A stretch of 64,000 nt of DNA from Nocardia bhagyanarayanae. Its GTDB lineage: Bacteria > Actinomycetota > Actinomycetes > Mycobacteriales > Mycobacteriaceae. The first letter of the stretch is position 1. Each line of letters opens with the position of its first letter. The translations under genes were made by a program, and so were the position numbers. Under the pieces are notes generated by a model that saw only the letters and a list, made by a program, of their open reading frames with translations, was not told where the DNA came from and made no database searches. This document shows, piece by piece, positions 1 to 64,000 of this stretch. The stretch is from contig NZ_VFPG01000001.1 of assembly GCF_006716565.1 (NCBI RefSeq), forward strand, positions 5,952,001 through 6,016,000, written 5' to 3'.

Positions 1-3000
1 GAACACGCGGTATCAATGGTCAGACTCGGACCGTTGGCGCCGAAGAAATACGACAGCCGCCCCGAAGCGACACTCGCCAGATTCCCCGTGCCGAACCAAG
101 CATTCGGCGCCACATCGGCCCGCGCCATCCGCTCCGCATAGTCGGTCGACATCAAACCGACGAACACTCCGGTACGACTGCCTGCCAGCCGGTCGGCTGG
201 ATACCCCGCGTGCTCCAACGCTTCCCAGGAGGTTTCGAGCAACAACCGCTGCTGCGGATCGAGCATCCGCGCCTCGCCGACCGAAATATCGAAAAACCCC
301 GCATCGAACTCTTCGACGCCATCGACAAACCCGCCCCACCGGGTATATGTCTTCCCCTCGGCATCCGGATCCGCATCGAAGTACGCCTCGACATCCCACC
401 GATCCGCGGGAACCTCGGTCACCGCGTCGACTTCCTCCGACACCAGCCGCCATAGGTCCCAGGGCCCCCGGACCCCGCCCGGATACCGGCATCCCATCCC
501 GATAATCGCGATCGCGTCGTCGTACTCACTCGATCCGACGACATCCTGCTCCCGCGGGACCGCAACCTCGGGCCGCCCGCCCGGTTCCGGCTGCGCAAAG
601 GCGGTGCGCCGATCGGCTCCGAGGGGCGCGGTCGTGGTGCGGTCCTCGGGTTCATCCGTCGCCGTGGCGGACTCAGCTTCTTCGGCTGCGGCGAACGTCG
701 CGGTGCGGTCGAGGTTGTGCACTGCCACGGCGGTTGCGCGTGACGGGTGCTGTTCGGCGGCGAGCCGGGCGATTTCGTCCGCGACGGCGGCAACAGTCGG
801 GTGGTCGAAGAGCAGCGTGGCGGGCAGCCGGACCCCGAGTTCGGAGGACAAGGCGTTCCGAAGTTCCACTGCCATCATCGAATCCAGGCCGAACTCGCGC
901 AGTGGGGTGCGGTCGGCGACCGGTGTCTTGCGGCCCAGCGCGGTGGTGGCATGGGCGCGAACCACCGTCAGGAAGTCCGGCATCGGGGGCTGCGCGGTTT
1001 GCGTGGCCGCCATCGGTCGGGTGGCCGCGGCCGGCTGGGTCGCGGCGGGCTCCGAGCTCGGGGTGGAGGACGGGTAGACCGCTACGACGCCGTCAACGGC
1101 CAACAGCGACTTCAGGGTTCGGGCTCCGTCCTCGACATCGAGCTGTGCCACGCCGTGGCGCTCCCAGGCGCGGCGGGCCGCCGCGTTCAGGCCCTGTGCC
1201 ATGCCGGTGCCTGCCCACGGCCCCCATTGAATGCTCAGGGCGGGCTGGCCACTGGCAATCCGGACCCGGGCGAGTGCGTCGAGATAGGCGTTGGCGGCCG
1301 CGTAGTTCCCTTGTCCGGCGATGCCAACGGTGGCGCTGACCGAGGAGAACAGCACGAAAAGGTCGAGCGAATGGGCAGCGGTGAGCTCGTGCAGATTCCA
1401 GGCACCCAGCGCCTTGCCCATGAATACCCGGCGCACCCGCTCGGGCGACTGCTCGATCAACAGCGCGTCGTCAAGCGCCCCGGCACAGTGCACGACCCCG
1501 GCAAGCCGAGGAAGCTCGTCACCGAATCGGGAAATCAAGGCAGACAGCGCTTCTCGATCAGCGACATCGACCAGCACCGTTTCGACCCGCGTGCCGAGCG
1601 CCGCGATATCCGCGATCACCGCCGCGGCCTGCGCATTCGGACTATGCCTGCCCGCCAGCACGACTGTTCCGGCGCCTGCCTCGGCAAGTACGCGGCCCGC
1701 GAGCAGACCCAACGCACCGAGCCCGCCGGTGATCAAATATGCTGCGGTCCTGTGAAGTTCCGTATCGCCGCGGAACTCCGGGAGACGCGGCGCATAAAAC
1801 CCGTTGCCGCGCTCCGCGGCGCCAGGACCGTCCAGGCCTGTTACGTCGGCGGGCGCCACCACGCGTGGCGAATAACGATCCCGTCCCCGCAGCGCGATCG
1901 CGGGATCGGCGGCAGCGGCGAGGAGTTCCGCGACGAGCCGGCGGTCATCGGATCGAGCGCGATCCGGCAGATCGATCGAACGGCAGCGCAGCTCCGGAAG
2001 TTCGGTACGCACCACCGCCCCGAGTCCGCACAGCGCGGCCGCGGCCGGACGCACTCGCTCATCCGACGCTACCGCGACGCCAGCGGTGGTGACCAGGTAC
2101 AGCGGTCCGTAGTGCGCGTTTCGGGCCAGCGTTTGTACGACTTCGAGGGCGAGCTCGGTTTCGATACGCGCGGTGATCGCGCTGTCGTCCGCTTCGGCGT
2201 CACCGAGATGGACAACCGCCCGACCGCCATCGGCGAGCATCCCCGCGATGGCGGCCCGGTCGGCCGTCCGCTCGATCGCTACGGCCGGGTGACCCGCCGC
2301 GCGAAGCGCCTCGGCCAGCCGATCGGCCTGATCACCGGTCCCGATGATCAGCCACGCATCCGGCGCGGCCGCACCGGGTTCGACCATGGTTCGGTCCCAG
2401 CCCGGGAGATGGATCAGGGGTGGCATGATGGCCCGATCGTGCACCGTTCGACCGAATCCGGTCTTCGCGAACCACACATCTTCGATATCGCAGATGAGGT
2501 CGCCGTCGGTATCGAAGACCCGGACCCGATTCGTTCGTCCGGTACGGGTGGCGAGTGCCAACGCCGTCTCGACCTCGTCCGTGCGGTAGACGCGCAATCT
2601 GCCTATACCGACCGGCAATTGGCCGGAATCCCCCTGCCGGGTCACCAACGCGAGGCCGGTTTGCACGGCGGCGTCGAGCAGACACGGCAGCAGCGCCTGG
2701 GGTTCGCCGGCCAGCTCGACGGGGCGAGACAGCTCGGCCAGCATGAAATGACCACCGGCGCGCAGCTGTCTGATCCAGCGAAAACGGGGGCCGAACGTCA
2801 GGCCCGCCTCGGCGCAGTTCCGATAGAACTCGTCGACGTCCCATTCCGCCGCGTCGCTGCGCTCGGCCGCGGCGAGGTCGTCCATGCTCTCCGGCCGCGA
2901 CGGCTCGGCGCGCACCGCCGACGCGGAAACAGCTGCCGCTTTGCCGGTTTCGACGGAGAACCTGATATCGATGCGATCGCCCGCGGAGTCGACCACCGGC

Positions 3001-5849
3001 GCCGCGAGCTGCTCCAGCGGAACCGGCTGTGCGACAAGGAAATCGACCAGCTCATGGTCTGCTCCCGCGGCCCGCAGTGCCGCCCACGCCAGATATGCCG
3101 CGGGCACTACCGGCCGATCCTGGAACCGATGTTCGGCGAGGTACCCGGTGTCCGTCGACGCATCGGCACTCAGCGGCAACGCCAGCCGCTCCCGTTCGAA
3201 CGGGTAGGTCGGCAGTCCGTTCCGTCGCCGCGCCCCCTCCGGTACCACCGCTGCCCAGTTGATATCCGCTCCAGCACAGTAGATCTCGCCGAGGCTCGTG
3301 AGGATCATCGTGTCGTCGGACGAGGAGCGCCGCTGGCTCGGCAGCCACATCGCCTCGGGATCCACCTGTCGCCCGAAGTCCAGCAGCACCGGATGCGGCC
3401 CCACTTCGAGGTACGCGTCCACGCCGAAGTCGGCTACCGCCTGCATTCCCTCCGCGAAACGCACCGTTGCGCGCGCATGTTCGCGCCAGTACCCCGCATC
3501 CATCGCTGCGGCCTCGATCGACTTTCCGGTCACATTGGACACCAGTGGTATCGAGGTGACCCGGGACGCCCCTGTCACCAGCTCGGCCACCTTCGCTTCG
3601 AAGTCGTCGAGAATCGGGTCGAGCATTGGCGAATGGAACGCTGTCGTGCCGGGCAAGGAGACGGCACGAATGGCACGCTCGGCAGCCACGTCTCGGACTC
3701 GCTGTACGGCGGCCTCCGTGCCCGAGACGACGAACTGCCGCTGCCCGTTGACAGCCGCCACCGACAGACTCGACGCGAGTTCACCGAGCAGATCTGTGAA
3801 CTCGCCCTGCGCGCCGAACACCGCGGCCATCGCGCCCCGCCGCGGTACCGCTTGCATCAGCCGCCCACGCTCGGCCGCCAGCCGCAATCCTTCTTCGAGG
3901 TCAAGAGCTCCAGCCACCGTCGCCGCCACCAGCTCGCCGAGACTGTGCCCGAGCACCACATCCGGGCGAATCCCCCACGCGGCCCACAGTTCGACGCACG
4001 CCCACTCGAACGCGAACAGTGCCGGCTGGGCGTACTCGGTACGCGTCAGCACCTCGTCGCTCACTTCGAACAGCAACGACCGCAGCCGCAGGCCACCGGG
4101 TAGCACACCGAGGATGTCGTCACAGTGATCCAGGGCCGCCCGGAAGTCCGGGTGACGGTGGTACAGCGGCGCGCCCATCCCCGCGTACTGCGAGCCCTGA
4201 CCGGTGAACAGCATGGCGACCCGGGGATTTCGCCGATCTTCGGGCAAACCGGTGTGCCATTGCGGCATCGCGAGTCCACGCACCGCCTCGGTCGAGGTCG
4301 ATGCGACGATCGCACGCCGGTGCTCGAAGTGCGCTCGCCCGAGCGTCGCGGTGGCGCCGATGTCGGTGAGCGGCAGCTCCGTGCGGGCCAGCAGCGAACC
4401 GTACCGCGCGGTGAGCGCCTCGAGGGCCGTGGCGGTTCGGGCCGAAAGAGCGAGCACCGCAGGCGTTTCAGCGGTGGTTCCAATTTCGTCGACCGCGGCC
4501 GCCGCCTCGAGTACCACGTGCGCGTTCGTCCCGGCGAACCCGAACGAACTCACACCGGCCAGCCGCGGCCGGTCCGCCTCCGGCCACTCGACATCGCGGG
4601 TCGGCACCGCCAATGCCGTACCGTCGAGCGTGATTCGCGGATTCAGCGTGTCGAATTCGTGCTGGCGCGGGATCCGGCCCCGTTGCAACAGCAGTACGGT
4701 CTTGATCAGTCCCGCGATCCCCGCGGCCGCTTCCAGATGCCCGATCTGCGACTTCACCGAGCCGAGCAGGCACATCGAGTTGTCGGATCGAGGCGCACCC
4801 AGGACCTCGGACAGCGCTTCGATTTCGATCGGATCCCCGAGCGGGGTTCCCGTTCCGTGGGTCTCGACATAGCCGATCCGCGCCGCGTCACAACCCGCGT
4901 CGGCGAGGGCCTCACGCAGCAACTCCCGCTGTGCCACGGGATTCGGCGCGGTCAGTCCCATCGAACGACCATCGTGGTTCACGCTCGAGCCTCGGATGAG
5001 TGCACGTATTTCATCGCCGTCCGCGATCGCCCGCGAAAGCGGCTTGAGCACAATCACGCCCGCGCCCTCGCCGCGCACATACCCGTTCGCTCGCGCGTCG
5101 AACGGTCGGCACCGGCCATCGGCTGACAGCGCGCCCATCCGGGACAGCGCCGCCGAAATCAGTTCGGACTGCAGCAAATTCACGCCGCCGGCCAATGCGA
5201 CGTCGCACTCCCCCGACCGCAGGCTGCGACACGCTTGGTGCACGGCGACCAGGGACGACGAACAAGCGGTGTCGAGAGCAACGGCGGGACCGCGCAAGCC
5301 CAGCAAATAAGCCACCCGTCCCGCAACAATGCTTGACATCGTTCCGGTGAGTGTGTGCGCGTCGACCGACCGCACCCAGTCAGGCGTGATGGTCCGCTGA
5401 TACTCCTGCCAGCTGACGCCCAAGAAGACGCCGGTTCTGGCCGCCGCTATGCTGCCGGGCGAGATCGCGGCGTCTTCCATTGCCTCCCAGGCGACTTCGA
5501 GCACAAGACGCTGTTGCGGATCCATCGCGGCGGCCTCCCGCGGCGCGATTCCGAAGAATTCGGCGTCGATCGCGTCGATCGACGCGTCGAGCAAACCGGC
5601 CCGGCGCAGCCCGCTCGGCTGCGCCGAATCGGTGATCGGCCACCGATCCGCGGGAACATCGACGATGGCGTCGCGCCCGGATATCACCAAGTCCCAGTAG
5701 CTATCCGGACTCTGCACACCACCGGGGAACCGGCAGCCGATCCCCACGACGGCGATCGGTTCGTGCGCGTGCTGCTCCGCCTCCAACTCCTGAATCCGAC
5801 GTAGTGCCCGCGTCAGTAGGGCCCGTAGGCCATACCCATCGTCCGCCAT
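1..5849 (-). CDS. Modular type I polyketide synthase, 5' part (C-terminus beyond window)
   Basis: One open frame from the ATG at 5849 to the window edge, about 1,949 residues with no stop. Domains in order: ketosynthase (about 30-455; active-site Cys in DTACSSS near residue 194, His in VETHGTGT and GHLEAA); acyltransferase (about 560-860; GHSLGE nucleophile near 635, TAFHS specificity motif, closer to malonyl than methylmalonyl type); dehydratase-like domain (about 895-1190; His in AEHRFQDRPVVP near 905, where the usual Gly of HxxxG is replaced, and Asp in LLDAAVQ near 1056); ketoreductase (about 1250-1550; TGGLGALG, an LDD motif typical of B-type KRs, catalytic Tyr in GQGNYAAAN); ACP (phosphopantetheine Ser in GLDS near 1657). 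A second ketosynthase starts near 1780 and is cut exactly at its TAC active-site motif. The first module has a short charged N-terminus like a docking segment, so this is probably an extension subunit. The product cannot be told from this part. Confidence 0.93.
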   Translation of the reverse strand, partial: MADDGYGLRALLTRALRRIQELEAEQHAHEPIAVVGIGCRFPGGVQSPDSYWDLVISGRDAIVDVPADRWPITDSAQPSGLRRAGLLDASIDAIDAEFFGIAPREAAAMDPQQRLVLEVAWEAMEDAAISPGSIAAARTGVFLGVSWQEYQRTITPDWVRSVDAHTLTGTMSSIVAGRVAYLLGLRGPAVALDTACSSSLVAVHQACRSLRSGECDVALAGGVNLLQSELISAALSRMGALSADGRCRPFDARANGYVRGEGAGVIVLKPLSRAIADGDEIRALIRGSSVNHDGRSMGLTAPNPVAQRELLREALADAGCDAARIGYVETHGTGTPLGDPIEIEALSEVLGAPRSDNSMCLLGSVKSQIGHLEAAAGIAGLIKTVLLLQRGRIPRQHEFDTLNPRITLDGTALAVPTRDVEWPEADRPRLAGVSSFGFAGTNAHVVLEAAAAVDEIGTTAETPAVLALSARTATALEALTARYGSLLARTELPLTDIGATATLGRAHFEHRRAIVASTSTEAVRGLAMPQWHTGLPEDRRNPRVAMLFTGQGSQYAGMGAPLYHRHPDFRAALDHCDDILGVLPGGLRLRSLLFEVSDEVLTRTEYAQPALFAFEWACVELWAAWGIRPDVVLGHSLGELVAATVAGALDLEEGLRLAAERGRLMQAVPRRGAMAAVFGAQGEFTDLLGELASSLSVAAVNGQRQFVVSGTEAAVQRVRDVAAERAIRAVSLPGTTAFHSPMLDPILDDFEAKVAELVTGASRVTSIPLVSNVTGKSIEAAAMDAGYWREHARATVRFAEGMQAVADFGVDAYLEVGPHPVLLDFGRQVDPEAMWLPSQRRSSSDDTMILTSLGEIYCAGADINWAAVVPEGARRRNGLPTYPFERERLALPLSADASTDTGYLAEHRFQDRPVVPAAYLAWAALRAAGADHELVDFLVAQPVPLEQLAAPVVDSAGDRIDIRFSVETGKAAAVSASAVRAEPSRPESMDDLAAAERSDAAEWDVDEFYRNCAEAGLTFGPRFRWIRQLRAGGHFMLAELSRPVELAGEPQALLPCLLDAAVQTGLALVTRQGDSGQLPVGIGRLRVYRTDEVETALALATRTGRTNRVRVFDTDGDLICDIEDVWFAKTGFGRTVHDRAIMPPLIHLPGWDRTMVEPGAAAPDAWLIIGTGDQADRLAEALRAAGHPAVAIERTADRAAIAGMLADGGRAVVHLGDAEADDSAITARIETELALEVVQTLARNAHYGPLYLVTTAGVAVASDERVRPAAAALCGLGAVVRTELPELRCRSIDLPDRARSDDRRLVAELLAAAADPAIALRGRDRYSPRVVAPADVTGLDGPGAAERGNGFYAPRLPEFRGDTELHRTAAYLITGGLGALGLLAGRVLAEAGAGTVVLAGRHSPNAQAAAVIADIAALGTRVETVLVDVADREALSALISRFGDELPRLAGVVHCAGALDDALLIEQSPERVRRVFMGKALGAWNLHELTAAHSLDLFVLFSSVSATVGIAGQGNYAAANAYLDALARVRIASGQPALSIQWGPWAGTGMAQGLNAAARRAWERHGVAQLDVEDGARTLKSLLAVDGVVAVYPSSTPSSEPAATQPAAATRPMAATQTAQPPMPDFLTVVRAHATTALGRKTPVADRTPLREFGLDSMMAVELRNALSSELGVRLPATLLFDHPTVAAVADEIARLAAEQHPSRATAVAVHNLDRTATFAAAEEAESATATDEPEDRTTTAPLGADRRTAFAQPEPGGRPEVAVPREQDVVGSSEYDDAIAIIGMGCRYPGGVRGPWDLWRLVSEEVDAVTEVPADRWDVEAYFDADPDAEGKTYTRWGGFVDGVEEFDAGFFDISVGEARMLDPQQRLLLETSWEALEHAGYPADRLAGSRTGVFVGLMSTDYAERMARADVAPNAWFGTGNLASVASGRLSYFFGANGPSLTIDTAC

Positions 5850-6736
5850 ATGTGCCGCCAACCAACATCACGCCAAAGTTGTGACGAGCAACATACGACG
5901 ACCCTGGTTTGGCGTCAATTGCTATGGGCATGCACAAAATTAACCAAAGTTACCGACCGGTAGCCGATTGCTCAGCGAATGATGTTTGCTGAGGTTCAAG
6001 ATTCGCGTCCGAAGGACTGTGCGAGAGTCTTACCGCGGGCGCGTCTTTCGATGGATCGCCGGGCCCGAGCCCACCCGCCCGCAGCCCAGAGTCGCCGCCA
6101 GTTAGCTCAAATCGTCTCGGACAGAGGGTGTTTCGGGTCGCACGAGATTTTCGCCATATAGTCAAATCTTGAATCACCCATCAGAGGGTGCGATTGCGCG
6201 AGGGGATCGCTCATCAGCATGCGCGTGCCCCGCGGACAACACCGGATGCAGCCCCGAATGCATTGATGGACAACGGACCAGTAGCCGGAGATGCCAGACG
6301 AGTGGACCCGAAGTCCTTGGCGCGCATAGGCGAAGGGTGGTCGACCGTTGTTCGACAAACGGCATCGAGCCCCTTTCGGCCGCGCCGGTGGCGAAGATTG
6401 ACGACGAGTTAGCAGTACCGCGATAGATGGGCAGGACGGCGGCGCTGACCGACCCCGCGCCAGTGTGCGCCGCGGTGGCCCAGACGCTGCTCGGGTTCAC
6501 CTCCGAGGCCCGTCGGCCGATCTCGCGCTGCCGATGGCCGGGCTCCTCGAGTCTCGGAGCCACCGTCACCCACACGACTCCGGCATCGAACTCGCCGAAG
6601 CCCTGGCCACGGTCACCGGTCGACCACGCCCCCGCTCGCACCCCGCGCCATCCGCTCGCGTCGAGGTTGAGCCGCGGCACGAATGTGCTGATCAAGCTTC
6701 TTTGAAGGAGCAGGCCACCCATCCACGATCGGAAGG
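5850..6736. other. Spacer upstream of the PKS gene; no supported gene
   Basis: About 890 bases between the PKS start and the istA remnant. The first 100 bases are A/T-richer than the surroundings and should hold the PKS promoter. Small inverted repeats are visible there: TAAC/GTTA and TACCG/CGGTA arms in 5940-5963, and CTCAGC (5971-5976) with GCTGAG (5988-5993). The open frames further on, on either strand, have no recognisable motif and lack convincing ribosome sites, so I call none of them. Confidence 0.5.
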
Positions 6737-7345
6737 GTGATCACAGTGCAGGATTGGGCGCAGATCAGGTATCTCCATGCGAGCGAGGGCCTGTCGATGC
6801 GGGCGATCGCGACCAGGTTGGGTATCTCGCGGGACACGGTGTCGCGGACGATCAAGTCCGAATCGCCACCGCGGTATCAGCGGGTGTCGGGCCCGTCGGC
6901 GTTCGATGAGTTCGAGCCGTGGTGCGGGCACTGTTGGCGCGGTTCCCGATGATGCCAGCGGCGGTGATCGCCGAGCCTGTGGGTTGGTCAGGGTCACCGT
7001 CGTGGTTCCGCAAGAAGGTCGTTGAACTGCGCCCGGAGTACGCGCCGAAGGATCCAGCCGACCGGCTCGAGTATCGGCCCGGCGATCATGGTTGCTGCTG
7101 CCGGAACAGTTGGGCAACGTGCCACGAAAGCTGTTGTGGGGCAACAAATCCGGTATCGGCAAAGGCGGGCATCAGGCGGCCCGAGTAGCCGCGTTCACCG
7201 GGATGCTGGCTCCCGCATCGTCCCAGTGCAAACCATTCGACCCCGAATCGAAGGGCATCGTCGAACGTGTCAACGGCTATCTGGAAACCTCGTTCCTGCC
7301 GGGCCGGTCATTCGGTTCACCGACCGATGGAAACCTCTCTTGTCG
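6737..7345 (+). pseudogene. IS21-family transposase (istA) remnant, frameshifted and internally deleted
   Basis: The GTG at 6737 opens a typical IstA N-terminus: WAQIRYLHASEGLSMRAIA then LGISRDTVSRTIKS, the DNA-binding helix-turn-helix. Homology continues in other frames: RFPMMPAAVIAEPVGW and LRPEYAPKDPADRLEYRPG (about 6940-7085), then LPEQLGNVPRKLLWGNKSG and FDPESKGIVERVNGYLETSF with LPGRSF (about 7095-7320). The segment that should follow the YRPG motif, carrying the first catalytic acidic residues of the DDE domain, is missing, and at least two frame changes occur. No istB helper gene follows. This is a decayed insertion sequence and cannot encode an active transposase. Confidence 0.85.
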
Positions 7346-7351
7346 TCGACA

Positions 7352-7383
7352 TCCTATTGATCACCAATCCTATTGATCACCAA
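7352..7383. repeat. Perfect 16-bp tandem duplication
   Basis: The unit TCCTATTGATCACCAA occurs twice head to tail (7352-7367 and 7368-7383), just past the istA remnant and before the 3' end of the MerR gene. It may be a scar of insertion or slippage. Confidence 0.8.
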
Positions 7384-7433
7384 ATGATGGTGCCTGATGG
7401 AATCAGCGGCGCGGATCCGCTTCCGTCCGTCTG

Positions 7434-8378
7434 TCACGAACCATCGGTCGGGCGCGCCCACGCGTCGGTGGACACCGACTGACGGAGCGCCTCGAACAGC
7501 CAACCATGCGCGCGTCCAGTGCTTATCGGTGTGCCGGTCACCGTTTCGGTCAGCGCCCAGTACCGATCGATGCGCCGATCCGCGTCCGTGGCGCCGACGA
7601 GCAACTGCCGCCGAAAAGCCGGGGTATCGCACACATCGCGCGCCTCGGCGTGGGCGGCGACGAATCGGTCGAGTTCGGCGCCCGGGCGCGGACGATCTCC
7701 GGAGGCCAGCATCGCGATCACCGCACCACACGCTTCCCCGACTCCGTCCAGCAGCCCGCGCCGGTCGCGCACGGGCCCCGAGCGCCAGATCTGTTGCCGC
7801 ACGGCTCTATACAGCGAGGGATCCGCGACCAGCGTGCTCATCTCGGCATAGGCGAGTACCTGCTCCACCCCCGGATCGACGGGCGGCGGCGGGATATCCA
7901 TCGACACGAGCCCGTCGAACTGTTCCACCGCCATCGGAGCGAGAATTCCACGCCAGAAACGCACCAGCGCGTCGTGGGCGGCCCCGCCGTCCACAGCGCC
8001 CGCAAGTATCGCGAGCGTCGCCTCCCGCTCACCGGGAGCCGCCGCCGCGACCGCACGCAAAGACGCACGCCGCCAAGACAGTTCGCGAAACGAACGCTCC
8101 ACGAGCTCTCGCTCCTCGGCCACCGCATCGTCCAGCGATCGGCGTCCGTCCAAGACATCGCCGATGGCAACGAGCCCCAACCCGAGCGCACGCAGCCTGC
8201 GGATCGTCGTCACCCGCTCGATCGCCGCGCTCGCGTCGAACAGCCGATGACCACTGGTGCTGCGCCGCGCCTCCACCAGCCCCTCGTCACAGTAGAACCG
8301 GACCGTGCGCACGGAAAGCCCCGTCGCTTCAGCCAATTCGCCGATACCGATCTCGCGGCGCCGTGTGTCTCCGCTCAC
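7434..8378 (-). CDS. MerR-family transcriptional regulator with long C-terminal domain
   Basis: Encodes about 314 residues. The N-terminus is a MerR winged helix: IGELAEATGLSVRTVRFYCDEGLV, then the GHRLFD wing and the RRLRALG helix. A region of about 200 residues follows the dimerisation helix, longer than simple metal sensors, with an EEREL coiled stretch and an unknown sensory part. No Cys cluster suggests metal binding. An upstream in-frame GTG at 8396 is possible, but it lies inside the putative operator between the -35 and -10 of the opposite promoter. The GTG at 8378 follows GGAGG and AAGGGA and is preferred. The gene is divergent from the maleylpyruvate isomerase-family gene at 8460, its likely target. 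Confidence 0.88.
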   Translation of the reverse strand: MSGDTRRREIGIGELAEATGLSVRTVRFYCDEGLVEARRSTSGHRLFDASAAIERVTTIRRLRALGLGLVAIGDVLDGRRSLDDAVAEERELVERSFRELSWRRASLRAVAAAAPGEREATLAILAGAVDGGAAHDALVRFWRGILAPMAVEQFDGLVSMDIPPPPVDPGVEQVLAYAEMSTLVADPSLYRAVRQQIWRSGPVRDRRGLLDGVGEACGAVIAMLASGDRPRPGAELDRFVAAHAEARDVCDTPAFRRQLLVGATDADRRIDRYWALTETVTGTPISTGRAHGWLFEALRQSVSTDAWARPTDGS

Positions 8379-8384
8379 AGTCCC

Positions 8385-8416
8385 TTGAACCTCCACCCGA
8401 CTGGAGTTCCTACCGT
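8385..8416 (+). promoter_or_regulatory. MerR-type promoter with 20-bp spacer and dyad operator
   Basis: TTGAAC (8385-8390) and TACCGT (8411-8416) are separated by 20 bp, the over-long spacer typical of MerR-activated promoters. The spacer contains the perfect inverted repeat CTCCA (8391-8395) / TGGAG (8402-8406), extendable to GAAC-type outer arms. It points toward the gene at 8460. Confidence 0.6.
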
Positions 8417-8459
8417 ACGCCCGGGCCGAACCCCCGGACCCGTACGGAAGGAGAGAACG

Positions 8460-9095
8460 ATGACCGAGTACATCTGGCGCGCCGTCGCCCGCGAGCGCAC
8501 CGAACTGGCCGAAATGCTCATGGCGCTACCGGAATCCGCGTGGCAGCGTCCCTCGCTGTGCGCGGGATGGCGGGTCTCGGACGTCGTGGCGCACGTGGTG
8601 CTCTCCAGCAGCGCGACCCTCGGCGCACTTCTGGTGAACCTGGTCCGGGCCCGCGGCGACATCAACCGGCTGACACACGACACCGCCGTCCGGCTCGCCG
8701 ACCGGTCGACCCCACAGGACCTCATCGCTCAACTCCGCGACACCATCGACGCCCGCTTCACCCCGGTCGGCACCACTCCGGCCGACCGCCTGATGGACCT
8801 GTTGGTGCACGGACAGGACATCGCCGTCCCGCTGGGCCTGCACCGTGAGATGCCCGTGGCCGCCGCGCGATTCTCGCTGGACCGGGTATGGACGATGGGC
8901 TGGCCGTTCCATGCGCGACGGAAATTGTCCGGCTATCGCCTCACCGCGACCGACACCGGCTGGCACGCGGGCGCGGGACCGGAGATCGCCGGACCGGTCT
9001 CCGCTCTGCTCTTGCTCGCGACCGGACGCGAGGCGGCCTTCGACAGGCTGACCGGTCCCGGCGTCGCCGAGTTGGCCGCGCGGCTACGAGCGTGA
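8460..9095 (+). CDS. Maleylpyruvate isomerase-family (DinB-fold, mycothiol-dependent) protein
   Basis: Encodes 211 residues; the ATG at 8460 follows AAGGAG. Family hallmarks are the N-terminal helix PSLCAGWRVSDVVAH, whose His is a predicted metal ligand, and the central VHGQDIAVPLG with a second His. The C-terminal part contains RVWTMGWPFHARRKLSGYRL. The family uses a four-helix DinB-like bundle with a metal and often mycothiol as co-substrate; the exact reaction here is unknown. The gene is divergent from a MerR regulator and sits behind a MerR-type promoter, so it is probably inducible. A clear paralog lies at 41515-42165. No gentisate or other ring-cleavage genes are nearby, so true maleylpyruvate isomerase activity is doubtful. 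Confidence 0.85.
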   Translation: MTEYIWRAVARERTELAEMLMALPESAWQRPSLCAGWRVSDVVAHVVLSSSATLGALLVNLVRARGDINRLTHDTAVRLADRSTPQDLIAQLRDTIDARFTPVGTTPADRLMDLLVHGQDIAVPLGLHREMPVAAARFSLDRVWTMGWPFHARRKLSGYRLTATDTGWHAGAGPEIAGPVSALLLLATGREAAFDRLTGPGVAELAARLRA

Positions 9096-9096
9096 T

Positions 9097-9354
9097 CTAC
9101 GCCGACGACTTGGCTTCGGCCAACGCGTGCAGCCATTCCCGCGTGTAGCGCTCGGCGAGAAGGGGCAGGAAGTTGTCGAAGGTGGCGTCGTCGGCGATGT
9201 GGTCGTACGCGGCTTGCAGGAACTGTTCGATGGCGGCGTCGGGCGCGACGCCTTCGAACTCCTTCTCCAAGCGGGCCGCGGCGGTCTGCAAGGCGTGCCG
9301 CTGGTCGACGGACGGTTCGGCGGGGCGATCGGCGGGCACGGGCGTCTCGGTCAC
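9097..9354 (-). CDS. Small three-helix-bundle dimerisation-domain protein (DUF3562-like)
   Basis: Encodes about 85 residues. The GTG at 9354 follows GGAGGA at good spacing and is preferred over a longer N-terminal extension. The sequence AARLEKEFEGV, then FLQAAYDHIADDATFDNFL and PLLAERYTREWLHAL, resembles the three-helix domain found alone or fused to low-molecular-weight arsenate reductases in actinobacteria. No catalytic motif is present. Its stop lies one base past the stop of the converging gene at 8460-9095. The family assignment is from memory of the pattern and moderately sure. Confidence 0.7.
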   Translation of the reverse strand: MTETPVPADRPAEPSVDQRHALQTAAARLEKEFEGVAPDAAIEQFLQAAYDHIADDATFDNFLPLLAERYTREWLHALAEAKSSA

Positions 9355-9506
9355 GGCTCCTCCTCGTGACGGGGATGTGCACGGCAGCGGCGCGGATCGG
9401 TTCCGCACCCGCATGTCGGTTACCCATTCGGGGAGCGCGGATTCGTCCCGAGGGCGAATGAGAACACGTTCTTGTCCAGCCGGTCGTGTCGTGCCAGGCT
9501 GTGCGG

Positions 9507-9983
9507 ATGGATCTCGCCGCCGTCGAAGCCGTGCGCCAACTGAAGTACCGGTACTTCCGGACCTTGGATCTCAAGCTCTGGGCGGAGTTCGCCGACACCC
9601 TCGCCGTCGACGCGGTCGGGCGCTACGGCACGCACGCGATGGGCGAGCCGCTCGTCTTGGACGGCCGCGAAGCGATCACCGACTTCATGCGCCAGAACGT
9701 CGGACCCACCATCGTCACCGTGCACATCGCAAATCATCCCGAGATAACCGTCGACGGCGACACCGCGACCGGGTCGTGGGCCTTCGAGGACACCGTCATC
9801 GCCACCGAATACGGCGTGTTGATCCGGGGCGCGGGATATTACGCCGATCGCTACCGTCGCGACGCCGACGGGCGGTGGCGCATCACCGAGACCGGCTACC
9901 GACGGATCTACGAGTCGAGCCAGTCGCTCGCCGACACACCGAGTCATCGACTGCTCAGCAACATGTGGGCCGACGAGGCCTGA
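9507..9983 (+). CDS. SnoaL-like / NTF2-fold nuclear transport factor 2 family protein
   Basis: Encodes 158 residues. The N-terminus DLAAVEAVRQLKYRYFRTLD is the typical opening helix of SnoaL_4-type proteins. It is followed by strands including IVTVHIANHPEITVDGDTATGSWAFEDTV and a C-terminal RITETGYRRIYE strand. These alpha+beta cone proteins can be hydratases, isomerases or ligand binders, and the substrate cannot be told. The ATG at 9507 matches the usual family start; no strong ribosome site is visible. The gene stands alone between small intergenic gaps. Confidence 0.8.
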   Translation: MDLAAVEAVRQLKYRYFRTLDLKLWAEFADTLAVDAVGRYGTHAMGEPLVLDGREAITDFMRQNVGPTIVTVHIANHPEITVDGDTATGSWAFEDTVIATEYGVLIRGAGYYADRYRRDADGRWRITETGYRRIYESSQSLADTPSHRLLSNMWADEA

Positions 9984-10110
9984 GCCGCCTCCGAACACCG
10001 CCGGGACGCGCGGAATCCGGACCAATACGCCCCGGTAGCGCGGCAACCGCTTGCGGCGGCGGCGATTACGCGGAATAGTCCGTTCGGATACCCACCAGAA
10101 AGGTCCCACG

Positions 10111-11202
10111 ATGGCAAACCGGTTCCGGCGGCGATCGTCGCGCGCGTTGGCGCTCGCCGCAGCCGCCCTGTCGCTGCTCGCGCCGACCGCCGGGGCCGCC
10201 GATACCGGGCCGCTGGCCTACATCCCGGTCGCGGGCGAGGGCGCGGTCGTCGTTCTCGACACCGGTAGCGACCGGATCGTCGGCCGAATCGAGGGAGTCG
10301 GACCGCAGGCCTCCGCGGTGACGGCCTCGCGGGACGGACAGCATCTCTACGTTCAGGCGTTCAACCCACCGTTCATCGGCGCCGACGACATAGCTGTCAT
10401 CGACCGCGCCACCGACAGCGTTACGGCCCGCATCCCGATCAGCGGCACCGACGGCATGACGCGACCGATCACCGATCCGGTCCGGGACCTCGTCTACGTC
10501 GTCACCGCTCGCCCGTCCATCGACGTGCTGAGCACCACGTCCAACACGCTGGTCCGGTCGATGCCGCTGCCGTCGCTCGCGCTCGCCGCCGCCATCGCAC
10601 CGGACGGTGAACGTCTCTACGCGGTGTTCGCCGACTCGACCGCCGCCGCGTTCGACCCCGAGAGCGGATTCCAGCTCGGCGAACGCATTCAGATCGACGG
10701 CTCGGTGCCCGCGTTCGCCGCGGTCTCCCCGGACGGCCGCAAGCTGTACGCGATGAACGCGCTCGGCGACAACGTCTCGGTGATCGACACGGAGTCCTGG
10801 CAGCGGCTCGGCGCCATCGCGCTCCCGGCGGGCAGCGCCCCGGTATCGGGCGCGTTCAGCCCGGACGGCGATCGGCTGCTGGTGGCCACGCCGGGCGCGA
10901 ACGCGGTCCAGGTCGTCGACGTGGCGGCCGATCGCGTGACGGGCACGGTCCCCGTGGATGCGCCGGTCTCGGTCAACTTCACCGCCGACGGCGCCAAGCT
11001 CTACGTGGGCAGCCTTGGCCCGCAGTCCGCACCGGTCGTCTCGCCCATCGCCGGGTTCGATCCGGCCGCGCTGCTCCAGCCCCTCGTGCGGGCGAGCAAC
11101 AGGCCGAGCTCGGTGATCCCGTTCGACGCGGCCGCGCTGCGTCCCAGCGGATCACCGATCGCCACCGGCGCGGCCCCCGGCGCGGGCGCTTTCCCGAACT
11201 GA
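10111..11202 (+). CDS. Secreted YVTN-type beta-propeller protein
   Basis: Encodes 363 residues. A Sec signal peptide (RRRSSRALALAAAALSLLAP, ending near AGAAD) is followed by repeated blades of about 40 residues with the pattern V-x-V-I-D-T/R-A-T-x-x-V and S/A-P-D-G-x-x-L/R-Y, for example VSPDGRKLYAMNALGDNVSV and FSPDGDRLLVATPGANAVQV. These are YVTN/cytochrome cd1-like propeller repeats without heme-binding CxxCH motifs, so it is probably a ligand-binding or surface propeller rather than an enzyme. The C-terminal tail is Pro/Ala/Gly-rich. The ATG at 10111 is preceded by AGAAAGG. Confidence 0.85.
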   Translation: MANRFRRRSSRALALAAAALSLLAPTAGAADTGPLAYIPVAGEGAVVVLDTGSDRIVGRIEGVGPQASAVTASRDGQHLYVQAFNPPFIGADDIAVIDRATDSVTARIPISGTDGMTRPITDPVRDLVYVVTARPSIDVLSTTSNTLVRSMPLPSLALAAAIAPDGERLYAVFADSTAAAFDPESGFQLGERIQIDGSVPAFAAVSPDGRKLYAMNALGDNVSVIDTESWQRLGAIALPAGSAPVSGAFSPDGDRLLVATPGANAVQVVDVAADRVTGTVPVDAPVSVNFTADGAKLYVGSLGPQSAPVVSPIAGFDPAALLQPLVRASNRPSSVIPFDAAALRPSGSPIATGAAPGAGAFPN

Positions 11203-11263
11203 GTCCGCCCCGCCCGTTCGGCCCCTGCGGATAGTCTCGTCGGAGACCATCGAGGAGGCGACG

Positions 11264-14200
11264 GTGCCCGCAATCCCGCTGATCGGCCGGGACCATCCGG
11301 CGGCGCTGCTGCGGGAAGCGCTGCGCCGCACGGTGTCCAGCCACGGCGGTATGACGCTGGTGTCCGGCGAGGCGGGGATCGGCAAGACCGCGCTCGTCAC
11401 CGAGGTCGTCGGTGAGTTCGGACCGGACGCGGCGCTGGTGCTCACCGCGACGGCGTGGCAAGGCGACGGCACGCCGGGATTCTGGCCGTGGGTCCAGGTC
11501 CTGCGCGGGCTGCGCCGGGTCGCGACGCCCGGGCAGTGGGCGGCGGTCGACGATGCCGCGGGCAACGCGCTGTCCCACCTGATCGGCGAGTCCCGCGAGG
11601 GCGCACCGGCGAGCGCCTCGCTGTTCCGCATCGGTGACGCGGTGTCCGAGGCGCTGCTCGCCGCCTGCGCCGTGCGGCCGGTCTTCGTGGTGATCGACGA
11701 CCTGCACCGGGCTGATCCCGCCTCGCTTCAGGTTCTCGCGTTCGTAGCGCGGCACCTGTGGTTCGAGCGCCTAGCCCTGGTCGGCACGGTGCGCGACACC
11801 GAGATCGCCGCGGACGACCACCCGCTGCGCGCGGTGTTCGGCGAGGTGTCGGCCGCCGCGCACACCATCGAGCTCACCGGTCTGGACGACGAGCAGATCG
11901 GCTCGTTGGTCACCGCGCTGACCGGACAGCGTCCACCGGAGCGGATCGTCGCCACGCTGCGCGCCCTCACCGGAGGCAATCCGTTCCTGATCGAACAGGC
12001 GACACGGCTGTGGGACGCGGGTCGTCCCCTCGACAGCCTCACCCCTGGCGTGCGCCAGACCCTCGACGCGCGCCTCGCGCCGCTGCCCGCCGCGGCGGTG
12101 GACGCGCTGACCACCGCGGCGCTGCTCGGTCGCGAGTTCACCGTTCCGGCCCTCGCCGCGAGCACCGGCCGCGCCGATTCCACCGACCTGTTGGCGACCG
12201 CCGTGCGGGCCCGGCTGGTGACCAACGACGGGGACCGCTATGCCTTCGCCCACGACCTGATCCGCGAGACACTGCTCGCCCGCCTCGATCCGGCCGAGAC
12301 GAGGGCGCGGCACGCGGCGATCCTCGCGGCGCTCGAACGCCTCCCACGTGCGGTCTCCGGCGCGACGGCCGGCGATCTCGCCCATCACGCCCACCGCGCG
12401 GGCGACGCGGTCGACCCCGAGCGCACGCTGCGCTACCTGCTCGCGGCGGCGCACGACGCCTGCGGACGACTCGCCGCGCGCGAGGTCGCCGCCCACTACG
12501 CGCACGCGCTCGAACTCGTCCCGGACGCCGACACCGAGCTGCGCGGCCGTATCGCCCTGGGACTCGCCGCCGCCCAACGTGATGCGGGCGAGCTGGTCGC
12601 GGCCCGGCACACCTACGACAGTCTGCTCGCCACCGCGGATCGCGCGCCCGAGCTGTTCGCGCGCGCGGCACTCGGCAGGCACGAACTCGGCATGCCCGAT
12701 CCGGAACGCGAGGCCGAGCGCGAGATCGACCTCATGGAACGCGCGCACGAACTGCTGCTGACCCAACGTCCGCGCACCGATCCCCTCGCCGTGCGGGTGC
12801 TGGCCGCGGGCACCAGGGTGCGCGTGCACACCGGCACCGCCCGGCACGACACCGTCGACCGGATCAGCGCCGAAACCCTCACGCTGGCCCGCGAATCCGG
12901 CGACGACACCGCGTTGTCCGATGCGCTGCTCGCCCGCCACGACGCCATCTGGCAGCCCGGCACCGCGCGCGAACGTCTCGCTCTCGCAGACGAACTCGGC
13001 GCTCTCGGCCACGTCGGAGACGCGGCATTGCAGGCCGGGCTGCTGCGCTTCGTCGCGCTGCTCGAGCTGGGTGATCCCCGCGCGCACACCGAATTGGCCG
13101 ATCTCACGGCGCGGGCCGAACGCGCGCGCTCGCCGCGCTATCGTTTCGTCGCGCTGTCACGCACCGGCGCGTTGGCCATGGTGCGCGGGCGGTTCGCGGA
13201 AGCGCGCGCCGCGATCGACGACGCGTACGCGCTCGGCGCTCGGCTCGGTGAGGTCGATTTGGTGCCGCTGTGGCTCGAACAACGCTGGACCCTGGCGCTT
13301 TTCACCGACGACCTGGACGAAGCCGGATCGCTCGTCGGCCGCTACCGCGAGCTCGCGGGCGACTACACGGCCGTTCCGGAGCTGATCACCGCCGCCCGCC
13401 GCGGCGACACCGAGCGGGTGGCGCACCGAGCCGCCGACATCGAATCGCTGTATCGGGTCTATCCCCGGCATTTCCACGCGGGCGTCCTGGTTGCCCAGGC
13501 GCACGCCGCGCTGGTCCTCGACGATGCCGAACTGCGAGAGACGGTGCGCACCAGGCTGATTCCGTATGAACGCTACTGGGCGGTGGTGGCAGGCGGCGGC
13601 GCGGTGTACGGCCCCTACGCCTACTGGCTCGGGCGCGTCTGCCAGGCCGCGGGCGACACCGCCACCGCCGCCGAGCATTTCCAGACCGCCGCCGAGGTCG
13701 CGCACCGCCTGCGTGCCCAACCGTGGCTGGACGCCGCCCGCGATCAACTGCGGCTGCTCTCGCACCGGCAGCCTGCGACCACGCCGGAACCGAAGCCTCA
13801 GCCTGACAACGAGTTCCGCTTCGACGGCGCGGTCTGGGTGCTGCGGTTCGACGGACGGACCGCACACCCGCCCGACGCCAAAGGCCTGCGCGATCTGCAC
13901 GTCCTCGTCGGGCATCCCGGTCAGGACATCCCGTCCCTGGAGTTGTCCAGCGCACCCGACAAGGGGATCGTGCGGGCGGCGACCGCGCTGGGCTCCGACC
14001 CGGTGCTGGACGACCAGGCCAAGGCCTCGTATCGGCGGCGGCTGAGCACCCTGGACGCCGAGATCGATCGCGCCACCGACCTCGGCCGCGACGATCGCGC
14101 CGTTGAGCTGGACCGTGAGCGCGCGGCTCTGCTGGATGAACTGCGCCGCGCCGCGGGCCTCGCCGGACGCACCCGCAGGCTCGGCGACGACGCCGAGCGG

Positions 14201-14350
14201 GCGCGCAAGACGGTGTCGGCCCGCATCCGCGACGCGCTGCGCCGCCTCGACGGCGTGCATCCCGAGCTGGCCGAGCATCTGCGCGCCTGTGTCTCGCTCG
14301 GGCTGGTCTGCCGCTACCAACCACAGCGCGAGATCCGCTGGACGCTGTGA
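11264..14350 (+). CDS. Large AAA ATPase/TPR regulator-like protein
   Basis: Encodes 1,028 residues from GTG at 11264, preceded by GAGGAGG. An N-terminal AAA_16 NTPase module carries Walker A GEAGIGKT (35-42) and a Walker B VFVVIDDLHRADP (near 145), followed by the arm typical of LuxR/SARP-associated STAND ATPases. The long middle is helical repeats of TPR type. The last about 180 residues form a distinct domain (FRFDGAVWVLRFDGRTAHPP, DAKGLRDLHVL, then ARKTVSARIRDALRRLDGVHPEL) that is recurrent at the end of actinobacterial AAA regulators and ends in a helix-rich, possibly nucleic-acid-binding part. There is no LuxR HTH. Role: probably a signal-responsive regulator with unknown target. The palindrome at 14351-14365 lies just downstream. 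Confidence 0.85.
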   Translation: MPAIPLIGRDHPAALLREALRRTVSSHGGMTLVSGEAGIGKTALVTEVVGEFGPDAALVLTATAWQGDGTPGFWPWVQVLRGLRRVATPGQWAAVDDAAGNALSHLIGESREGAPASASLFRIGDAVSEALLAACAVRPVFVVIDDLHRADPASLQVLAFVARHLWFERLALVGTVRDTEIAADDHPLRAVFGEVSAAAHTIELTGLDDEQIGSLVTALTGQRPPERIVATLRALTGGNPFLIEQATRLWDAGRPLDSLTPGVRQTLDARLAPLPAAAVDALTTAALLGREFTVPALAASTGRADSTDLLATAVRARLVTNDGDRYAFAHDLIRETLLARLDPAETRARHAAILAALERLPRAVSGATAGDLAHHAHRAGDAVDPERTLRYLLAAAHDACGRLAAREVAAHYAHALELVPDADTELRGRIALGLAAAQRDAGELVAARHTYDSLLATADRAPELFARAALGRHELGMPDPEREAEREIDLMERAHELLLTQRPRTDPLAVRVLAAGTRVRVHTGTARHDTVDRISAETLTLARESGDDTALSDALLARHDAIWQPGTARERLALADELGALGHVGDAALQAGLLRFVALLELGDPRAHTELADLTARAERARSPRYRFVALSRTGALAMVRGRFAEARAAIDDAYALGARLGEVDLVPLWLEQRWTLALFTDDLDEAGSLVGRYRELAGDYTAVPELITAARRGDTERVAHRAADIESLYRVYPRHFHAGVLVAQAHAALVLDDAELRETVRTRLIPYERYWAVVAGGGAVYGPYAYWLGRVCQAAGDTATAAEHFQTAAEVAHRLRAQPWLDAARDQLRLLSHRQPATTPEPKPQPDNEFRFDGAVWVLRFDGRTAHPPDAKGLRDLHVLVGHPGQDIPSLELSSAPDKGIVRAATALGSDPVLDDQAKASYRRRLSTLDAEIDRATDLGRDDRAVELDRERAALLDELRRAAGLAGRTRRLGDDAERARKTVSARIRDALRRLDGVHPELAEHLRACVSLGLVCRYQPQREIRWTL

Positions 14351-14365
14351 TCCAGCATCGCTGGA
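14351..14365. promoter_or_regulatory. Palindrome between the AAA regulator and MBL genes
   Basis: TCCAGC-atc-GCTGGA is a perfect 6-bp inverted repeat directly after the regulator's stop; a third half-site, TCCAGCG, follows at about 14371. It could be an operator for the gene at 14408 or a weak terminator. Confidence 0.35.
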
Positions 14366-14407
14366 TTCGATCCAGCGCCTCAGGGGTGAGACCGAAAGGA
14401 GCACACC

Positions 14408-15043
14408 ATGCGCCAGATCGCACCCCGGCTGTGGCAGACCGAGACGTTGAGCCCATTTCCCGGCCTGACCACCAACGCCTACCTGTGGACCACACCCGAG
14501 GGCAACGTGCTGTTCTACAACACCACGCTCACCGCGGAGTTCGATCGGATGGCCGAACTCGGCGGTGTGGCACACCAGTACCTGAGCCATCGCGACGAGA
14601 TCGCGTCCTCGCTGGCCACAGTCCGTGACCGATTCGGCGCCCGGCTGCACGTCCACAAGGCCGACGCGGTCGAGGTCACCCAGACCGCCGTAGACGACCC
14701 GTTCGACAGCAGGCACGTCGCGATCGCCGGGCTCGAGGTGATCCCCACGCCGGGTCACACCGTCGGCAGCGCCAGCTACCTGGCCACCATCGACGGCAAG
14801 CGGTACCTGTTCACCGGCGACACGATCATCCTCGGCCAGGACGGCTGGTGGGCCGGATACCTGGAGGGGCACAGCGACCGCGAGACGTTGCTCGCCAGTC
14901 TCGACCTGCTGGCCGAGCTCACCCCGGACGTCGTCGTGTCCAGCGCCTTCATGGGCGAATCGGGCGTCACCGAACTCGGCGACCGCCCGTGGGCCGACTG
15001 CGTGGCCGAGGCGCGCCGGGCGCTGGTCGGCGACGGGAAGTGA
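14408..15043 (+). CDS. MBL-fold metallo-hydrolase-like protein
   Basis: Encodes 211 residues; the ATG at 14408 follows AAAGGAG. It has the metallo-beta-lactamase fold pattern: N-terminal NAYLWTTPEGNVLFYN, the PTPGHTVGS strand with a metal-ligand His, LFTGDTII with the bridging Asp, and SSAFMGESG near the end. The canonical HxHxDH motif is reduced to SHRDE, so the metal site is incomplete or altered. Activity is uncertain. The spacing of 57 bases after the AAA regulator allows co-transcription. Confidence 0.8.
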   Translation: MRQIAPRLWQTETLSPFPGLTTNAYLWTTPEGNVLFYNTTLTAEFDRMAELGGVAHQYLSHRDEIASSLATVRDRFGARLHVHKADAVEVTQTAVDDPFDSRHVAIAGLEVIPTPGHTVGSASYLATIDGKRYLFTGDTIILGQDGWWAGYLEGHSDRETLLASLDLLAELTPDVVVSSAFMGESGVTELGDRPWADCVAEARRALVGDGK

Positions 15044-15214
15044 GGCCCGCGCGCAGATCGGTCTCCGGACCGCCGCCGGTGCACCTCGGGGCGACCGCCC
15101 TTTGAGCCAGTTGCGCGACCGAGGCGCGGCGGGAATTACACGCCGACGGGCCCTCGCGCGCAGAACAGTCCACTTTCGGGACGCTGGCGCTGGACGGATC
15201 AGGATCGCCGTCGC

Positions 15215-16273
15215 ATGCTGCACAACATGTCCTCGTTAGCGCCCGATGAATTCCGTTCCGAGACCATCTATCTCAACACCGCCTCGTACGGACTGCCGTC
15301 CCGGCGGGCGCTGACCGCGACAGCCGAGGCCAGCGCCCGCTGGGCCGCAGGACGGGGCGGGCCGATGACCGACGACGCGCTGGTGCCCGAGCTGCGCGCG
15401 AAGTTCGCCAGGCTGCTGACTGGGGCGCACCCGGACCACATCGCGCTCGGCAGCGGTGTCGCGGGGCTGGTCGGCCTGGTGGCCGCCGCGCTGCCACCCG
15501 GCGCTGAGGTGCTGCTCGCGGCAGGCGAATTCGCCTCGGTGTCCATGCCTTTCGTGCATCGCGGCGACCTGGCAGTGCGGGTGGTTCCGCTGGCGGAGCT
15601 GGCCGCGCAGGTGCGACCCGAGACCGCGCTCGTGGCGGTCAGCGTCGTGCAGTCCGCCGACGGCCGGATCACCGATCTGACGGAACTCCGCGCCGCCACC
15701 GCGGTCAACGGCGCCCGGCTGCTGGTCGACGCCACCCAGGCCGCCGGTTGGCTACCGCTGAACTTCGCCGACGCCGATTACTGGGTCTGCGCGACCTTCA
15801 AGTGGCTGATCGGCGCGCGCAGCACGGCGTTCTTCGCCGCCGCGCCCGAGGCCACCGCCGAACTGCGTCCGATCGGACCGAGCTGGTACGCGGCCGAGGA
15901 CCGGTGGGCCGAGCTTTACGATCCGCGCGCGCTGGCCGCTACCACCCGCCGCTTCGACGCGACCCCCGACTGGCTTGGCGTCGTCGCCGCGTCGGCCGGC
16001 CTGAGCCTGATCGAGGAGCTGACCGTCGAGAAGATCAACGCGCACAACCTGGATCTGGCGGACCGTTTCCGTGCGGGTCTCACCGCGCTCGGCCGGGAGC
16101 CCGGGCCGGGGCGTTCGGCGATCGTCGTGGTCCCCGGCGCCGCCGATCTCGCGCCGCGGCTGGAGAGGGCGGATGTCATCGCGTCGGCCAGGGCGGGCGC
16201 GCTGCGGTTCGCGTTCCACCTCTACAACGACGAGAGGGATGTGGATCGGGCGCTTGATGCGCTGGACATCTGA
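15215..16273 (+). CDS. Class V aminotransferase-fold PLP enzyme
   Basis: Encodes 352 residues. It opens with YLNTASYGLPSRRAL, the usual class V substrate-loop start. LLVDATQAAG supplies the PLP-ring Asp and CATFKWLIGARS the Schiff-base Lys, so the cofactor site looks intact. The family includes cysteine desulfurases, kynureninases and isopenicillin N epimerase-like enzymes; the absence of a flexible Cys loop argues against cysteine desulfurase. The substrate is unknown. A second ATG at 15227 is an alternative start; neither has a strong ribosome site. Confidence 0.85.
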   Translation: MLHNMSSLAPDEFRSETIYLNTASYGLPSRRALTATAEASARWAAGRGGPMTDDALVPELRAKFARLLTGAHPDHIALGSGVAGLVGLVAAALPPGAEVLLAAGEFASVSMPFVHRGDLAVRVVPLAELAAQVRPETALVAVSVVQSADGRITDLTELRAATAVNGARLLVDATQAAGWLPLNFADADYWVCATFKWLIGARSTAFFAAAPEATAELRPIGPSWYAAEDRWAELYDPRALAATTRRFDATPDWLGVVAASAGLSLIEELTVEKINAHNLDLADRFRAGLTALGREPGPGRSAIVVVPGAADLAPRLERADVIASARAGALRFAFHLYNDERDVDRALDALDI

Positions 16274-16432
16274 GGGCTCCTCGGGAGCGTCGAGAGACGA
16301 ACTCTGCGTTCCGGATCGGACGACTCCGCCACCGATTTGCCCGGACGGACGTGGTGTCCAGGGGAGCGCAGGCAGACGCGACGTCGGAGCCGGGCCCGAC
16401 GTCCACGGCCGGAACACAACCGGATGTGCGCC

Positions 16433-16438
16433 TAGAGT
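16433..16438 (+). promoter_or_regulatory. Possible -10 element of a near-leaderless promoter
   Basis: TAGAGT fits the actinobacterial TAnnnT -10 and lies 8 bases before the ATG at 16447. Transcription would start at or close to the start codon, and no ribosome site is visible there. Confidence 0.35.
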
Positions 16439-16446
16439 TTGGGCTC

Positions 16447-17453
16447 ATGAGTGATCGCAGTGCACGTCGTCGGGGCTCGATCTCATCGGTCCGTTCCGAG
16501 GACGACCGCAGGGACGGCACCGCGGCGAATCTCCGAGCGGGAAGGCGTCTTTCGCGCTTCGCCGCCTTGGTCGCCGCCGCGGCAGCACTGAGCGCCACCA
16601 CCGGTATCGGCCCCACGCACGCCGAGCCGGTCGCCGCCGGGGCACGCTATGTCGCGCTAGGCGCCTCGTACGCCGCCGGTCCGGGCATCACGCCGATGCT
16701 CGACGAGGGATGCCTGCCCTCGGCCCGCAACTACCCCGGGCAACTCGCCGAAACGCTCGGCCTGGAGCTCGTCGACGTCACCTGCTCAGGCGCCACAACC
16801 GCCAACATCCTCGACCAACCACAGCGCTTGCCCAGCGGGCCGGTGATGCCGCCGCAGATCGGCGCGGTCACACCGGACACCGAACTGGTCACGATCACCA
16901 TCGGCGGCAACGATCTCGGGCTGATCGGCGGCATGATCGCGCGCAGCTGCGGACCGGGACTCGTCGGCGCGCTCTCCGTGGTCTCGTTCCTGGCCTCGGA
17001 GGTTTGCACGAGCGTCCTCGGCGATTCCGCGGAACCCACCCCAGCCGATTTCGAACGGGTGCAACGAGCGATCGCCGACGTCGTGCGCGCCGTCCAGTCG
17101 GCAGCACCGAACGCGACCGTCCTGCTCGTCGAATACCTCCCGGTCCTCGACCACGACGGCGCCATCTGCGCGAAAGCGCCCTCTCCCAATCGGATGCCGA
17201 GGCCGCGCGCCGCACTTACGACGGCTTGATCGCCGCCACCCGCGCCGCCGCCCACGAAACCGGCGTGGAAACCGTGTCGATCCCGAACGCCGACGACCAC
17301 AACGCCTGCGCCACCTCCCCGTGGACCTACGGCTTCAACAGCCCCCTGAACTCGGACGCACCGGAGATCGGCCTCGTCGCCACCTCCTACCACCCGAATA
17401 TCGAGGGGATGACCGCCGTCGCCAGCCAGCTCGCTCACGCCCTCGCCAGGTGA
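16447..17453 (+). pseudogene. Secreted SGNH/GDSL-type esterase, frameshifted
   Basis: The ATG at 16447 starts a protein with a twin-Arg-rich N-terminus and a hydrophobic segment (FAALVAAAAALSATTG), then YVALGASYAAGPG (block I with nucleophile Ser), TIGGNDLGLIGG (block III) and Cys pairs typical of secreted lipases of the SEST type. The first frame ends at 17229 with an unrelated tail. From about 17180 the homologous C-terminus continues in another frame (LSQSDAEAARRTYDG), reaching SYHPNIEG with the catalytic His and ending at 17453. One base is missing, or two are extra, near GCGCCCTCTCCC. It could be a real mutation or a sequencing error; restoring the frame would give about 335 residues. 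Confidence 0.8.
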
Positions 17454-17601
17454 CTGCTCAGCCAAATGCCCTGGGCCACAGAGCTTTGCGTTGTTCAAGA
17501 CCTCGGCGAGCCCCCACTCCACCACTGCACAGTTTGCCGGTCGGAGTCCGTCTACTTTGTGCGGCTGCAACAGAGGTTCGCTCACTGCGTCAGCTCCCCA
17601 A

Positions 17602-17707
17602 CCACCATTTGACTACGCTCGATAGAGAAATGGCGGTGCGCTGGATCGACGGTAGTCAAATGGCGGCTTTTGAATATCGTTCAGCCACCATTTGACTACC
17701 GTCGATC
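17602..17707. repeat. Three-copy inverted repeat / hairpin between convergent genes
   Basis: A 23-base arm at 17644-17666 pairs with 17685-17707 (22 of 23 positions) around an 18-base loop; the core is GTAGTCAAATGG / CCATTTGACTAC. A third, imperfect copy (core ACCATTTGACTAC) lies at 17602-17623 in the orientation of the second arm. It sits between the stops at 17453 (+) and 17748 (-). The position suits a bidirectional terminator; the third copy suggests a small repeated element or protein-binding array. No Rho-independent T tract is seen. Confidence 0.7.
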
Positions 17708-17747
17708 TCCCTCCGTTTCCCGGAAGCCCCGCCGTCGACGGGTCGAC

Positions 17748-18608
17748 TTACGGGAATCGCTTTGTGATCGCCGCCGCGATCGCCTCTGGTTCGTGTTCCT
17801 GAATGAAGTGCCGCGCGCGTGGCAGCTCGACTATGTCGAGATCGGTGAAGGCCGCACGCATCCGCGGGATACATGCGTTCGGACGGAATACCATGTCCCG
17901 CATTCCCCACACCAACAGGGCCGGCTTGTCGCCGAGCAGGGCGGGCACGTCGCGGGCGAGTTGGGCCAGTAGCGGGCGTGCGGCGCGAATTTCCTTGGGA
18001 GTCGCGGCAAGTCCGCGCCGAGCTTCCGCGGTGGGCTGCACCGCGCGGTAGTGGTCGGCCTCGGCCGGGGTGAGCTTGCGCCCGAGCTCTGCGAGCAGAA
18101 CGCGCTCGACGAGGAAATTCTGTTCGAGTATTCGCCGCTGCATCGGACGGCTACCCATGATCACGCTGAAAGCCCGGTTGGCCAGCGCTTCGACCGGCCA
18201 GAACACGGTGTTGCCCAGCACAACCCCGCGCACCCGATCCGCGCGCGCAGTGACCGCGCTCAGACCGATGGGTCCACCCCAATCCTGTCCCATCACAACG
18301 AAACCATCGAGCTGCAGATGATCGATCAGCTCGCCGAGAATCGCGGTGTGCTCGGCGATGGTGTAACCGAAACCCGCAGGGCGTTCGGACAATCCGAAAC
18401 CCAGGGAGTCGAGCGCGATACATCGATACCGGCCACGCAGGTCCTTCACGATGTGGCGGTACAGGAAACTCCACGTCGGAGAGCCATGACAGAACAGGAT
18501 CGGCGGTCCGGTCCCCTCGTCGATGTAGTGCACCCGGCCAACGGACGAGTCGAACCAGCGCGACTCGAAAGGGTATAGATTCCTATCGGGAACGTAATCG
18601 ATCAACAT
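17748..18608 (-). CDS. Haloalkane dehalogenase-like alpha/beta hydrolase
   Basis: Encodes 286 residues; the ATG at 18608 follows AGGGAGGG. It has HGSPTWS (oxyanion region, about 41-47) and GQDWGGPIG with Asp109 as nucleophile followed by the halide-stabilising Trp, the haloalkane dehalogenase signature instead of the GxSxG of esterases. A candidate third acid is the Asp in WGMRDMVFRP, as in subfamilies I/III, and the base is the His in RARHFIQEHEP. The Ser in HGSP replaces the Asn or Glu used by characterised subfamilies, so halide stabilisation needs testing. The enzyme would cleave carbon-halogen bonds of haloalkanes; related Asp-nucleophile hydrolases act on epoxides. Confidence 0.82.
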   Translation of the reverse strand: MLIDYVPDRNLYPFESRWFDSSVGRVHYIDEGTGPPILFCHGSPTWSFLYRHIVKDLRGRYRCIALDSLGFGLSERPAGFGYTIAEHTAILGELIDHLQLDGFVVMGQDWGGPIGLSAVTARADRVRGVVLGNTVFWPVEALANRAFSVIMGSRPMQRRILEQNFLVERVLLAELGRKLTPAEADHYRAVQPTAEARRGLAATPKEIRAARPLLAQLARDVPALLGDKPALLVWGMRDMVFRPNACIPRMRAAFTDLDIVELPRARHFIQEHEPEAIAAAITKRFP

Positions 18609-18736
18609 TGGGCCCTCCCTCCGACCGCAGACTACATGTGGTTCACCGGGACGGGGTAGCCACATGATCAACCTGCCCTCTCGGGGCGGAGCCCGCCGTG
18701 CCGGTGTCGTTGCAGGCTATCGCTAGTGGCCGCCGA

Positions 18737-19420
18737 TCAATCCGTGCTCGGCGGCGTACGCCTCGAGGCGGTCAGCTCGTGGGGGTGGCTCAGCGCGACG
18801 CAATGACCACCTGGGATCTCGTCCGGAACGATGCCCAACCGTTCCGGCACGAGCCGGCGGAAGAAGTCGGCTGGAAAGAACTGATCGTTCTTGCACAACA
18901 GGAATTTCGTTGGCACTTCGGGCCATTTATTGAGCGGCCACGGCGAACCGTAGGCAGTCGATGAATCTCCGCGTTCCTTACTCGACGCCTCCTCTGCCAG
19001 GGCACGCGGCACACCGTTGTAATAGCTGACGAACGGGTCGGCGTTGCCGGTTCTACCGCCGTCCAACTCGGCCTGCTTCCGAACGGCCTCGCCATAACCG
19101 GTGTTGGTCCACCAGTCCGCCGGGGACTCCCCCGGCGACGGAATCATCCCGGCCACCAAGACAAGTACGCCGACCGGCAACCGATCGGCCACCAGCGGCG
19201 CGGTGAAGCCACCGAACGAATGGCCGACGACCACCAGATCCTGCCGATCGCCCACCGCCCTGACCACTGTGTCCGCATAGTCGTTCAAGTCCGCGGAGTC
19301 GTCGTCGCACGGAAGATCCGGAGCTACGGTCTCATGGCCGCGTGCACGCAATTCGGCCTCCACCAGATGCCAGTACCAACCGACATCCCCAGCGCCGTGG
19401 ATCAAGACGAATGTGGTCAC
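18737..19420 (-). CDS. Alpha/beta hydrolase (serine esterase-like)
   Basis: Encodes 227 residues; the GTG at 19420 follows GGAGG by seven bases. TTFVLIHGAGDVGWYWH gives the oxyanion HG, VVVGHSFGG the nucleophile (Ser68), and GGHCVALSHPHEL the catalytic His near the end. It resembles the plant methylesterase/hydroxynitrile-lyase-like bacterial hydrolases (AB hydrolase 6). Substrate unknown. Same strand as the dehalogenase-like gene downstream, with a gap of 128 bases. Confidence 0.82.
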   Translation of the reverse strand: MTTFVLIHGAGDVGWYWHLVEAELRARGHETVAPDLPCDDDSADLNDYADTVVRAVGDRQDLVVVGHSFGGFTAPLVADRLPVGVLVLVAGMIPSPGESPADWWTNTGYGEAVRKQAELDGGRTGNADPFVSYYNGVPRALAEEASSKERGDSSTAYGSPWPLNKWPEVPTKFLLCKNDQFFPADFFRRLVPERLGIVPDEIPGGHCVALSHPHELTASRRTPPSTD

Positions 19421-19580
19421 TCCATGCCCTCCGCTGAGTTGTGCAGGACGAAAACGACTGCGCGAACTCGGCGAGGTGACGTTCACCCGGATCGAAGTCG
19501 CGCCTTTCGACCCGACGAACTCGGACGTGCGATCGGCAGTCGACGTGCGGCCGAACAACATTGGCCCGCGATAGCGGCGG

Positions 19581-20651
19581 TCAGGATCTGATCGCGGGCG
19601 CGGTGATCAACGGGATGTCCAGCGCTGTCAGGATCCCCGGCGGGGCGGAAACCACCGCGGGTACCGCGTTCACGATCCGCATGGCGGTCGCGAGGAGGGT
19701 CGCGTAGTTGTGGTCGCCGCGCGGGCTGGAGGTCACCAAATCCATTGTGTAGCTGGGATCTCCGGTGAGCTCTACGCGGTAGGAGCCTTCGGGGTGGGCG
19801 GGCTGGGGCCAGTCGTGGCAGAGGTCGGGGCGGAGGCGGGTGACGTGTTCAAGTACCGTGACGACCCGGTCGCCGACCATGCCGCGCACTTCGAAACGCA
19901 GTGCGGCGGCGGTGCCCTCGGCGATGTGGCCGGTGGCGATGTCGAACGATTCCGGGGCGGGGACGCGCTCGTAGGTCTCGGTGACGGCGTCGAGCTTCAC
20001 CCCGATGCCCGCGGCGAGCTGGCGCACCACGCTGCCCCACGCCAGCGAGAGAACCCCGGGCTGCAACAGCATCGGTGTCTCGTCCAGCGGTTTGCCGAAG
20101 CCCATGATGTCGACCATGACCGCGCGGTTGTCGTAGCTGGCGTAGTCGACGATCTCCATGCAGCGCAGCTGGTCGATGCGCAGGCAGGTGCCCGCGAGCG
20201 CCAGCGGCAGCAGGTCGTTGGCGAATCCGGGGTCGATGCCGTTCACCCACAGCGACGAATTGCCTTGCACCGCAGCCTCTTGCACCGGCTTCAGCAGCTC
20301 GTCGGGCAGCACGCCGTACGGGTATTGGAAGAACACCGGCGCGCACGCGACCACGTTGACGCCCGCCGCGAGCAGCATTCGCAGGTCCTCGATCGCCTCC
20401 GGCAGGCGGTTGTCAGTCATCGAGCAGTAGACGACGCAGTCGGGCCGAGCGTCCAGGATCGCGGCGACGTCGTTGGTGGCGGCGACGCCGACCGAGCGGT
20501 CCAGCCCGGCGAGAACGCCCGCGTCCGTACCGGCCTTGTCGGGTCCGGAGACCCACACGCCGGTCAGTTCCAGGTCGGGGTTGGCGATGACGCCTGCCAA
20601 GGCGTGGTGGCCGACATTGCCTGTGCCCCATTGCACTACGCGATAAGTCAT
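19581..20651 (-). CDS. Dihydrodipicolinate reductase-like NAD(P)-dependent oxidoreductase
   Basis: Encodes 356 residues. The start YRVVQWGTGNVGHHAL is a Rossmann glycine motif (GTGNVG), followed by a DapB-N-like fold (VVYCSMTDNRLPEAIEDL, VNVVACAPVFFQYPYG) and a mixed C-terminal domain. In actinobacteria this family is usually called an NAD(P)H-dependent amine dehydrogenase or DapB-like protein and is often found beside steroid or lipid catabolic genes, with unproven substrates. It begins one base after the stop of the SDR at 20653-21444, so the two are translationally coupled. Confidence 0.8.
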   Translation of the reverse strand: MTYRVVQWGTGNVGHHALAGVIANPDLELTGVWVSGPDKAGTDAGVLAGLDRSVGVAATNDVAAILDARPDCVVYCSMTDNRLPEAIEDLRMLLAAGVNVVACAPVFFQYPYGVLPDELLKPVQEAAVQGNSSLWVNGIDPGFANDLLPLALAGTCLRIDQLRCMEIVDYASYDNRAVMVDIMGFGKPLDETPMLLQPGVLSLAWGSVVRQLAAGIGVKLDAVTETYERVPAPESFDIATGHIAEGTAAALRFEVRGMVGDRVVTVLEHVTRLRPDLCHDWPQPAHPEGSYRVELTGDPSYTMDLVTSSPRGDHNYATLLATAMRIVNAVPAVVSAPPGILTALDIPLITAPAIRS

Positions 20652-20652
20652 G

Positions 20653-21444
20653 TCACAGATCCGGGATCGGGAGGTCGAGGTTGGGGGTGATCAGGCCGCC
20701 GTCGGGTTCGAGCACCTTGCCGGTGAGGTACTTGCCCGCGGGGGACACCAGGTAGAGCGCGGCGGCGGCGATGTCCTCCGGCTCGCCGATGCGGTGCAGC
20801 GGCGTCTTGGTCTCCAGTTGGGTGCGCATCGCGTCGTTCGCCGCGACCACCTCCAGCGCGGAGGTCAGGATCGAGCCCGGCGCGATGGCGTTGACCCGGA
20901 TGCGGGGGTTCAGGTCCAGCGCGGCAAGCCGGGTGTAATGGGCCAGAGCGGCTTTCGCGGTGCCGTAGGCGGCGAAGGCGCGGCCGGGCAAACGACCCAT
21001 GGTCGAAGTGATGTTGAGAATCGAACCGCCACCGGCGGTTTCGAGAATGCGCGGCACCGCCGCGCGCACCAGGGCGTGCGCGTTGCCGACGTTGAACGCG
21101 AACGCCTCGGCCATCGCCTCCGGCGTGGTGTCCAGCAGCGGGCACGGCAGCGCGCCGCCGACATTGTTGACCACGATGTCGAGGCGACCGAACCGGTCCA
21201 CCGCCGTGGCGGCCAAGCCCGCGGCCGCGTCGGCGTCGCTCAGGTCGGCGGAGACCACGTGGGCCTGCCTGCCGACCGCCGCGATCTGTTCGGCGACCTC
21301 GTCCAACTGGCTCTTGGTGCGCGCCGCGACCAGCACGTCCGCGCCCGCCTCGGCGAACGCGAGGGCGATGGCCCTGCCGAGCCCGCGCCCGGCGCCGGTG
21401 ACGACGGCGACCTGCCCATCGATGCGAAACCGATCGAGAATCAT
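20653..21444 (-). CDS. Short-chain dehydrogenase/reductase
   Basis: Encodes 263 residues from the ATG at 21444, preceded by GGAGAAG. Classical SDR: cofactor motif [13 protein letters not shown], catalytic Ser in NITSTMG and YGTAK active-site Tyr/Lys, then IAPGSILT. It ends with an [10 protein letters not shown] tail typical of family members acting on alcohols, ketones or acyl-CoA esters; the substrate is not evident. It is first gene of a two-gene operon and divergent from the IclR-type gene at 21537 across an intergenic palindrome pair. Confidence 0.88.
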
Positions 21445-21460
21445 CCGCTTCTCCGATCCT

Positions 21461-21478
21461 GTGTCGAATATTCGACAC
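21461..21478. promoter_or_regulatory. Perfect 18-bp palindrome in SDR/IclR divergent region
   Basis: GTGTCGAATATTCGACAC is its own reverse complement. It lies 17 bases upstream of the SDR start and is the best candidate operator for the IclR-type regulator. Confidence 0.65.
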
Positions 21479-21481
21479 ACA

Positions 21482-21499
21482 ATGACTTATATTCGTCAT
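21482..21499. promoter_or_regulatory. Second, imperfect palindrome in SDR/IclR divergent region
   Basis: ATGACTTATATTCGTCAT pairs at 14 of 18 positions with its reverse complement and shares the TATTCG core of the perfect palindrome three bases away. It is probably a second regulator site overlapping the divergent promoters. Confidence 0.45.
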
Positions 21500-21536
21500 C
21501 GTAAGTCGACGACCCCACCGGCACAAGGGAAGACCC

Positions 21537-22427
21537 ATGCAGCCCACCGAACTCGACGCCGCTCACCGTTCGCCGTCTCCGCCGACCCGCCGCGTGGTCG
21601 AGATCGTGTCGTTGCTGGCGACCGCGACGGAGCCGCTGCCGATCGCGACGATCGCCGAACGCCTCGGCATCGCAAGGGCTACGGCGACCGCCGTGCTCGC
21701 CGAGCTCGACGCCGCGGGCTGGGCGGTGCGTGTCCCGGAGCGCGGCTATCGCGTCGGACCCGCGCTCGTCGCGCTCACCGCCGCCCGGCTGCCGCGCGGG
21801 GTCGGCGAACTGCTCACCGAGCTGACCGCGAAGACCGGCTGCGGGGCGACGCTGAGCCGCATCGAACCCGACCACCTCACCGTCCTCGACGTGCGACACG
21901 GACCGGACCGCACGGTGCCCGGAATCCCTGTCGGCCACCGCATCCCGCTGCAATTCCCCGCGGGCGCGGCCGTCATGCCGTGGCGTTCGGCGGCCGAGCA
22001 GAACACCTGGCTGGCCACCACCGCAGAGCCGGACCGCCGCACCGCGAGCGCCTTGCTGACGCTGGTGCGCGAGCGCGGTGTCGCGCTGTTCCGGCCGCGC
22101 GCCGACGACGCCGGACTGGTCGACCTGCTCGCCGACCTGCTCGCCGCGGCGGGAAGCGAACTGCTGCAACCGAATCTGCGCGCGCGGGCGCTGCGCCAGC
22201 TCGCCGCGCTCACCGCGCGCCCGTTCACCCGAAGCGAGCTGGACTCCGCCGCCGACCTACCGCTGAGCTACCTCGCCGCGCCGGTGTTCGACGCGAATGG
22301 ATCGGCCTCCTTCGAGGTGCAGCTCGGTCCGCTGCGGACCAGCACGACCAAGCCGGAACGCGACGACTACATCGCCGCGACGCTGGCCACCGCCCGAGCG
22401 CTGACGGCGGCCATCGCGGCGCAGTGA
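21537..22427 (+). CDS. IclR-type transcriptional regulator
   Basis: Encodes 296 residues. N-terminal winged helix: TRRVVEIVSLLATATEPLPI, ATIAERLGIARATATAVLAEL, GWAVRVPERGYRVGPAL. The C-terminal half resembles an IclR effector domain in layout (RIPLQFPAGAAVMPW, a typical gate near the binding pocket, then a final YIAATLATARALTAAI helix) but is divergent. Probably controls the divergent SDR operon through the palindromes at 21461-21499 and its own transcription. Effector unknown. Confidence 0.83.
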   Translation: MQPTELDAAHRSPSPPTRRVVEIVSLLATATEPLPIATIAERLGIARATATAVLAELDAAGWAVRVPERGYRVGPALVALTAARLPRGVGELLTELTAKTGCGATLSRIEPDHLTVLDVRHGPDRTVPGIPVGHRIPLQFPAGAAVMPWRSAAEQNTWLATTAEPDRRTASALLTLVRERGVALFRPRADDAGLVDLLADLLAAAGSELLQPNLRARALRQLAALTARPFTRSELDSAADLPLSYLAAPVFDANGSASFEVQLGPLRTSTTKPERDDYIAATLATARALTAAIAAQ

Positions 22428-22461
22428 ACAGCCAGGCGCAGTTCGAGGCGTGCGCGCTTCA

Positions 22462-22483
22462 CCACGGGACGGTCCCGCCGTGG
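22462..22483. terminator. Weak hairpin between convergent IclR and TetR genes
   Basis: CCACGG (22462-22467) pairs with CCGTGG (22478-22483); the alternative inner stem GGGAC-g-GTCCC overlaps. It lies between stops at 22427 (+) and 22541 (-). No T tract. Confidence 0.35.
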
Positions 22484-22540
22484 CGATCGAGTGTCCGCCG
22501 ACCAGCTCGCCGGGCCGATCAGCAGGGCGCCGGAATCCGG

Positions 22541-23155
22541 CTACGGCGGTGGCGGGAGTGAGGCCGTCAGCCGGTCACGGAGTGCGGGCCAGTCCAGGTG
22601 GGCCCGTTCGGCCCCGGGTACCGCCAGCAGTGCGGTGCCGCGCAACGTGGCGAGGGTGGTGAGCAACCATTCGTGGAAGCCGTCTCGCGCCGCGACCTCG
22701 GGAACCAGCTCACCAGCCAGATCACCGACGGCGGTAGTCGCGAGGTTCGCCAGCATGGCCGCGACGTCGGCGAGATCCCCATCGTTGTGGGCGACGGCGT
22801 ACAGCTCGAGCAGTGCACGACTTATCGGCAGGTTGTGGACTTCCCACAGCAAGTCGAGCAGTGCCTCGAACCTCCCGGCCCCCGGCGGCAACGGGCCCAC
22901 CTGGGCCTGTACATCGGCCACGTAGCGTTCGACGATTCGCTCGAGAGCGGCCTTCACCAACGCGACCTTCGTCGGATAGTAGTGCTGCATCGCGCCCTGG
23001 CTAACGCCCGCGCGAGCGGCCACCGCCGCAGCGCTCAACGCGACGAACCCCTGCTCGACGAGCATCGATACCGTCGCCCTGAGCAGCCGATCCTGGGTCT
23101 CGGCTCGTCGTTCGGCTTGGCTTCGCCGTGGCTTCGCCTGAACTCTGGTCACCAT
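22541..23155 (-). CDS. TetR-family transcriptional regulator
   Basis: Encodes 204 residues. N-terminal helix-turn-helix: RRAETQDRLLRATVSMLVEQGF, AAAVAARAGVSQGAMQHYYPTK, as in TetR_N. The C-terminal ligand domain is helical with no recognised subfamily motif. It is divergent from the DUF1295 gene at 23211, and the 55-base gap holds the inverted repeat CAAGTT-gct-AACTTG, so it very likely represses that gene and itself. Confidence 0.9.
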   Translation of the reverse strand: MVTRVQAKPRRSQAERRAETQDRLLRATVSMLVEQGFVALSAAAVAARAGVSQGAMQHYYPTKVALVKAALERIVERYVADVQAQVGPLPPGAGRFEALLDLLWEVHNLPISRALLELYAVAHNDGDLADVAAMLANLATTAVGDLAGELVPEVAARDGFHEWLLTTLATLRGTALLAVPGAERAHLDWPALRDRLTASLPPPP

Positions 23156-23176
23156 CCGAAGGCTAGTACCACCACT

Positions 23177-23195
23177 TGCAAGTTGCTAACTTGTA
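23177..23195. promoter_or_regulatory. TetR operator candidate
   Basis: CAAGTT-gct-AACTTG (23179-23193) is a perfect inverted repeat, extendable by one mismatched and one matched pair to 23177-23195. An overlapping ACTTGCAAGT palindrome lies at 23174-23183. It sits between divergent starts at 23155 and 23211. Confidence 0.65.
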
Positions 23196-23210
23196 TCTTA
23201 CCGTTTGCGC

Positions 23211-24179
23211 ATGCCGTCCCCATCCAGCAATGCGCGAGGACTAGCGAACCGCGCGCTCCCTTCCCTCGCTTCCCTGGTCGTCCTCGGCGCCATGCTCACC
23301 GAGTCGGCGCTGCGGGATTTCCTGCTGGTGAACCTCGGCGTTCAGTTCGTCGTCTTCGTGGGCGCTGCCTGCATCCCGGGATGGCGCACTCTCCGGATGT
23401 CCTATGTCGACATCGCGTGGCCCTGGGGCCTCGTCGCCCTCGGCGTCCTGACGCTCGCGATGAGTGACAGATCCCCGCTCGCCATAGCTGTGGCCGTCGT
23501 ATTCCTGGTGATGGGCGGCCGCATGGGTATCGCCGCGCTCGCCCTGTGGCGCCACGGCGAACTCGACCACGAGCTGCCGCGCTACCGGTTCCAGCGAAAG
23601 CGGTGGGCGAAGGCCACCCTGGGCAGCGAGCGGCTCGACCTCGTAGCCGAGATCCTGGTCCAGGCAGTCTCGAACGTCACCGTCATGGCCGTACCGGCAG
23701 CGCTGGTGATCGGGATCGACGGTGCTGGAATGAGCGCGGTCGCAGCGGCAGGCATGGTCTTGTGGGCGGTGTCGTGGGTGCTGGAGTCGGTCGCCGACCT
23801 GCAGAAACTTCGTTTCGTCCGGTCGATGTCGACGACGAATTCGCGGGGGCATTGCGACGTCGGACTCTGGAATTACAGCCGCCACCCCAACTACTTCTTC
23901 CAGTGGATGCAGTGGAACGCGATCATCGTCCTGTGCCTGCCGGTGCTCCGCCGAGCATTCGATGAATTCACACCCGTCGCGGCGATCGGCGCCTGCCTCG
24001 GACTGTTCGCGCTGTCGGCGATCATGTACTGGTGTCTCGTGTTCTACACCGGCGCTGTCCCCGCCGAGTACTACAGCGCGCAGAAGAGGCCGGGCTACCG
24101 CGACTACCAGGCACGGACCAACCGATTCATGCCCGGATTCCGTCGCGAAAATGCTTCCGCGGGCGACACTGTCGGGTGA
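23211..24179 (+). CDS. DUF1295 / steroid 5-alpha-reductase-like membrane protein
   Basis: Encodes about 322 residues with roughly seven hydrophobic segments. The DUF1295 signature is clear: VDIAWPWGLVALG near the start, RYRFQRKRWAKA, then LWNYSRHPNYFFQWMQWNA with the conserved RHPNYF motif, and YRDYQARTNRFMPGF at the end. The family shares the fold of isoprenylcysteine methyltransferase and steroid 5-alpha-reductases and probably reduces or methylates a membrane lipid with NADPH or SAM. Substrate unknown. ATG at 23211 is chosen over a TTG six bases upstream. Controlled by the divergent TetR gene. Confidence 0.85.
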   Translation: MPSPSSNARGLANRALPSLASLVVLGAMLTESALRDFLLVNLGVQFVVFVGAACIPGWRTLRMSYVDIAWPWGLVALGVLTLAMSDRSPLAIAVAVVFLVMGGRMGIAALALWRHGELDHELPRYRFQRKRWAKATLGSERLDLVAEILVQAVSNVTVMAVPAALVIGIDGAGMSAVAAAGMVLWAVSWVLESVADLQKLRFVRSMSTTNSRGHCDVGLWNYSRHPNYFFQWMQWNAIIVLCLPVLRRAFDEFTPVAAIGACLGLFALSAIMYWCLVFYTGAVPAEYYSAQKRPGYRDYQARTNRFMPGFRRENASAGDTVG

Positions 24180-24213
24180 AGGCGCACCGCAATCGGCGCG
24201 GGCGCCCTACCGT

Positions 24214-24235
24214 GGCACGCGAACGATCGCGTGCC
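24214..24235. terminator. Bidirectional hairpin terminator candidate
   Basis: GGCACGCG (24214-24221) and CGCGTGCC (24228-24235) form a perfect 8-bp GC stem with a 6-base loop between convergent genes ending at 24179 (+) and 24242 (-). Confidence 0.6.
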
Positions 24236-24241
24236 GACCGA

Positions 24242-25237
24242 TCACTTGGTGAGCGCGTGCTCCGCACCGCGGTGCAGCGGCACCGGCGCGGTCGCACTCG
24301 CGGTGTCCCTGCTGATCCCCTTGGCGGCCGAATTCGCCTGTTCCAGTTGCGGTTTGCGATCGAACAACGTCTTGGTCAGCACGCAGGCCAGATCGGCGTC
24401 GAGGTCGTCGCGGACCAGAAGGACGTTCGGCACGACGATGGTCGCCGCGTCGGCGGGCAGACCGTAGGTCGCGGCCGGGATCGTGCCCGGCTCGTACACC
24501 GGATTCACCTCGCGCAAGCGCGGGGCGAGATCGGCGATGTCGAGGAAGCGGACCTTGTCTCCCGCCGAGGTGAACAGGTCGGTGATGCCGGGGGTCGGCA
24601 GGCCGCCGGAGAAGAACATGGCGTCGATGGAACCGTCCTTCATGCCGTCGACGGTTTTGGTGAGATCCAGCCGCTGCGCGGAGATGTCGCGCTCGGGGTC
24701 GATTCCGGCGGCGGCCAGCACCCGCTGTGCGATGACCTCCGTGCCGGACTTCGGCGATCCGGTGGAGACACGCTTGCCGCGCAGGTCCGCGACCGAGGAG
24801 ATATTGGCCCCGTTACGCACGACGACCTGGGTGTAGTTCGGGTAGAGCCGCGAAAGCGCCTGCACCGGTTGCTTTTTGCCGTCGAATCCGCCGGTGCCGA
24901 GCACCGCGTCGGCGGCGGTGTCGGCGAGCGAGAAGGCCACCTGGTAGGTGCCCGCCACCAGCTGCTGGATGTTCTGCACCGACGCGCCGGTCTCGGCGGC
25001 GGTGGCCTTCACCGTGCCGTCGGTGGCCTGCGCGACCTGCTCGGCGTAGGCGTTGCCCAGCGCGAAGTAGACGCCGGTGGCGTTGCCCGTGGCGATGCCG
25101 ACGCGCGAATCCTGTTTCACCTCGCAGGTCACCGCGCCGCCCGCGTCGGTGCGCGGTGCGTCCTGGCGGCCACCACAGCCCGCGAGCAAACCGGCCGTCA
25201 CGGCGGTGACGGCGACAATCGTTGCGACTCTTCTCAC
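24242..25237 (-). CDS. TAXI-family TRAP transporter solute-binding lipoprotein
   Basis: Encodes 331 residues from a GTG at 25237 that overlaps the permease stop by four bases (GTGA). The signal peptide ends in a lipobox (LLAGC), so the protein is anchored outside the membrane. It has TAXI features: GIATGNATGVYFALGNAYA near the start, NIQQLVAGTYQVAFSLADT, KRVSTGSPKSGTEVIA and IDAMFFSGG. TAXI binding proteins deliver organic acids or related small anions to a fused DctQM-type permease. The ligand cannot be told. Last gene of the minus arm of the catabolic locus. Confidence 0.92.
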   Translation of the reverse strand: MRRVATIVAVTAVTAGLLAGCGGRQDAPRTDAGGAVTCEVKQDSRVGIATGNATGVYFALGNAYAEQVAQATDGTVKATAAETGASVQNIQQLVAGTYQVAFSLADTAADAVLGTGGFDGKKQPVQALSRLYPNYTQVVVRNGANISSVADLRGKRVSTGSPKSGTEVIAQRVLAAAGIDPERDISAQRLDLTKTVDGMKDGSIDAMFFSGGLPTPGITDLFTSAGDKVRFLDIADLAPRLREVNPVYEPGTIPAATYGLPADAATIVVPNVLLVRDDLDADLACVLTKTLFDRKPQLEQANSAAKGISRDTASATAPVPLHRGAEHALTK

Positions 25238-27270
25238 TTCGTCCTCCTTCGGGAGAGCAACGTGTACCCGGCGGCGGCCGCGAGCGCGGCGAGCCCGACG
25301 ATCAATGCGACGGGTTCCAGGTACAGCAGCACCAATCCGCCCGCCCCGGCGAGCACCCGCGCGGCCACCGGCGCCGGTCCGATTCCCAGCAGCCAGCCGC
25401 CGGTGGCCGAGGCCAGTGCGGCGACACCGACACAGGCCACCACGCTGGTCCACAGCACACCGAGCACGGGCCCGGTGCCGAGCAGGTGTTCGCCGGGTTC
25501 GGTGAGCACGAACACGATCGGCACCAGGAACGCGGGCAGCGCGTACTTCAGCGCCTGCCACATGGTCGGCACCGTGCGGCCACCGGTCACGGCCGACGCG
25601 CCGACGGCGGCCAGCGCGGTCGGCGGGGTGACCTCGGAGAGCACCGAGTAGTAGAAGACGAACATGGCCGCGGCGGGCGCAGGCACGTCGAGCGCGAGCA
25701 GGGCGGGCCCGATGATCGCCCAGCCGATGATGAACGAGGCGGTGACCGGTACCGCGAGGCCGAGCAGCGCGAGGGCGACCGCGGCGAAGGCGACGGTGCA
25801 GGCGAGCACGACGGTCTGGTTGTCCGACAGCGCCGAGGCCAAGCGGACCAGCAGCGCGGCCAGCTGGGCGCCGAGTCCGGTCTTGGTGGTCATCGCGGTG
25901 ATCACGCCCGCCGCGGTGCACACCGCGACCACCGGCAGCGCGGAACGGACGCCGTTGCTGAGCGCGTCGAACACCTGCCGTGGCGAACGAGCACGGCTGC
26001 GGGTGCGCGCGTCGAGGAAAGCGAGGGCGAAGGCGAGGGCGGTCGCGTAGACGACGGCCCGGGTCGCGCTCACATCGAGGAGCAGCAGCACGACGATGGC
26101 GATCAGCGAGAGGAAGTGATACCCGAAGCGGGCCAGCAGCCGCCAAGCCGACGTGCCGCCGATCTCCACCGGCCTGGTGCCGAGCCTGCGGGCGTCGATC
26201 TCCACGGCGAGCAGGATGCCCAGGTAGTAGAGCACCGTCGGGATCAGCGCCCAGCCGAGCACCGTCACGTAGGAGACCTCGAGGTACTCGGCGACGATGA
26301 ACGCCGCGGCGCCGAGCGTCGGCGGCGAGAGGATCGCGCCGACACCGGCCGCGGCCAGCATGCCGCCCGCCTGTTCCGGCGGATATCCCGCGCGCTTCAG
26401 GATCGGCCAGGTGACCGCGCCGACACTGACCGCGGTGGCGGTTCCGGAGCCGGACACCGTGCCGAGCAGGAAGCCCGAAGCCACCGCGGTGCGCCCGGCC
26501 GCGCCGCGGGAACGACGGAACGCCGCCACCGACAGATCGACGAAGAACTGTGCGGCGCCGGAGAATTCGAGCACCGCGCCGTACAGGGTGAACAGCACGA
26601 TATACGTGGCGGCGACATCGAGCGGGGTGCCGTAGAAGCCGCTGCCCGAGTTGTACAGCGCGTCCACGATCTGGCCGAAGTCCAGGCCCGCGTGCGCGAT
26701 GGTCCACTGCTGCGGCAGCAGCCCGCCGTAGTAGCCGTAGGCGAGGAACGCCAGGCACACCACGGGCAGCACCCATCCGGTGGTCCGGCGGCAGGCCTCG
26801 AGCACCAGCACGAGCAGCACCGTGCCCATGGCGACGTCCACCGGATCGAGCAGACCCTGCCGGTTCAGGAATTCGTTGTATCCGCCGCCGCCAGAACCGA
26901 TTTCGAACGGCAGCACCGGATAGAGGCAGACCACCAGCGCCACCGCCGCCAGCGCCCAGTCCAGCACGCCCGGCCCCGAGGCCCGGTCGAGCAGCCGAAG
27001 TCCCGAGCGATACGCCAGGAAGACCAGCGGCAGCGTGCCCGCGAGGAACACCACCAGGTAGTACTGACTGCCCTGCGACAGCGGCCGAAACACCTGCCAC
27101 ACCGCGAGGATCGCGATCGCGAAGGCCGCGACCGCGACCACCCGCTCGGGCCAGCCGCTCAGTTCGCGAGCAGGTCGCTCGGCATCGTCCACCTCGAGCG
27201 TGTCGATCGCAGGCCGCTGCCCTGCATCAGGCAGCTCCTCGTCGAGCTGAGGGTCCCGCGTGTCGGACAT
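25234..27270 (-). CDS. TRAP transporter fused permease (4TM + 12TM)
   Basis: Encodes 678 residues with many hydrophobic segments. The N-terminal quarter is a DctQ-like part with membrane spans from about residue 45; the remainder is DctM-like with GTVSGSGTATAVSVGAVTWP and PPTLGAAAFIVAEYL in the first half, repeated later as PVTASFIIGWAIIGPALL and SEVTPPTALAAVGASAV. The fused QM architecture goes with TAXI binding proteins, and one follows directly with a 4-base overlap. It is a sodium- or proton-coupled secondary importer. The 69-base gap to the upstream VOC gene leaves room for either co-transcription or its own promoter. Confidence 0.93.
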   Translation of the reverse strand: MSDTRDPQLDEELPDAGQRPAIDTLEVDDAERPARELSGWPERVVAVAAFAIAILAVWQVFRPLSQGSQYYLVVFLAGTLPLVFLAYRSGLRLLDRASGPGVLDWALAAVALVVCLYPVLPFEIGSGGGGYNEFLNRQGLLDPVDVAMGTVLLVLVLEACRRTTGWVLPVVCLAFLAYGYYGGLLPQQWTIAHAGLDFGQIVDALYNSGSGFYGTPLDVAATYIVLFTLYGAVLEFSGAAQFFVDLSVAAFRRSRGAAGRTAVASGFLLGTVSGSGTATAVSVGAVTWPILKRAGYPPEQAGGMLAAAGVGAILSPPTLGAAAFIVAEYLEVSYVTVLGWALIPTVLYYLGILLAVEIDARRLGTRPVEIGGTSAWRLLARFGYHFLSLIAIVVLLLLDVSATRAVVYATALAFALAFLDARTRSRARSPRQVFDALSNGVRSALPVVAVCTAAGVITAMTTKTGLGAQLAALLVRLASALSDNQTVVLACTVAFAAVALALLGLAVPVTASFIIGWAIIGPALLALDVPAPAAAMFVFYYSVLSEVTPPTALAAVGASAVTGGRTVPTMWQALKYALPAFLVPIVFVLTEPGEHLLGTGPVLGVLWTSVVACVGVAALASATGGWLLGIGPAPVAARVLAGAGGLVLLYLEPVALIVGLAALAAAAGYTLLSRRRTK

Positions 27271-27339
27271 CGTGCGAAGATACCAACGCGGTGCGCCCGA
27301 TTCGCCCGGTTTCGTGACGGAGGTGCGCTCGTCGCGCGC

Positions 27340-27702
27340 TCAACCCGAAATCTTTGCGGAATCATGAGGTTCGTACAGCACGACCGACCACGGCGTGCCC
27401 GGCGTCGCATCGAGCGCGGCGCGCCGTTCGTGCGGACCGGTGACCGGATCCGCGAGCGCGACGCCCACCCCGCGCAGGGCGGCGATGGCGGCGTCGAGGT
27501 CGGCGACCTTGATCGAGAGCGCTGCCGCGTCCCCTTCACGATCCTTTCCGGCCACCATGACGCGGGCCGGACCGACGTCGAACTGCGCCCACCGGTCGCC
27601 GTCGACGAAGGTGGGCGGCCCGCCGAACAGCGCGCTCAACAGCGCGACGGTGGCGGGCAGGTCGTCGGTGGGCAGGATCGTCCCGATCCGTTCGATGCTC
27701 AT
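27340..27702 (-). CDS. VOC-superfamily (glyoxalase/dioxygenase-fold) protein
   Basis: Encodes 120 residues. Single VOC module: IGTILPTDDLPATVALLSALFGGPPTFV, WAQFDVGPARVMVAG, LSIKVADLDAAIAALRGVGVALADPVTGPHERRAAL, WSVVLYEP. A candidate metal ligand is the His in PHERRA, but the set is not obviously complete, so catalysis is uncertain. The ATG at 27702 overlaps the esterase stop (ATGA), so the two are coupled. Confidence 0.85.
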   Translation of the reverse strand: MSIERIGTILPTDDLPATVALLSALFGGPPTFVDGDRWAQFDVGPARVMVAGKDREGDAAALSIKVADLDAAIAALRGVGVALADPVTGPHERRAALDATPGTPWSVVLYEPHDSAKISG

Positions 27703-28649
27703 TGCTCGCTCCCGAAGGCACGGCGGACGGCCGAAAACGCCACGGCGGCAGCTTTTTCGGCGTCCGGCAGATGATCGGCCATGCTCACGAAACCGTGGAA
27801 CTCCCCGTCGTAGCGGACCATTTCGGTGGGGACGCCCGCCGCGCGCAACCGGGCGGCGTAGGCCTCTCCCTCGTCGCGCAGCGGATCGAACTCCGCGGTG
27901 AGGACGTGGGCGGGCGGCAGTCCGGACAGGTCGGCGGCGCGCGGCGGCGCGGCGTAGGGGTGATCGCCGTCGCCGTCGGCGCCCAGGTACTGCTGCCAAT
28001 ACCACCGCAGGTGCGCGGCCGTGGTGAAGTAACCCTCGGCGTTGTCCCGGTACGAGACGGTGTCGCAGGACGGGTCCAGCATCGGATAGATCAGCAGCTG
28101 ATGCGCCAGCGCGGGCCCGCCGCGGTCCCTGGCCATCAGCGTCGTCACGGCGGCCAGATTGCCGCCGGAGCTGTCACCCGCCACCGCGATCCGGGCGGGA
28201 TCGCCGCCCAGCTCGGCGGCATGGTCCGCGACCCAGCGAACCACCGCGTAGGCGTCCTCGGCGGCCGCTGGGAACCGGTGCTCGGGCGCTTGGCGGTAAT
28301 CGACCGAGACCACGATCGCGCCGACGCCGTTGGTCATCGTCCGGCAGAACCGGTCGTGGCTGTCCAGGCTGCAAATGGTGAATCCACCGCCGTGGCAGAA
28401 CACCACCACGGGCAGGCCGGGCCCGGCGTCGACGGGCCAGTAGATCCGCACTCGCACCTCGGGCGCCCCGTCCGGCCCCGGCACCGTCCGCTCCTCGACC
28501 CGGCCGACCGGGATCGGTTCGACGGCCGCCGCGGGCCGCGCCGCCAACAGGCGACGGGCCTCCGCGGCGTCGAGTACCTCGGTGCCGAGCTTCGGGAAGG
28601 CGGCCGAGGCCAGCTCCACGATGGCGCGGGCTTCGGGTTTCAACGGCAC
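27699..28649 (-). CDS. HSL-family (family IV) alpha/beta hydrolase
   Basis: Encodes 316 residues; the GTG at 28649 follows AAGGAG. It has the HSL oxyanion motif HGGGFTICSLDSHD, nucleophile in GDSSGGNLA, Asp in LTAEFDPLRDEG and His in GEFHGFV: a full Ser-Asp-His triad. Family IV esterases hydrolyse medium-chain esters and lactones. Next to an LLM-type flavin oxidoreductase it could open an ester or lactone made by oxygen insertion; this is inference. Spacing of 10 bases from the upstream SDR. Confidence 0.9.
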   Translation of the reverse strand: MPLKPEARAIVELASAAFPKLGTEVLDAAEARRLLAARPAAAVEPIPVGRVEERTVPGPDGAPEVRVRIYWPVDAGPGLPVVVFCHGGGFTICSLDSHDRFCRTMTNGVGAIVVSVDYRQAPEHRFPAAAEDAYAVVRWVADHAAELGGDPARIAVAGDSSGGNLAAVTTLMARDRGGPALAHQLLIYPMLDPSCDTVSYRDNAEGYFTTAAHLRWYWQQYLGADGDGDHPYAAPPRAADLSGLPPAHVLTAEFDPLRDEGEAYAARLRAAGVPTEMVRYDGEFHGFVSMADHLPDAEKAAAVAFSAVRRAFGSEQ

Positions 28650-28659
28650 GATCCGCTCC

Positions 28660-29436
28660 TTACTCCACGCCCGGCAGCTGCGCGCCGGGTGGAATGAACT
28701 GCCCGGCGGACAAGCCGCCATCGATCGCGAGTTCCGCGCCGGTGACGAACGCCGAGGCGTCCGAGGCGAGGAAGGCGACCAGATCGGCGACCTCGCCGGG
28801 TAGCCCGACACGACCGAGCGGCAGGGCAGGGAAACTGCCAGGGCCGGTGCTCAATCCGAGGTGACCGATCATCGGCGTGTGGATCGGGCCGGGGTGCACG
28901 GAGTTCACGCGGATGCCCGCGGGACCGAGCTCGAGCGCGGCGGTCTTCGTCAGTCCGCGCAGTCCCCACTTCGACGCGCCGTAGGCGGCGTGCCCCATCA
29001 GACCCTGGAGACCGGCCTGCGAGGAGATGTTGACGATGGATCCGCCGCCCGCGGCCGCCAGCGGACCCGCCACGGCCTTGATGCCGAGGAAGGAGCCGAC
29101 GAGGTTGACCCGCAGAATCCGTTCCAGCTCTTCGGCACTGGTGTCGGTGAGCGCCTTGGTCGTGTAGATCGCGGCGTTGTTCACCAGCACGTCGAGCCGA
29201 CCGAATTCGCGTTCGGCGGTCTGCACGGCGGCCGCCCACTCGGACTCGCTGCTCACATCGTGCGCCACGAAACGCGCGGCGTCGCCGAGTGATTCGGCCA
29301 CCGTCTTGCCTTCGTCGGCCAGTACGTCCGTGATCACGACGCGCGCACCGAGTTCGACGAACAGCCGCGCTTCGGCCTCGCCTTGGCCGCGGGCCGCACC
29401 GGTGATGATCGCGACTTTCCCGTCCAGCGTGGTCAT
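28660..29436 (-). CDS. SDR oxidoreductase (3alpha/20beta-hydroxysteroid dehydrogenase-like)
   Basis: Encodes 258 residues. TGAARGQG cofactor motif, VITDVLADEG giving an Asp after beta2 (NAD preference), NNAAIY, catalytic Ser in NISSQAG, YGASK active site, VHPGPIHTPM. Sequence style is that of actinobacterial 3alpha(20beta)-hydroxysteroid dehydrogenases, though such SDRs have broad substrates. Starts one base after the LLM gene's stop, so coupled to it. Confidence 0.88.
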   Translation of the reverse strand: MTTLDGKVAIITGAARGQGEAEARLFVELGARVVITDVLADEGKTVAESLGDAARFVAHDVSSESEWAAAVQTAEREFGRLDVLVNNAAIYTTKALTDTSAEELERILRVNLVGSFLGIKAVAGPLAAAGGGSIVNISSQAGLQGLMGHAAYGASKWGLRGLTKTAALELGPAGIRVNSVHPGPIHTPMIGHLGLSTGPGSFPALPLGRVGLPGEVADLVAFLASDASAFVTGAELAIDGGLSAGQFIPPGAQLPGVE

Positions 29437-29437
29437 C

Positions 29438-30571
29438 TCACTCCTCGTTCTTCCGGAAGTGCGGGATCACGGTCTCGCCCCAGTGCCGGATGGTCTCCAG
29501 GCACGCTTCCTGCGGCACGGTGCCCATCTGGATCAGGCACAGGATCTCGTCGGCGCCCGCCGCCTTCAGTCGTTCGACGTAGGCGATGGCGTCCTCCGGC
29601 GAGCCGTAGGCGTGCTCGGCGTTGAACACCGAGGTCGCGCCCGCCTTCACCGGGATCTTGGCCTCGTGCAGGTAGGCGACGTGGTCGTCGGCGGCCTGCT
29701 TGATGGCGGCCAGCTCGTCGGCGTTGGGGTCGACGGCCTCGTCCGGCACCGGGCCCGCGCCGTACCAGTGCTTGATCGACTGCGCGAAGAACCGCTGGCC
29801 GCGCGCGCCGATCTGCTGCGCCTTCTCGCGGTCCTCCAGCACGATCGTCGGGCACAGCGCCGCGAAGTGATCGTTGACGACGGTCGAGACGAACTTCTCG
29901 CCGGTGCGCTCGGCGATGGCCTGGTCGTAGGTGCGGCGCAGCTCGGCGATCTCCTCGACACCGGCGAAACCGAGGACGAGCGCGCCGATGCCGTAGTCGG
30001 CGGCCAGCTTCAGGGTGTCCTTCTTGGTGCAGGCCATGAACAGCGGCGGGTGCGGCAGCTGGATCGGGCGCGGCAGCATCGGGTGCGGGTCGATGTCGAG
30101 CAGCTCACCGTGCCACTCGAATTCGCCCTCGGGGTCCTGCCAGGCCTTGCCGATGATGCGCAGCGACTCCTCGACCTCCTGGTAGGTGCGGTCGGGATCG
30201 ACCCCGCACATGGAGGTCTCCTGCGGGGTGGCGCCGCGGCCCGCGCCCAGGTTGACCCGGCCGTTGGAGAGCACGTCGAGCATGGCGGCGCGTTCGGCGG
30301 CGCGCACCGGATGGTTGAAGTTGAACGGCATGCAGACCACGCCGTGACCGATCCGGATACGCTCGGTGCGCGCGGCCACCCAGGTCAGGAAGATCTCCGG
30401 GGCGCTCATGTGCGCGTACCACTTCAACCCGTGATGCTCGACGGCCCAGACGGTGTCGAAGCCCATCTCCTCGGCCAGCACGGCCTGCTCCACGCAGTCG
30501 CGGAGCACCTGCCGTTCGTGCTCGGCCGACGGATCGGTCATCTGCGCCTCGAAGATCATCGAGAACTTCAT
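29438..30571 (-). CDS. LLM-class flavin-dependent oxidoreductase
   Basis: Encodes 377 residues; the ATG at 30571 follows GGAGG. Luciferase-like TIM barrel: MKFSMIFEAQMTD, LAEEMGFDTVWAVEHHGLKW (EHH typical of FMN-type LLM monooxygenases), RIRIGHGVVCMPFNFNHPVRAAERAAMLDVLS, GRVNLGAGRG. Likely uses FMNH2 and oxygen to oxidise an organic substrate; Baeyer-Villiger-like activity would fit the esterase two genes on. Leads the minus arm of the locus and starts just inside the intergenic palindrome at 30590-30610. Confidence 0.9.
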   Translation of the reverse strand: MKFSMIFEAQMTDPSAEHERQVLRDCVEQAVLAEEMGFDTVWAVEHHGLKWYAHMSAPEIFLTWVAARTERIRIGHGVVCMPFNFNHPVRAAERAAMLDVLSNGRVNLGAGRGATPQETSMCGVDPDRTYQEVEESLRIIGKAWQDPEGEFEWHGELLDIDPHPMLPRPIQLPHPPLFMACTKKDTLKLAADYGIGALVLGFAGVEEIAELRRTYDQAIAERTGEKFVSTVVNDHFAALCPTIVLEDREKAQQIGARGQRFFAQSIKHWYGAGPVPDEAVDPNADELAAIKQAADDHVAYLHEAKIPVKAGATSVFNAEHAYGSPEDAIAYVERLKAAGADEILCLIQMGTVPQEACLETIRHWGETVIPHFRKNEE

Positions 30572-30589
30572 GCATTGCCTCCACTTCTC

Positions 30590-30610
30590 AATATGCCTAG
30601 TAGGAATATT
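30590..30610. promoter_or_regulatory. 21-bp operator candidate upstream of the LLM gene
   Basis: The arms AATATGCCTA and TAGGAATATT flank a central G and match at 9 of 10 paired positions. The core is CCTA-g-TAGG. It overlaps the expected promoter of the minus arm, about 19 bases before the LLM start. Confidence 0.6.
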
Positions 30611-30683
30611 TCCGATGCTGCCGTGGAGGTCAGGTGCATGTCTCGCTGGATGAGACTGTGCACCCGCGCGCCGATGCCGGGGT

Positions 30684-30701
30684 CCTAGCTTCGAAGCGAG
30701 G
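30684..30701. promoter_or_regulatory. Palindrome upstream of the plus-arm SDR
   Basis: CCTAGCTTCGAAGCGAGG is self-complementary at 16 of 18 positions with a perfect GCTTCGAAGC core. It contains TAGCTT, which fits a TAnnnT -10, and ends 22 bases before the GTG at 30723. Confidence 0.5.
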
Positions 30702-30722
30702 CAGCAGAGAGAAGGGAACGCA

Positions 30723-31472
30723 GTGGGTCGACTCGAAGACAAGGTCGCGCTGATCACCGGTGGCGCGCGCGGGATGGGCGCCGAACACGTGCGCCGCTTC
30801 GTCGCCGAAGGCGCGCGGGTGGTGTTCGGCGATGTGCTCGACGAGCAGGGCGCGGAACTCGCGGCCGAGCTCGGCGCGGCCGCCCACTACGTGCACCACG
30901 ACGTGACCAGCGAAGCCGACTGGACCGCGGCGGTGGACACCGCGCGCGAGCGGTTCGGCAAGCTGGACGTGCTGGTGAACAATGCGGGCGTCCTGCGCTT
31001 CCAGAGCATCGCGGACATGAGCCTGGCCGACTTCAGCACCATCATGAACGTCAACGTCACCGGTTCGTGGCTGGGCATCAAGACCGCGGCGCCCGCGCTC
31101 ACCGAGGCGGGCGGCGGATCCATCGTCAACATCTCCTCGGTCGAGGGATTCATCGGCGCGGCGGGCCTTTCCGCCTACAGCGCGAGCAAATTCGCGCTGC
31201 GCGGCATCACCAAGTCGGCCTCGCGCGAGCTGGGCAAGGCGGGCATCCGGGTGAACTCCGTGCACCCCGGCGGCATCGCCACGCCGATGACCGCCAACGC
31301 GTCCTCCGGCGTGGACGGCGACAAGTTCTTCGCCGGCCTGCCGATCCCGCGCTGGGGCCGTCCCGAGGAGGTCACCGAGGCGGTGGTCTTCCTGGTCTCC
31401 GACGCCGCGGGCTACTGCACCGGCACCGAGGTGGTCGTCGACGGCGGCATGCTCACCGGCGCGGGCTACTGA
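30723..31472 (+). CDS. SDR oxidoreductase (hydroxysteroid dehydrogenase-like)
   Basis: Encodes 249 residues from GTG at 30723, preceded by AGAAGGGAA. TGGARGMG cofactor motif, Asp after beta2 (VVFGDVLDEQG), NNAGV, NISSVEG catalytic Ser, YSASK, VHPGGIATPM, ending VVVDGGMLTGAGY. It resembles the SDRs at 28660 and 33183, so the locus contains duplicated SDRs. First gene of the plus arm, 16 bases ahead of the KstD-like gene. Confidence 0.9.
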   Translation: MGRLEDKVALITGGARGMGAEHVRRFVAEGARVVFGDVLDEQGAELAAELGAAAHYVHHDVTSEADWTAAVDTARERFGKLDVLVNNAGVLRFQSIADMSLADFSTIMNVNVTGSWLGIKTAAPALTEAGGGSIVNISSVEGFIGAAGLSAYSASKFALRGITKSASRELGKAGIRVNSVHPGGIATPMTANASSGVDGDKFFAGLPIPRWGRPEEVTEAVVFLVSDAAGYCTGTEVVVDGGMLTGAGY

Positions 31473-31488
31473 GTCAGGAAGGCAGACG

Positions 31489-33171
31489 ATGTCTGAGCAG
31501 AAGTCCACGGAGGCCGTCTACGACGTGGTGGTCGTCGGTTCCGGCGCGGCGGGCATGACCGCCGCGCTGACCGCCGCCTATCGCGGCCTGTCGGTCGTGC
31601 TGATCGAGAAGAGCCGCACCTTCGGCGGTTCCACCGCGCGCTCCGGCGGCGGCGTGTGGATTCCGAACAATCCCGTGCTGGTGCGCGAAGGCGTCCCGGA
31701 CAGCCCCGATCTGGCCCGCGTCTACCTGAAATCCGTGGTGGGCGACCGGGTTCCGCAGGCCAAGCAGGACGCCTTCCTGGACAACGGCCCGCGCATGATG
31801 ACCTACCTGAGCTCGCGCACGCCGCATCTCGAATTCGTCTACGACCGTGGGTATTCCGATTACCATCCGGAACTGCCTGGTGGTCTGGCCCAGGGTCGCA
31901 GCATCGAGCCTGCCATCGTCGACGGCCGTCTGCTCGGCGACGACCTGGCGCTGATCAACCAGCCGACGATGTCCGGCCCGAAGGGAATCGCCTTCACCGT
32001 CAGCGACTTCCACGATCTCAACATGATCGCGCGCACCTGGAAGGGCAAGCGCACGGCCATGAAGGTCGGCGCCAAGGCGGTCATGAACAAGCTGCGCGGG
32101 CGCCTGCCGCTGAGCCTCGGCAAGGCGCTCGTCGCCCGGCTGTGGCTGGCGCTGCGCGACGCGGGCGTGCCGGTGTGGCTGAACACGCCGCTCACCGAAC
32201 TGATCACCGAGGACGGCGCCGTGGTCGGCGTGCGCGCCGAGCGCGACGGCGCGCCGATCGTGCTGCGGGCGCGCCGCGGCGTCGTGCTGGCCGCGGGCGG
32301 CTTCGAGCACAACCTGGAAATGCGCGAGCAGTACTTCGCCGCGCCGGTGAGCACCGACTGGACCGTCGGCGCCACCGAGAACGTCGGCGACGGCATCCGG
32401 GCGGGCGAAAACGTAGGCGCGGCACTAGATCTCATGGACGACGCGTGGTGGGGTCCGTCGGTGCGCAACCCCGACGGACCGCCGTTCTTCTGCCTGGCCG
32501 AACGCTCGCAGCCCGGCGCCATCATGGTCAACGACGCGGGACAGCGGTTCACCAACGAGTCGGCCAGCTACGTCGACGTCGTGCACACCATGTACGAGCG
32601 CCATGCGTCCGGAGTCGGTCACGTGCCCGCGCATTTCATCATGGACCAGCGCTTCCGCGACCGGTACCTGTTCCTCGGCACCTTTCCGAAGCAGGCCATC
32701 CCGCAGAAGTACTTCGACGCCGGCATCATCAAGAAGGCCGACACCCTCGAAGAACTCGCGGACAAGATCGGCGTCCCTGCCGACGCGCTGACCTCGACGG
32801 TCCAGCGGTTCAACGGCTTCGCGCTGGCCGGGCGCGACGAGGACTTCCACCGCGGCGAATCCGCCTACGACCGCTACTACGGTGACCCGACGGTGCGGCC
32901 GAACCCGTGCCTCGCGCCGATCGAGAAGCCGCCGTTCTACGCGGTGGAGATGGTCCCCGGCGATCTGGGCACCAAGGGCGGCCTGCTCACCGACGAGCAC
33001 TCCCGGGTGCTGCGCGCCGACGGCGCGCCGATCGCCGGACTGTACGCGGCGGGCAACAACTCGGCCGCCGTGATGGGCAACAGCTACGCCGGGGCGGGCG
33101 CGACCATCGGCCCAGCCATGGTGTTCGGCTACATCGCCGCCAACCACCTCGCCGATCTCGATCGAGCGTGA
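31489..33171 (+). CDS. KstD-like FAD-dependent 3-ketosteroid dehydrogenase / flavoprotein
   Basis: Encodes 560 residues. FAD Rossmann motif GSGAAG (17-22), then TFGGSTARSGGGVWIPNN (46-61), as in 3-oxosteroid Delta1-dehydrogenases. YSDYHPELPGG, TNESASYVD and GNSYAGAGATIG place Tyr residues, and a Tyr followed four residues later by Gly, in positions like those of the KstD active site; this alignment is by eye. PGDLGTKGGLLTDEHSRVL and IAGLYAAGNN are shared with the KstD and fumarate-reductase flavoprotein families. It would introduce a 1,2 double bond into a 3-keto ring using FAD. The ATG at 31489 follows AGGAAGG. Confidence 0.88.
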   Translation: MSEQKSTEAVYDVVVVGSGAAGMTAALTAAYRGLSVVLIEKSRTFGGSTARSGGGVWIPNNPVLVREGVPDSPDLARVYLKSVVGDRVPQAKQDAFLDNGPRMMTYLSSRTPHLEFVYDRGYSDYHPELPGGLAQGRSIEPAIVDGRLLGDDLALINQPTMSGPKGIAFTVSDFHDLNMIARTWKGKRTAMKVGAKAVMNKLRGRLPLSLGKALVARLWLALRDAGVPVWLNTPLTELITEDGAVVGVRAERDGAPIVLRARRGVVLAAGGFEHNLEMREQYFAAPVSTDWTVGATENVGDGIRAGENVGAALDLMDDAWWGPSVRNPDGPPFFCLAERSQPGAIMVNDAGQRFTNESASYVDVVHTMYERHASGVGHVPAHFIMDQRFRDRYLFLGTFPKQAIPQKYFDAGIIKKADTLEELADKIGVPADALTSTVQRFNGFALAGRDEDFHRGESAYDRYYGDPTVRPNPCLAPIEKPPFYAVEMVPGDLGTKGGLLTDEHSRVLRADGAPIAGLYAAGNNSAAVMGNSYAGAGATIGPAMVFGYIAANHLADLDRA

Positions 33172-33182
33172 AAGGACAGAAC

Positions 33183-33914
33183 ATGGACAGGGTCAGCGGT
33201 AAGACGGTCATCGTGACCGGTGGTGCGCGGGGCATGGGCGCGGCGTTCGCGCGCAAGCTCGCGGAGCATGGCGCGTCGGTGGTGATCACCGACGTGCTCG
33301 CCGAGGAGGGCAAGGCGGTCGCCGCCGAACTCGGCGAGCGGGCGCTGTTCCTTCCGCTCGATGTGACCGACGAAAACGCTTGGCAGTCGGTGGTTTCGGA
33401 AGCCGAGCGGGCCTTCGGTCCGGTCGCCGGACTGGTCAACAACGCGGGCATCGTGCATGTCGATCCGATCGAGAAGCTCGCCGAAGCGGACTACCGCAAG
33501 GTGATCGACGTCAACCAGGTCGGCGTGTTCCTCGGGATGAAAGCCGTTGTGCCGTCGATGCGCCGGGCGGGCGGCGGCTCGATCGTGAACATCTCCTCGA
33601 TCGGCGGCATCATCGCCTTCTCCAACATCCTCGGCTACGTCGCGTCCAAGTGGGCGGTGCGCGGCATGAGCAAGGCCGCGGCCCAGGAGTTCGGCGTGGA
33701 CGGAATCCGGGTCAACTCGGTGCATCCCGGCGTCGTCGCCACCGAGATGACCGCCACCTCGGACCGCTCCAACTCGATGGTGCACGACCAGCCGCTCCCC
33801 CGCGCCGCCACCCCCGAGGAGCTGGCCAACGTGGTGCTGTTCCTGATCTCCGACGAGTCGGCCTACTGCACCGGCGCGGAATTCGTCGCCGACGGCGGCT
33901 TCACCACCAAATGA
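33183..33914 (+). CDS. SDR oxidoreductase (hydroxysteroid dehydrogenase-like)
   Basis: Encodes 243 residues from the ATG at 33183, 11 bases after the KstD-like stop, behind AAAGGAC. TGGARGMG, Asp in VVITDVLAEEG, NNAGIV, NISSIGG, YVASK, VHPGVVATEM and FVADGGFTTK. All SDR catalytic residues are present. Close in style to the SDRs at 28660 and 30723. Confidence 0.9.
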   Translation: MDRVSGKTVIVTGGARGMGAAFARKLAEHGASVVITDVLAEEGKAVAAELGERALFLPLDVTDENAWQSVVSEAERAFGPVAGLVNNAGIVHVDPIEKLAEADYRKVIDVNQVGVFLGMKAVVPSMRRAGGGSIVNISSIGGIIAFSNILGYVASKWAVRGMSKAAAQEFGVDGIRVNSVHPGVVATEMTATSDRSNSMVHDQPLPRAATPEELANVVLFLISDESAYCTGAEFVADGGFTTK

Positions 33915-33930
33915 CACGAGGACAACTGCT

Positions 33931-34749
33931 GTGAAGAACTTCCAGGACAAGGTCGCCGTCATCACCGGCGCCGGGGCGGGGATCGGGCGGGCGCTGGCGC
34001 TCGAATTGGCGCGCAACGGCGCGCGTCTCGCGCTGTCCGGACGCGACCTCGCCAACGTCAGCGAGACCGCCGCGCTGTGCGAGCAGGCGGGCGCGAAGGC
34101 GCGCGCCTACAAGCTCGACGTCACCGACCGCGCGGCGTTCTACGCGCACGCCGAGGAGGTGCACACCGACTTCGGACCGGCCAACCTGCTGGTCAACAAC
34201 GCGGGCGTCTCGCTGACGGCCACCGTCGAGGAACTCAGCTGGGAGGACTTCGAGTGGATCGTGAACATCAACTTCTGGGGCGTCATGTACGGAACCAAGG
34301 CGTTCCTCCCGCAGGTGATCGCCTCCGGTGACGGGCACATCGCCAACGTGTCCAGCATGTTCGGCCTGGCCGCGTGCCCGAGCCAAGGCGCCTACAACGC
34401 AACGAAGTTCGGTATTCGCGGCTTCACCGACGCGCTGCGCCAGGAGATGAAGATCGCCGGTCATCCGGTCGGCGTGAGCAGCGTGCACCCGGGCATGGTC
34501 AAGACCGAGATCGCCTGGAAGGCCCGCGCGGGCGGCGATCGCGACCGCGACGCGCTCGCCGCCAACTTCGATCGGCTGGCCAAGACCACCCCCGAGGCCG
34601 CGGCGAAGATCATCCTGCGTGGCATCCAGAAGGACAAGGCCAAGATCCTCGTCGGTGCCGACGCCCGCGTCATCGATCTGCTTCCCCGGCTTTTCGGCTC
34701 TGGTTACCAACGCATCATCACGGCCCAGATGAAGAACGAGGTCAACTGA
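33931..34749 (+). CDS. SDR oxidoreductase with C-terminal extension
   Basis: Encodes 272 residues from GTG at 33931. TGAGAGIG cofactor motif, Arg after beta2 (LALSGRDL), suggesting NADP rather than NAD, NNAGVS, NVSSMFG, YNATK, VHPGMVKTEI. The C-terminal about 60 residues (KIILRGIQKDKAKILVGADA) are of the type seen in membrane-associated or acyl-reducing SDRs. It differs from the three NAD-type SDRs of this locus. Probable last gene of the plus arm. Confidence 0.87.
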   Translation: MKNFQDKVAVITGAGAGIGRALALELARNGARLALSGRDLANVSETAALCEQAGAKARAYKLDVTDRAAFYAHAEEVHTDFGPANLLVNNAGVSLTATVEELSWEDFEWIVNINFWGVMYGTKAFLPQVIASGDGHIANVSSMFGLAACPSQGAYNATKFGIRGFTDALRQEMKIAGHPVGVSSVHPGMVKTEIAWKARAGGDRDRDALAANFDRLAKTTPEAAAKIILRGIQKDKAKILVGADARVIDLLPRLFGSGYQRIITAQMKNEVN

Positions 34750-34795
34750 GCAAACAAGGCGTTACGGGCCCGGCGACCGGTGGCAAGCTGGAACT

Positions 34796-35212
34796 GTGCG
34801 TGCTCGGGATGTCCGGATCGGGGAACTCTATGTAGTCGAGGTACCCCATCGGTTGCCCGCGCGCGCCGCGCGGATGCGCGCCGGCGAATGGGAACTGTGG
34901 CGGCTGCGCGGATGTCGTTTCCGCGCCGTCGTCACCGCGCTCGACACCGCCGTGCGCCCGGCCACCGTCGAAGCGCTGCGGGTGACACGGCACAGTGTCA
35001 CCCGCGTCGACCTGTCCGCCGAGCAAGCCGCGGGCCTCGGCCTCCCCGACGGCCGATACCACTTGCTCGGCATGATCTTCGACAACGACGGCCACCCCAT
35101 CGAACTCCCCGACCTCGAACCCATCCGCGCCTCCGTCCGCTGGCTCTACCCCCTCGCCGAGCACCGCCCACCCGGCACCCACCGCGACATCGATTTCCAC
35201 CCCGCCCTCTGA
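34796..35212 (+). CDS. Hypothetical protein
   Basis: Encodes 138 residues from a GTG at 34796. I recognise no family. It is Arg-rich at the start (RARDVRIGELYVVEVPHRLP), with beta-strand-like stretches and a final HRDIDFHPAL. Codon use fits a coding frame, with G/C in third positions. No signal peptide or membrane segment. Stands alone between the SDR operon and the DUF2332 gene. Confidence 0.6.
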   Translation: MRARDVRIGELYVVEVPHRLPARAARMRAGEWELWRLRGCRFRAVVTALDTAVRPATVEALRVTRHSVTRVDLSAEQAAGLGLPDGRYHLLGMIFDNDGHPIELPDLEPIRASVRWLYPLAEHRPPGTHRDIDFHPAL

Positions 35213-35266
35213 GCCTCGCCGCCTGATAGCGTCGGCGGTACGAGTACCGCTTAGTACGTCCGGGGG

Positions 35267-36040
35267 GTGAAAGTGGATACCGCGCAACGCTATCGACGGT
35301 TCGCACGGTTCGAGGCGCACGGCCACTCGCCGTGCTATGCGGACTGGTCACGGCGGACCGCCGACGATACGGAAGTGCTCGCGCTCGTCGAGTCGCTGCC
35401 CGCCGCGAAGCGTCAGCCCAATCTCGTGCTGGCCTCGGCGCGGTATGTCGGCGCGCCGCAGGGGCCGTTCGACGACCGCCCCTGGCTGGATCCGTGGTCG
35501 GGGCCCTCGCCGGTTCGGTTGTCCTGCAGGACCATGAGCGACCCGCCGGTACCCGACCGTCTCCCCGCGGTGATCGGCCGGGTGGGCGTCGACCTCAACC
35601 CACTGGACGTCGGCGATGCCGAGCACATGCGCTGGCTCGAGTGCCTGATCTGGCCGGAACAGCAGGAGCGGCTCGACCGCCTGCATCGTGCGGCGGCGAT
35701 CGCCCGCGCTGACCCGCCCGAGCTCATCGGCGGCGATCTCAACGACACCATCGAAGAATTGGTGCGTGCCGCTCCGGGCAATGCGCAGGTCGTGGTATTC
35801 GGCAGCGCCGTCCTCGCCTACCTGGATGCCGACGAGCGGGCTCGGTTCGTCGAAACCATGCGCGAGCTGGGGTGCACCTGGATCGCCAACGAGGGCTGCG
35901 GCGTCGTTCCCGTCGGCCGGGGTCTTTTGCCGAAACCGTGCTCCGAGACGCGTGATCGGTTCGTTCTCACCGAAGACGGTGTGCCGGTGGCCTATTCGGG
36001 GCCGCACGGGCAGAGTCTCGAGTGGTTCCGGCGGGGCTGA
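35267..36040 (+). CDS. DUF2332-family protein with internal deletion
   Basis: Encodes 257 residues from GTG at 35267. The N-terminus (YRRFARFEAHGHSPCYADW, then LPAAKRQPNLVLASARYVG) and the second half (VIGRVGVDLNPLDVGDAEHMRWLECLIWPEQ, VVVFGSAVLAYL, WIANEGCGVVPV) are typical DUF2332. The family normally has about 330-350 residues. Here the segment between ARYVG and SPVRLSC is reduced to a short linker, so the usual glycine-rich GASAGL motif is gone. The frame stays open across the join. The protein may have lost its usual function. Confidence 0.75.
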   Translation: MKVDTAQRYRRFARFEAHGHSPCYADWSRRTADDTEVLALVESLPAAKRQPNLVLASARYVGAPQGPFDDRPWLDPWSGPSPVRLSCRTMSDPPVPDRLPAVIGRVGVDLNPLDVGDAEHMRWLECLIWPEQQERLDRLHRAAAIARADPPELIGGDLNDTIEELVRAAPGNAQVVVFGSAVLAYLDADERARFVETMRELGCTWIANEGCGVVPVGRGLLPKPCSETRDRFVLTEDGVPVAYSGPHGQSLEWFRRG

Positions 36041-36260
36041 GAACTCACGGCGACCGCCTTCGGTCTCACGGCACAAGGCCGGCACTCGTGAAGCCGTTCC
36101 GCTGTGTCACGGGGACGGCCGATATTGATCAGCGTTGCGCCGACCGAGGCGAATCGGTAACTGCGAAACGGATTTCCGGAAACACTCGCGATTCGCATCG
36201 GTCTGCGACATAGTGGTAGACGCTCGCGTACCCCACTCATACGCGGGCGTACCTTACTCG

Positions 36261-37379
36261 ATGTTCGTGAATTGGATCAGAAACTGTATGAGGACGAGCA
36301 CATCTCCGGCGGCGGCCCGCGCCGTCGCCATCACAACCTTGATCGTCGGATCAGCGAGCGGATTTCCCGGGGCGGCCTACGCCGACGACGCACCTGGTTC
36401 GCCAACGGTGATCACGGTCGACACCACGGCGGACGGCGTGGCGGCCGATCCCCAAAGCGGGCTATGCCGTACTGCCGCGGGCGCCTGCACACTGCGAGCG
36501 GCGATTCAGACGGCCAATGCCCGGCCAGGAAGCACAGTCGTGGTGCCTGAGGGGCACTACATCTTGACGATTCCTCCCGACCCACAGAAAGTGCAGGGCC
36601 GCAACCCGGATCCGACCACGGGAGACCTGAACCTCACCGCGCCGACCACCCTGCGTGGCGCGGGTCGCGACCGGACAGTGCTGGACGCCAATGGGATCGA
36701 CAGGGTGCTCAGTATCTCCGCGCCCGTGACGGTGACGGGACTGACCGTGACCGGCGGAGTCACCGCGCAGCACGAGATCCCGTACTACGACACCGGCGGC
36801 GGCGGAATCTCCAACTCGTCGAACCTCGTTCTCGATGATGTCGTGGTCCGAGGCAACAGCGCCGGGTACGGCGGCGGGATCTTCAACGTGCCGGGGTCGG
36901 ACCTACAGACGAGAAACACACTCATCACCGGCAACACATCCGGCGAGGCGGGCGGCGTCCGATGCGACAACACCTGCACCTTCACCGACTCGACGATCTC
37001 CGACAACCGCGTGGTCAATCCCGGAGTGTGGTACCGCCCAGGTGGATTCGCCGGACGCGGCGGCGGCGTCGACGTCCGTGGGCGGGGCGTGGTGACGTTC
37101 GATCGTGCGACCATCACCGGAAACAGCGCCTCGGACGCCGGCGGCGGCATCAACGTGGCGCCCGCCTACCTCGACACCCTCCCACGCCTGTTGACGGATG
37201 TGATCAATGTTCCAGTGGGCACCGTAGTACTGCGGAACTCCACTATCAGTGGAAACACCTCGGGCACTGTTCGGGACAACTGCGCGAAGGTGTTCGCGAG
37301 GATTGTCTCCGAAGGCGGCAACACCAGCGACGACACTTCCTGCGACCTCACCGGGCCGGGCGACAAGGTCGTGCCCTAG
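36261..37379 (+). CDS. Secreted CSLREA-type right-handed beta-helix protein
   Basis: Encodes about 372 residues from the ATG at 36261; an alternative ATG at 36288 exists and neither has a clear ribosome site. A signal peptide (AVAITTLIVGSASGFPGAAYA) precedes ITVDTTADGVAADPQSGLC and ACTLRAAIQTAN, the CSLREA-like motif. Then come repeated rungs of a parallel beta-helix (GGGISNSSNLVLDDVVVRGN, GGGIFNVPGS, FTDSTISDN, FDRATITGNSASDAGGGINV, RNSTISGNTSG). Such secreted proteins are adhesin- or lyase-like; no catalytic motif is clear. Its stop overlaps the stop of the opposite TetR gene by three bases. Confidence 0.82.
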   Translation: MFVNWIRNCMRTSTSPAAARAVAITTLIVGSASGFPGAAYADDAPGSPTVITVDTTADGVAADPQSGLCRTAAGACTLRAAIQTANARPGSTVVVPEGHYILTIPPDPQKVQGRNPDPTTGDLNLTAPTTLRGAGRDRTVLDANGIDRVLSISAPVTVTGLTVTGGVTAQHEIPYYDTGGGGISNSSNLVLDDVVVRGNSAGYGGGIFNVPGSDLQTRNTLITGNTSGEAGGVRCDNTCTFTDSTISDNRVVNPGVWYRPGGFAGRGGGVDVRGRGVVTFDRATITGNSASDAGGGINVAPAYLDTLPRLLTDVINVPVGTVVLRNSTISGNTSGTVRDNCAKVFARIVSEGGNTSDDTSCDLTGPGDKVVP

Positions 37380-38047
37380 TCGGCAGGGGTTCCCAGCCCG
37401 AGCAGCGTGCGGTGGATGTACAGCACGATGTCCTCCAGCTCGAGCAAGTCACCTCCGGCGCGCAGGGTCCTGCGAACGGCCTCGTTGGTCGCATCGGTAA
37501 CCGCCAGATATGCATCATCCGGCACCGATGGATCAACGGGGCCTGCCCCTGCACGCCACGATCGGATGAACCCGGCGAACCAGTGTTGGCATCGCTCGAA
37601 CGACTCGATCGCGCGCGACCCGGCCGGGGCGGTCTCCAGGTAGAACGAGCGGGCGAACGACGGTTCGTCACGCAACAGGGTGAGGTATTCGCGAATTCCG
37701 AGCCGCAGCGCCTCGAGCGGCTCCACCGGTTCGGCGAATACCTCCCTCATCACGCGCTCGAGATGTTCGATCATCAGATCCCGGCCCGCCTCGGCCGCGG
37801 CCAGAAAGCACGCTTCCTTGTCCGGGAAGTGCTGGTAGAACGTCCGGCGCGAAACTTTGGCCGCCGCGGCGATATCCGCGATCGTCGCGGTGAGATAGCC
37901 GCGATCCGCGACGACGACCGTCACCCCGTACAAGAGCCGTTGCCGCTGCGACCCCGTCACCAGTTCACGAGCAAGCCCGTGCGGCCCGTGCGGCAACTCC
38001 GTCAGGGTCGGCTCCAGCAACTTCTTACGTCCCACCCGCACCTTCAT
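37376..38047 (-). CDS. TetR-family transcriptional regulator
   Basis: Encodes 223 residues from the ATG at 38047. The helix-turn-helix part is RLLYGVTVVVADRGYLTATI, ADIAAAAKVSRRTFYQHFPDKEACFL, preceded by about 35 basic residues. The C-terminal domain is helical (LRLGIREYLTLLRDEPSFARSF). Ligand and target unknown; no divergent partner gene. Converges with the beta-helix gene with overlapping stop codons. Confidence 0.88.
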   Translation of the reverse strand: MKVRVGRKKLLEPTLTELPHGPHGLARELVTGSQRQRLLYGVTVVVADRGYLTATIADIAAAAKVSRRTFYQHFPDKEACFLAAAEAGRDLMIEHLERVMREVFAEPVEPLEALRLGIREYLTLLRDEPSFARSFYLETAPAGSRAIESFERCQHWFAGFIRSWRAGAGPVDPSVPDDAYLAVTDATNEAVRRTLRAGGDLLELEDIVLYIHRTLLGLGTPAD

Positions 38048-38139
38048 ATCAGGCGCGCCCCTGGCGTGAAGAGCCGGTGCGACGGACCACTGAGGAGACC
38101 CGATCCCGGGCGCCTCTGTCGTCTCGGGCCTACCGGGAG

Positions 38140-39108
38140 TCAACTCGAATCGCCAGCCGCGCGAAGGAGTTTGGTGGCGAGAGTGCGGAGGTGGGTGGAC
38201 ATTTCCGGGGGGTGGCGGACTTCGAAGGGAAGGTCGAGGTGGGCGATGCGGAGGGCGGTCCATTCGAGGGAGTCGGCGGTGGTGCGGAGCAGGCAGGTGT
38301 GGTCGTCGAGGGGTTCCACTTCGGCGGTGCGCACGCGGAAGCGGTCGGCGAGTTCGGCGGCGGAGGCGTGGACCAGGAGTTCGACGTGCTGGACGGGACG
38401 GGCACGGGCGAGCGAGCGGGTGACGAAGGCGGCGGGGTCGGCGTCGGGGAGTTCGCGCGGCGGGAAACGCACCCCGACGGGCAGCGTGGACGTGATGCGG
38501 TCCACCCGGAACGTGCGCCAGTCGGAGCGGTCGACGTCCCAGGCGACGAGATACCAGCGGCGCCCGGCCGACACCAGGCTGTGCGGCTCGACCAGCCTGC
38601 GCGACTCGGCGTCGTCTTTGTCGCGGTAGGAGAAGCGGATTCGCTCGTGGTCGCGGGCGCAGGCCGCCAGCGCCACCAAGGTCTCGGGGTCCACCTGCGG
38701 ACCAGCTGGCGGTCCGGCCAGGTCGACGGTACTGGTCTGCACCGCGTCCACCCGCCTGCGCAACCGATCCGGCAGTACCTGCTGAAGTTTCACCAGCGCC
38801 CGCGCGGCCGATTCCTCGCTGCCCGCGACGCCACCGAGCGCGGCGTTGCGCAGGCCGAGCGTGATCGCGACCGCCTCCTCGTCGTCGAGCAGCAGCGGCG
38901 GCAACGCGGCCCCGGATTCCAGCCGGTAGCCGCCGACCGCGCCGAGCCCCGAGCGCACGGGATAGTCCAGCTCGCGCAGCCGCTCGATATCGCGGCGCAC
39001 CGTGCGCACCGTGACGCCGAGGCGCTGCGCCAGTTCGGGCCCGCTCCACTCCCGCCGCGTCTGCAACAGCGCGAGGAGTTGGAGAAGCCGGGCGGCGGTA
39101 TCGGTCAC
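38140..39108 (-). CDS. WYL-domain (YafY-type) transcriptional regulator
   Basis: Encodes 322 residues from GTG at 39108. N-terminal HTH_11: ARLLQLLALLQTRREWSGPELAQRLGVTVRTVRRDIERLRELDYPV, then GYRLESGAALPPLLLDDEEA. WYL domain in the middle (IRFSYRDKDDAESRRLVEP and RWYLVAWDVDRSDWRTFRVDRI) and a C-terminal WCX-type extension. WYL regulators often sense nucleic acids or nucleotides, frequently in DNA-damage settings. It is divergent from a UvrA-like ATPase across a palindrome, so this is a likely regulator-target pair. Confidence 0.9.
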   Translation of the reverse strand: MTDTAARLLQLLALLQTRREWSGPELAQRLGVTVRTVRRDIERLRELDYPVRSGLGAVGGYRLESGAALPPLLLDDEEAVAITLGLRNAALGGVAGSEESAARALVKLQQVLPDRLRRRVDAVQTSTVDLAGPPAGPQVDPETLVALAACARDHERIRFSYRDKDDAESRRLVEPHSLVSAGRRWYLVAWDVDRSDWRTFRVDRITSTLPVGVRFPPRELPDADPAAFVTRSLARARPVQHVELLVHASAAELADRFRVRTAEVEPLDDHTCLLRTTADSLEWTALRIAHLDLPFEVRHPPEMSTHLRTLATKLLRAAGDSS

Positions 39109-39126
39109 AGCGCCCAGTATGCCGTG

Positions 39127-39153
39127 CAATGAGGACCGATCCCGACCTCATTG
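39127..39153. promoter_or_regulatory. Interrupted palindrome between WYL regulator and UvrA-like gene
   Basis: CAATGAGG (39127-39134) and CCTCATTG (39146-39153) are perfect 8-bp inverted arms around an 11-base spacer. The right arm touches the UvrA-like ATG at 39154. Operator for the WYL regulator, or a 5' hairpin. Confidence 0.6.
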
Positions 39154-41451
39154 ATGCCTACCGTGGCGCTGGTGAACGCAGAGACCATCGAGATCGTCGG
39201 AGCACGGGTGCACAATCTGCGCGACGTGACCCTCCGAATTCCCAAGGGCAAGATCGTCGTCTTCACCGGGGTGTCCGGTTCCGGGAAGTCGTCGGTGGTG
39301 TTCGGCACCGTCGCGGTGGAGTCGCAACGCCAGCTCAACGAGACATTCACCTGGTTCATCCGCAACCGGCTGCCCAAGTACGAGCGCCCGGACGCCGACG
39401 TCATCGACAACCTGGCGCCCGCCGTCGTGGTGGACCAGAAACCGATCGGCGGCAACTCCCGTTCCACCGTCGGCACCATGACCGATATCCAGTCGATCAT
39501 CCGCGTCCTGTTCTCCCGGCACGGCGTGCCGAGCGCCGGTGAGGCGACGAGGTATTCGTTCAACGACCCGCTCGGCATGTGCCCGGAGTGCGGCGGACTC
39601 GGCCACGTGGTGCGCGCGGATCTGGACAAGCTGCTCGACACCGGAAAGTCGTTGAACGAGGGGGCGATCCGCTTCTCCCCCTTCGCGGTCGGCACCTTCC
39701 AGTGGCAGATCTACGCCGAATCCGGCCTCTTCGATCCGGACAAGCCGCTGCGCGACTTCACCGCGGAGGAATGGCAATTGTTCCTGCACGGCAATGGTTT
39801 CCGGGTGCCGCGACTCAACAAGACCGGCTCCATGGGCCACAACGCCTACGAGGGCCTGCTGGAACGCTTCGACCGGCTCTACATCAAGCGGGACCTGAGC
39901 GCGCTCTCGGAGAAGAACCGGACGGCGGCGATGGCGGTGGTCAGCGAACAGACCTGCCCGTCCTGCGATGGTGCGCGACTGAACGCGGCCGCGCTGGCGA
40001 GCCGGATCGGCGGACTCGGCATCGCCGACTACGGCCGGATGGAGGTGTCGGATCTGATCGAGACGTTGGCCGCGATCGACGATCCGGTGGCCGCGCCCAT
40101 CGCGGGCGCCGCGATCGCCCGGCTGCGCCGCGTCGAGGACGTCGGCCTCGGGTACCTGTCCCTCGACCGCGAGACGTCCACGCTCTCCGGCGGCGAGGCG
40201 CAGCGGCTCAAGGTCGTCCGCCACCTCGGCTCCAGCCTCACCGGCATGACGTACATCTTCGACGAACCGAGCGTCGGCATGCACCCGCGCGACGTGCACC
40301 GGTTGAACGAACTGCTGATCCAGTTGCGGGACAAGGGCAATTCGGTGCTGGTGGTGGAACACTCCCCCGACGTCATCGCGGTCGCCGACCACGTGGTGGA
40401 CATGGGTCCCGGCGCGGGCGCCGACGGTGGCACGGTGGTGTTCCAGGGCAGCGTCGAGAAACTGCGCGCCTCCGGAACACTCACTGGCGAACGGCTGCGC
40501 GAGACGCGACCGGTCAACGAGAGCCCGCGCACACCGACGGGCTGGCTGACTGTGTCGGGAGCCGATCGGTACAACCTGAAGAACGTGACCGCGCGTTTTC
40601 CGGCCGGCGTGCTCACCGCCGTGACCGGAGTCGCCGGATCGGGCAAGAGCACGCTGGTGTCGGGCGCGTTCCTCGCGGCGCATCCGGACGCGGTGGCGGT
40701 CGACCAGTCGGCCATCGGCGGTTCCCGGCGGTCGAGTCCCGCGACGTATCTCGGAATCATGGATCAGCTACGGCAACTGTTCGCCAAGGCGCACGGCGTC
40801 AAGCCCGGACTGTTCAGCTTCAACTCCGCGGGCGCGTGCGCCGAATGCGGCGGGGCCGGAATCATTTTCACCGACCTCGCCTATATGGATCCGGTGACCA
40901 CGGTATGCCAGACCTGCCACGGCCGCCGTTACCGGCCCGAGGTGCTCGGCTATCAGGTGCGTGGGGCATCGATCGCCGATGTGCTGGACATGACGGCGTC
41001 CGAGGCGCTGGAGTTCTGGCACGAGCACGACGACGCGCGCATCCTGACGCCGCTGCGGGCGCTGGCGGACGTGGGCCTCGGCTACCTCACCCTCGGCCGC
41101 GCGCTGAGCTCGCTCTCCGGCGGCGAACGGCAGCGCATCAAGCTGGCCGATCACCTGCACCGCCGCGGCGGGGTGTACGTGCTGGACGAGCCGACCACCG
41201 GGCTGCACATGGCCGACGTGGACACCCTCATGACGCTGCTGGATCGCCTGGTGGACGGCGGCAACACGGTGATCGTCATCGAGCACGACCTGGAGGTCGT
41301 CAAGCGTGCCGATTGGATCGTCGACCTGGGGCCCGACGGCGGCAAGCACGGCGGCGAGATCGTCTTCGCCGGTACGCCGACGGAGCTCTTGGCGGATCGA
41401 CGGTCCATCACCGCGGACTACCTGCGCCGCAGCCTGACGGACGCGGCGTAG
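39154..41451 (+). CDS. UvrA-like ABC ATPase lacking the UvrB-binding segment
   Basis: Encodes about 765 residues. Two ABC modules: Walker A GVSGSGKSS and GVAGSGKST, signatures LSGGEAQRLK and LSGGERQRIK, and Walker B IFDEPSVGMHP and VLDEPTTGLHM. Zinc modules are CPECGGLG...CPSCDG and CAECGGAG...CQTCHG. After VVVDQKPIGGNSRSTVGT the chain passes straight to the first zinc module, without the roughly 120-residue UvrB-binding domain of UvrA (about 950 residues). It is therefore a UvrA paralog of the type linked to drug tolerance (DrrC-like) rather than a core repair subunit. The start is either ATG 39154 or a GTG a few codons on. Confidence 0.9.
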   Translation: MPTVALVNAETIEIVGARVHNLRDVTLRIPKGKIVVFTGVSGSGKSSVVFGTVAVESQRQLNETFTWFIRNRLPKYERPDADVIDNLAPAVVVDQKPIGGNSRSTVGTMTDIQSIIRVLFSRHGVPSAGEATRYSFNDPLGMCPECGGLGHVVRADLDKLLDTGKSLNEGAIRFSPFAVGTFQWQIYAESGLFDPDKPLRDFTAEEWQLFLHGNGFRVPRLNKTGSMGHNAYEGLLERFDRLYIKRDLSALSEKNRTAAMAVVSEQTCPSCDGARLNAAALASRIGGLGIADYGRMEVSDLIETLAAIDDPVAAPIAGAAIARLRRVEDVGLGYLSLDRETSTLSGGEAQRLKVVRHLGSSLTGMTYIFDEPSVGMHPRDVHRLNELLIQLRDKGNSVLVVEHSPDVIAVADHVVDMGPGAGADGGTVVFQGSVEKLRASGTLTGERLRETRPVNESPRTPTGWLTVSGADRYNLKNVTARFPAGVLTAVTGVAGSGKSTLVSGAFLAAHPDAVAVDQSAIGGSRRSSPATYLGIMDQLRQLFAKAHGVKPGLFSFNSAGACAECGGAGIIFTDLAYMDPVTTVCQTCHGRRYRPEVLGYQVRGASIADVLDMTASEALEFWHEHDDARILTPLRALADVGLGYLTLGRALSSLSGGERQRIKLADHLHRRGGVYVLDEPTTGLHMADVDTLMTLLDRLVDGGNTVIVIEHDLEVVKRADWIVDLGPDGGKHGGEIVFAGTPTELLADRRSITADYLRRSLTDAA

Positions 41452-41487
41452 CGCAGCTGGGAAACACAGCGCAGCAGGGAGCACAGT

Positions 41488-41513
41488 CCAGCCGAACCGT
41501 CGAAACCGGCTGG
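41488..41513. terminator. Hairpin between convergent genes
   Basis: CCAGCCG (41488-41494) pairs with CGGCTGG (41507-41513) around a 12-base loop, between the UvrA-like stop at 41451 (+) and the stop at 41515 (-). Likely bidirectional terminator. Confidence 0.5.
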
Positions 41514-41514
41514 C

Positions 41515-42165
41515 TCAGTCCGGATTCCGGTTCGGCAGGCGCGTGACGAGCGCCGCCGCGCCGGGACCGGCGAGCCGGGGCACGACAACCTGCCGACCAG
41601 TGATCAGCAACAGCAGATCCGCGATACCGCCGCGCGCCTCGAGCCCTTGACCGACGCTCCAGTCGCAGTCGGTGGCCACCAATCGCAAGCCCTTCAGCCG
41701 ACGCCGGGCCCAGAACGGCCACCCCATCCCCCACACCCGGGTCGCGGCGACGGCGGCGGCCGCGCGCGGCAGCTCGAGGGTGCGGCCGAGCGGGATCGCG
41801 ATGTCCTGGCCGTGCACCATGACGTCGTAGAAGATGTTGCGGTAGTTGGTCACTCGGGGCAGCGTGCGGGAGGCCGCCGTCGCGCGCAGCTCCGCCGCCA
41901 GGTCGCGCCCGGGCTCCTCGGCACAGCGGACCGCGACGTCGTGGTTGAGCCGATGGAAGCTGCCGCGAGCGCGCACCGCTTCCCGCAGCATCGCCGCAGG
42001 GCCGGGCGGCCGAGTAGTCATGGCCAGGTGTGCGGCCACGTCGCGCACCCGCCAGCCTTCACACAGCGAGGGCGCGAGCCACTCGTCAGGGGCGAGTCCG
42101 TCGAGCAGATCGGCGACGGCGAGGCGCTGCTCCTCGATGACCCGCCATTGTTGGTCCCGGTCCAT
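41515..42165 (-). CDS. Maleylpyruvate isomerase-family (DinB-fold, mycothiol-dependent) protein, paralog
   Basis: Encodes 216 residues; the ATG at 42165 follows GGAGGTGG. Shares with the protein at 8460 the blocks PSLCEGWRVRDVAAH, VHGQDIAIPLG, RVWGMGWPFWARRRLKGLRL, and LLLLITGR, including the predicted metal-ligand His residues. Same family and probably same kind of chemistry, with the substrate unknown. Divergent from a MarR regulator, with two inverted repeats in the gap. Confidence 0.85.
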   Translation of the reverse strand: MDRDQQWRVIEEQRLAVADLLDGLAPDEWLAPSLCEGWRVRDVAAHLAMTTRPPGPAAMLREAVRARGSFHRLNHDVAVRCAEEPGRDLAAELRATAASRTLPRVTNYRNIFYDVMVHGQDIAIPLGRTLELPRAAAAVAATRVWGMGWPFWARRRLKGLRLVATDCDWSVGQGLEARGGIADLLLLITGRQVVVPRLAGPGAAALVTRLPNRNPD

Positions 42166-42193
42166 GATCCACCTCCGGATCGGCCTAGAATAA

Positions 42194-42208
42194 GTCAGTC
42201 ACACTGAC
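42194..42208. promoter_or_regulatory. MarR operator candidate 1
   Basis: GTCAGT-cac-ACTGAC is a perfect 6-bp inverted repeat between the divergent starts at 42165 and 42249. Confidence 0.65.
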
Positions 42209-42215
42209 GAATATA

Positions 42216-42230
42216 GTCAGGCTATCTGAC
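42216..42230. promoter_or_regulatory. MarR operator candidate 2
   Basis: GTCAG-gctat-CTGAC repeats the GTCAG/CTGAC arms of the first site with its centre 22 bp away, so two regulator dimers could bind on the same side of the helix. Confidence 0.6.
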
Positions 42231-42248
42231 GAAAAGCAAGGAGTGGAC

Positions 42249-42695
42249 GTGCCGGAATCCGCCACCGACGAGCTCAATGTCGGAGTGCTGATGTTCATCC
42301 CATATCGGGCGATGGAGCAGCGGGTCTTCGACGCGCTCGCGGCGGCGGGCTATGCCGACATCACCGTCGCGCAGGCCCGTCTCGTGCAGCGGCTCGGACC
42401 GGACGGCACCCGGCTCACCCTCCTCGCCGAGCAGGCCCAGGTCACCAAGCAGACCGCCGGATTCCTGGTGGATCAGCTCGAACGGGCGGGTTACGTGGAA
42501 CGAGTGCCCGATCCGGCCGACGGGCGGGCGCGGCTGGTTCGGCTCACCGAGCGCGGCGAGGCCGTCACCGCGTTGGCCAACCGGACCGTCGCCGCCGTGG
42601 AGGCCGAGTGGCGCGAGGTGCTCGGCGAACGCACCATGAACCAACTGCGCCGCGCGCTCACCAAACTCCGCGAGCACACCGACCCGTTTCGCTGA
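42249..42695 (+). CDS. MarR-family transcriptional regulator
   Basis: Encodes 148 residues. The GTG at 42249 lies five bases after AAGGAG; an upstream GTG at 42243 overlaps that ribosome site and is less likely. MarR winged helix: ITVAQARLVQRLGPDGTRLTLLAEQAQVTKQTAGFLVDQLERAGYVERVPDPADGRARLVRLTERG. No Cys suggests thiol sensing of the OhrR type. Divergent from the isomerase-family gene and upstream of the PPDK-like gene on the same strand; the twin operators suggest it controls the isomerase-family gene and itself. Confidence 0.9.
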   Translation: MPESATDELNVGVLMFIPYRAMEQRVFDALAAAGYADITVAQARLVQRLGPDGTRLTLLAEQAQVTKQTAGFLVDQLERAGYVERVPDPADGRARLVRLTERGEAVTALANRTVAAVEAEWREVLGERTMNQLRRALTKLREHTDPFR

Positions 42696-42897
42696 CCCGC
42701 AGCGGGGGCAGGCTCGTCCTGCTGACCGGGACGACGGGTACGCACGTACCGACACCCGCGGGCAGGCTGAAAGTCGCGCCGATGCCGTGCCGTTCGCCGG
42801 GCGCCCCGGTGTGCCGTCCCACTGGCACGCCGGTCATCGGCCCGCGTCCCCGCCGACGGCGGTGGTGAGTCGAGAACGTGAACCCAGAAGGAGTGAC

Positions 42898-45147
42898 ATG
42901 ACGATCGGAGTGGAGCCCGTGGAGCGACCCGAACGCGCCGCCCCGGAGAGCACCGCACCGTCCGTTGCCGAACTCGACGGCACCTGCGGCCTGAGCCGCG
43001 ACCGCATCGGCGGCAAAGCGTGGAGCGTCGATCACATGCGGGCGCTCGGCCTGCCGGTGCCGCCCGCGTTCGCCGTCACGACCGAGGGCTGGGCCGACTT
43101 CCGCGCGCGCGGCACGCTGAGCGAGGAGATCTGGCTCCAGGTGCGGGCGGGTGTCGCGGCGCTCGAGCGCGGCACCGGCAGGCGCTTCGGCGACACCGAA
43201 CGACCGCTGCTGGTGTCGGTGCGCTCCGGCGCGGCGGTGAGCATGCCCGGCATGATGGACACGGTCCTCAATCTCGGCATCAACGACGACGTCGAGCGCG
43301 CGCTCGCCGCCGAGACGCGCAACCCCGGCTACGCCGCGGACACCCACGCCCGGTTCCGCTCGCAGTACAACGAGATCGTGCTCGGCGATCCGCTTGCCGC
43401 GGTCCCGCTGGACCCGTGGGAACAGCTGCGCGGCGCCATCGCGGCGGTCTTCCGATCCTGGGATTCCGCGCGCGCCAAGACCTATCGCCGCAGCCGCGGC
43501 GTCTCCGACGACCTCGGCACCGCGGTCACCGTGCAGGCCATGGTGTTCGGCAACCTCGACGCGCTCTCCGGCACCGGCGTGCTGTTCACCCGCAATCCGA
43601 ACACCGGCGAGCGCGCCGTGTTCGGCGAATGGCTGGTCGGCGGCCAGGGCGAGGACGTCGTCTCCGGCCGCACCACCCCGCGTCCGCTCGACGAGCTCGC
43701 GGTCACCATGCCCGACGTGCACAGGCAGCTACTCGCCGCCGCCGACCTGCTGGAACGGGACGGCCGCGATATCCAGGACATCGAGTTCACCGTGGAGTCC
43801 GGCAGGCTGTGGCTGTTGCAGTCGCGGCCCGCGAAGCGGTCGGCCCGCGCGGCTGTGCGCGCCGCGGTCGCCATGGCGGGCGAGGGGCTCATCGATCCGG
43901 CGACGGCGCTGTCCCGCGTCGACGCCGAGCAGGTGCGCACGGTGCTGCGGCCCGCCTCGGGCATCGAGACCGATCAACCGCCGCTGGCCCGCGGCGAGTC
44001 GGCCTGCCCCGGCCTGGCCTCCGGCATCGTCGTCACCGATCCCGACGAGGCCGAAACCCGCGCCGCCGCAGGCGAAGACGTCGTCCTGGCGCGACCGACC
44101 ACCAGCCCCGACGACCTGCACGGCATGATCGCGGCGCGGGCCATCGTCACCGAACTCGGCGGCGCCACATCGCATGCCGCGCTGGTCAGCCGGGAACTGG
44201 GCAGGCCGTGCGTGGTCGGGTGCGGGCCGGGCGTGGTGGCGGGACTGGCCGGGCGCGTGGTCACCGTCGACGGCGGCGCCGGCGCGGTGTGGCTCGGCGA
44301 GGTCACCGGAAAAGCGGTGGAGGACAGTGTGATCGAGGACGTGGCGCAGCTCGCGCGCTGGGCCGCCGTCCATCCGGACGAACTGGTCGGACTGCTCGGC
44401 GCACGGGACGGCGAAAACGCCTTCTCCACAACCGGTTCGGCCGAAAATGGACACATGACAGCAGGGACTTCGCCTGCGTCCGACGAGGCTCTGCCGCACA
44501 CCACCCCGCGCGACAGCCGGACGCAGCAGCACGCCACCCCCGACCTCGACCTCCTTCGCCTGATCGGCATCAAGGGCCGGGTCTCCGCCGACGCCGTCGC
44601 GGACAGCCTGGCGGGCGACGCCACCGAAACCGGTGAGCGCTGCGCTGATCTCGTCGCGCGCGGTCTGTGCGCGAGCACTCCGGTCGGCGTGCGTCTCACG
44701 CCGGAGGGCCGCGCCGAGCTCACCCGCCTGCTCGCCGCGGAACGAGAGACGGTGGATCCCACCGTGATCGCCACCGCTTACGACGAATTCTGCGCGTTCA
44801 ACGCCGAACTCAAGGAGATCATCACCGCCTGGCAGATGAAGGACGCCGCGACCGTCAACGACCACACCGACGCCGCCTACGACGCCGCGGTGCTGGACCG
44901 GCTGCGCACGCTGCACGGCCAAGTCGTGCCGCTGGTGCGCCGGATCGGCGAGATCGCGCCCCGGTTGTCCCGCTACGCAGGCCGGTTGGATCGGGCGGTC
45001 GAGCGCATCGACGGCGGCGACCACACCTGGGTGGCGCGTCCGATCATGGACAGCTACCACACCGTGTGGTTCGAGTTGCACGAAGACCTCATCGGTCTGT
45101 GCGGGCTCAGCCGCGCTGACGAGGCCGCGGCGGGCCGGGCCCACTGA
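42898..45147 (+). CDS. PPDK-like ATP-grasp/swivelling-domain protein with unusual C-terminus
   Basis: Encodes 749 residues; the ATG at 42898 follows AAGGAG. Residues 1-340 are a PPDK-type ATP-grasp domain (GGKAWSVDHMRALGLPVPPAF, VRSGAAVSMPGMMDTVLNLG, GTGVLFTRNPNTGE). A swivelling phosphohistidine domain follows (ELGGATSHAALVSRELGRPC with the catalytic His). The TIM-barrel PEP/pyruvate domain of true PPDK (about 880 residues) is absent. After a low-complexity linker near 500 comes a winged-helix-like part (LLRLIGIKGRVSADAVADSL, GVRLTPEGRAELTRLL) and a helical tail. It can probably self-phosphorylate but cannot make PEP by itself. Mycobacteria also carry shortened PpdK proteins. Confidence 0.85.
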   Translation: MTIGVEPVERPERAAPESTAPSVAELDGTCGLSRDRIGGKAWSVDHMRALGLPVPPAFAVTTEGWADFRARGTLSEEIWLQVRAGVAALERGTGRRFGDTERPLLVSVRSGAAVSMPGMMDTVLNLGINDDVERALAAETRNPGYAADTHARFRSQYNEIVLGDPLAAVPLDPWEQLRGAIAAVFRSWDSARAKTYRRSRGVSDDLGTAVTVQAMVFGNLDALSGTGVLFTRNPNTGERAVFGEWLVGGQGEDVVSGRTTPRPLDELAVTMPDVHRQLLAAADLLERDGRDIQDIEFTVESGRLWLLQSRPAKRSARAAVRAAVAMAGEGLIDPATALSRVDAEQVRTVLRPASGIETDQPPLARGESACPGLASGIVVTDPDEAETRAAAGEDVVLARPTTSPDDLHGMIAARAIVTELGGATSHAALVSRELGRPCVVGCGPGVVAGLAGRVVTVDGGAGAVWLGEVTGKAVEDSVIEDVAQLARWAAVHPDELVGLLGARDGENAFSTTGSAENGHMTAGTSPASDEALPHTTPRDSRTQQHATPDLDLLRLIGIKGRVSADAVADSLAGDATETGERCADLVARGLCASTPVGVRLTPEGRAELTRLLAAERETVDPTVIATAYDEFCAFNAELKEIITAWQMKDAATVNDHTDAAYDAAVLDRLRTLHGQVVPLVRRIGEIAPRLSRYAGRLDRAVERIDGGDHTWVARPIMDSYHTVWFELHEDLIGLCGLSRADEAAAGRAH

Positions 45148-45152
45148 CCGCC

Positions 45153-45917
45153 ATGCACACCGACAGTTCCCCGCGGCGATGGGTCGAATTCGCCGAGATC
45201 GACAATGTCCGCGACCTCGGCGGGCTGCCCGTGTCCGGCGGCGGCGTCACCCGGTTCGGCACGGTGTACCGGGCCAGTACTCCGCAGCATCTGACCGAGG
45301 ACGATCTGATCCTGCTGACCGGGCAGGTCGGCCTGCGCACGCTGATCGACCTGCGCAATCCCGACGAGGTCGAGCGGGAGGGTTACGGCCTGCTCGGCGA
45401 GGCGGCCGTGCAGCTGGTCAACCTGCCCGTGCGCAAGGCGGCCGCCACCACCGCCACCCCTGCCGACCTCGTACCCGACGCCAAGCACTACGACCTGGTC
45501 GCGCTCTATCGCGAACTACTCGACGGCAGCGTCGAATCCGTCTTGTCGGCCGTGCGGCTGATCACCGACACCGAACGGCATTCGGTGGTCTTCCACTGCG
45601 CCGCGGGCAAGGACCGCACCGGCGTGCTCGCCGCGGTGCTGCTGGACGCCGTCGGCGTGCCCGCGGAGTTCATCGCCGCGGACTACGCCCTCTCCGGCGA
45701 ACGGATGGCCCGGGTTCGTGCCCGCCTCGACGCCCTCCCCTCGTACCACGGCCTACCACCGGTACGCACCGGAATCCTCGCGGTCGAACCCACAGTGATG
45801 AGCGAATTCCTGACCAGATTGCACACCGACCACGGCGGCGCGGCAGGCTGGTTGCGCGCACACGGCCTCACCGACCGCGAGCTGACCGACCTACGCCGGG
45901 TGCTGATCGAGAACTGA
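45153..45917 (+). CDS. PtpB-like tyrosine phosphatase
   Basis: Encodes 254 residues. Contains the CX5R loop HCAAGKDRTGV, the general layout of Y_phosphatase3 / MptpB-type enzymes (NVRDLGGLPVSGGGVTRFGTVYRAS, LIDLRNPDEVEREG), and a C-terminal helical part. These are secreted or cytosolic dual-specificity tyrosine/phosphoinositide phosphatases; no signal peptide is seen. Five bases after the PPDK-like stop, so probably co-transcribed. Confidence 0.88.
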   Translation: MHTDSSPRRWVEFAEIDNVRDLGGLPVSGGGVTRFGTVYRASTPQHLTEDDLILLTGQVGLRTLIDLRNPDEVEREGYGLLGEAAVQLVNLPVRKAAATTATPADLVPDAKHYDLVALYRELLDGSVESVLSAVRLITDTERHSVVFHCAAGKDRTGVLAAVLLDAVGVPAEFIAADYALSGERMARVRARLDALPSYHGLPPVRTGILAVEPTVMSEFLTRLHTDHGGAAGWLRAHGLTDRELTDLRRVLIEN

Positions 45918-45943
45918 CCACAGCACCCGACGAGTGCTACATC

Positions 45944-45970
45944 GAAAGCGGCATGTCGAGAACCGCTTTC
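45944..45970. terminator. Bidirectional hairpin terminator candidate
   Basis: GAAAGCGG (45944-45951) and CCGCTTTC (45963-45970) are perfect 8-bp arms with an 11-base loop, between convergent stops at 45917 (+) and 46000 (-). The A/T ends could serve as short U tracts in either direction. Confidence 0.6.
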
Positions 45971-45999
45971 AGCGAATTGCCAGGTGCCGACGGCCGGCT

Positions 46000-47766
46000 C
46001 TACATGCGTTCTGGCGCTGCGATTCCCAGTAGCCCGAGCCCGTGCCGCAGCGTTCGGGCAGTGAGTCGGCACAGCGCGAGTCGGTTGTTCCGGGTGGGTT
46101 CTTCGGCGGCCAGGACGGGGCAGTTGTCGTAGAAAGTGGTGAAGTCGCGGGCCAGGTCGTAGAGGTATCCACACAGTCGGTGGGGTTCGAGTGTGGTCGC
46201 GACTTCGTCGACGGTGCCCCCGTAGGCGTCCAGCGCCAAGGCCAGCGCTCGTTCGGCGGATGCGAGCCTGAGCTCGGGGTTCACCGTGGCGTCGGGTTGG
46301 TCGGCCTTGCGCAAGATGGAACGGATCCGGGCGTGCGCGTATTGCAGATACACCGCGGTGTTGCCGTTGAGCGCCGCCATCCGGTCCAGGTCGAAGGTGT
46401 AATCCTTGACCCGCGATGTGGACAGGTCGGCGTACTTGACCGCGCCGATGCCGGCTTGCTCGGCGATCTCATCCAGTTCGGCGCTCGGCAGCTCGGGGTT
46501 CTTCTCGGCTACGACCTGGCGCGCCTTCGCGACGGCGTCGTCGAGCAGGTCCAGCAACCGGACGGTGCCACCGGCGCGGGTTTTGAACGGTTTGCCGTCC
46601 GGGCCGAGGACCGTGCCGTAGGCGATGTGCTCGGCGGCGATATCGTCGGTGAGCCAGCCCGCGCGGCGAGCGGCCTCGAACACCAGCTGGAAGTGCAGGG
46701 CTTGGCGGGAGTCGGTGACATACAGCAACCGGTCCACGGCGAGGGTGTTGATCCGGTATCGGATGGTCGCCAGGTCGGTGGTGTCGTAGCCGTATCCGCC
46801 GTCGCGTTTGCGCACCATCAGCGGAACGGGCTGGTCATCCGGACCGGTGACTTCTTCGGAGAAGAACACCAGAGCGCCGTCACTGTCCACCACGATGCCT
46901 TTGCCGACCAGTTCATCGATCGTTTCGGCGAGCATCGGGTTGTAGAACGACTCGCCGACGTAGTCCTCGGGAGTCAGCAGCACGTGGAGCCGGTCGTAGA
47001 TTTCGCCGAACGCTTTCTCCGATTCGGCGACGATCTCGCTCCAGCGCGCCAGCGTCGCGGGGTCACCCGCCTGCAACGCGACGACCCGGGCACGCGAGCG
47101 ATCGGCGAATCGCGGATCGGCATCGAAGGCCGCACGCGCGGCCTTGTAAAGCCCGTCCAGCGCCGACACCGACGACGCATCCCCGGTCAGATCGTCGTGG
47201 CGCCACTGCGCGTCGGGGTGTTCGTCGAGGTATTGGATGAGCATCCCGAACTGAGTTCCCCGGTCGCCGAGGTGATTTTGGCGGATCACCTCGGCGCCGA
47301 GGAAGCCGAGTACCCGCGCGAGGCTGTCGCCGATGATCGTCGTGCGCAAATGCCCGACGTGCATCTCCTTGGCGATATTGGGCGCGGAATAGTCGATCAC
47401 CACCCGAGTTCCGCGTCCGGAGGCAGACACACCGAGCCGTTCATCGGCCAACCGCGCCGCCACCTGGTTCCAGATCGACCGATCCGACACCGTGAGGTTG
47501 AGAAAGCCGGGACCTGACAGCTGCACCGACGCCAGCTCCGGCGTCCCGCTCGCACGAAGTGCCACCGCGATCTCACCGGCGAGTTCGATCGGCTCGACCT
47601 GCAATCGTTTTGCGAGCGCGAGGGCGGCGTTGGCCTGGAAGTCGGCGTGCGTGGATCGTCGGACAACCGGGTCTGCTCCCGCCGCGTCGGGACGGATTCG
47701 GCTGATCGCCTCGGAAACGGCGGCAGCGACGTGATCGAGCAGTGGCAGCACCCCGGAATGGCTCAC
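46000..47766 (-). CDS. argS: Arginyl-tRNA synthetase
   Basis: Encodes 588 residues from GTG at 47766, preceded by AGGAGG; an in-frame ATG at 47784 lies before that site. Class I signature HVGH in SAPNIAKEMHVGHLRTT, then GDSLARVLGFLGAEVIRQNHLGDRGTQFG. The KMSKS-equivalent is KPFKTRAGG, and the anticodon-binding helical end has YLQYAHARIRSIL. An N-terminal Arg-S domain is present. It charges tRNA-Arg. It sits alone, not in the lysA/hom/thrC context usual for the housekeeping actinobacterial argS, so a second copy is likely elsewhere; only the genome can show that. Confidence 0.93.
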   Translation of the reverse strand: MSHSGVLPLLDHVAAAVSEAISRIRPDAAGADPVVRRSTHADFQANAALALAKRLQVEPIELAGEIAVALRASGTPELASVQLSGPGFLNLTVSDRSIWNQVAARLADERLGVSASGRGTRVVIDYSAPNIAKEMHVGHLRTTIIGDSLARVLGFLGAEVIRQNHLGDRGTQFGMLIQYLDEHPDAQWRHDDLTGDASSVSALDGLYKAARAAFDADPRFADRSRARVVALQAGDPATLARWSEIVAESEKAFGEIYDRLHVLLTPEDYVGESFYNPMLAETIDELVGKGIVVDSDGALVFFSEEVTGPDDQPVPLMVRKRDGGYGYDTTDLATIRYRINTLAVDRLLYVTDSRQALHFQLVFEAARRAGWLTDDIAAEHIAYGTVLGPDGKPFKTRAGGTVRLLDLLDDAVAKARQVVAEKNPELPSAELDEIAEQAGIGAVKYADLSTSRVKDYTFDLDRMAALNGNTAVYLQYAHARIRSILRKADQPDATVNPELRLASAERALALALDAYGGTVDEVATTLEPHRLCGYLYDLARDFTTFYDNCPVLAAEEPTRNNRLALCRLTARTLRHGLGLLGIAAPERM

Positions 47767-47862
47767 GGGCGGATTCCTCCTCATGGTAGGGACCCGTCAG
47801 TATCTCAGGCTCGTGTACGACCATCGACGCAATAATCGGCTCCGCGGCGGGATCATGGTCGT

Positions 47863-48744
47863 ATGGCGACGCGGGAAGTGGTCCGGGCGGGCCGGTTCAC
47901 GAACATCTACGACCCGAGCGCGGGTGCGGCGCATCCGTGGTACATCAACGACCACACGATCGTGCGGGATCGGGACGGTGGATGGCACCTGTTCGGCATC
48001 ACTCACCCCGAGCCCGCCGATCCGTTCCACGAGATCGAATTCGCGCACGCCACCGCGCCCGATCTGCTCGGCCCGTGGACGAAACGTGAGCCCGCGCTGA
48101 CGGTCGATCCCGGCTACCACGGCGAGACCCACCTCTGGGCGCCGTACGTGATCCGTTCCGGCGCAACATACTTCATGTTCTACGCGGCTGGCGGACCGGA
48201 CCGCACCCGTGCGGCGATCAACCTGGCCACCTCCACCGACCTCGTCCGCTGGGAGCGCGCGCCCGGCGGGCCGCTGTTCCGCGACGGCTACGACGCCCGC
48301 GACCCGATGGTGCTGCGCATCGGCGAGAAATGGGCGATGTACTACTGCGCGACGAGCGCACCGGAGGGCGGTCACCACGTGGTCGCCTACCGGCTCAGTA
48401 CCGACCTGTGGCGCTGGGGCGAGCGGCACATCGCCTACGCCGATCCGACGATCGGCACCGAGGCGGGCAACACCGAGTCGCCGTTCGTGGTGCGCCACGA
48501 CGACCGCTGGTACCTGTTCATCGGCCCACGGCCGGGCTACGTCGGCACCGATATCTTCCGCAGCGACAACCCTTTTCGCTTCCGCATCGGCGACAAGATC
48601 GGGCACGTGGCCGCGCACGCCGCCGAGGTCGTCCGGCACGCGGACCGCTGGTGGGTCACCAGCGCGGGCTGGGGGCAGGGCGGTGTCCACCTCGCGCCGC
48701 TCACCTTCCCGCCGCCGCCCGCGGGCATCGCCGTGCCGCGCTGA
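47863..48744 (+). CDS. GH43/GH32-like five-bladed beta-propeller glycosidase
   Basis: Encodes 293 residues from the ATG at 47863. It has the three-acid arrangement of GH43/32 propellers: Asp30 in WYINDHTIV, Asp147 in DARDPMVLR, Glu205 in NTESPFVVR, along with HLWAPYVIRSGATYFMFYAAGG and STDLVRWERAPG strands. No signal peptide, so it would act on imported oligosaccharides, unless exported another way. Family members cleave arabinofuranosides, xylosides or fructofuranosides. First gene of the carbohydrate locus. Could also be an inactive binding propeller. Confidence 0.8.
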   Translation: MATREVVRAGRFTNIYDPSAGAAHPWYINDHTIVRDRDGGWHLFGITHPEPADPFHEIEFAHATAPDLLGPWTKREPALTVDPGYHGETHLWAPYVIRSGATYFMFYAAGGPDRTRAAINLATSTDLVRWERAPGGPLFRDGYDARDPMVLRIGEKWAMYYCATSAPEGGHHVVAYRLSTDLWRWGERHIAYADPTIGTEAGNTESPFVVRHDDRWYLFIGPRPGYVGTDIFRSDNPFRFRIGDKIGHVAAHAAEVVRHADRWWVTSAGWGQGGVHLAPLTFPPPPAGIAVPR

Positions 48745-48865
48745 CCACGGCGCCTGTGTGACGATCCCGGCTCCGTTACGCCGAAAGGTGCCGATCCGGC
48801 TGGGTCGCCTGGTATCTGTTGAGCGAGTCGACTATCCGCCCACCCACCCGCGGGGAGGTAACGGC

Positions 48866-50284
48866 ATGGCCCGTATCGGCGTGATCAGCGTTTCCGACGG
48901 CCGCGACTACGTGCACACCGGCATCGCGGACTTCATCCGGACCACCGAGGACCGTCTCGTCGCCGCACTGACCGCGGCGGGCCACGAGGTGGTGCGCGGC
49001 ACGGACATCATCAGCGACAACGCGCTGGCCGGATCGGTGGCGCGCGAGGTGGCCGCGGCCGGCGTCGACCTCACCGTGCTGCACTACGCCGTCTGGGCCT
49101 TCCCGCACTTCAGCATGCTCGCCGCCGGCGCGACACCCGGCCCGCTGCTGTTGCTCTCGAACATCGACCCGGTGCAGCCGGGAATGGTCGGCATGCTCGC
49201 CGCGGGTGGCGCGCTGGACCAGATCGGCCGCGCGCACACCCGGTTGTGGGGCGATCCGGAGGACGCCGCGCTGATCGAGGCGATCGGGGTGCGCGCCACG
49301 GCGGCGGCGGCCGTCTCGGCGTTGCGCGGCAGCACTTTCGGACGCTTCGGCGGGCGGCCGATGGGCATGAACACCGCCGTCGCCAACACCGATCAGTGGC
49401 AGCGGCTGTTCGGCATCGACGTGGAGGAGATCGACCAGTGGGAGATCGTGCGCCGGGCCGACCAGGCGGACGCCGGTGAGGCCAAGGCCGCGCGGGAGTG
49501 GCTGGAACGTCACGCCACCGTGCACTACGACGGCGCGAAACTCACCCCGGAGCTGCTGGAGCGCCAGATCCGCTCGTACCTGGCCGTGCGCGAGCTGATC
49601 GCGCAGTGGCGGCTGGATTTCTCGGGCATCAAGGGACAGCCGGAGCTCACCCAGTACTTCGCGACGATGGACGTCACCGAGGCGTTCCTCAACGACCCCT
49701 ACGACTGGAACGGCCCCAAGGAGACCCACGTCTGCGCCACCGAGGCCGACATGGACGGCGCGCTCACCATGCAGCTGCTCAAACACCTCGCGGGCACCCC
49801 CGTGCTGTTCGCCGACGTCCGGCACTATCACGCCGATCGCGACATCTGGGATCTGTGCAATTCCGGTCAGCACGCGACCTGGTTCGCCGCCCGCAGCGCC
49901 GATCCGGCGGAGAACCTGGCCCGGGTGCACCTCTACCCGGAGGTGTTCTTCTTTCCGGCGGGCGGCGCGTCGGTGCATCACCTCGCCGCGCCGGGCACGA
50001 TGACCCTGGCCCGGCTGACCCGCAAGGACGGCGACTACCGGATGCAGCTGATGCTGGGCGAGTTCGAGGCCTACGACGAGCAGACCAACGAATCGCTGAT
50101 GAAACAGTCCACCAGGGAGTGGCCGCACGCGTTCGCACGGCTCGACGCGCGCGCCGAGGATTTCCTGTCCCGCTTCGGCGCCAACCACATTCACGGCGTG
50201 CCGGGCGACCACCGTGCGGCGGTGCGTGCGACCTGCGAGTTGCTCGGCGTCGCGCTCGACGAGTTCACCCGCGACCCGCGATGA
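48866..50284 (+). CDS. L-fucose/L-arabinose (D-arabinose) isomerase-family protein
   Basis: Encodes 472 residues; the ATG at 48866 follows GGGGAGG. Candidate metal-site residues of the fucose-isomerase fold: Glu in CATEADMDGALT (near 293), Asp in LFADVRHYH (near 317) and His in NSGQHATWF (near 336). The N-terminal substrate half has VLHYAVWAFPHFSML and LLLLSNIDP. The family interconverts aldoses and ketoses (L-fucose, D-arabinose, L-arabinose). Together with an FGGY kinase next door, D-arabinose to D-ribulose is attractive; this is inference. Confidence 0.82.
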   Translation: MARIGVISVSDGRDYVHTGIADFIRTTEDRLVAALTAAGHEVVRGTDIISDNALAGSVAREVAAAGVDLTVLHYAVWAFPHFSMLAAGATPGPLLLLSNIDPVQPGMVGMLAAGGALDQIGRAHTRLWGDPEDAALIEAIGVRATAAAAVSALRGSTFGRFGGRPMGMNTAVANTDQWQRLFGIDVEEIDQWEIVRRADQADAGEAKAAREWLERHATVHYDGAKLTPELLERQIRSYLAVRELIAQWRLDFSGIKGQPELTQYFATMDVTEAFLNDPYDWNGPKETHVCATEADMDGALTMQLLKHLAGTPVLFADVRHYHADRDIWDLCNSGQHATWFAARSADPAENLARVHLYPEVFFFPAGGASVHHLAAPGTMTLARLTRKDGDYRMQLMLGEFEAYDEQTNESLMKQSTREWPHAFARLDARAEDFLSRFGANHIHGVPGDHRAAVRATCELLGVALDEFTRDPR

Positions 50285-50309
50285 CCCCGGCCGGTCAGCG
50301 GGAACGGTG

Positions 50310-51794
50310 GTGAGCGTGTTCCTCGGCATCGATATCGGCACCTCGGCCTCCAAGGGCGTGCTGGTGCGCGCGGACGGCACGGTCGTCGCGAGAGCCGAAC
50401 GCGCTCATGCCGTCTCGACGCCGCGTCCGGGGTGGGTGGAGCACGACGCGGAAGCGGTGTGGTGGTCGGATTTCATCGCGATCACCACCGAGCTGGTGGG
50501 GGCGGGCGGGGCCGACGTCGACGGGCTCGCGGTGTCCGGCATCGGGCCGTGCCTGCTGCCCGCCGACGGTGCCGGAAATCCGTTGCGGCCGGCCGTTCTC
50601 TACGGCGTCGACACCCGTGCGACCGCCGAAATCGCGGAACTGAACGCGGAATTCGGCGCGGACGCCGTGCTGGATCGGGCCGGTTCGCCGCTGACGAGTC
50701 AGGCGGTCGGACCCAAACTCCGCTGGCTGGCGCGGCACGAACCGCGGGTCGCCGACCGCACCGAGCTGCTGCTGATGGCGAGTTCCTTTCTGGTGCACCG
50801 CCTCACGGGCCGATACGTGCTCGATCACCAATCCGCCAGCCAGTGCGTGCCGCTCTACGATCTGCGCAAGCGCGAGTGGGCGGCGGACTGGGCCGAAGCA
50901 GTGGCGCCCGGCTTGGCGCTGCCCGAACTGGCGTGGCCCACCGAGATCGTCGGCCGGGTGAGCACGGCCGCCGCCGCGGCGACGGGCCTGCCCGCGGGTC
51001 TGCCGGTCACCACCGGAACGATCGACGCCTGGGCCGAGGCCGAGAGCGTCGGCGTGCGCGCACCCGGCGACGCCATGGTCATGTACGGCACCACCATGTT
51101 CCTCGTGCAGGTGCTGACCGAGCCGGTCCCGCATCCCGGTCTCTGGGGAACGTGCGGAACATGGCCAGGCACATACACTCTCGCGGCGGGCATGGCCACC
51201 TCCGGCGCGGTCACCGAATGGCTGCGCGATCTGGTCGGCGGCGACTACACCGAGCTGGTGACCGAGGCCGCCGCGGTGCCTGCGGGCAGCCGCGGCCTGC
51301 TGGCGCTCCCCTATTTCGCGGGCGAACGCACCCCGCTCTTCGATCCCGACGCGCGCGGCGTCGTGGCGGGACTCACGCTGCGCCACGGCCGCGCCGAGTT
51401 GTACCGCGCCGCGCTGGAGTCGATCGCCTACGGCGTCCGGCACAACCTGGAGGCGATGACCGAGGCGGGCGGGCAGGCGCGGCGGCTGGTCGCCGTCGGC
51501 GGCGGCACCAAGGGCGGACTGTGGACGCGGATCGTCTCCGAAGTCACCGGACTGCCCCAGCAGCTGCCCGCCGACACCGTAGGCGCCTGCCTCGGTGACG
51601 CCATGCTGGCCGCCACCGCGGCCGGTCTCGACACCTCGGCGTGGAACCCGGTGGCCGACACCGTCGTCCCCGATCCGGCGCGCACCGCCGACTACGAGCC
51701 GTACTACCGCCGCTATCGCGAGCTCTACACCGCGACCGCCGAGATCGCGCATTTCCTCGCGGCCGAGCAACGCAGAGCGCACCCGCCTTCCTGA
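50310..51794 (+). CDS. FGGY-family carbohydrate kinase
   Basis: Encodes about 494 residues. FGGY ATPase fold: FLGIDIGTSASKGVLV phosphate-1 motif, WWSDFIAITTELV, ASSFLVHRLTGRYVLDHQSAS, TTGTIDAWAEAESVG with the probable catalytic Asp, ALPYFAGERTPLFDPDARG, and VGGGTKGGLW adenosine motif. It is a ketose or polyol kinase such as ribulokinase or xylulokinase; exact sugar unknown. Start is one of three GTG codons (50307, 50310, 50316) 26-32 bases after the isomerase stop. Co-transcribed with the isomerase. Confidence 0.88.
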   Translation: MSVFLGIDIGTSASKGVLVRADGTVVARAERAHAVSTPRPGWVEHDAEAVWWSDFIAITTELVGAGGADVDGLAVSGIGPCLLPADGAGNPLRPAVLYGVDTRATAEIAELNAEFGADAVLDRAGSPLTSQAVGPKLRWLARHEPRVADRTELLLMASSFLVHRLTGRYVLDHQSASQCVPLYDLRKREWAADWAEAVAPGLALPELAWPTEIVGRVSTAAAAATGLPAGLPVTTGTIDAWAEAESVGVRAPGDAMVMYGTTMFLVQVLTEPVPHPGLWGTCGTWPGTYTLAAGMATSGAVTEWLRDLVGGDYTELVTEAAAVPAGSRGLLALPYFAGERTPLFDPDARGVVAGLTLRHGRAELYRAALESIAYGVRHNLEAMTEAGGQARRLVAVGGGTKGGLWTRIVSEVTGLPQQLPADTVGACLGDAMLAATAAGLDTSAWNPVADTVVPDPARTADYEPYYRRYRELYTATAEIAHFLAAEQRRAHPPS

Positions 51795-51848
51795 TCCTCG
51801 GACGTCGTGCCAGGATGCATGAGGCAGAACCGGCAGGGAGGACCCGAA

Positions 51849-52310
51849 TTGCCCACAGTGACCTTGACACAAGAGAACTTTCACCACGTCGTCAACGGCA
51901 ACCACATCGTGCTGATCGACTGGTGGGCGGGCTGGTGCGGCCCGTGCCGCCATTTCGCGCCCGTGTACGAGGCATCCTCCGATCTGCACCCCGACATCGT
52001 GCACGGCAAGGTCGACACCGAGGCCGAAGTAGCGCTGACGGCGATGGCGCAGGTCGACCGGTTCCCCACGCTGATGGCCTTCCGTGAGGGCCTGCTGGTG
52101 TTCTCCCAGCCGGGGTTCCTGCCCGCCGCCGATCTCGAGGAGGTCGTGCAGCAGGTGCGCTGGCTGGACATGGATCAGGTCCGCAAAGAACTGGCCGCGC
52201 AGGGCGGAGACCCACAGCAGGCCGAACCCGTCGGGGCGGCCCCCGCGGGCGCCGCCCGTATGGCCGGACCGGCTCGCGGACCCGTCCAGTACGGCTGGCC
52301 CGGGCTGTGA
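51849..52310 (+). CDS. Thioredoxin with C-terminal extension
   Basis: Encodes 153 residues from a TTG at 51849 placed seven bases after GGGAGG. Thioredoxin fold: VLIDWWAGWCGPCRHFAPVYEA with WCGPC redox pair, FPTLMAFREG with the cis-Pro. After about residue 105 an acidic helix (DMDQVRKELAAQ) and a Pro/Ala/Gly-rich tail follow. The stop overlaps the start of the DUF2961 gene (GTGA), so both are made together. A redox protein inside a sugar operon is odd; it may protect a thiol-sensitive partner. Confidence 0.9.
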   Translation: MPTVTLTQENFHHVVNGNHIVLIDWWAGWCGPCRHFAPVYEASSDLHPDIVHGKVDTEAEVALTAMAQVDRFPTLMAFREGLLVFSQPGFLPAADLEEVVQQVRWLDMDQVRKELAAQGGDPQQAEPVGAAPAGAARMAGPARGPVQYGWPGL

Positions 52311-53323
52311 CCGCGGCCGGGTCGCCATCGGAATTGTGGCGGCTCGATGCCGCGCGCACGCGGTCGATCAGCGCCGAGAACCCCACCGGCGCACCCGGCA
52401 TGGGAGCCCGCGCGACCGACGGCACCGGCGCACACGCCGCACGTGATCTGGGCGTCGGATGGAAGGTCTCGCCGTCCATCCTGCTCGATCCCGGCGACAC
52501 GGCGATCCTGGCCGACGTGACGGGCCCGGGTGTGGTCCGGCACTTCTGGCTGACGACCGACCGCACCGCACTCCGCGACCTGACCCTGCGCATGCACTGG
52601 GACGACGCGCCGCGACCAGCCGTGCGGCTGCCGCTCGGCGACTTCTTCTGCAACGCGTGGGACGAGCTCGCGCTGGTGAACTCGGAGATGATCGTGGTCG
52701 CCCCGGCGGGCGGTCTGAACAGCTACTGGCCCATGCCTTTTCGCCGACGCGCGCGGATCACGTTGCACAACGGCGCCGACCGGGCGGTGCCGGTGTACTA
52801 CCAGATCACCTACACCGAAGAGGACGTACCCGGCGACGCCGGCTACCTGCACGCCGCGTGGCGGCGCAGCGCACCGCTGGGCAGCCCGGCGGTGCACACC
52901 ATTCTCGACGACGTCACCGGGCGAGGGCGTTACGTGGGCACCTATCTCGCCATCCGGCCCGGCGACCCGGGGTGGTGGGGCGAGGGCGAGCTGAAGTTCT
53001 ACCTCGACGGCGACACCGACCACCCGAGCATCTGCGGCACCGGCACCGAGGACTACTTCGGCGGCGCGTGGAACTTCGACATGGACGGCCGCTACCGCAC
53101 CTACTCGACGCCGTATCTCGGTCTGCCCCAAGTGCTTCCGCCCGACCGATGCTACGAGGCCGACCAGCGTTTCGGCATGTACCGGTGGCACGTGCGCGAC
53201 CCGATCTGCTTCCACAGCGAGCTGCGCGTCACCGTGCAGGCGCTCGGCTGGTCGGATCCGGGGACCTACCTGCCGCTGGAGCGGGCCGAGATCGCCACCA
53301 CCGCATGGTGGTATCAGGGCTGA
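52307..53323 (+). CDS. DUF2961-family (GH172-type) glycosidase
   Basis: Encodes 338 residues from GTG at 52307. DUF2961 hallmarks: TRSISAENPTGAPGMGARA at the start, GPGVVRHFWLT, LPLGDFFCNAW, LNSYWPMPFRRRARI, YQITYTEE, and SICGTGTEDYFGGAW, with the Glu of GTEDY a presumed catalytic acid. DUF2961 proteins now form family GH172, with alpha-D-fructofuranosidase and exo-D-arabinofuranosidase activities; the latter act on mycobacterial arabinan. No signal peptide. Mycolata cell walls contain D-arabinan, so a role in arabinan turnover is plausible but unproven. Confidence 0.85.
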   Translation: MTAAGSPSELWRLDAARTRSISAENPTGAPGMGARATDGTGAHAARDLGVGWKVSPSILLDPGDTAILADVTGPGVVRHFWLTTDRTALRDLTLRMHWDDAPRPAVRLPLGDFFCNAWDELALVNSEMIVVAPAGGLNSYWPMPFRRRARITLHNGADRAVPVYYQITYTEEDVPGDAGYLHAAWRRSAPLGSPAVHTILDDVTGRGRYVGTYLAIRPGDPGWWGEGELKFYLDGDTDHPSICGTGTEDYFGGAWNFDMDGRYRTYSTPYLGLPQVLPPDRCYEADQRFGMYRWHVRDPICFHSELRVTVQALGWSDPGTYLPLERAEIATTAWWYQG

Positions 53324-53775
53324 CCCGGCAGCTCCAGCGCGGCGGCGTCCAGCTCGCCCATCAGCTCGTCGGCGCGCGCCAGCGCCAGATCCAGTCCGGT
53401 GCCGAGGTCGTCGAGCACCGTCAAACCTCCGAGCAGCCCGGCCAATTCGCTGCGCACCCGTTCGAGTTCCTCGATCGCCGGATCGACCGGAGACCAGACC
53501 GCGGCCTCGGACCATCCGGGAGCGTCGTCGAGCCAGCCGCACAGCAGGTCGCGGACCAGGCAGTGATCGGAGGTGTACAACTCGAATCGGCGCGCGTCCT
53601 CGCCGCGGCAGTGCTGGAGTTCGTACATGCCGTCGGGTAGGCGACGGGCCCGGATCCAGTCTCGTTCGCCCCTGGCCAATTCCAGGAACGGATGCTCGGG
53701 CGCGGCGGCGTCGAACTCGGTCCGAACCGCCGCCGGATCGGGATCGTCGGTTGGTCGACTCGGGTCCGCACGCAC
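53314..53775 (-). CDS. Hypothetical protein, antisense within the sugar locus
   Basis: Encodes 153 residues, probably from GTG at 53775. I recognise no family. It is acidic and soluble: PFLELARGERDWIRARRLPDG, YELQHCRGEDARRFELYTSD, LVRDLLCGWLDDAPGW, ending in helices with ELERVRSELAGLLGG. The pattern resembles small immunity-type or DUF proteins of actinobacteria, but that is only an impression. It lies on the opposite strand between the DUF2961 and dehydrogenase genes; its 3' end overlaps the DUF2961 gene by 10 bases. Confidence 0.6.
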   Translation of the reverse strand: MRADPSRPTDDPDPAAVRTEFDAAAPEHPFLELARGERDWIRARRLPDGMYELQHCRGEDARRFELYTSDHCLVRDLLCGWLDDAPGWSEAAVWSPVDPAIEELERVRSELAGLLGGLTVLDDLGTGLDLALARADELMGELDAAALELPGQP

Positions 53776-53852
53776 CGGGTCAGTTTGCCCGATCGCGGGC
53801 GCGAATACTCGAAATGCATCGCCGCACGACGCTCCGGGTGCAAGGTAGAGGG

Positions 53853-54857
53853 ATGCGCGCGGTGGTCATCGAGACGCCAGGTCGTTGTTCCGTGCAGACC
53901 GTACCGGATCCGGTCCCCGGTCCCGGCGCGGTGGTGGTGCGCGTCGCCGCTGTCGGTATTTGCGGCACCGACGCCCACATCGTGGACGGCGAGTTCCCGC
54001 CGACGCCATATCCGATCGTGCCCGGGCACGAGTTCGCGGGCGAGGTGGTCGCCGTCGGCAACGAGGTGGTGGGCGTCGTGATGGGCGATCGGGTCGCGGT
54101 GGATCCCTCGCTGTTCTGCGGGACCTGCCACTACTGCGCGATCGGCCGCGGCAATCTGTGCGAACGCTGGGGCGCGATCGGCGACACCGTGGACGGGGCG
54201 ATGGCCGAGTACGTCGCGGTGCCCGCCGCCAACTGCCACCGCCTGCCGGACTCGGTCTCGCTGAGCCACGGCGCGCTGGTGGAGCCGCTGTCCTGCGCGG
54301 TGCACGCCTTCGACGTGCTTCCCCGTGCGCTCGGCGCCCACTATCTGCTCTACGGCGCGGGCACCATGGGGCTGTTGATGCTCCAGTTGGCGCGGGTGGC
54401 GGGCGCGGCGTCGGTGTCGGTCGTCGATCTCGACACCGCGCGGCTGGCGGTGGCCGAGAAACTCGGCGCGGACGCTGTCGGGACCGAGGCCGACAGCTTC
54501 GACCGCCCGCAGGGGTGGGAGGTCGTCATCGACTGCACCGGCGCGATCCCCGCGATCGAAGACGGCTTGACCAGGGTCCGGCGCGGCGGGGTGTATCAGC
54601 AGTTCGGCGTCGCGCCAGGCGCGGCGACCGCCGCCATCTCCCCGTTCCGGATCTACAACGACGAGATCACCATCGTCGGTTCGATGGCGGTGCTGCACAG
54701 TTTCGGACGGGCGGTGGAGTTGATGGGCAAGGGCGTGATCGACGCCGACACCATGATCACCCACGGCTTCGCGCTCGACGAATTCGCCGACGCCCTAACG
54801 GCTTTCCGCGACGGCGTGGGCCGCAAGATCCAAATCCGGCCGGACCGCTCGGGATGA
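53853..54857 (+). CDS. Zinc-dependent medium-chain alcohol (polyol) dehydrogenase
   Basis: Encodes 334 residues; the ATG at 53853 follows AGGTAGAGGG. GICGTDAHI (catalytic-zinc Cys), PGHEFAGEVVAVG (GHE), CGTCHYCAIGRGNLC (structural-zinc Cys cluster), Rossmann motif GAGTMGLLM, then VVDLDTARLAVAEKLGADAVG with an Asp that favours NAD. This is the sorbitol/arabinitol/threonine dehydrogenase branch. Beside a xylulokinase-like gene it would most simply oxidise D-arabinitol or xylitol to D-xylulose; the sugar is inferred. Overlaps the next gene by four bases (ATGA). Confidence 0.88.
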   Translation: MRAVVIETPGRCSVQTVPDPVPGPGAVVVRVAAVGICGTDAHIVDGEFPPTPYPIVPGHEFAGEVVAVGNEVVGVVMGDRVAVDPSLFCGTCHYCAIGRGNLCERWGAIGDTVDGAMAEYVAVPAANCHRLPDSVSLSHGALVEPLSCAVHAFDVLPRALGAHYLLYGAGTMGLLMLQLARVAGAASVSVVDLDTARLAVAEKLGADAVGTEADSFDRPQGWEVVIDCTGAIPAIEDGLTRVRRGGVYQQFGVAPGAATAAISPFRIYNDEITIVGSMAVLHSFGRAVELMGKGVIDADTMITHGFALDEFADALTAFRDGVGRKIQIRPDRSG

Positions 54858-56251
54858 CGCGGGTGGCCGGGGTGGACAGCTCCACCCAGTCGTGCAAGAT
54901 CGTCGTCTGCGACGCGGCGACCGGCGCGGTGCTCGAGCGGGGCACCGCACCGCATCCCGACGGCACCGCGGTGCCCGCCGAAGCCTGGTGGAACGCGCTG
55001 CGCGCCGCGGGCGACGGGCTGCTCGACCGGGTCGACGCGATCGCGGTGGCCGGGCAGCAACACGGCATGGTGGCGCTGGACGCCGACGGCACACCTCTCC
55101 GAGACGCACTGCTGTGGAACGACGTTCGTTCGGCCGCGGCGGCCGAGGATCTGGTTCGGGAGCTCGGTGGTCCGAGCGCGTGGGCCGACGCCGTGGGCAG
55201 CGTGCCGGTCGCCGCGTTCACCGTCACCAAACTGCGCTGGTTCGCCGATCACGAACCCGAGCTCGCCGACCGCGCACGGCGCATACTCCTGCCGCACGAC
55301 TATCTGACCTGGCGGTTGCGCGGCCGCGACGCCGAACCCGTCACCGACCGCGGCGACGCGTCGGGCACCGGCTATTGGTCGCCGGCCTCGGAGCACTACC
55401 GAGAAGACCTGGTATCACTTGCTTTTCGTGGCCGAACACCCCTGCTACCTCGCGTGCTCGGTCCCGCCGAAATCGCGGGACACACCGCCTCGGGCGTGCT
55501 GGTCGCGGCGGGGACCGGCGACAATGCCGCGGCCGCACTGGGATTGGGGCTCGAGCCCGGCGACATCGTGGTGTCTCTTGGCACCAGCGGCACCGTCTAC
55601 GCGCGCGGCAGCGCTCCCAGCGCCGACCCGTCCGGCGCGATCGCGGGGTTCGCCGACGCGACCGGTTCGTTCCTCCCGTTGGTCGGCACGCTCAACGCGG
55701 CACGCGTGCTCACCGCCTCCGCGCAGCTTCTCGGCGTCGACCTACCCGGATTGGAAGCCCTTGCGGCCCAGGCTCCCCCGGGCGCCGAAGGACTCGTCCT
55801 GCTGCCCTACCTCACGGGCGAACGGACCCCCAACCTGCCGCACGCGGCGGGCAGCCTGCACGGTCTGCGTCCACGGACCATGCATCCCTGGCACCTCGCC
55901 CGCGCAACCTACGAGGGCATGCTCTGCAACATGGCCGATGCCCTGGACCGCCTCGTCGCCACCGGCATCGCACCGCGCCGCGTCCTCCTCATCGGCGGCG
56001 CCGCCCGTTCCTCGCTGGTCCGCGCGATCGCCGCGCAGATCTTCGGCCGTCCCGTCACGATCCCCGAACCCGAGGAATACGTCGCCCTCGGCGCGGCTCG
56101 TCAAGCCGCCTGGGCCCTCGCGGGTACGCCCGCTCCCCCGCCGTGGCCGACCCGCAGGGCCGCGGAAATCCACGTCTCCGCGGCGGGCGCCGCCACCGGT
56201 CGCGCCACCCGCGAGAGTTACGCCCGCGCGCGGGACGCCCTCTACGGCTGA
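54854..56251 (+). CDS. Xylulokinase-like FGGY kinase
   Basis: Encodes 465 residues. GVDSSTQSCKIVVCDA phosphate motif, AVAGQQHGMVALD (QQHG typical of xylulokinases), ALLWNDVRSAAAAEDLV, LPHDYLTWRLRG, GTGDNAAAALGLG with candidate catalytic Asp, VSLGTSGTVYARG, LPYLTGERTPNLPHAAG, LIGGAARSSLVRAIAAQIFGRPV. It probably phosphorylates D-xylulose to D-xylulose-5-phosphate for the pentose phosphate pathway. Coupled to the polyol dehydrogenase by ATGA overlap; a second FGGY kinase of different sequence lies at 50310. Confidence 0.9.
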   Translation: MTRVAGVDSSTQSCKIVVCDAATGAVLERGTAPHPDGTAVPAEAWWNALRAAGDGLLDRVDAIAVAGQQHGMVALDADGTPLRDALLWNDVRSAAAAEDLVRELGGPSAWADAVGSVPVAAFTVTKLRWFADHEPELADRARRILLPHDYLTWRLRGRDAEPVTDRGDASGTGYWSPASEHYREDLVSLAFRGRTPLLPRVLGPAEIAGHTASGVLVAAGTGDNAAAALGLGLEPGDIVVSLGTSGTVYARGSAPSADPSGAIAGFADATGSFLPLVGTLNAARVLTASAQLLGVDLPGLEALAAQAPPGAEGLVLLPYLTGERTPNLPHAAGSLHGLRPRTMHPWHLARATYEGMLCNMADALDRLVATGIAPRRVLLIGGAARSSLVRAIAAQIFGRPVTIPEPEEYVALGAARQAAWALAGTPAPPPWPTRRAAEIHVSAAGAATGRATRESYARARDALYG

Positions 56252-56347
56252 CCCGCGGCGCCCGTGAGCAGGGCGAAGTCGCAACGCGCCAGTGGCCGAA
56301 TTGCCGGGCGACGGCGACGTGAGGCCGTGGCTCGGTAGGGTCACGCT

Positions 56348-56845
56348 ATGCCCGAGCTGATCGCACCGACCACGCGTCTGCATGCCGCGTGGCTCGAGGC
56401 GCACGCGGAGTGGGGGCCGGGCCTGCACGAGGACGGTTTCGGGTTGCGGGCGTCGGACGAGGTCGAGTCGCCGGACGGGTTCGCGGCGTGGGTCGCGCGG
56501 CTGTCCGGTGCGAGGTCGTGTATCTACCGGTGGATCGTCGAAGGTGACCGGGTGCTCGGTGGGATCGCGCTCCGGTCCGACGAGTTCGCGGAACGGTCGG
56601 GTCACATCGGTTACGGCATCCGGCCGTCGGCCCGCCGCCGTGGACTGGCGACGTGGGCGCTGGGACGGATGCTCGACGAGGCGCGGGCTTTGGGCATGGA
56701 CCGAGTGCTGGCCATTTGCGCGGCGGACAATATCGCCTCGGCGAAGACGATCGAACGGCACGGTGGGGTGCTCGAGGAAATCCGGGACACCGAACTCGGA
56801 CCGGCGCGGCGGTACTGGATCCCGCTCGGTGCGGCGAGTAGCTGA
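56348..56845 (+). CDS. GNAT-family N-acetyltransferase
   Basis: Encodes 165 residues from the ATG at 56348. GNAT fold: FAAWVARL, YRWIVEGDRVLGGIALRSD, HIGYGIRPSARRRGLATWAL (acetyl-CoA pyrophosphate loop RRRGLA), ALGMDRVLAICAADNIASAKTIERHGG. Resembles RimJ/RimL-like or small-molecule acetyltransferases; acceptor unknown. Separate from the sugar operon by 97 bases. Confidence 0.88.
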   Translation: MPELIAPTTRLHAAWLEAHAEWGPGLHEDGFGLRASDEVESPDGFAAWVARLSGARSCIYRWIVEGDRVLGGIALRSDEFAERSGHIGYGIRPSARRRGLATWALGRMLDEARALGMDRVLAICAADNIASAKTIERHGGVLEEIRDTELGPARRYWIPLGAASS

Positions 56846-57496
56846 TGCACTCGGATGTCCGCGATCTTGAAGTGACGTGTGGCTACCCATCACCCACGCG
56901 CGAGTCCTGAACGACCTCGGCTGCATATCGAGCCAGGCCGTGATGATGTCGAAGCCCGGTCGGCGCGGGAGTGCGTCGGGAAACGCACGTATCTGCCGCT
57001 GGCTCACTGGGTAGCGAGGCAGTCTCCCGTTGTGAGCGAGGCCTCGTTCGTGGGCTGTGGGACCAGTTGGATCAGCGGATCACTTGTGAATCGATAACCG
57101 GCGAAGAGGGTCGGTCCGCTTCGGCCGCACTTGCCAGTCGGGATCAGGAGTCCGATGCCTACAGCCGAACGGCGACACTGTAACGATCTATGTCACGAGC
57201 AGCAGGAACGCAGCGGCTGATGCTCCTCGGGCCAGGATGCCGTGGCCGTGTCCCGCTCGGTCCCGATTCAGCATTGAACACAGGAGATGAATCATTAGTG
57301 CATCGTTTGGCGTACGATGGGTGAGACCGCTCTCGAAGCTTCGCGGAGGGATGATGGGCCGTTATTTGCTAGCCGCCAGTCCGATTCTTGGACATCTGGC
57401 GTCCATGACGGCGATCGCGACGGATCTGCCTCGCGCGCCGAGGACGCCTGCCGACGAGTGGCGCACTGCTCCGAGCGTTCGAAGGAGAGGGAGCCG
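56846..57496. other. Spacer upstream of crtE
   Basis: About 650 bases with no supported gene. A short frame at 56879-57097 has no motif or ribosome site and is not called. The 3' part carries the inverted repeats listed at 57265-57319, so it probably holds the crtE promoter region. Confidence 0.45.
57265..57319. promoter_or_regulatory. Inverted repeats upstream of crtE
   Basis: GATTCA (57265-57270) pairs with TGAATC (57288-57293), and CATCGT (57301-57306) pairs with ACGATG (57314-57319). TACGAT at 57313-57318 fits a TAnnnT -10. Possible regulator sites for the carotenoid genes; no dedicated regulator gene is adjacent. Confidence 0.4.
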
Positions 57497-58621
57497 GTGA
57501 GCGCCCCATCGGTGAATTCGCTATGGACACCCGCAGGCCCGCCGCCCGCGGAAAGCGTGTCCGATCTCGGCCCAGGATTCGAGCGCTGGCGCGTGGAGGT
57601 GCGGGGGCGAGTACTCGCCGAACTGATTGGTTTCCTCCGAGATCTACGAATCGACGGACTCGACTCGTGGGGTGTCGAGGACATTCTGGTGCACTACGCC
57701 ACCGGCGGGAAGTGCCTGCGCTCGACGTTGATGTATCTGGGGTGGCTCTGCGGAGCCGAACCGGATGGCGCCGCGTTGCGTGCGGCGGCAAGCTTGGAGC
57801 TGCTGCACGCCTTCGCCCTGTTGCAGGACGACGTCATGGACGATGCCGTGCTGCGCCGCGGCGCGTCGGCAGCGCATGTACGACTTGCCGAGCGGCACCG
57901 GCGCGATCACAAGGCTGGTTCCGCGGTTCGCTTCGGCGCGTCGGCGGCGACGTTGCTCGGCGACATGTGCCTGGTGTGGGCCGAGCAGATGCTGCGAGAC
58001 AGCGGTGTCGAGCCCGCAGCTCTGGCCCGTGTGTGGCCGGGCTACGACGCGATGCGCATCGAATTGGCGATCGGCCAATTCGCCGACCTGATCAACGACG
58101 TGCGCGGTCGGCCCGACCTTGATCACATCCTCGCCATCGCACGCGCGAAATCCGGAAACTACACCGTCCGGCGCCCACTGGAGCTGGGCGCCGCGATGGC
58201 CGGGTGCGACCAGGACACACTGAACATATTGGCTCGCTTCGGAACTCGCGTCGGCGAGGCGTTTCAACTGCGCGACGACCTGCTGGGAATCTTCGGCTCG
58301 GCAGCGCTCACCGGCAAGCCCACCGACAGCGATCTCGGTCAGCACAAGGCCACCAGTGTCATAGTCGTCGCCCTCGAATTCGCCGATCCCATGGTGCGGG
58401 ACGAGTTGTCGGAACTGATGAGCAGGCCGGTGCTCGATCGCCCCGCGATCGACCGCTGTCGTGCCCTGGTCGCCGCATCCGGCGCGCCCGCATACATCGA
58501 GACGATGATCGCCGATCGCGTCGAAGCCGCAATGCACGCGCTGAGCGAAAGCTCCCTCGGTATCGGGCTGCGGGTGGCGCTGGCACAGATGGCGCTGTTG
58601 TGCACGGCGCGGCAGCTGTAG
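57497..58621 (+). CDS. crtE: Geranylgeranyl diphosphate synthase-type polyprenyl synthetase
   Basis: Encodes 374 residues from GTG at 57497, preceded by GGAGAGGGA. First Asp-rich motif LLQDDVMDDA and second QLRDDLLGIFG, plus GGKCLRSTLMYLGW for diphosphate binding. It condenses IPP onto allylic diphosphates to form the C20 precursor of carotenoids. The frame is open upstream to 57317 without homology, so the GTG start is preferred. It leads the crtE-crtI-crtB set, 12 bases ahead of crtI. Confidence 0.9.
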   Translation: MSAPSVNSLWTPAGPPPAESVSDLGPGFERWRVEVRGRVLAELIGFLRDLRIDGLDSWGVEDILVHYATGGKCLRSTLMYLGWLCGAEPDGAALRAAASLELLHAFALLQDDVMDDAVLRRGASAAHVRLAERHRRDHKAGSAVRFGASAATLLGDMCLVWAEQMLRDSGVEPAALARVWPGYDAMRIELAIGQFADLINDVRGRPDLDHILAIARAKSGNYTVRRPLELGAAMAGCDQDTLNILARFGTRVGEAFQLRDDLLGIFGSAALTGKPTDSDLGQHKATSVIVVALEFADPMVRDELSELMSRPVLDRPAIDRCRALVAASGAPAYIETMIADRVEAAMHALSESSLGIGLRVALAQMALLCTARQL

Positions 58622-58633
58622 AGGAGGTACGCG

Positions 58634-60143
58634 ATGCGCACTGTCAAAGGCTGTACCGACCATGTCGTGGTGGTAGGGGCGGGGCTGGCGGGTCTGTCGG
58701 CTGCCATCCATCTGGCCGGACGAGGGCGCGCGGTGACAGTGATCGAACGCGCCACTGTCCCGGGCGGGCGGATGGGTCGGCTGGATCTGGACGGCTGTCG
58801 AATCGACACCGGTCCGACTGTGTTGACGATGCCCGAGCTGATCGATGAGATCTTCGACGCGGTCGGAGAACAGACCGGAGATCGTCTGGAATTGATGCCG
58901 GTCGCGCCGGCCTATCGCGCCCGGTTCGCCGACGGACGCTTCCTCGACGTGCACAGCGACGAGCCAACCATGGTGCACGCGATCACCGAGTTTGCGGGCG
59001 CCGACCAAGCCGAAGGCTATCGGCGACTGCGTGAATGGCTGAGGCGGCTCTACGACGTCGAGTTCGACCGCTTCATCGCAACGAATTACGACTCGCCGCG
59101 CTCGATGCTGACTCCGGCGCTCGCCGAGTTGGCGGGCCTGGGCGGCTTCGGCAACTGGGATCGGCAGGTCGCCCGGTTCATCACCGATCCCGACCTGCGG
59201 CGCGTGTTCACCTTCCAGTCGCTGTATGCCGGTGTCGCACCCGACCGCGCCCGCCGTGATCGCCTACATGGACACGATGGCGGGCGTGTACTTCCCGAAG
59301 GGCGGTATGCGCGCACTGCCCGACGCGCTCGCCGCCGCGGCCGAAGCCGCCGGTGTGCGATTCCGCTACCAGACCACCGTTACGGCATTGGCGCGCAGAG
59401 GCGCCCGCGTTCATGCCGTCCACACCGATCGAGGCGACCGAATAGCCTGTGACGCAGTGGTTCTGACAACCGAAAGACATCGCACCTACGCACTGCTCGG
59501 ACATCGTTCACGGCGCCCGGTTCCGGTGGTCGCAGCCCCCTCCGCGGCGATACTGCACGTCTCGTGCGATCCGCTCGCGATCCCGCATCATTCTCTGCTG
59601 TTCGGCGCGGCCTGGGAGTCGGCCTTTCACGACATCATCGGTGCGGGCCGGGTCCCGTCCGATCCATCGCTGCTGGTGACTCGGCCTACGGCAGGCGACC
59701 CCGAGTTGGCGCCGGAGGGACGGGATCTGCTCTACATCCTCGCGCCGGTCCCGAATTTGGAAAAAGGACGAATCGATTGGCCGCGCTTCGGTCACGATTA
59801 CGCCGAGCATGTTCTCGATATCGCCCGAAAACGTCTGGGAAAATCGGCGTTGCGAGACGTCCGGCTCCTGCGCATGGTCACGCCTACGGATTGGGCCGCC
59901 CAAGACATGCTCGCAGGCAGTCCGTTTGCTCTGGCACATACCTTTGCCCAAACCGGACCCTTTCGGCCCGCCAACATGATTCGCGGTATCGACAATGCCG
60001 TGCTCGCGGGCGCGTCGACCGTGCCAGGTGTCGGTATCCCGCCGGTGCTGATCTCCGGGCGTCTAGCCGCCGACCGTGTCACCGGGCCGGTGCGCTCCGG
60101 CACGGCCCGCCGTCCGGGAAATCCCGCACACTCCTACCACTGA
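58634..60143 (+). pseudogene. crtI: Phytoene desaturase, frameshifted
   Basis: The ATG at 58634 starts VVVVGAGLAGLSAAIHLAGRG (FAD motif), IERATVPGGRMGRL, DTGPTVLTMPELID and FTFQSLYAGVAP in one frame, which then runs on as non-homologous sequence to 59452. From about 59250 the CrtI homology resumes in another frame: APAVIAYMDTMAGVYFPKGG, VVLTTERHRTYALLG, TPTDWAAQDMLAGSPFALAH and AGASTVPGVGIPPVLISGRL, to the stop at 60143. The residues that normally join GVAPDRA to AVIAYMD are missing, so about 8-11 bases were probably deleted near GACCGCGCCCGCC. As read, the protein is split and inactive; phytoene would not be desaturated here. Confidence 0.85.
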
Positions 60144-60156
60144 TCGGACACCCGAG

Positions 60157-61143
60157 ATGACGCGTACCGAACTCGATGCGGCAGGTATCACCGATCGATC
60201 ACTACGCCGATCGTATGAACACTGCCGGGCACTCAATGCCCGGCACGGTAAGACGTTCTTCCTGGCAACGCGGTTGCTCGCCCCCGACCAGCGACCCGGC
60301 GTGCACGCGCTCTACGGCTTCGCTCGCCGCGCGGACGACATCGTCGACGACCTCGATACACGACTCGCGACGTCCGACCGAGCGTCCCGATTGGACAGCC
60401 TGGCAAGACAATTGAAAATCCGCGATGTCGGCGGCGATCCGGTGCTGGCCGCGGTCTTGCACACCGCCGACCGCTACCGCATACCGGACGATCTCTTCGA
60501 CGCATTTCTCACATCGATGCGGATGGATCTGTCGGTGACCACTTACCCGGATCGCGGCGCACTGGACCGCTATGTCTACGGATCGGCTGAAGTGATCGGT
60601 CTCCAACTGTTGCCGATTCTGGGCACGACGGCATCGAGGCAGGAGGCGGAGCCGTACGCAGCGGCGCTGGGTAAGGCGTTCCAGCTCACCAACTTTCTCC
60701 GGGATGTCGACGAAGACCTGGCTCGCGATCGTGTCTATCTGCCCGCCGACGAACTGGCCGTTCACGGCGTCGACCGGGAACTGCTCTTGTGGTGCCGTGG
60801 CCGTGGCCGAGGGGATGCCCGGGTGCGCCGCGCGCTTGCCGCACAACACGAGGTCACCAGGCGCATCTACGATTTCGCGCGTGGTGGCATCGAGCGACTG
60901 GCACCGCGCTCGCGTCCCTGCGTGGCTACTGCGCTGCTGCTGTACTCGGAAATCCTGGATCGTATCGAGGACAGCGATTTCGAAGTGTTCGGCCATCGCG
61001 CCGCCGTTGGGACCCGGCGGCGTGTTCGCGTGGGCGCCGAGGGACTACTGCGCGCATGGTGGGCGCGCAGCGTGCTGCGGTCGGAGACGGTGGTCTCCGG
61101 GCGCGATGTCAGTATCAGGACGCCGCTTCGTCGAGTTCCATGA
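60157..61143 (+). CDS. crtB: Phytoene synthase
   Basis: Encodes 328 residues from the ATG at 60157. Squalene/phytoene synthase fold: SYEHCRALNARHGKTFFLA, YGFARRADDIVDDLD (first Asp-rich motif), YVYGSAEVIGLQLLPI, QLTNFLRDVDEDLARDRVYLP (second Asp-rich motif). It joins two geranylgeranyl diphosphates head to head to give phytoene. 13 bases after the crtI stop, so one operon. C-terminal tail is Arg-rich. Confidence 0.92.
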   Translation: MTRTELDAAGITDRSLRRSYEHCRALNARHGKTFFLATRLLAPDQRPGVHALYGFARRADDIVDDLDTRLATSDRASRLDSLARQLKIRDVGGDPVLAAVLHTADRYRIPDDLFDAFLTSMRMDLSVTTYPDRGALDRYVYGSAEVIGLQLLPILGTTASRQEAEPYAAALGKAFQLTNFLRDVDEDLARDRVYLPADELAVHGVDRELLLWCRGRGRGDARVRRALAAQHEVTRRIYDFARGGIERLAPRSRPCVATALLLYSEILDRIEDSDFEVFGHRAAVGTRRRVRVGAEGLLRAWWARSVLRSETVVSGRDVSIRTPLRRVP

Positions 61144-61226
61144 TCGAGGCGTCGACCATTTAGGAGCTCTCAGGTCGTCTTCAGCGCGGCGCATACGTAG
61201 TCGCCGGTCCGATGGTGGAACAGCTC

Positions 61227-62204
61227 TCAGCAGGACTGTCGTGGACCGGTGAGTCGGTGGGCCAGAAGGAAGTCCATCATCCGGCGCTGCAAGGTGAGTC
61301 CAGAGGACGATTGCATGAGCAGCCCGCCGCCGATGTGGTCGGGTCCGATGGGCGTGATGAATTGTGCCAGTTCGCAGCCACTTCCGGTGTAGTGCTCGAT
61401 GGTCGCGGGGATCGGGTCCGCAGTAGTGGTAACCGCGGTCGGCGTGTCGGCGAGGGTGAGGTTGCCCGCCCGCCGATCGGCGCCGAGCCACTGCAGGATG
61501 TTGGCACGGCCGATCGGGTAGAGGCTGGTCTGATCGGCGAGGTCTTGGAGGAAGAAGGCCGGGACCGGGCGGGCTCGCGAACCCATCGACGCGACGATGG
61601 TGGCGCCGGTGAGATCCGCTACGGGCGGCCGCATGCTCATGCCGTGCGGTCCACCCGCCATCGGGGCTATGGCGGCGTACAGATCCGGATACGTCGCCGC
61701 CATGACGGTGCTCATACCGCCGCCCGCCGAGTAGCCGCCGACGTAGACGCGGGCGCGGTCGATCCCGAACTCCTGGATCAGAGTTTCGGTGATGCCCGCG
61801 ACGATCGAGGGCTCACCGGTATCGCGCTCCTGATTGGCGGGGTCGAACCAGTTCCAGCACCAGCGCTCGTTGGCGTCCCTGGTCTGGATCGGGTACGCGA
61901 GGACGAAACCCAGCTCGTCGGCGATCCTGGTCAGCGAGAAGCCGTTGCCGGCCAGTTGCGCCTCGGGGTCGGTGCAGCCGTGCAGGTAGATCATCAGGGG
62001 TTTGCCCGCCGTGTCGCCAGGCGGCACGTGCAGGTAGTAGCTGCGGGTGCCCGCCGCGTTGGTGTAGCTGCGCTCGGTGATATCGGCCGCGTACGCGCGC
62101 GGACTACCCAATGCGGCCAGACCCGAGGCGAGCAGCAGCGCGGCGACCATGGCCGCCAGCCGCTTTCGAGAGATGACACGGTCGATCAACTGCACTCCCC
62201 ACAC
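61227..62204 (-). CDS. Secreted PHB-depolymerase-family esterase
   Basis: Encodes up to 325 residues from GTG at 62204; a GTG nine bases on is an alternative. Signal peptide: basic RVISRKRLAAMVAALLLASG ending near AYAAD. It has LMIYLHGCTDP (oxyanion region, HGC), VYVGGYSAGGGMSTVMAA with the nucleophile Ser, IAPMAGG, and a C-terminal His in GPDHIGGG. Family LpqC/Esterase_PHB: secreted feruloyl, acetylxylan or polyhydroxyalkanoate esterases. Convergent with crtB; no strong hairpin in the 83-base gap. Confidence 0.87.
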   Translation of the reverse strand: MWGVQLIDRVISRKRLAAMVAALLLASGLAALGSPRAYAADITERSYTNAAGTRSYYLHVPPGDTAGKPLMIYLHGCTDPEAQLAGNGFSLTRIADELGFVLAYPIQTRDANERWCWNWFDPANQERDTGEPSIVAGITETLIQEFGIDRARVYVGGYSAGGGMSTVMAATYPDLYAAIAPMAGGPHGMSMRPPVADLTGATIVASMGSRARPVPAFFLQDLADQTSLYPIGRANILQWLGADRRAGNLTLADTPTAVTTTADPIPATIEHYTGSGCELAQFITPIGPDHIGGGLLMQSSSGLTLQRRMMDFLLAHRLTGPRQSC

Positions 62205-62777
62205 GAAAGCATCGACGAATACTCGCGACTCGCACCTCGGGCGATCCTTCGATGCGGGATCGGGCGCTACCGAGCACCGGCTCCTTCTGAAGGATAACTA
62301 TTCCAAACAGCTCGGGCCATGATCATCACGGTGTCGGCCGGCCACTGCCGACCCTCGGACCGGCGTACGGCCCGAGTATCTGCGGTACCGGTTCGAGTAC
62401 TGCGTTCGCGCGGCGGTCGAATCCGCTGTGCCGCCGGATGTTTGAGCTTGCTCACTCGACGAGCGCCTCGTCGAGTATGAGACCGGTCGTGAACTCGCTT
62501 GGCCGCCGCGAACCGCAGCGTCACCGGAGAGCGGCGAGAACTATGTCGACGCGCCCCGCGAGGGATCGAGCGGTCGCACAGCGGACTCCATACGTGCCAT
62601 CCCGTTGTACCGGACATCGTCGAGTTCGAGCCGCCAGGCAGTTGCACTCCGATTGCCGGACGGGTCTGCCAGCTGTTCGAAACAGGTAGCCGACTACTCG
62701 CGTCGGCGTGTCGCGAGGGGCGAAGGCTTGGCCTCTAGCACGGATCGAGTGTCGTGATCCGGATCTTGGAGGAGAGC
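62205..62777. other. Spacer between divergent secreted-protein genes; nothing recognised
   Basis: About 570 bases between the divergent starts at 62204 (-) and 62778 (+). It should hold both promoters. I saw no clear gene, RNA structure or strong palindrome; small open frames lack ribosome sites and motifs. Confidence 0.4.
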
Positions 62778-63557
62778 ATGACTAGCAGGGCCAGAGCCTT
62801 CCTCGTCGCTGTGACGGCGGCGGGGGCGCTCGGCGTGGGGCTGGTGCCGATCGCGGGGTCGACGCCGACGAACACCGCGCCCGGGTGGCCGGACGAGTCC
62901 GGATGCTGTGATTCGACCGACACGACCGATCCCCCCATCACGACCGATCCCCCCATCACGACCAATCCGCCCGACACGACCAATCCGCCCGACACGACCA
63001 ATCCGCCCGGCACGACCGACCCGCCCACAACGAATTCGGTCGTACCGACCACAACTAACCTGGTCAGACCGCCCACAACCAGCCCGGTCCAACCGCCCAC
63101 AACCAGCCCGGCCACCCCACCGACAACCAGCCCGGCCGAACCGCCCACGACCACCACGCCGACCGAGCCACCCACCACAACCGCTCGACCGACAGTCGAG
63201 ACCACCACCGAGTCGCTTGTCGCGCCCCCGATCGCTACGAGTTCGTCGACTGCTGTGCTGGGAGGGAGAGAGAAGCCGCCGGACGATCGCATCGGCGATG
63301 CGCTGGGCCTCGGCGCGTTCCTCCTGGCGCTCGGTGGGGCGGCGTTCGTCACGCACCGACGGCGCGGGCGTCCGCACGGTTCATCGCCCGAGCACACTCG
63401 TGATGCGCTTCCCCCGCAAATTCGTGTGCAGGTGGTCGGGGATATGAGCCCGTCTATCCACGTTCGCGAGGTCGCCGCGCCGACCGAAGCTCCCGCGGTG
63501 CGGGTGCTGCTGAGTGTGGGCGCGCCGCGGCTAGAGGTGAAGGAGGTTCCACGATGA
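62778..63557 (+). CDS. Pro/Thr-rich cell-surface membrane protein
   Basis: Encodes 259 residues; the ATG at 62778 follows GGAGGAG. Signal peptide (RARAFLVAVTAAGALGVGLV), then residues about 50-150 are Pro/Thr-rich repeats (TTDPPI, TTNPPD, later PPTTSP) of the cell-wall stalk type, likely O-glycosylated. A transmembrane helix follows (ALGLGAFLLALGGAAFV) with a basic stop-transfer RRRGR and a cytoplasmic tail of about 60 residues ending in RVLLSVGAPRLEVKEV. No LPXTG. Overlaps the next gene by four bases (ATGA). Confidence 0.82.
   Translation: MTSRARAFLVAVTAAGALGVGLVPIAGSTPTNTAPGWPDESGCCDSTDTTDPPITTDPPITTNPPDTTNPPDTTNPPGTTDPPTTNSVVPTTTNLVRPPTTSPVQPPTTSPATPPTTSPAEPPTTTTPTEPPTTTARPTVETTTESLVAPPIATSSSTAVLGGREKPPDDRIGDALGLGAFLLALGGAAFVTHRRRGRPHGSSPEHTRDALPPQIRVQVVGDMSPSIHVREVAAPTEAPAVRVLLSVGAPRLEVKEVPR
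62921..63028 (+). repeat. 18-bp coding tandem repeats (six units)
   Basis: Six consecutive 18-base units beginning CACGACC encode the TTDPPI/TTNPPD hexapeptides. Less regular 24-base units (ACAACCAGCCCGG-type) follow to about 63140. Such tracts can change length by slippage. Confidence 0.8.
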
Positions 63558-64000
63558 CGAGTCCGGCAACGATTACGGCTCGGTCGGCGCTGTTCGGCGG
63601 CGCGGTCCGTGAAGTCGTCGAAGGCGATCTGGCCGAGCGCCTGCGCACGAGCGGTGTCGAAGAGCTGGCGCTGCGGCGGGCGCCGGTGGTTGCGGCAGGA
63701 CTGCGGTCGGCGGCGGTGTGTCAGGTGGCCAAGGCCGTCGACGGACTGCTCGAGATCGACTTGGGCGGGGTCGCGGTCGCCGGGTGGCGCCGCTACGAGC
63801 GGCTGCGCGGCGCGGCGATGCGAACCCGCACGGGCGGAGTCGAGCGGGTCGAGTTGTACGCACACGAAGTCACCCGGACCTGCTGTCCACGCCTCGAGGT
63901 CGTCGTCGGTGAGAATCAGGTCGGCGAATTCTCGCTGGAACTCGATGTGGCAGTGCGGGTTCAGCCGCTCGCGGCCATCGTTCGCAACGGGATGCTCGTG
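63554..64000 (+). CDS. Hypothetical protein, 5' part (runs off window)
   Basis: At least 149 residues from the ATG at 63554 that overlaps the preceding stop (ATGA). I do not recognise the family. It starts with TSPATITARSALFGGAVREVVEGDL and alternates helices and strands (VAGWRRYERLRGAAMRTRTGG, VERVELYAHEV, CCPRLEVVVGEN), with a CC pair. No signal peptide or membrane segment. Translational coupling to the surface protein suggests a joint role, perhaps with its cytoplasmic tail. Confidence 0.7.
   Translation, partial: MTSPATITARSALFGGAVREVVEGDLAERLRTSGVEELALRRAPVVAAGLRSAAVCQVAKAVDGLLEIDLGGVAVAGWRRYERLRGAAMRTRTGGVERVELYAHEVTRTCCPRLEVVVGENQVGEFSLELDVAVRVQPLAAIVRNGMLV

Follow-up and report, generated by a model that had tools for sequence, protein, structure and literature searches.

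A probable D-arabinan salvage operon in Nocardia bhagyanarayanae

Genes of the locus and their conservation

In the window, the stretch of 64,000 nucleotides at 5.95-6.02 Mb of the N. bhagyanarayanae genome that was analyzed, the plus strand encodes a five-bladed propeller protein resembling GH43 and GH32N domains (GH43L, 47863-48744), an isomerase with three FucI Pfam domains (48866-50284), a kinase with FGGY_N and FGGY_C domains (FGGY1, ~50310-51794), a thioredoxin with a C-terminal extension (Trx, PF00085, 72 bits, ~51849-52310), and a DUF2961 protein (GH172, PF11175, 52307-53323). The first four genes are separated by ~121, 25, and 24-54 bp, the last gap being set by the Trx start, and a 4-bp overlap joins Trx to GH172. 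A small minus-strand gene (53314-53775), whose product has no Pfam or NCBIfam match, overlaps the end of GH172 and parts these five genes from a Zn-dependent polyol-type dehydrogenase (ZnDH, 53853-54857, ADH_N and ADH_zinc_N) and a xylulokinase (FGGY2, 54854-56251), which lie on the plus strand and overlap by 4 bp. Searches with Pfam and NCBIfam recovered every gene named in a first-pass annotation of this DNA with the right domains, all seven on the plus strand.

A scan of the ten proteins encoded between 46003 and 56842 found no sugar importer, and the locus holds no transporter, regulator, or endo-enzyme. The presence of GH172, isomerase, and kinase in one locus is a feature that the window locus shares with the Microbacterium-type D-arabinan locus; GH183, another such feature, is absent from the window locus, and four DUF4185/GH183 matches lie elsewhere in the genome, at 1.47, 1.76, 1.77, and 1.87 Mb of contig C1. 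There is no PF04685 (GH116) match anywhere in this genome.

We compared 38 Nocardia loci, some of them from two or more strains of one species. They are the Nocardia members of a set of 80 GH172 loci retained from 396, and all 38 therefore carry GH172. A gene was scored as present if, in the fetched stretch, a match covered 20% or more of the query at an identity of 60% or more; for Trx and the small protein, 40% identity was enough. GH43L, isomerase, FGGY1, and GH172 are all together in 26 of the 38 loci, and two of the 12 others end at contig ends (L015, L026). The small protein is present in 20 loci and Trx in 22, and we found no mechanism that links Trx to a pathway.

Across the order, genes were called co-located when both matches were on one contig with their first bases no more than 15 kb apart, with expectations assuming genomes of 7 Mb. 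The isomerase is co-located with GH172 in 20 of the 32 genomes carrying it (~0.2 expected), usually with FGGY1, and most of the pairs viewed involve GH172s that are secreted and belong to other families (f14, f15, f4), which form a deep separate clade in the GH172 tree. GH43L lies within 15 kb of GH172 for 15 of 25 genes (~0.2 expected), counted from 26 rows because two G435 rows are one broken gene. Five of 100 DUF2961 rows were left out (four G181 fragments and one weak G240 row), and those genomes have neither partner. The genome searches for isomerase, GH172, and GH43L scored no more than some of the first-look candidates per genome (4 to 6), so misses are possible. The grouping of GH43L, isomerase, FGGY1, and GH172 is more than chance.

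GH172, the isomerase, and FGGY1

GH172 scored 287.7 bits against DUF2961 (gathering score 27), and no other DUF2961 protein was found in its genome. Against 8ic8, a structure named exo-alpha-D-arabinofuranosidase that we take to be the characterized enzyme ExoMA1, it scored 395 bits at 56% identity; the other three solved GH172 sequences scored 119-126 bits at 30-33% identity, with 119 bits and 33% for alphaFFase1. The first-pass annotation had named clustering with fructofuranosidases as evidence against its reading, and the tree instead placed GH172 with ExoMA1, in a 12-row clade containing 8ic8 (support 100/100) and apart from alphaFFase1, a long branch whose own position is unsure. Likeness to the Bifidobacterium dentium enzyme alphaFFase1 (PMC8605356) extends to its acid/base E270 and nucleophile E291, which are conserved as glutamate in all 23 aligned rows, and to W267, D292, W298, and Y187, which are also conserved in GH172; besides score and identity, the two differ at the +1 subsite lysine K147, which falls in a gap in GH172 and in ExoMA1. 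Reading specificity from this subsite was dropped, since K147 lies in the gap and E85 in a poorly aligned part. No signal peptide was seen by eye in GH172.

Two N. brasiliensis assemblies each contain one DUF2961 protein, which is 80% identical to the window GH172. Its mass of 38.1 kDa is consistent with the 40.2 kDa of the tagged monomer of NocGH172 (120,507/3; PMC10115798), an N. brasiliensis enzyme that the available part of that study describes as active on arabinogalactan, with GH172 enzymes described there as lacking activity on galactan. ExoMA1 is described as more specific for alpha-D-arabinofuranose (alpha-D-Araf) than alphaFFase1 (PMC10509167, seen in part). The window GH172 is thus a putative exo-alpha-D-arabinofuranosidase, an assignment that is well supported as a part of the pathway proposed below. 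That the genus depends on it for wall recycling as an essential gene is unlikely, because three of the ten genomes listed for the genus, its own included, were found to carry it.

The motifs around E337 and D361 of E. coli FucI, presumably metal ligands, align in the isomerase; the third ligand does not align. A function as sulfoquinovose isomerase was rejected, since the score was 38 bits and the cut-off is 700. FGGY1 is XylB-like, with 303.8 bits against TIGR01312 XylB, below the cut-off of 380.25. The surroundings of the isomerase were read in 10 of the 32 genomes, six chosen without and four with GH172 nearby, and FGGY1 was in the same 18-19 kb stretch in nine of these ten distant loci; three further isomerase loci were viewed (G173, G248, G484). 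One relative (G025, locus L014) has GH183, isomerase (67%), FGGY1 (61%), a sugar porter, GH172, and GH43L within ~10 kb. Another (G161, locus L147) has isomerase and FGGY1 clustered with GH116, the family of a published exo-beta-D-arabinofuranosidase (PMC10509167, seen in part).

Eleven of the 38 Nocardia loci have no isomerase. When these 11 genomes were searched whole, nothing matched in four of them (N. vulneris, two assemblies of N. brasiliensis, and Nocardia sp. alder85J), five gave only weak matches, and two a good match elsewhere; in the congeners G065 and G133, only isomerase fragments are left. GH43L is kept in nine of the 11 loci and FGGY1 in five, so either the locus can do without the isomerase or FGGY1 also acts on another substrate. 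FGGY1 is gone from six of the 38 loci, all among the 11, and isomerase loss is unsupported as a sign of FGGY1 independence, since FGGY1 was lost only where the isomerase was lost.

The propeller protein GH43L

GH43L scored above the Pfam cut-offs for both GH43 (35.7 bits) and GH32N (34.6 bits), and its predicted model (pLDDT 91.6) matched GH32, GH43, GH117, GH130, and GH159 folds in a structure search. The GH32, GH43, GH159, and GH117 matches are separated by only a few Z units, too close for GH43L to be named GH32 or GH43 by fold. It shares the five-bladed propeller and a conserved, candidate catalytic Asp/Asp/Glu set with GH32 levanases and invertases and with GH43 arabinanases and differs from them in sequence, with identities of about 11-18% in structural alignments. 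In an alignment of the window copy with 29 of 120 listed homologues (1718 in all), D30, R146-D147-P148, and E205, which include the candidate acids, are invariant in 30 of 30 rows. We take its WxND and RDP motifs to be as in GH32 and its ESPF motif as in GH43. No signal peptide was seen by eye.

In G204, G216, and G246, a single open frame contains both GH43L and GH172, and both domains were confirmed for G216. The neighbors of GH43L are isomerase and FGGY1 in L014, L128, and L129; outside Nocardia, it is near the isomerase in only three of 24 genes (four of 25 including the window). Only GH43L fragments are left in G065. We rejected the general rule that GH43L simply replaces GH116: matches to GH116 above the cut-off occur in five of 22 genomes with GH43L and in five of 43 others, and G351 has GH116, GH172, and GH43L together within ~13 kb.

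We propose GH43L, the novel part of the locus, as a candidate exo-beta-D-arabinofuranosidase. Whether it founds a new glycoside hydrolase group, a GH32/GH43 propeller cutting the beta-D-Araf ends of mycobacterial-type arabinan and unrelated to the GH116 enzyme, is a tentative reading to which we give somewhat less than an even chance. The main rival reading, that GH43L is an exo-beta-D-galactofuranosidase and attacks the galactan of arabinogalactan, would leave the remaining pathway unchanged and seems unlikely: GH43L adjoins isomerase and FGGY1 in the three loci named above and is fused to or near GH172, whose family members are described as inactive on galactan (PMC10115798, seen in part). 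The invariant RDP also argues against a galactofuranosidase. This motif is GH32-type. Few D-arabinan-cutting enzymes are known, and GH43L would be a concrete candidate for cutting the beta ends in Nocardia, in a genome where no GH116 was found; the fusion with GH172 in one actinobacterial genus would then be a two-headed arabinan enzyme.

Proposed route and related systems

The locus is probably a D-arabinan salvage operon. Protein families, catalytic residues, and gene neighborhoods were computed, and from them we infer every substrate, the location, the transporter, and the order of steps. Proteins of GH183, the endo-D-arabinanase family, whose genes lie at other sites in this genome, would make D-arabino-oligosaccharides outside the cell, and these would be taken up by a transporter. 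In the cytoplasm, GH172 would take off alpha-D-Araf and GH43L terminal beta-D-Araf, the proposed D-arabinose isomerase would convert D-arabinose to D-ribulose, and FGGY1, the proposed D-ribulokinase, would yield D-ribulose-5-phosphate. The first-pass annotation had suggested that D-arabinose from arabinan enters via D-ribulose, and this part of the route is well supported because of the GH172 clade, the N. brasiliensis match, and the order-wide neighborhoods of isomerase and GH172, together with the relative that has GH183 in its cluster. Against the proposal stand the 11 Nocardia loci that lack the isomerase, the rarity of GH43L near the isomerase outside Nocardia, the lack of a transporter, regulator, or endo-enzyme in the locus, and the separate clade of most GH172s paired with the isomerase. 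The first-pass annotation was mistaken in its view that these parts belong to no known pathway: two papers of 2023 (PMC10115798 and PMC10509167, both seen in part) describe loci for D-arabinan that contain both GH172 and an isomerase, and most of the D-arabinose route has already been worked out in other bacteria. D-Arabinan is the hallmark polymer of mycobacterial-type walls. If the proposal is true, a D-arabinose catabolic route exists inside organisms with D-arabinan in their own wall, and recycling and foraging are therefore testable alternatives.

FucI-family enzymes accept several aldoses, and GH43L is about equally like GH32 levanases and GH43 L-arabinanases. Together with the membership of alphaFFase1 in GH172 (PMC8605356, seen in part), this would fit breakdown of an alpha-D-fructofuranoside or of an L-arabinose or L-fucose glycan, which we nevertheless regard as improbable: GH172 groups with the more alpha-D-Araf-specific ExoMA1 (PMC10509167), fructose would not need an aldose isomerase, and among relatives the L014 cluster includes GH183 and the isomerase cluster of L147 includes GH116. 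The extent of the proposed D-arabinan operon is a separate matter. ZnDH, whose best PDB matches are 4ej6 (putative) and sorbitol dehydrogenase, and FGGY2, with 404.7 bits against TIGR01312 xylulokinase (curated cut-off 380.25), may give a second entry from a pentitol through D-xylulose to xylulose-5-phosphate; such a D-arabinitol branch is conjecture drawn from family names. We see an even chance that two unrelated modules stand side by side here, one for D-arabinan (47863-53323) and one for a pentitol (53853-56251). The minus-strand gene stands between them, ZnDH is near GH172 in only 16 of the 38 Nocardia loci, and the ten distant isomerase loci lack a labeled FGGY2 or a close ZnDH (one 33% ZnDH match, L149); against this, 34 of the 38 Nocardia loci retain FGGY2 next to GH172, compared with 27 that retain the isomerase.

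The 8ic8 enzyme, presumably ExoMA1 of the Microbacterium arabinogalactanolyticum D-arabinan locus, connects that locus to ours through its 56% identity to the Nocardia GH172. The available part of the Microbacterium study (PMC10509167) describes GH172, isomerase, and kinase in one locus and notes that the Nocardia wall itself contains D-Araf. Both loci have exo-enzymes without signal sequence, and both have an isomerase and a kinase leading to D-ribulose-5-phosphate, which in Nocardia is the predicted product. Unlike the Microbacterium locus, the Nocardia locus lacks GH183, GH116, and an ABC importer and has the GH43/32-like propeller instead. With N. brasiliensis, the comparison covers GH172 only, through the 80% identical DUF2961 protein and NocGH172 (PMC10115798). 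GH172 and isomerase also come together in Dysgonomonas, where, in the part of the same study that is available, PUL42 of Dysgonomonas gadei combines GH172 exo-D-arabinofuranosidases with a predicted fucose isomerase, as in the Nocardia locus.

Organization of the locus

By GH172 identity, the closest named relatives of the 7.56-Mb genome holding the window are Nocardia amikacinitolerans (95%), N. lijiangensis (94%), and N. xishanensis (91%). Five plus-strand genes run uninterrupted from 47863 to 53323 and encode a GH43/GH32-like propeller proposed as exo-beta-D-arabinofuranosidase (GH43L, 47863..48744), a FucI-family isomerase (48866..50284), the proposed D-ribulokinase FGGY1 (50310..51794), a thioredoxin (51849..52310), and the DUF2961 protein GH172 (52307..53323). 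A small minus-strand gene separates them from an overlapping plus-strand pair, the Zn-dependent polyol-type dehydrogenase ZnDH (53853..54857) and the xylulokinase-like FGGY2 (54854..56251), and the sugar genes lie on one strand much as the first-pass annotation described. The protein encoded at 53314-53775 on the minus strand matched nothing in Pfam or NCBIfam and occurs in 20 of 38 Nocardia loci. The thioredoxin gene is found in 22 of these 38; several of the loci are rearranged and still keep it close to GH43L or FGGY1, and comparison of the Nocardia loci gave no reason for its retention beside sugar genes. Neither flank looks related to the sugar genes: upstream lie argS, a gene for a tyrosine phosphatase, and one resembling PPDK, and downstream an acetyltransferase gene and carotenoid-type genes. 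A carotenoid-type desaturase (Amino_oxidase, 58667-60143) lies in two overlapping frames, with the N-terminal part near 58667-59281 and the C-terminal part at 59226-60143, representing a broken gene or a sequencing error.

GH172 and its partners

GH172 is the sole DUF2961 match of the genome. Its best solved-structure match is 8ic8, named exo-alpha-D-arabinofuranosidase (395 bits, 56% identity), compared with 119-126 bits and 30-33% identity for the three other solved GH172 structures, including the fructofuranosidase alphaFFase1. From its name and 12 chains, we infer that 8ic8 is the Microbacterium enzyme ExoMA1, reported as a dodecamer in PMC10509167. In a 23-row tree, where PDB rows comprise matched stretches only, GH172 and 8ic8 grouped in a clade of 12 rows with full support, apart from alphaFFase1, a long branch that drew a program warning; the phylogenetic placement proposed earlier favored a D-arabinofuranosidase. 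Two N. brasiliensis genomes, N. vulneris, and alder85J each encode one DUF2961 protein. That of N. brasiliensis is 80% identical to GH172, and its 38.1 kDa agrees with the reported NocGH172 trimer of 120,507 Da, provided that the latter was tagged. Species and copy number suggest that it is the published NocGH172, which acts on pNP-alpha-D-Araf, arabinogalactan, and LAM according to PMC10115798.

Inspection by eye revealed no evident signal peptide in GH43L or GH172, and hence both should act in the cytoplasm. Secreted GH172s from genomes of three other families (f4, f14, and f15) formed a distinct deep clade in the tree, and lying beside the isomerase does not prove that they act on D-arabinan there. 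Genome G216 (L138, 6386-11407) combines GH172 and GH43-like domains in a single 1673-residue protein with a signal-like stretch, seen by eye, close to its start; in G204 and G246, too, the two share one open frame. The arabinan cluster of G025 encodes, between GH172 and GH43L (L014, 6907-8730), a protein of 607 residues that matches no Pfam family and, judged by eye, starts with a Tat-like signal; it is a candidate new arabinan-active protein.

Isomerase context and loss

The isomerase carries all three FucI-family domains. Its nearest solved relatives, L-fucose and D-arabinose isomerases, match at only 58-66 bits, and its specificity is therefore judged from context. Among 397 genomes of the order, 32 contain the isomerase (E <= 1e-60) and 58 contain DUF2961; in 20 of the 32 isomerase genomes, no more than 15 kb separates the two (about 0.2 expected). 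Ten isomerase loci were read fully, with genes labeled by similarity to those of L128, and the same stretch contained FGGY1 in nine, a ribose-type ABC importer in nine, and a LacI-type regulator in seven. In G161, GH116 clusters with the isomerase and FGGY1, and a published exo-beta-D-Araf-ase belongs to GH116 (PMC10509167). In G025, from another genus of the same family, GH172 and GH43L cluster with GH183, the isomerase, FGGY1, and a sugar porter. The association of one isomerase with partners for alpha- as well as beta-D-arabinan cleavage points to D-arabinose as its substrate.

Eleven of the 38 Nocardia loci lack the isomerase. Nine of these 11 keep GH43L and five keep FGGY1; FGGY1 loss in Nocardia is confined to them (6/6). 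We searched these 11 genomes whole, together with that of L043, whose isomerase copy has a stop codon. Four of the 11 gave no match, five weak matches only, and two a good match elsewhere. Two congeners (L012 in G133, L013 in G065) retain only isomerase fragments, and GH43L is also fragmentary in G065. Given these losses, the step may be served by another isomerase or replaced by an oxidoreductive branch, or else the assignment is incomplete. In L012 and L013, FGGY1, ZnDH, and FGGY2 matches are nearly full-length despite the isomerase decay. Six GH43L loci without the usual isomerase (L131, L132, L135, L136, L142, and L143) encode a divergent fucose-isomerase-like protein, whose piece in L131 scores 25 bits with Fucose_iso_C, below the cut-off.

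FGGY2 scores over the xylulokinase cut-off and lies near GH172 in 34 of the 38 Nocardia loci, ZnDH in 16. Together they could plausibly form a route from a pentitol to D-xylulose, with D-arabinitol one of several candidate substrates.

Relation to known pathways

In the GH172 and D-arabinan literature searched, a scope that excluded most subscription papers, no account of the GH43/32-like partner came up. The first-pass annotation knew of no described pathway joining these parts; the D-arabinan pathway is, however, already known in outline. The isomerase followed by FGGY1 would perform in Nocardia the same two steps, isomerase then kinase, that PMC10509167 proposes for Microbacterium.
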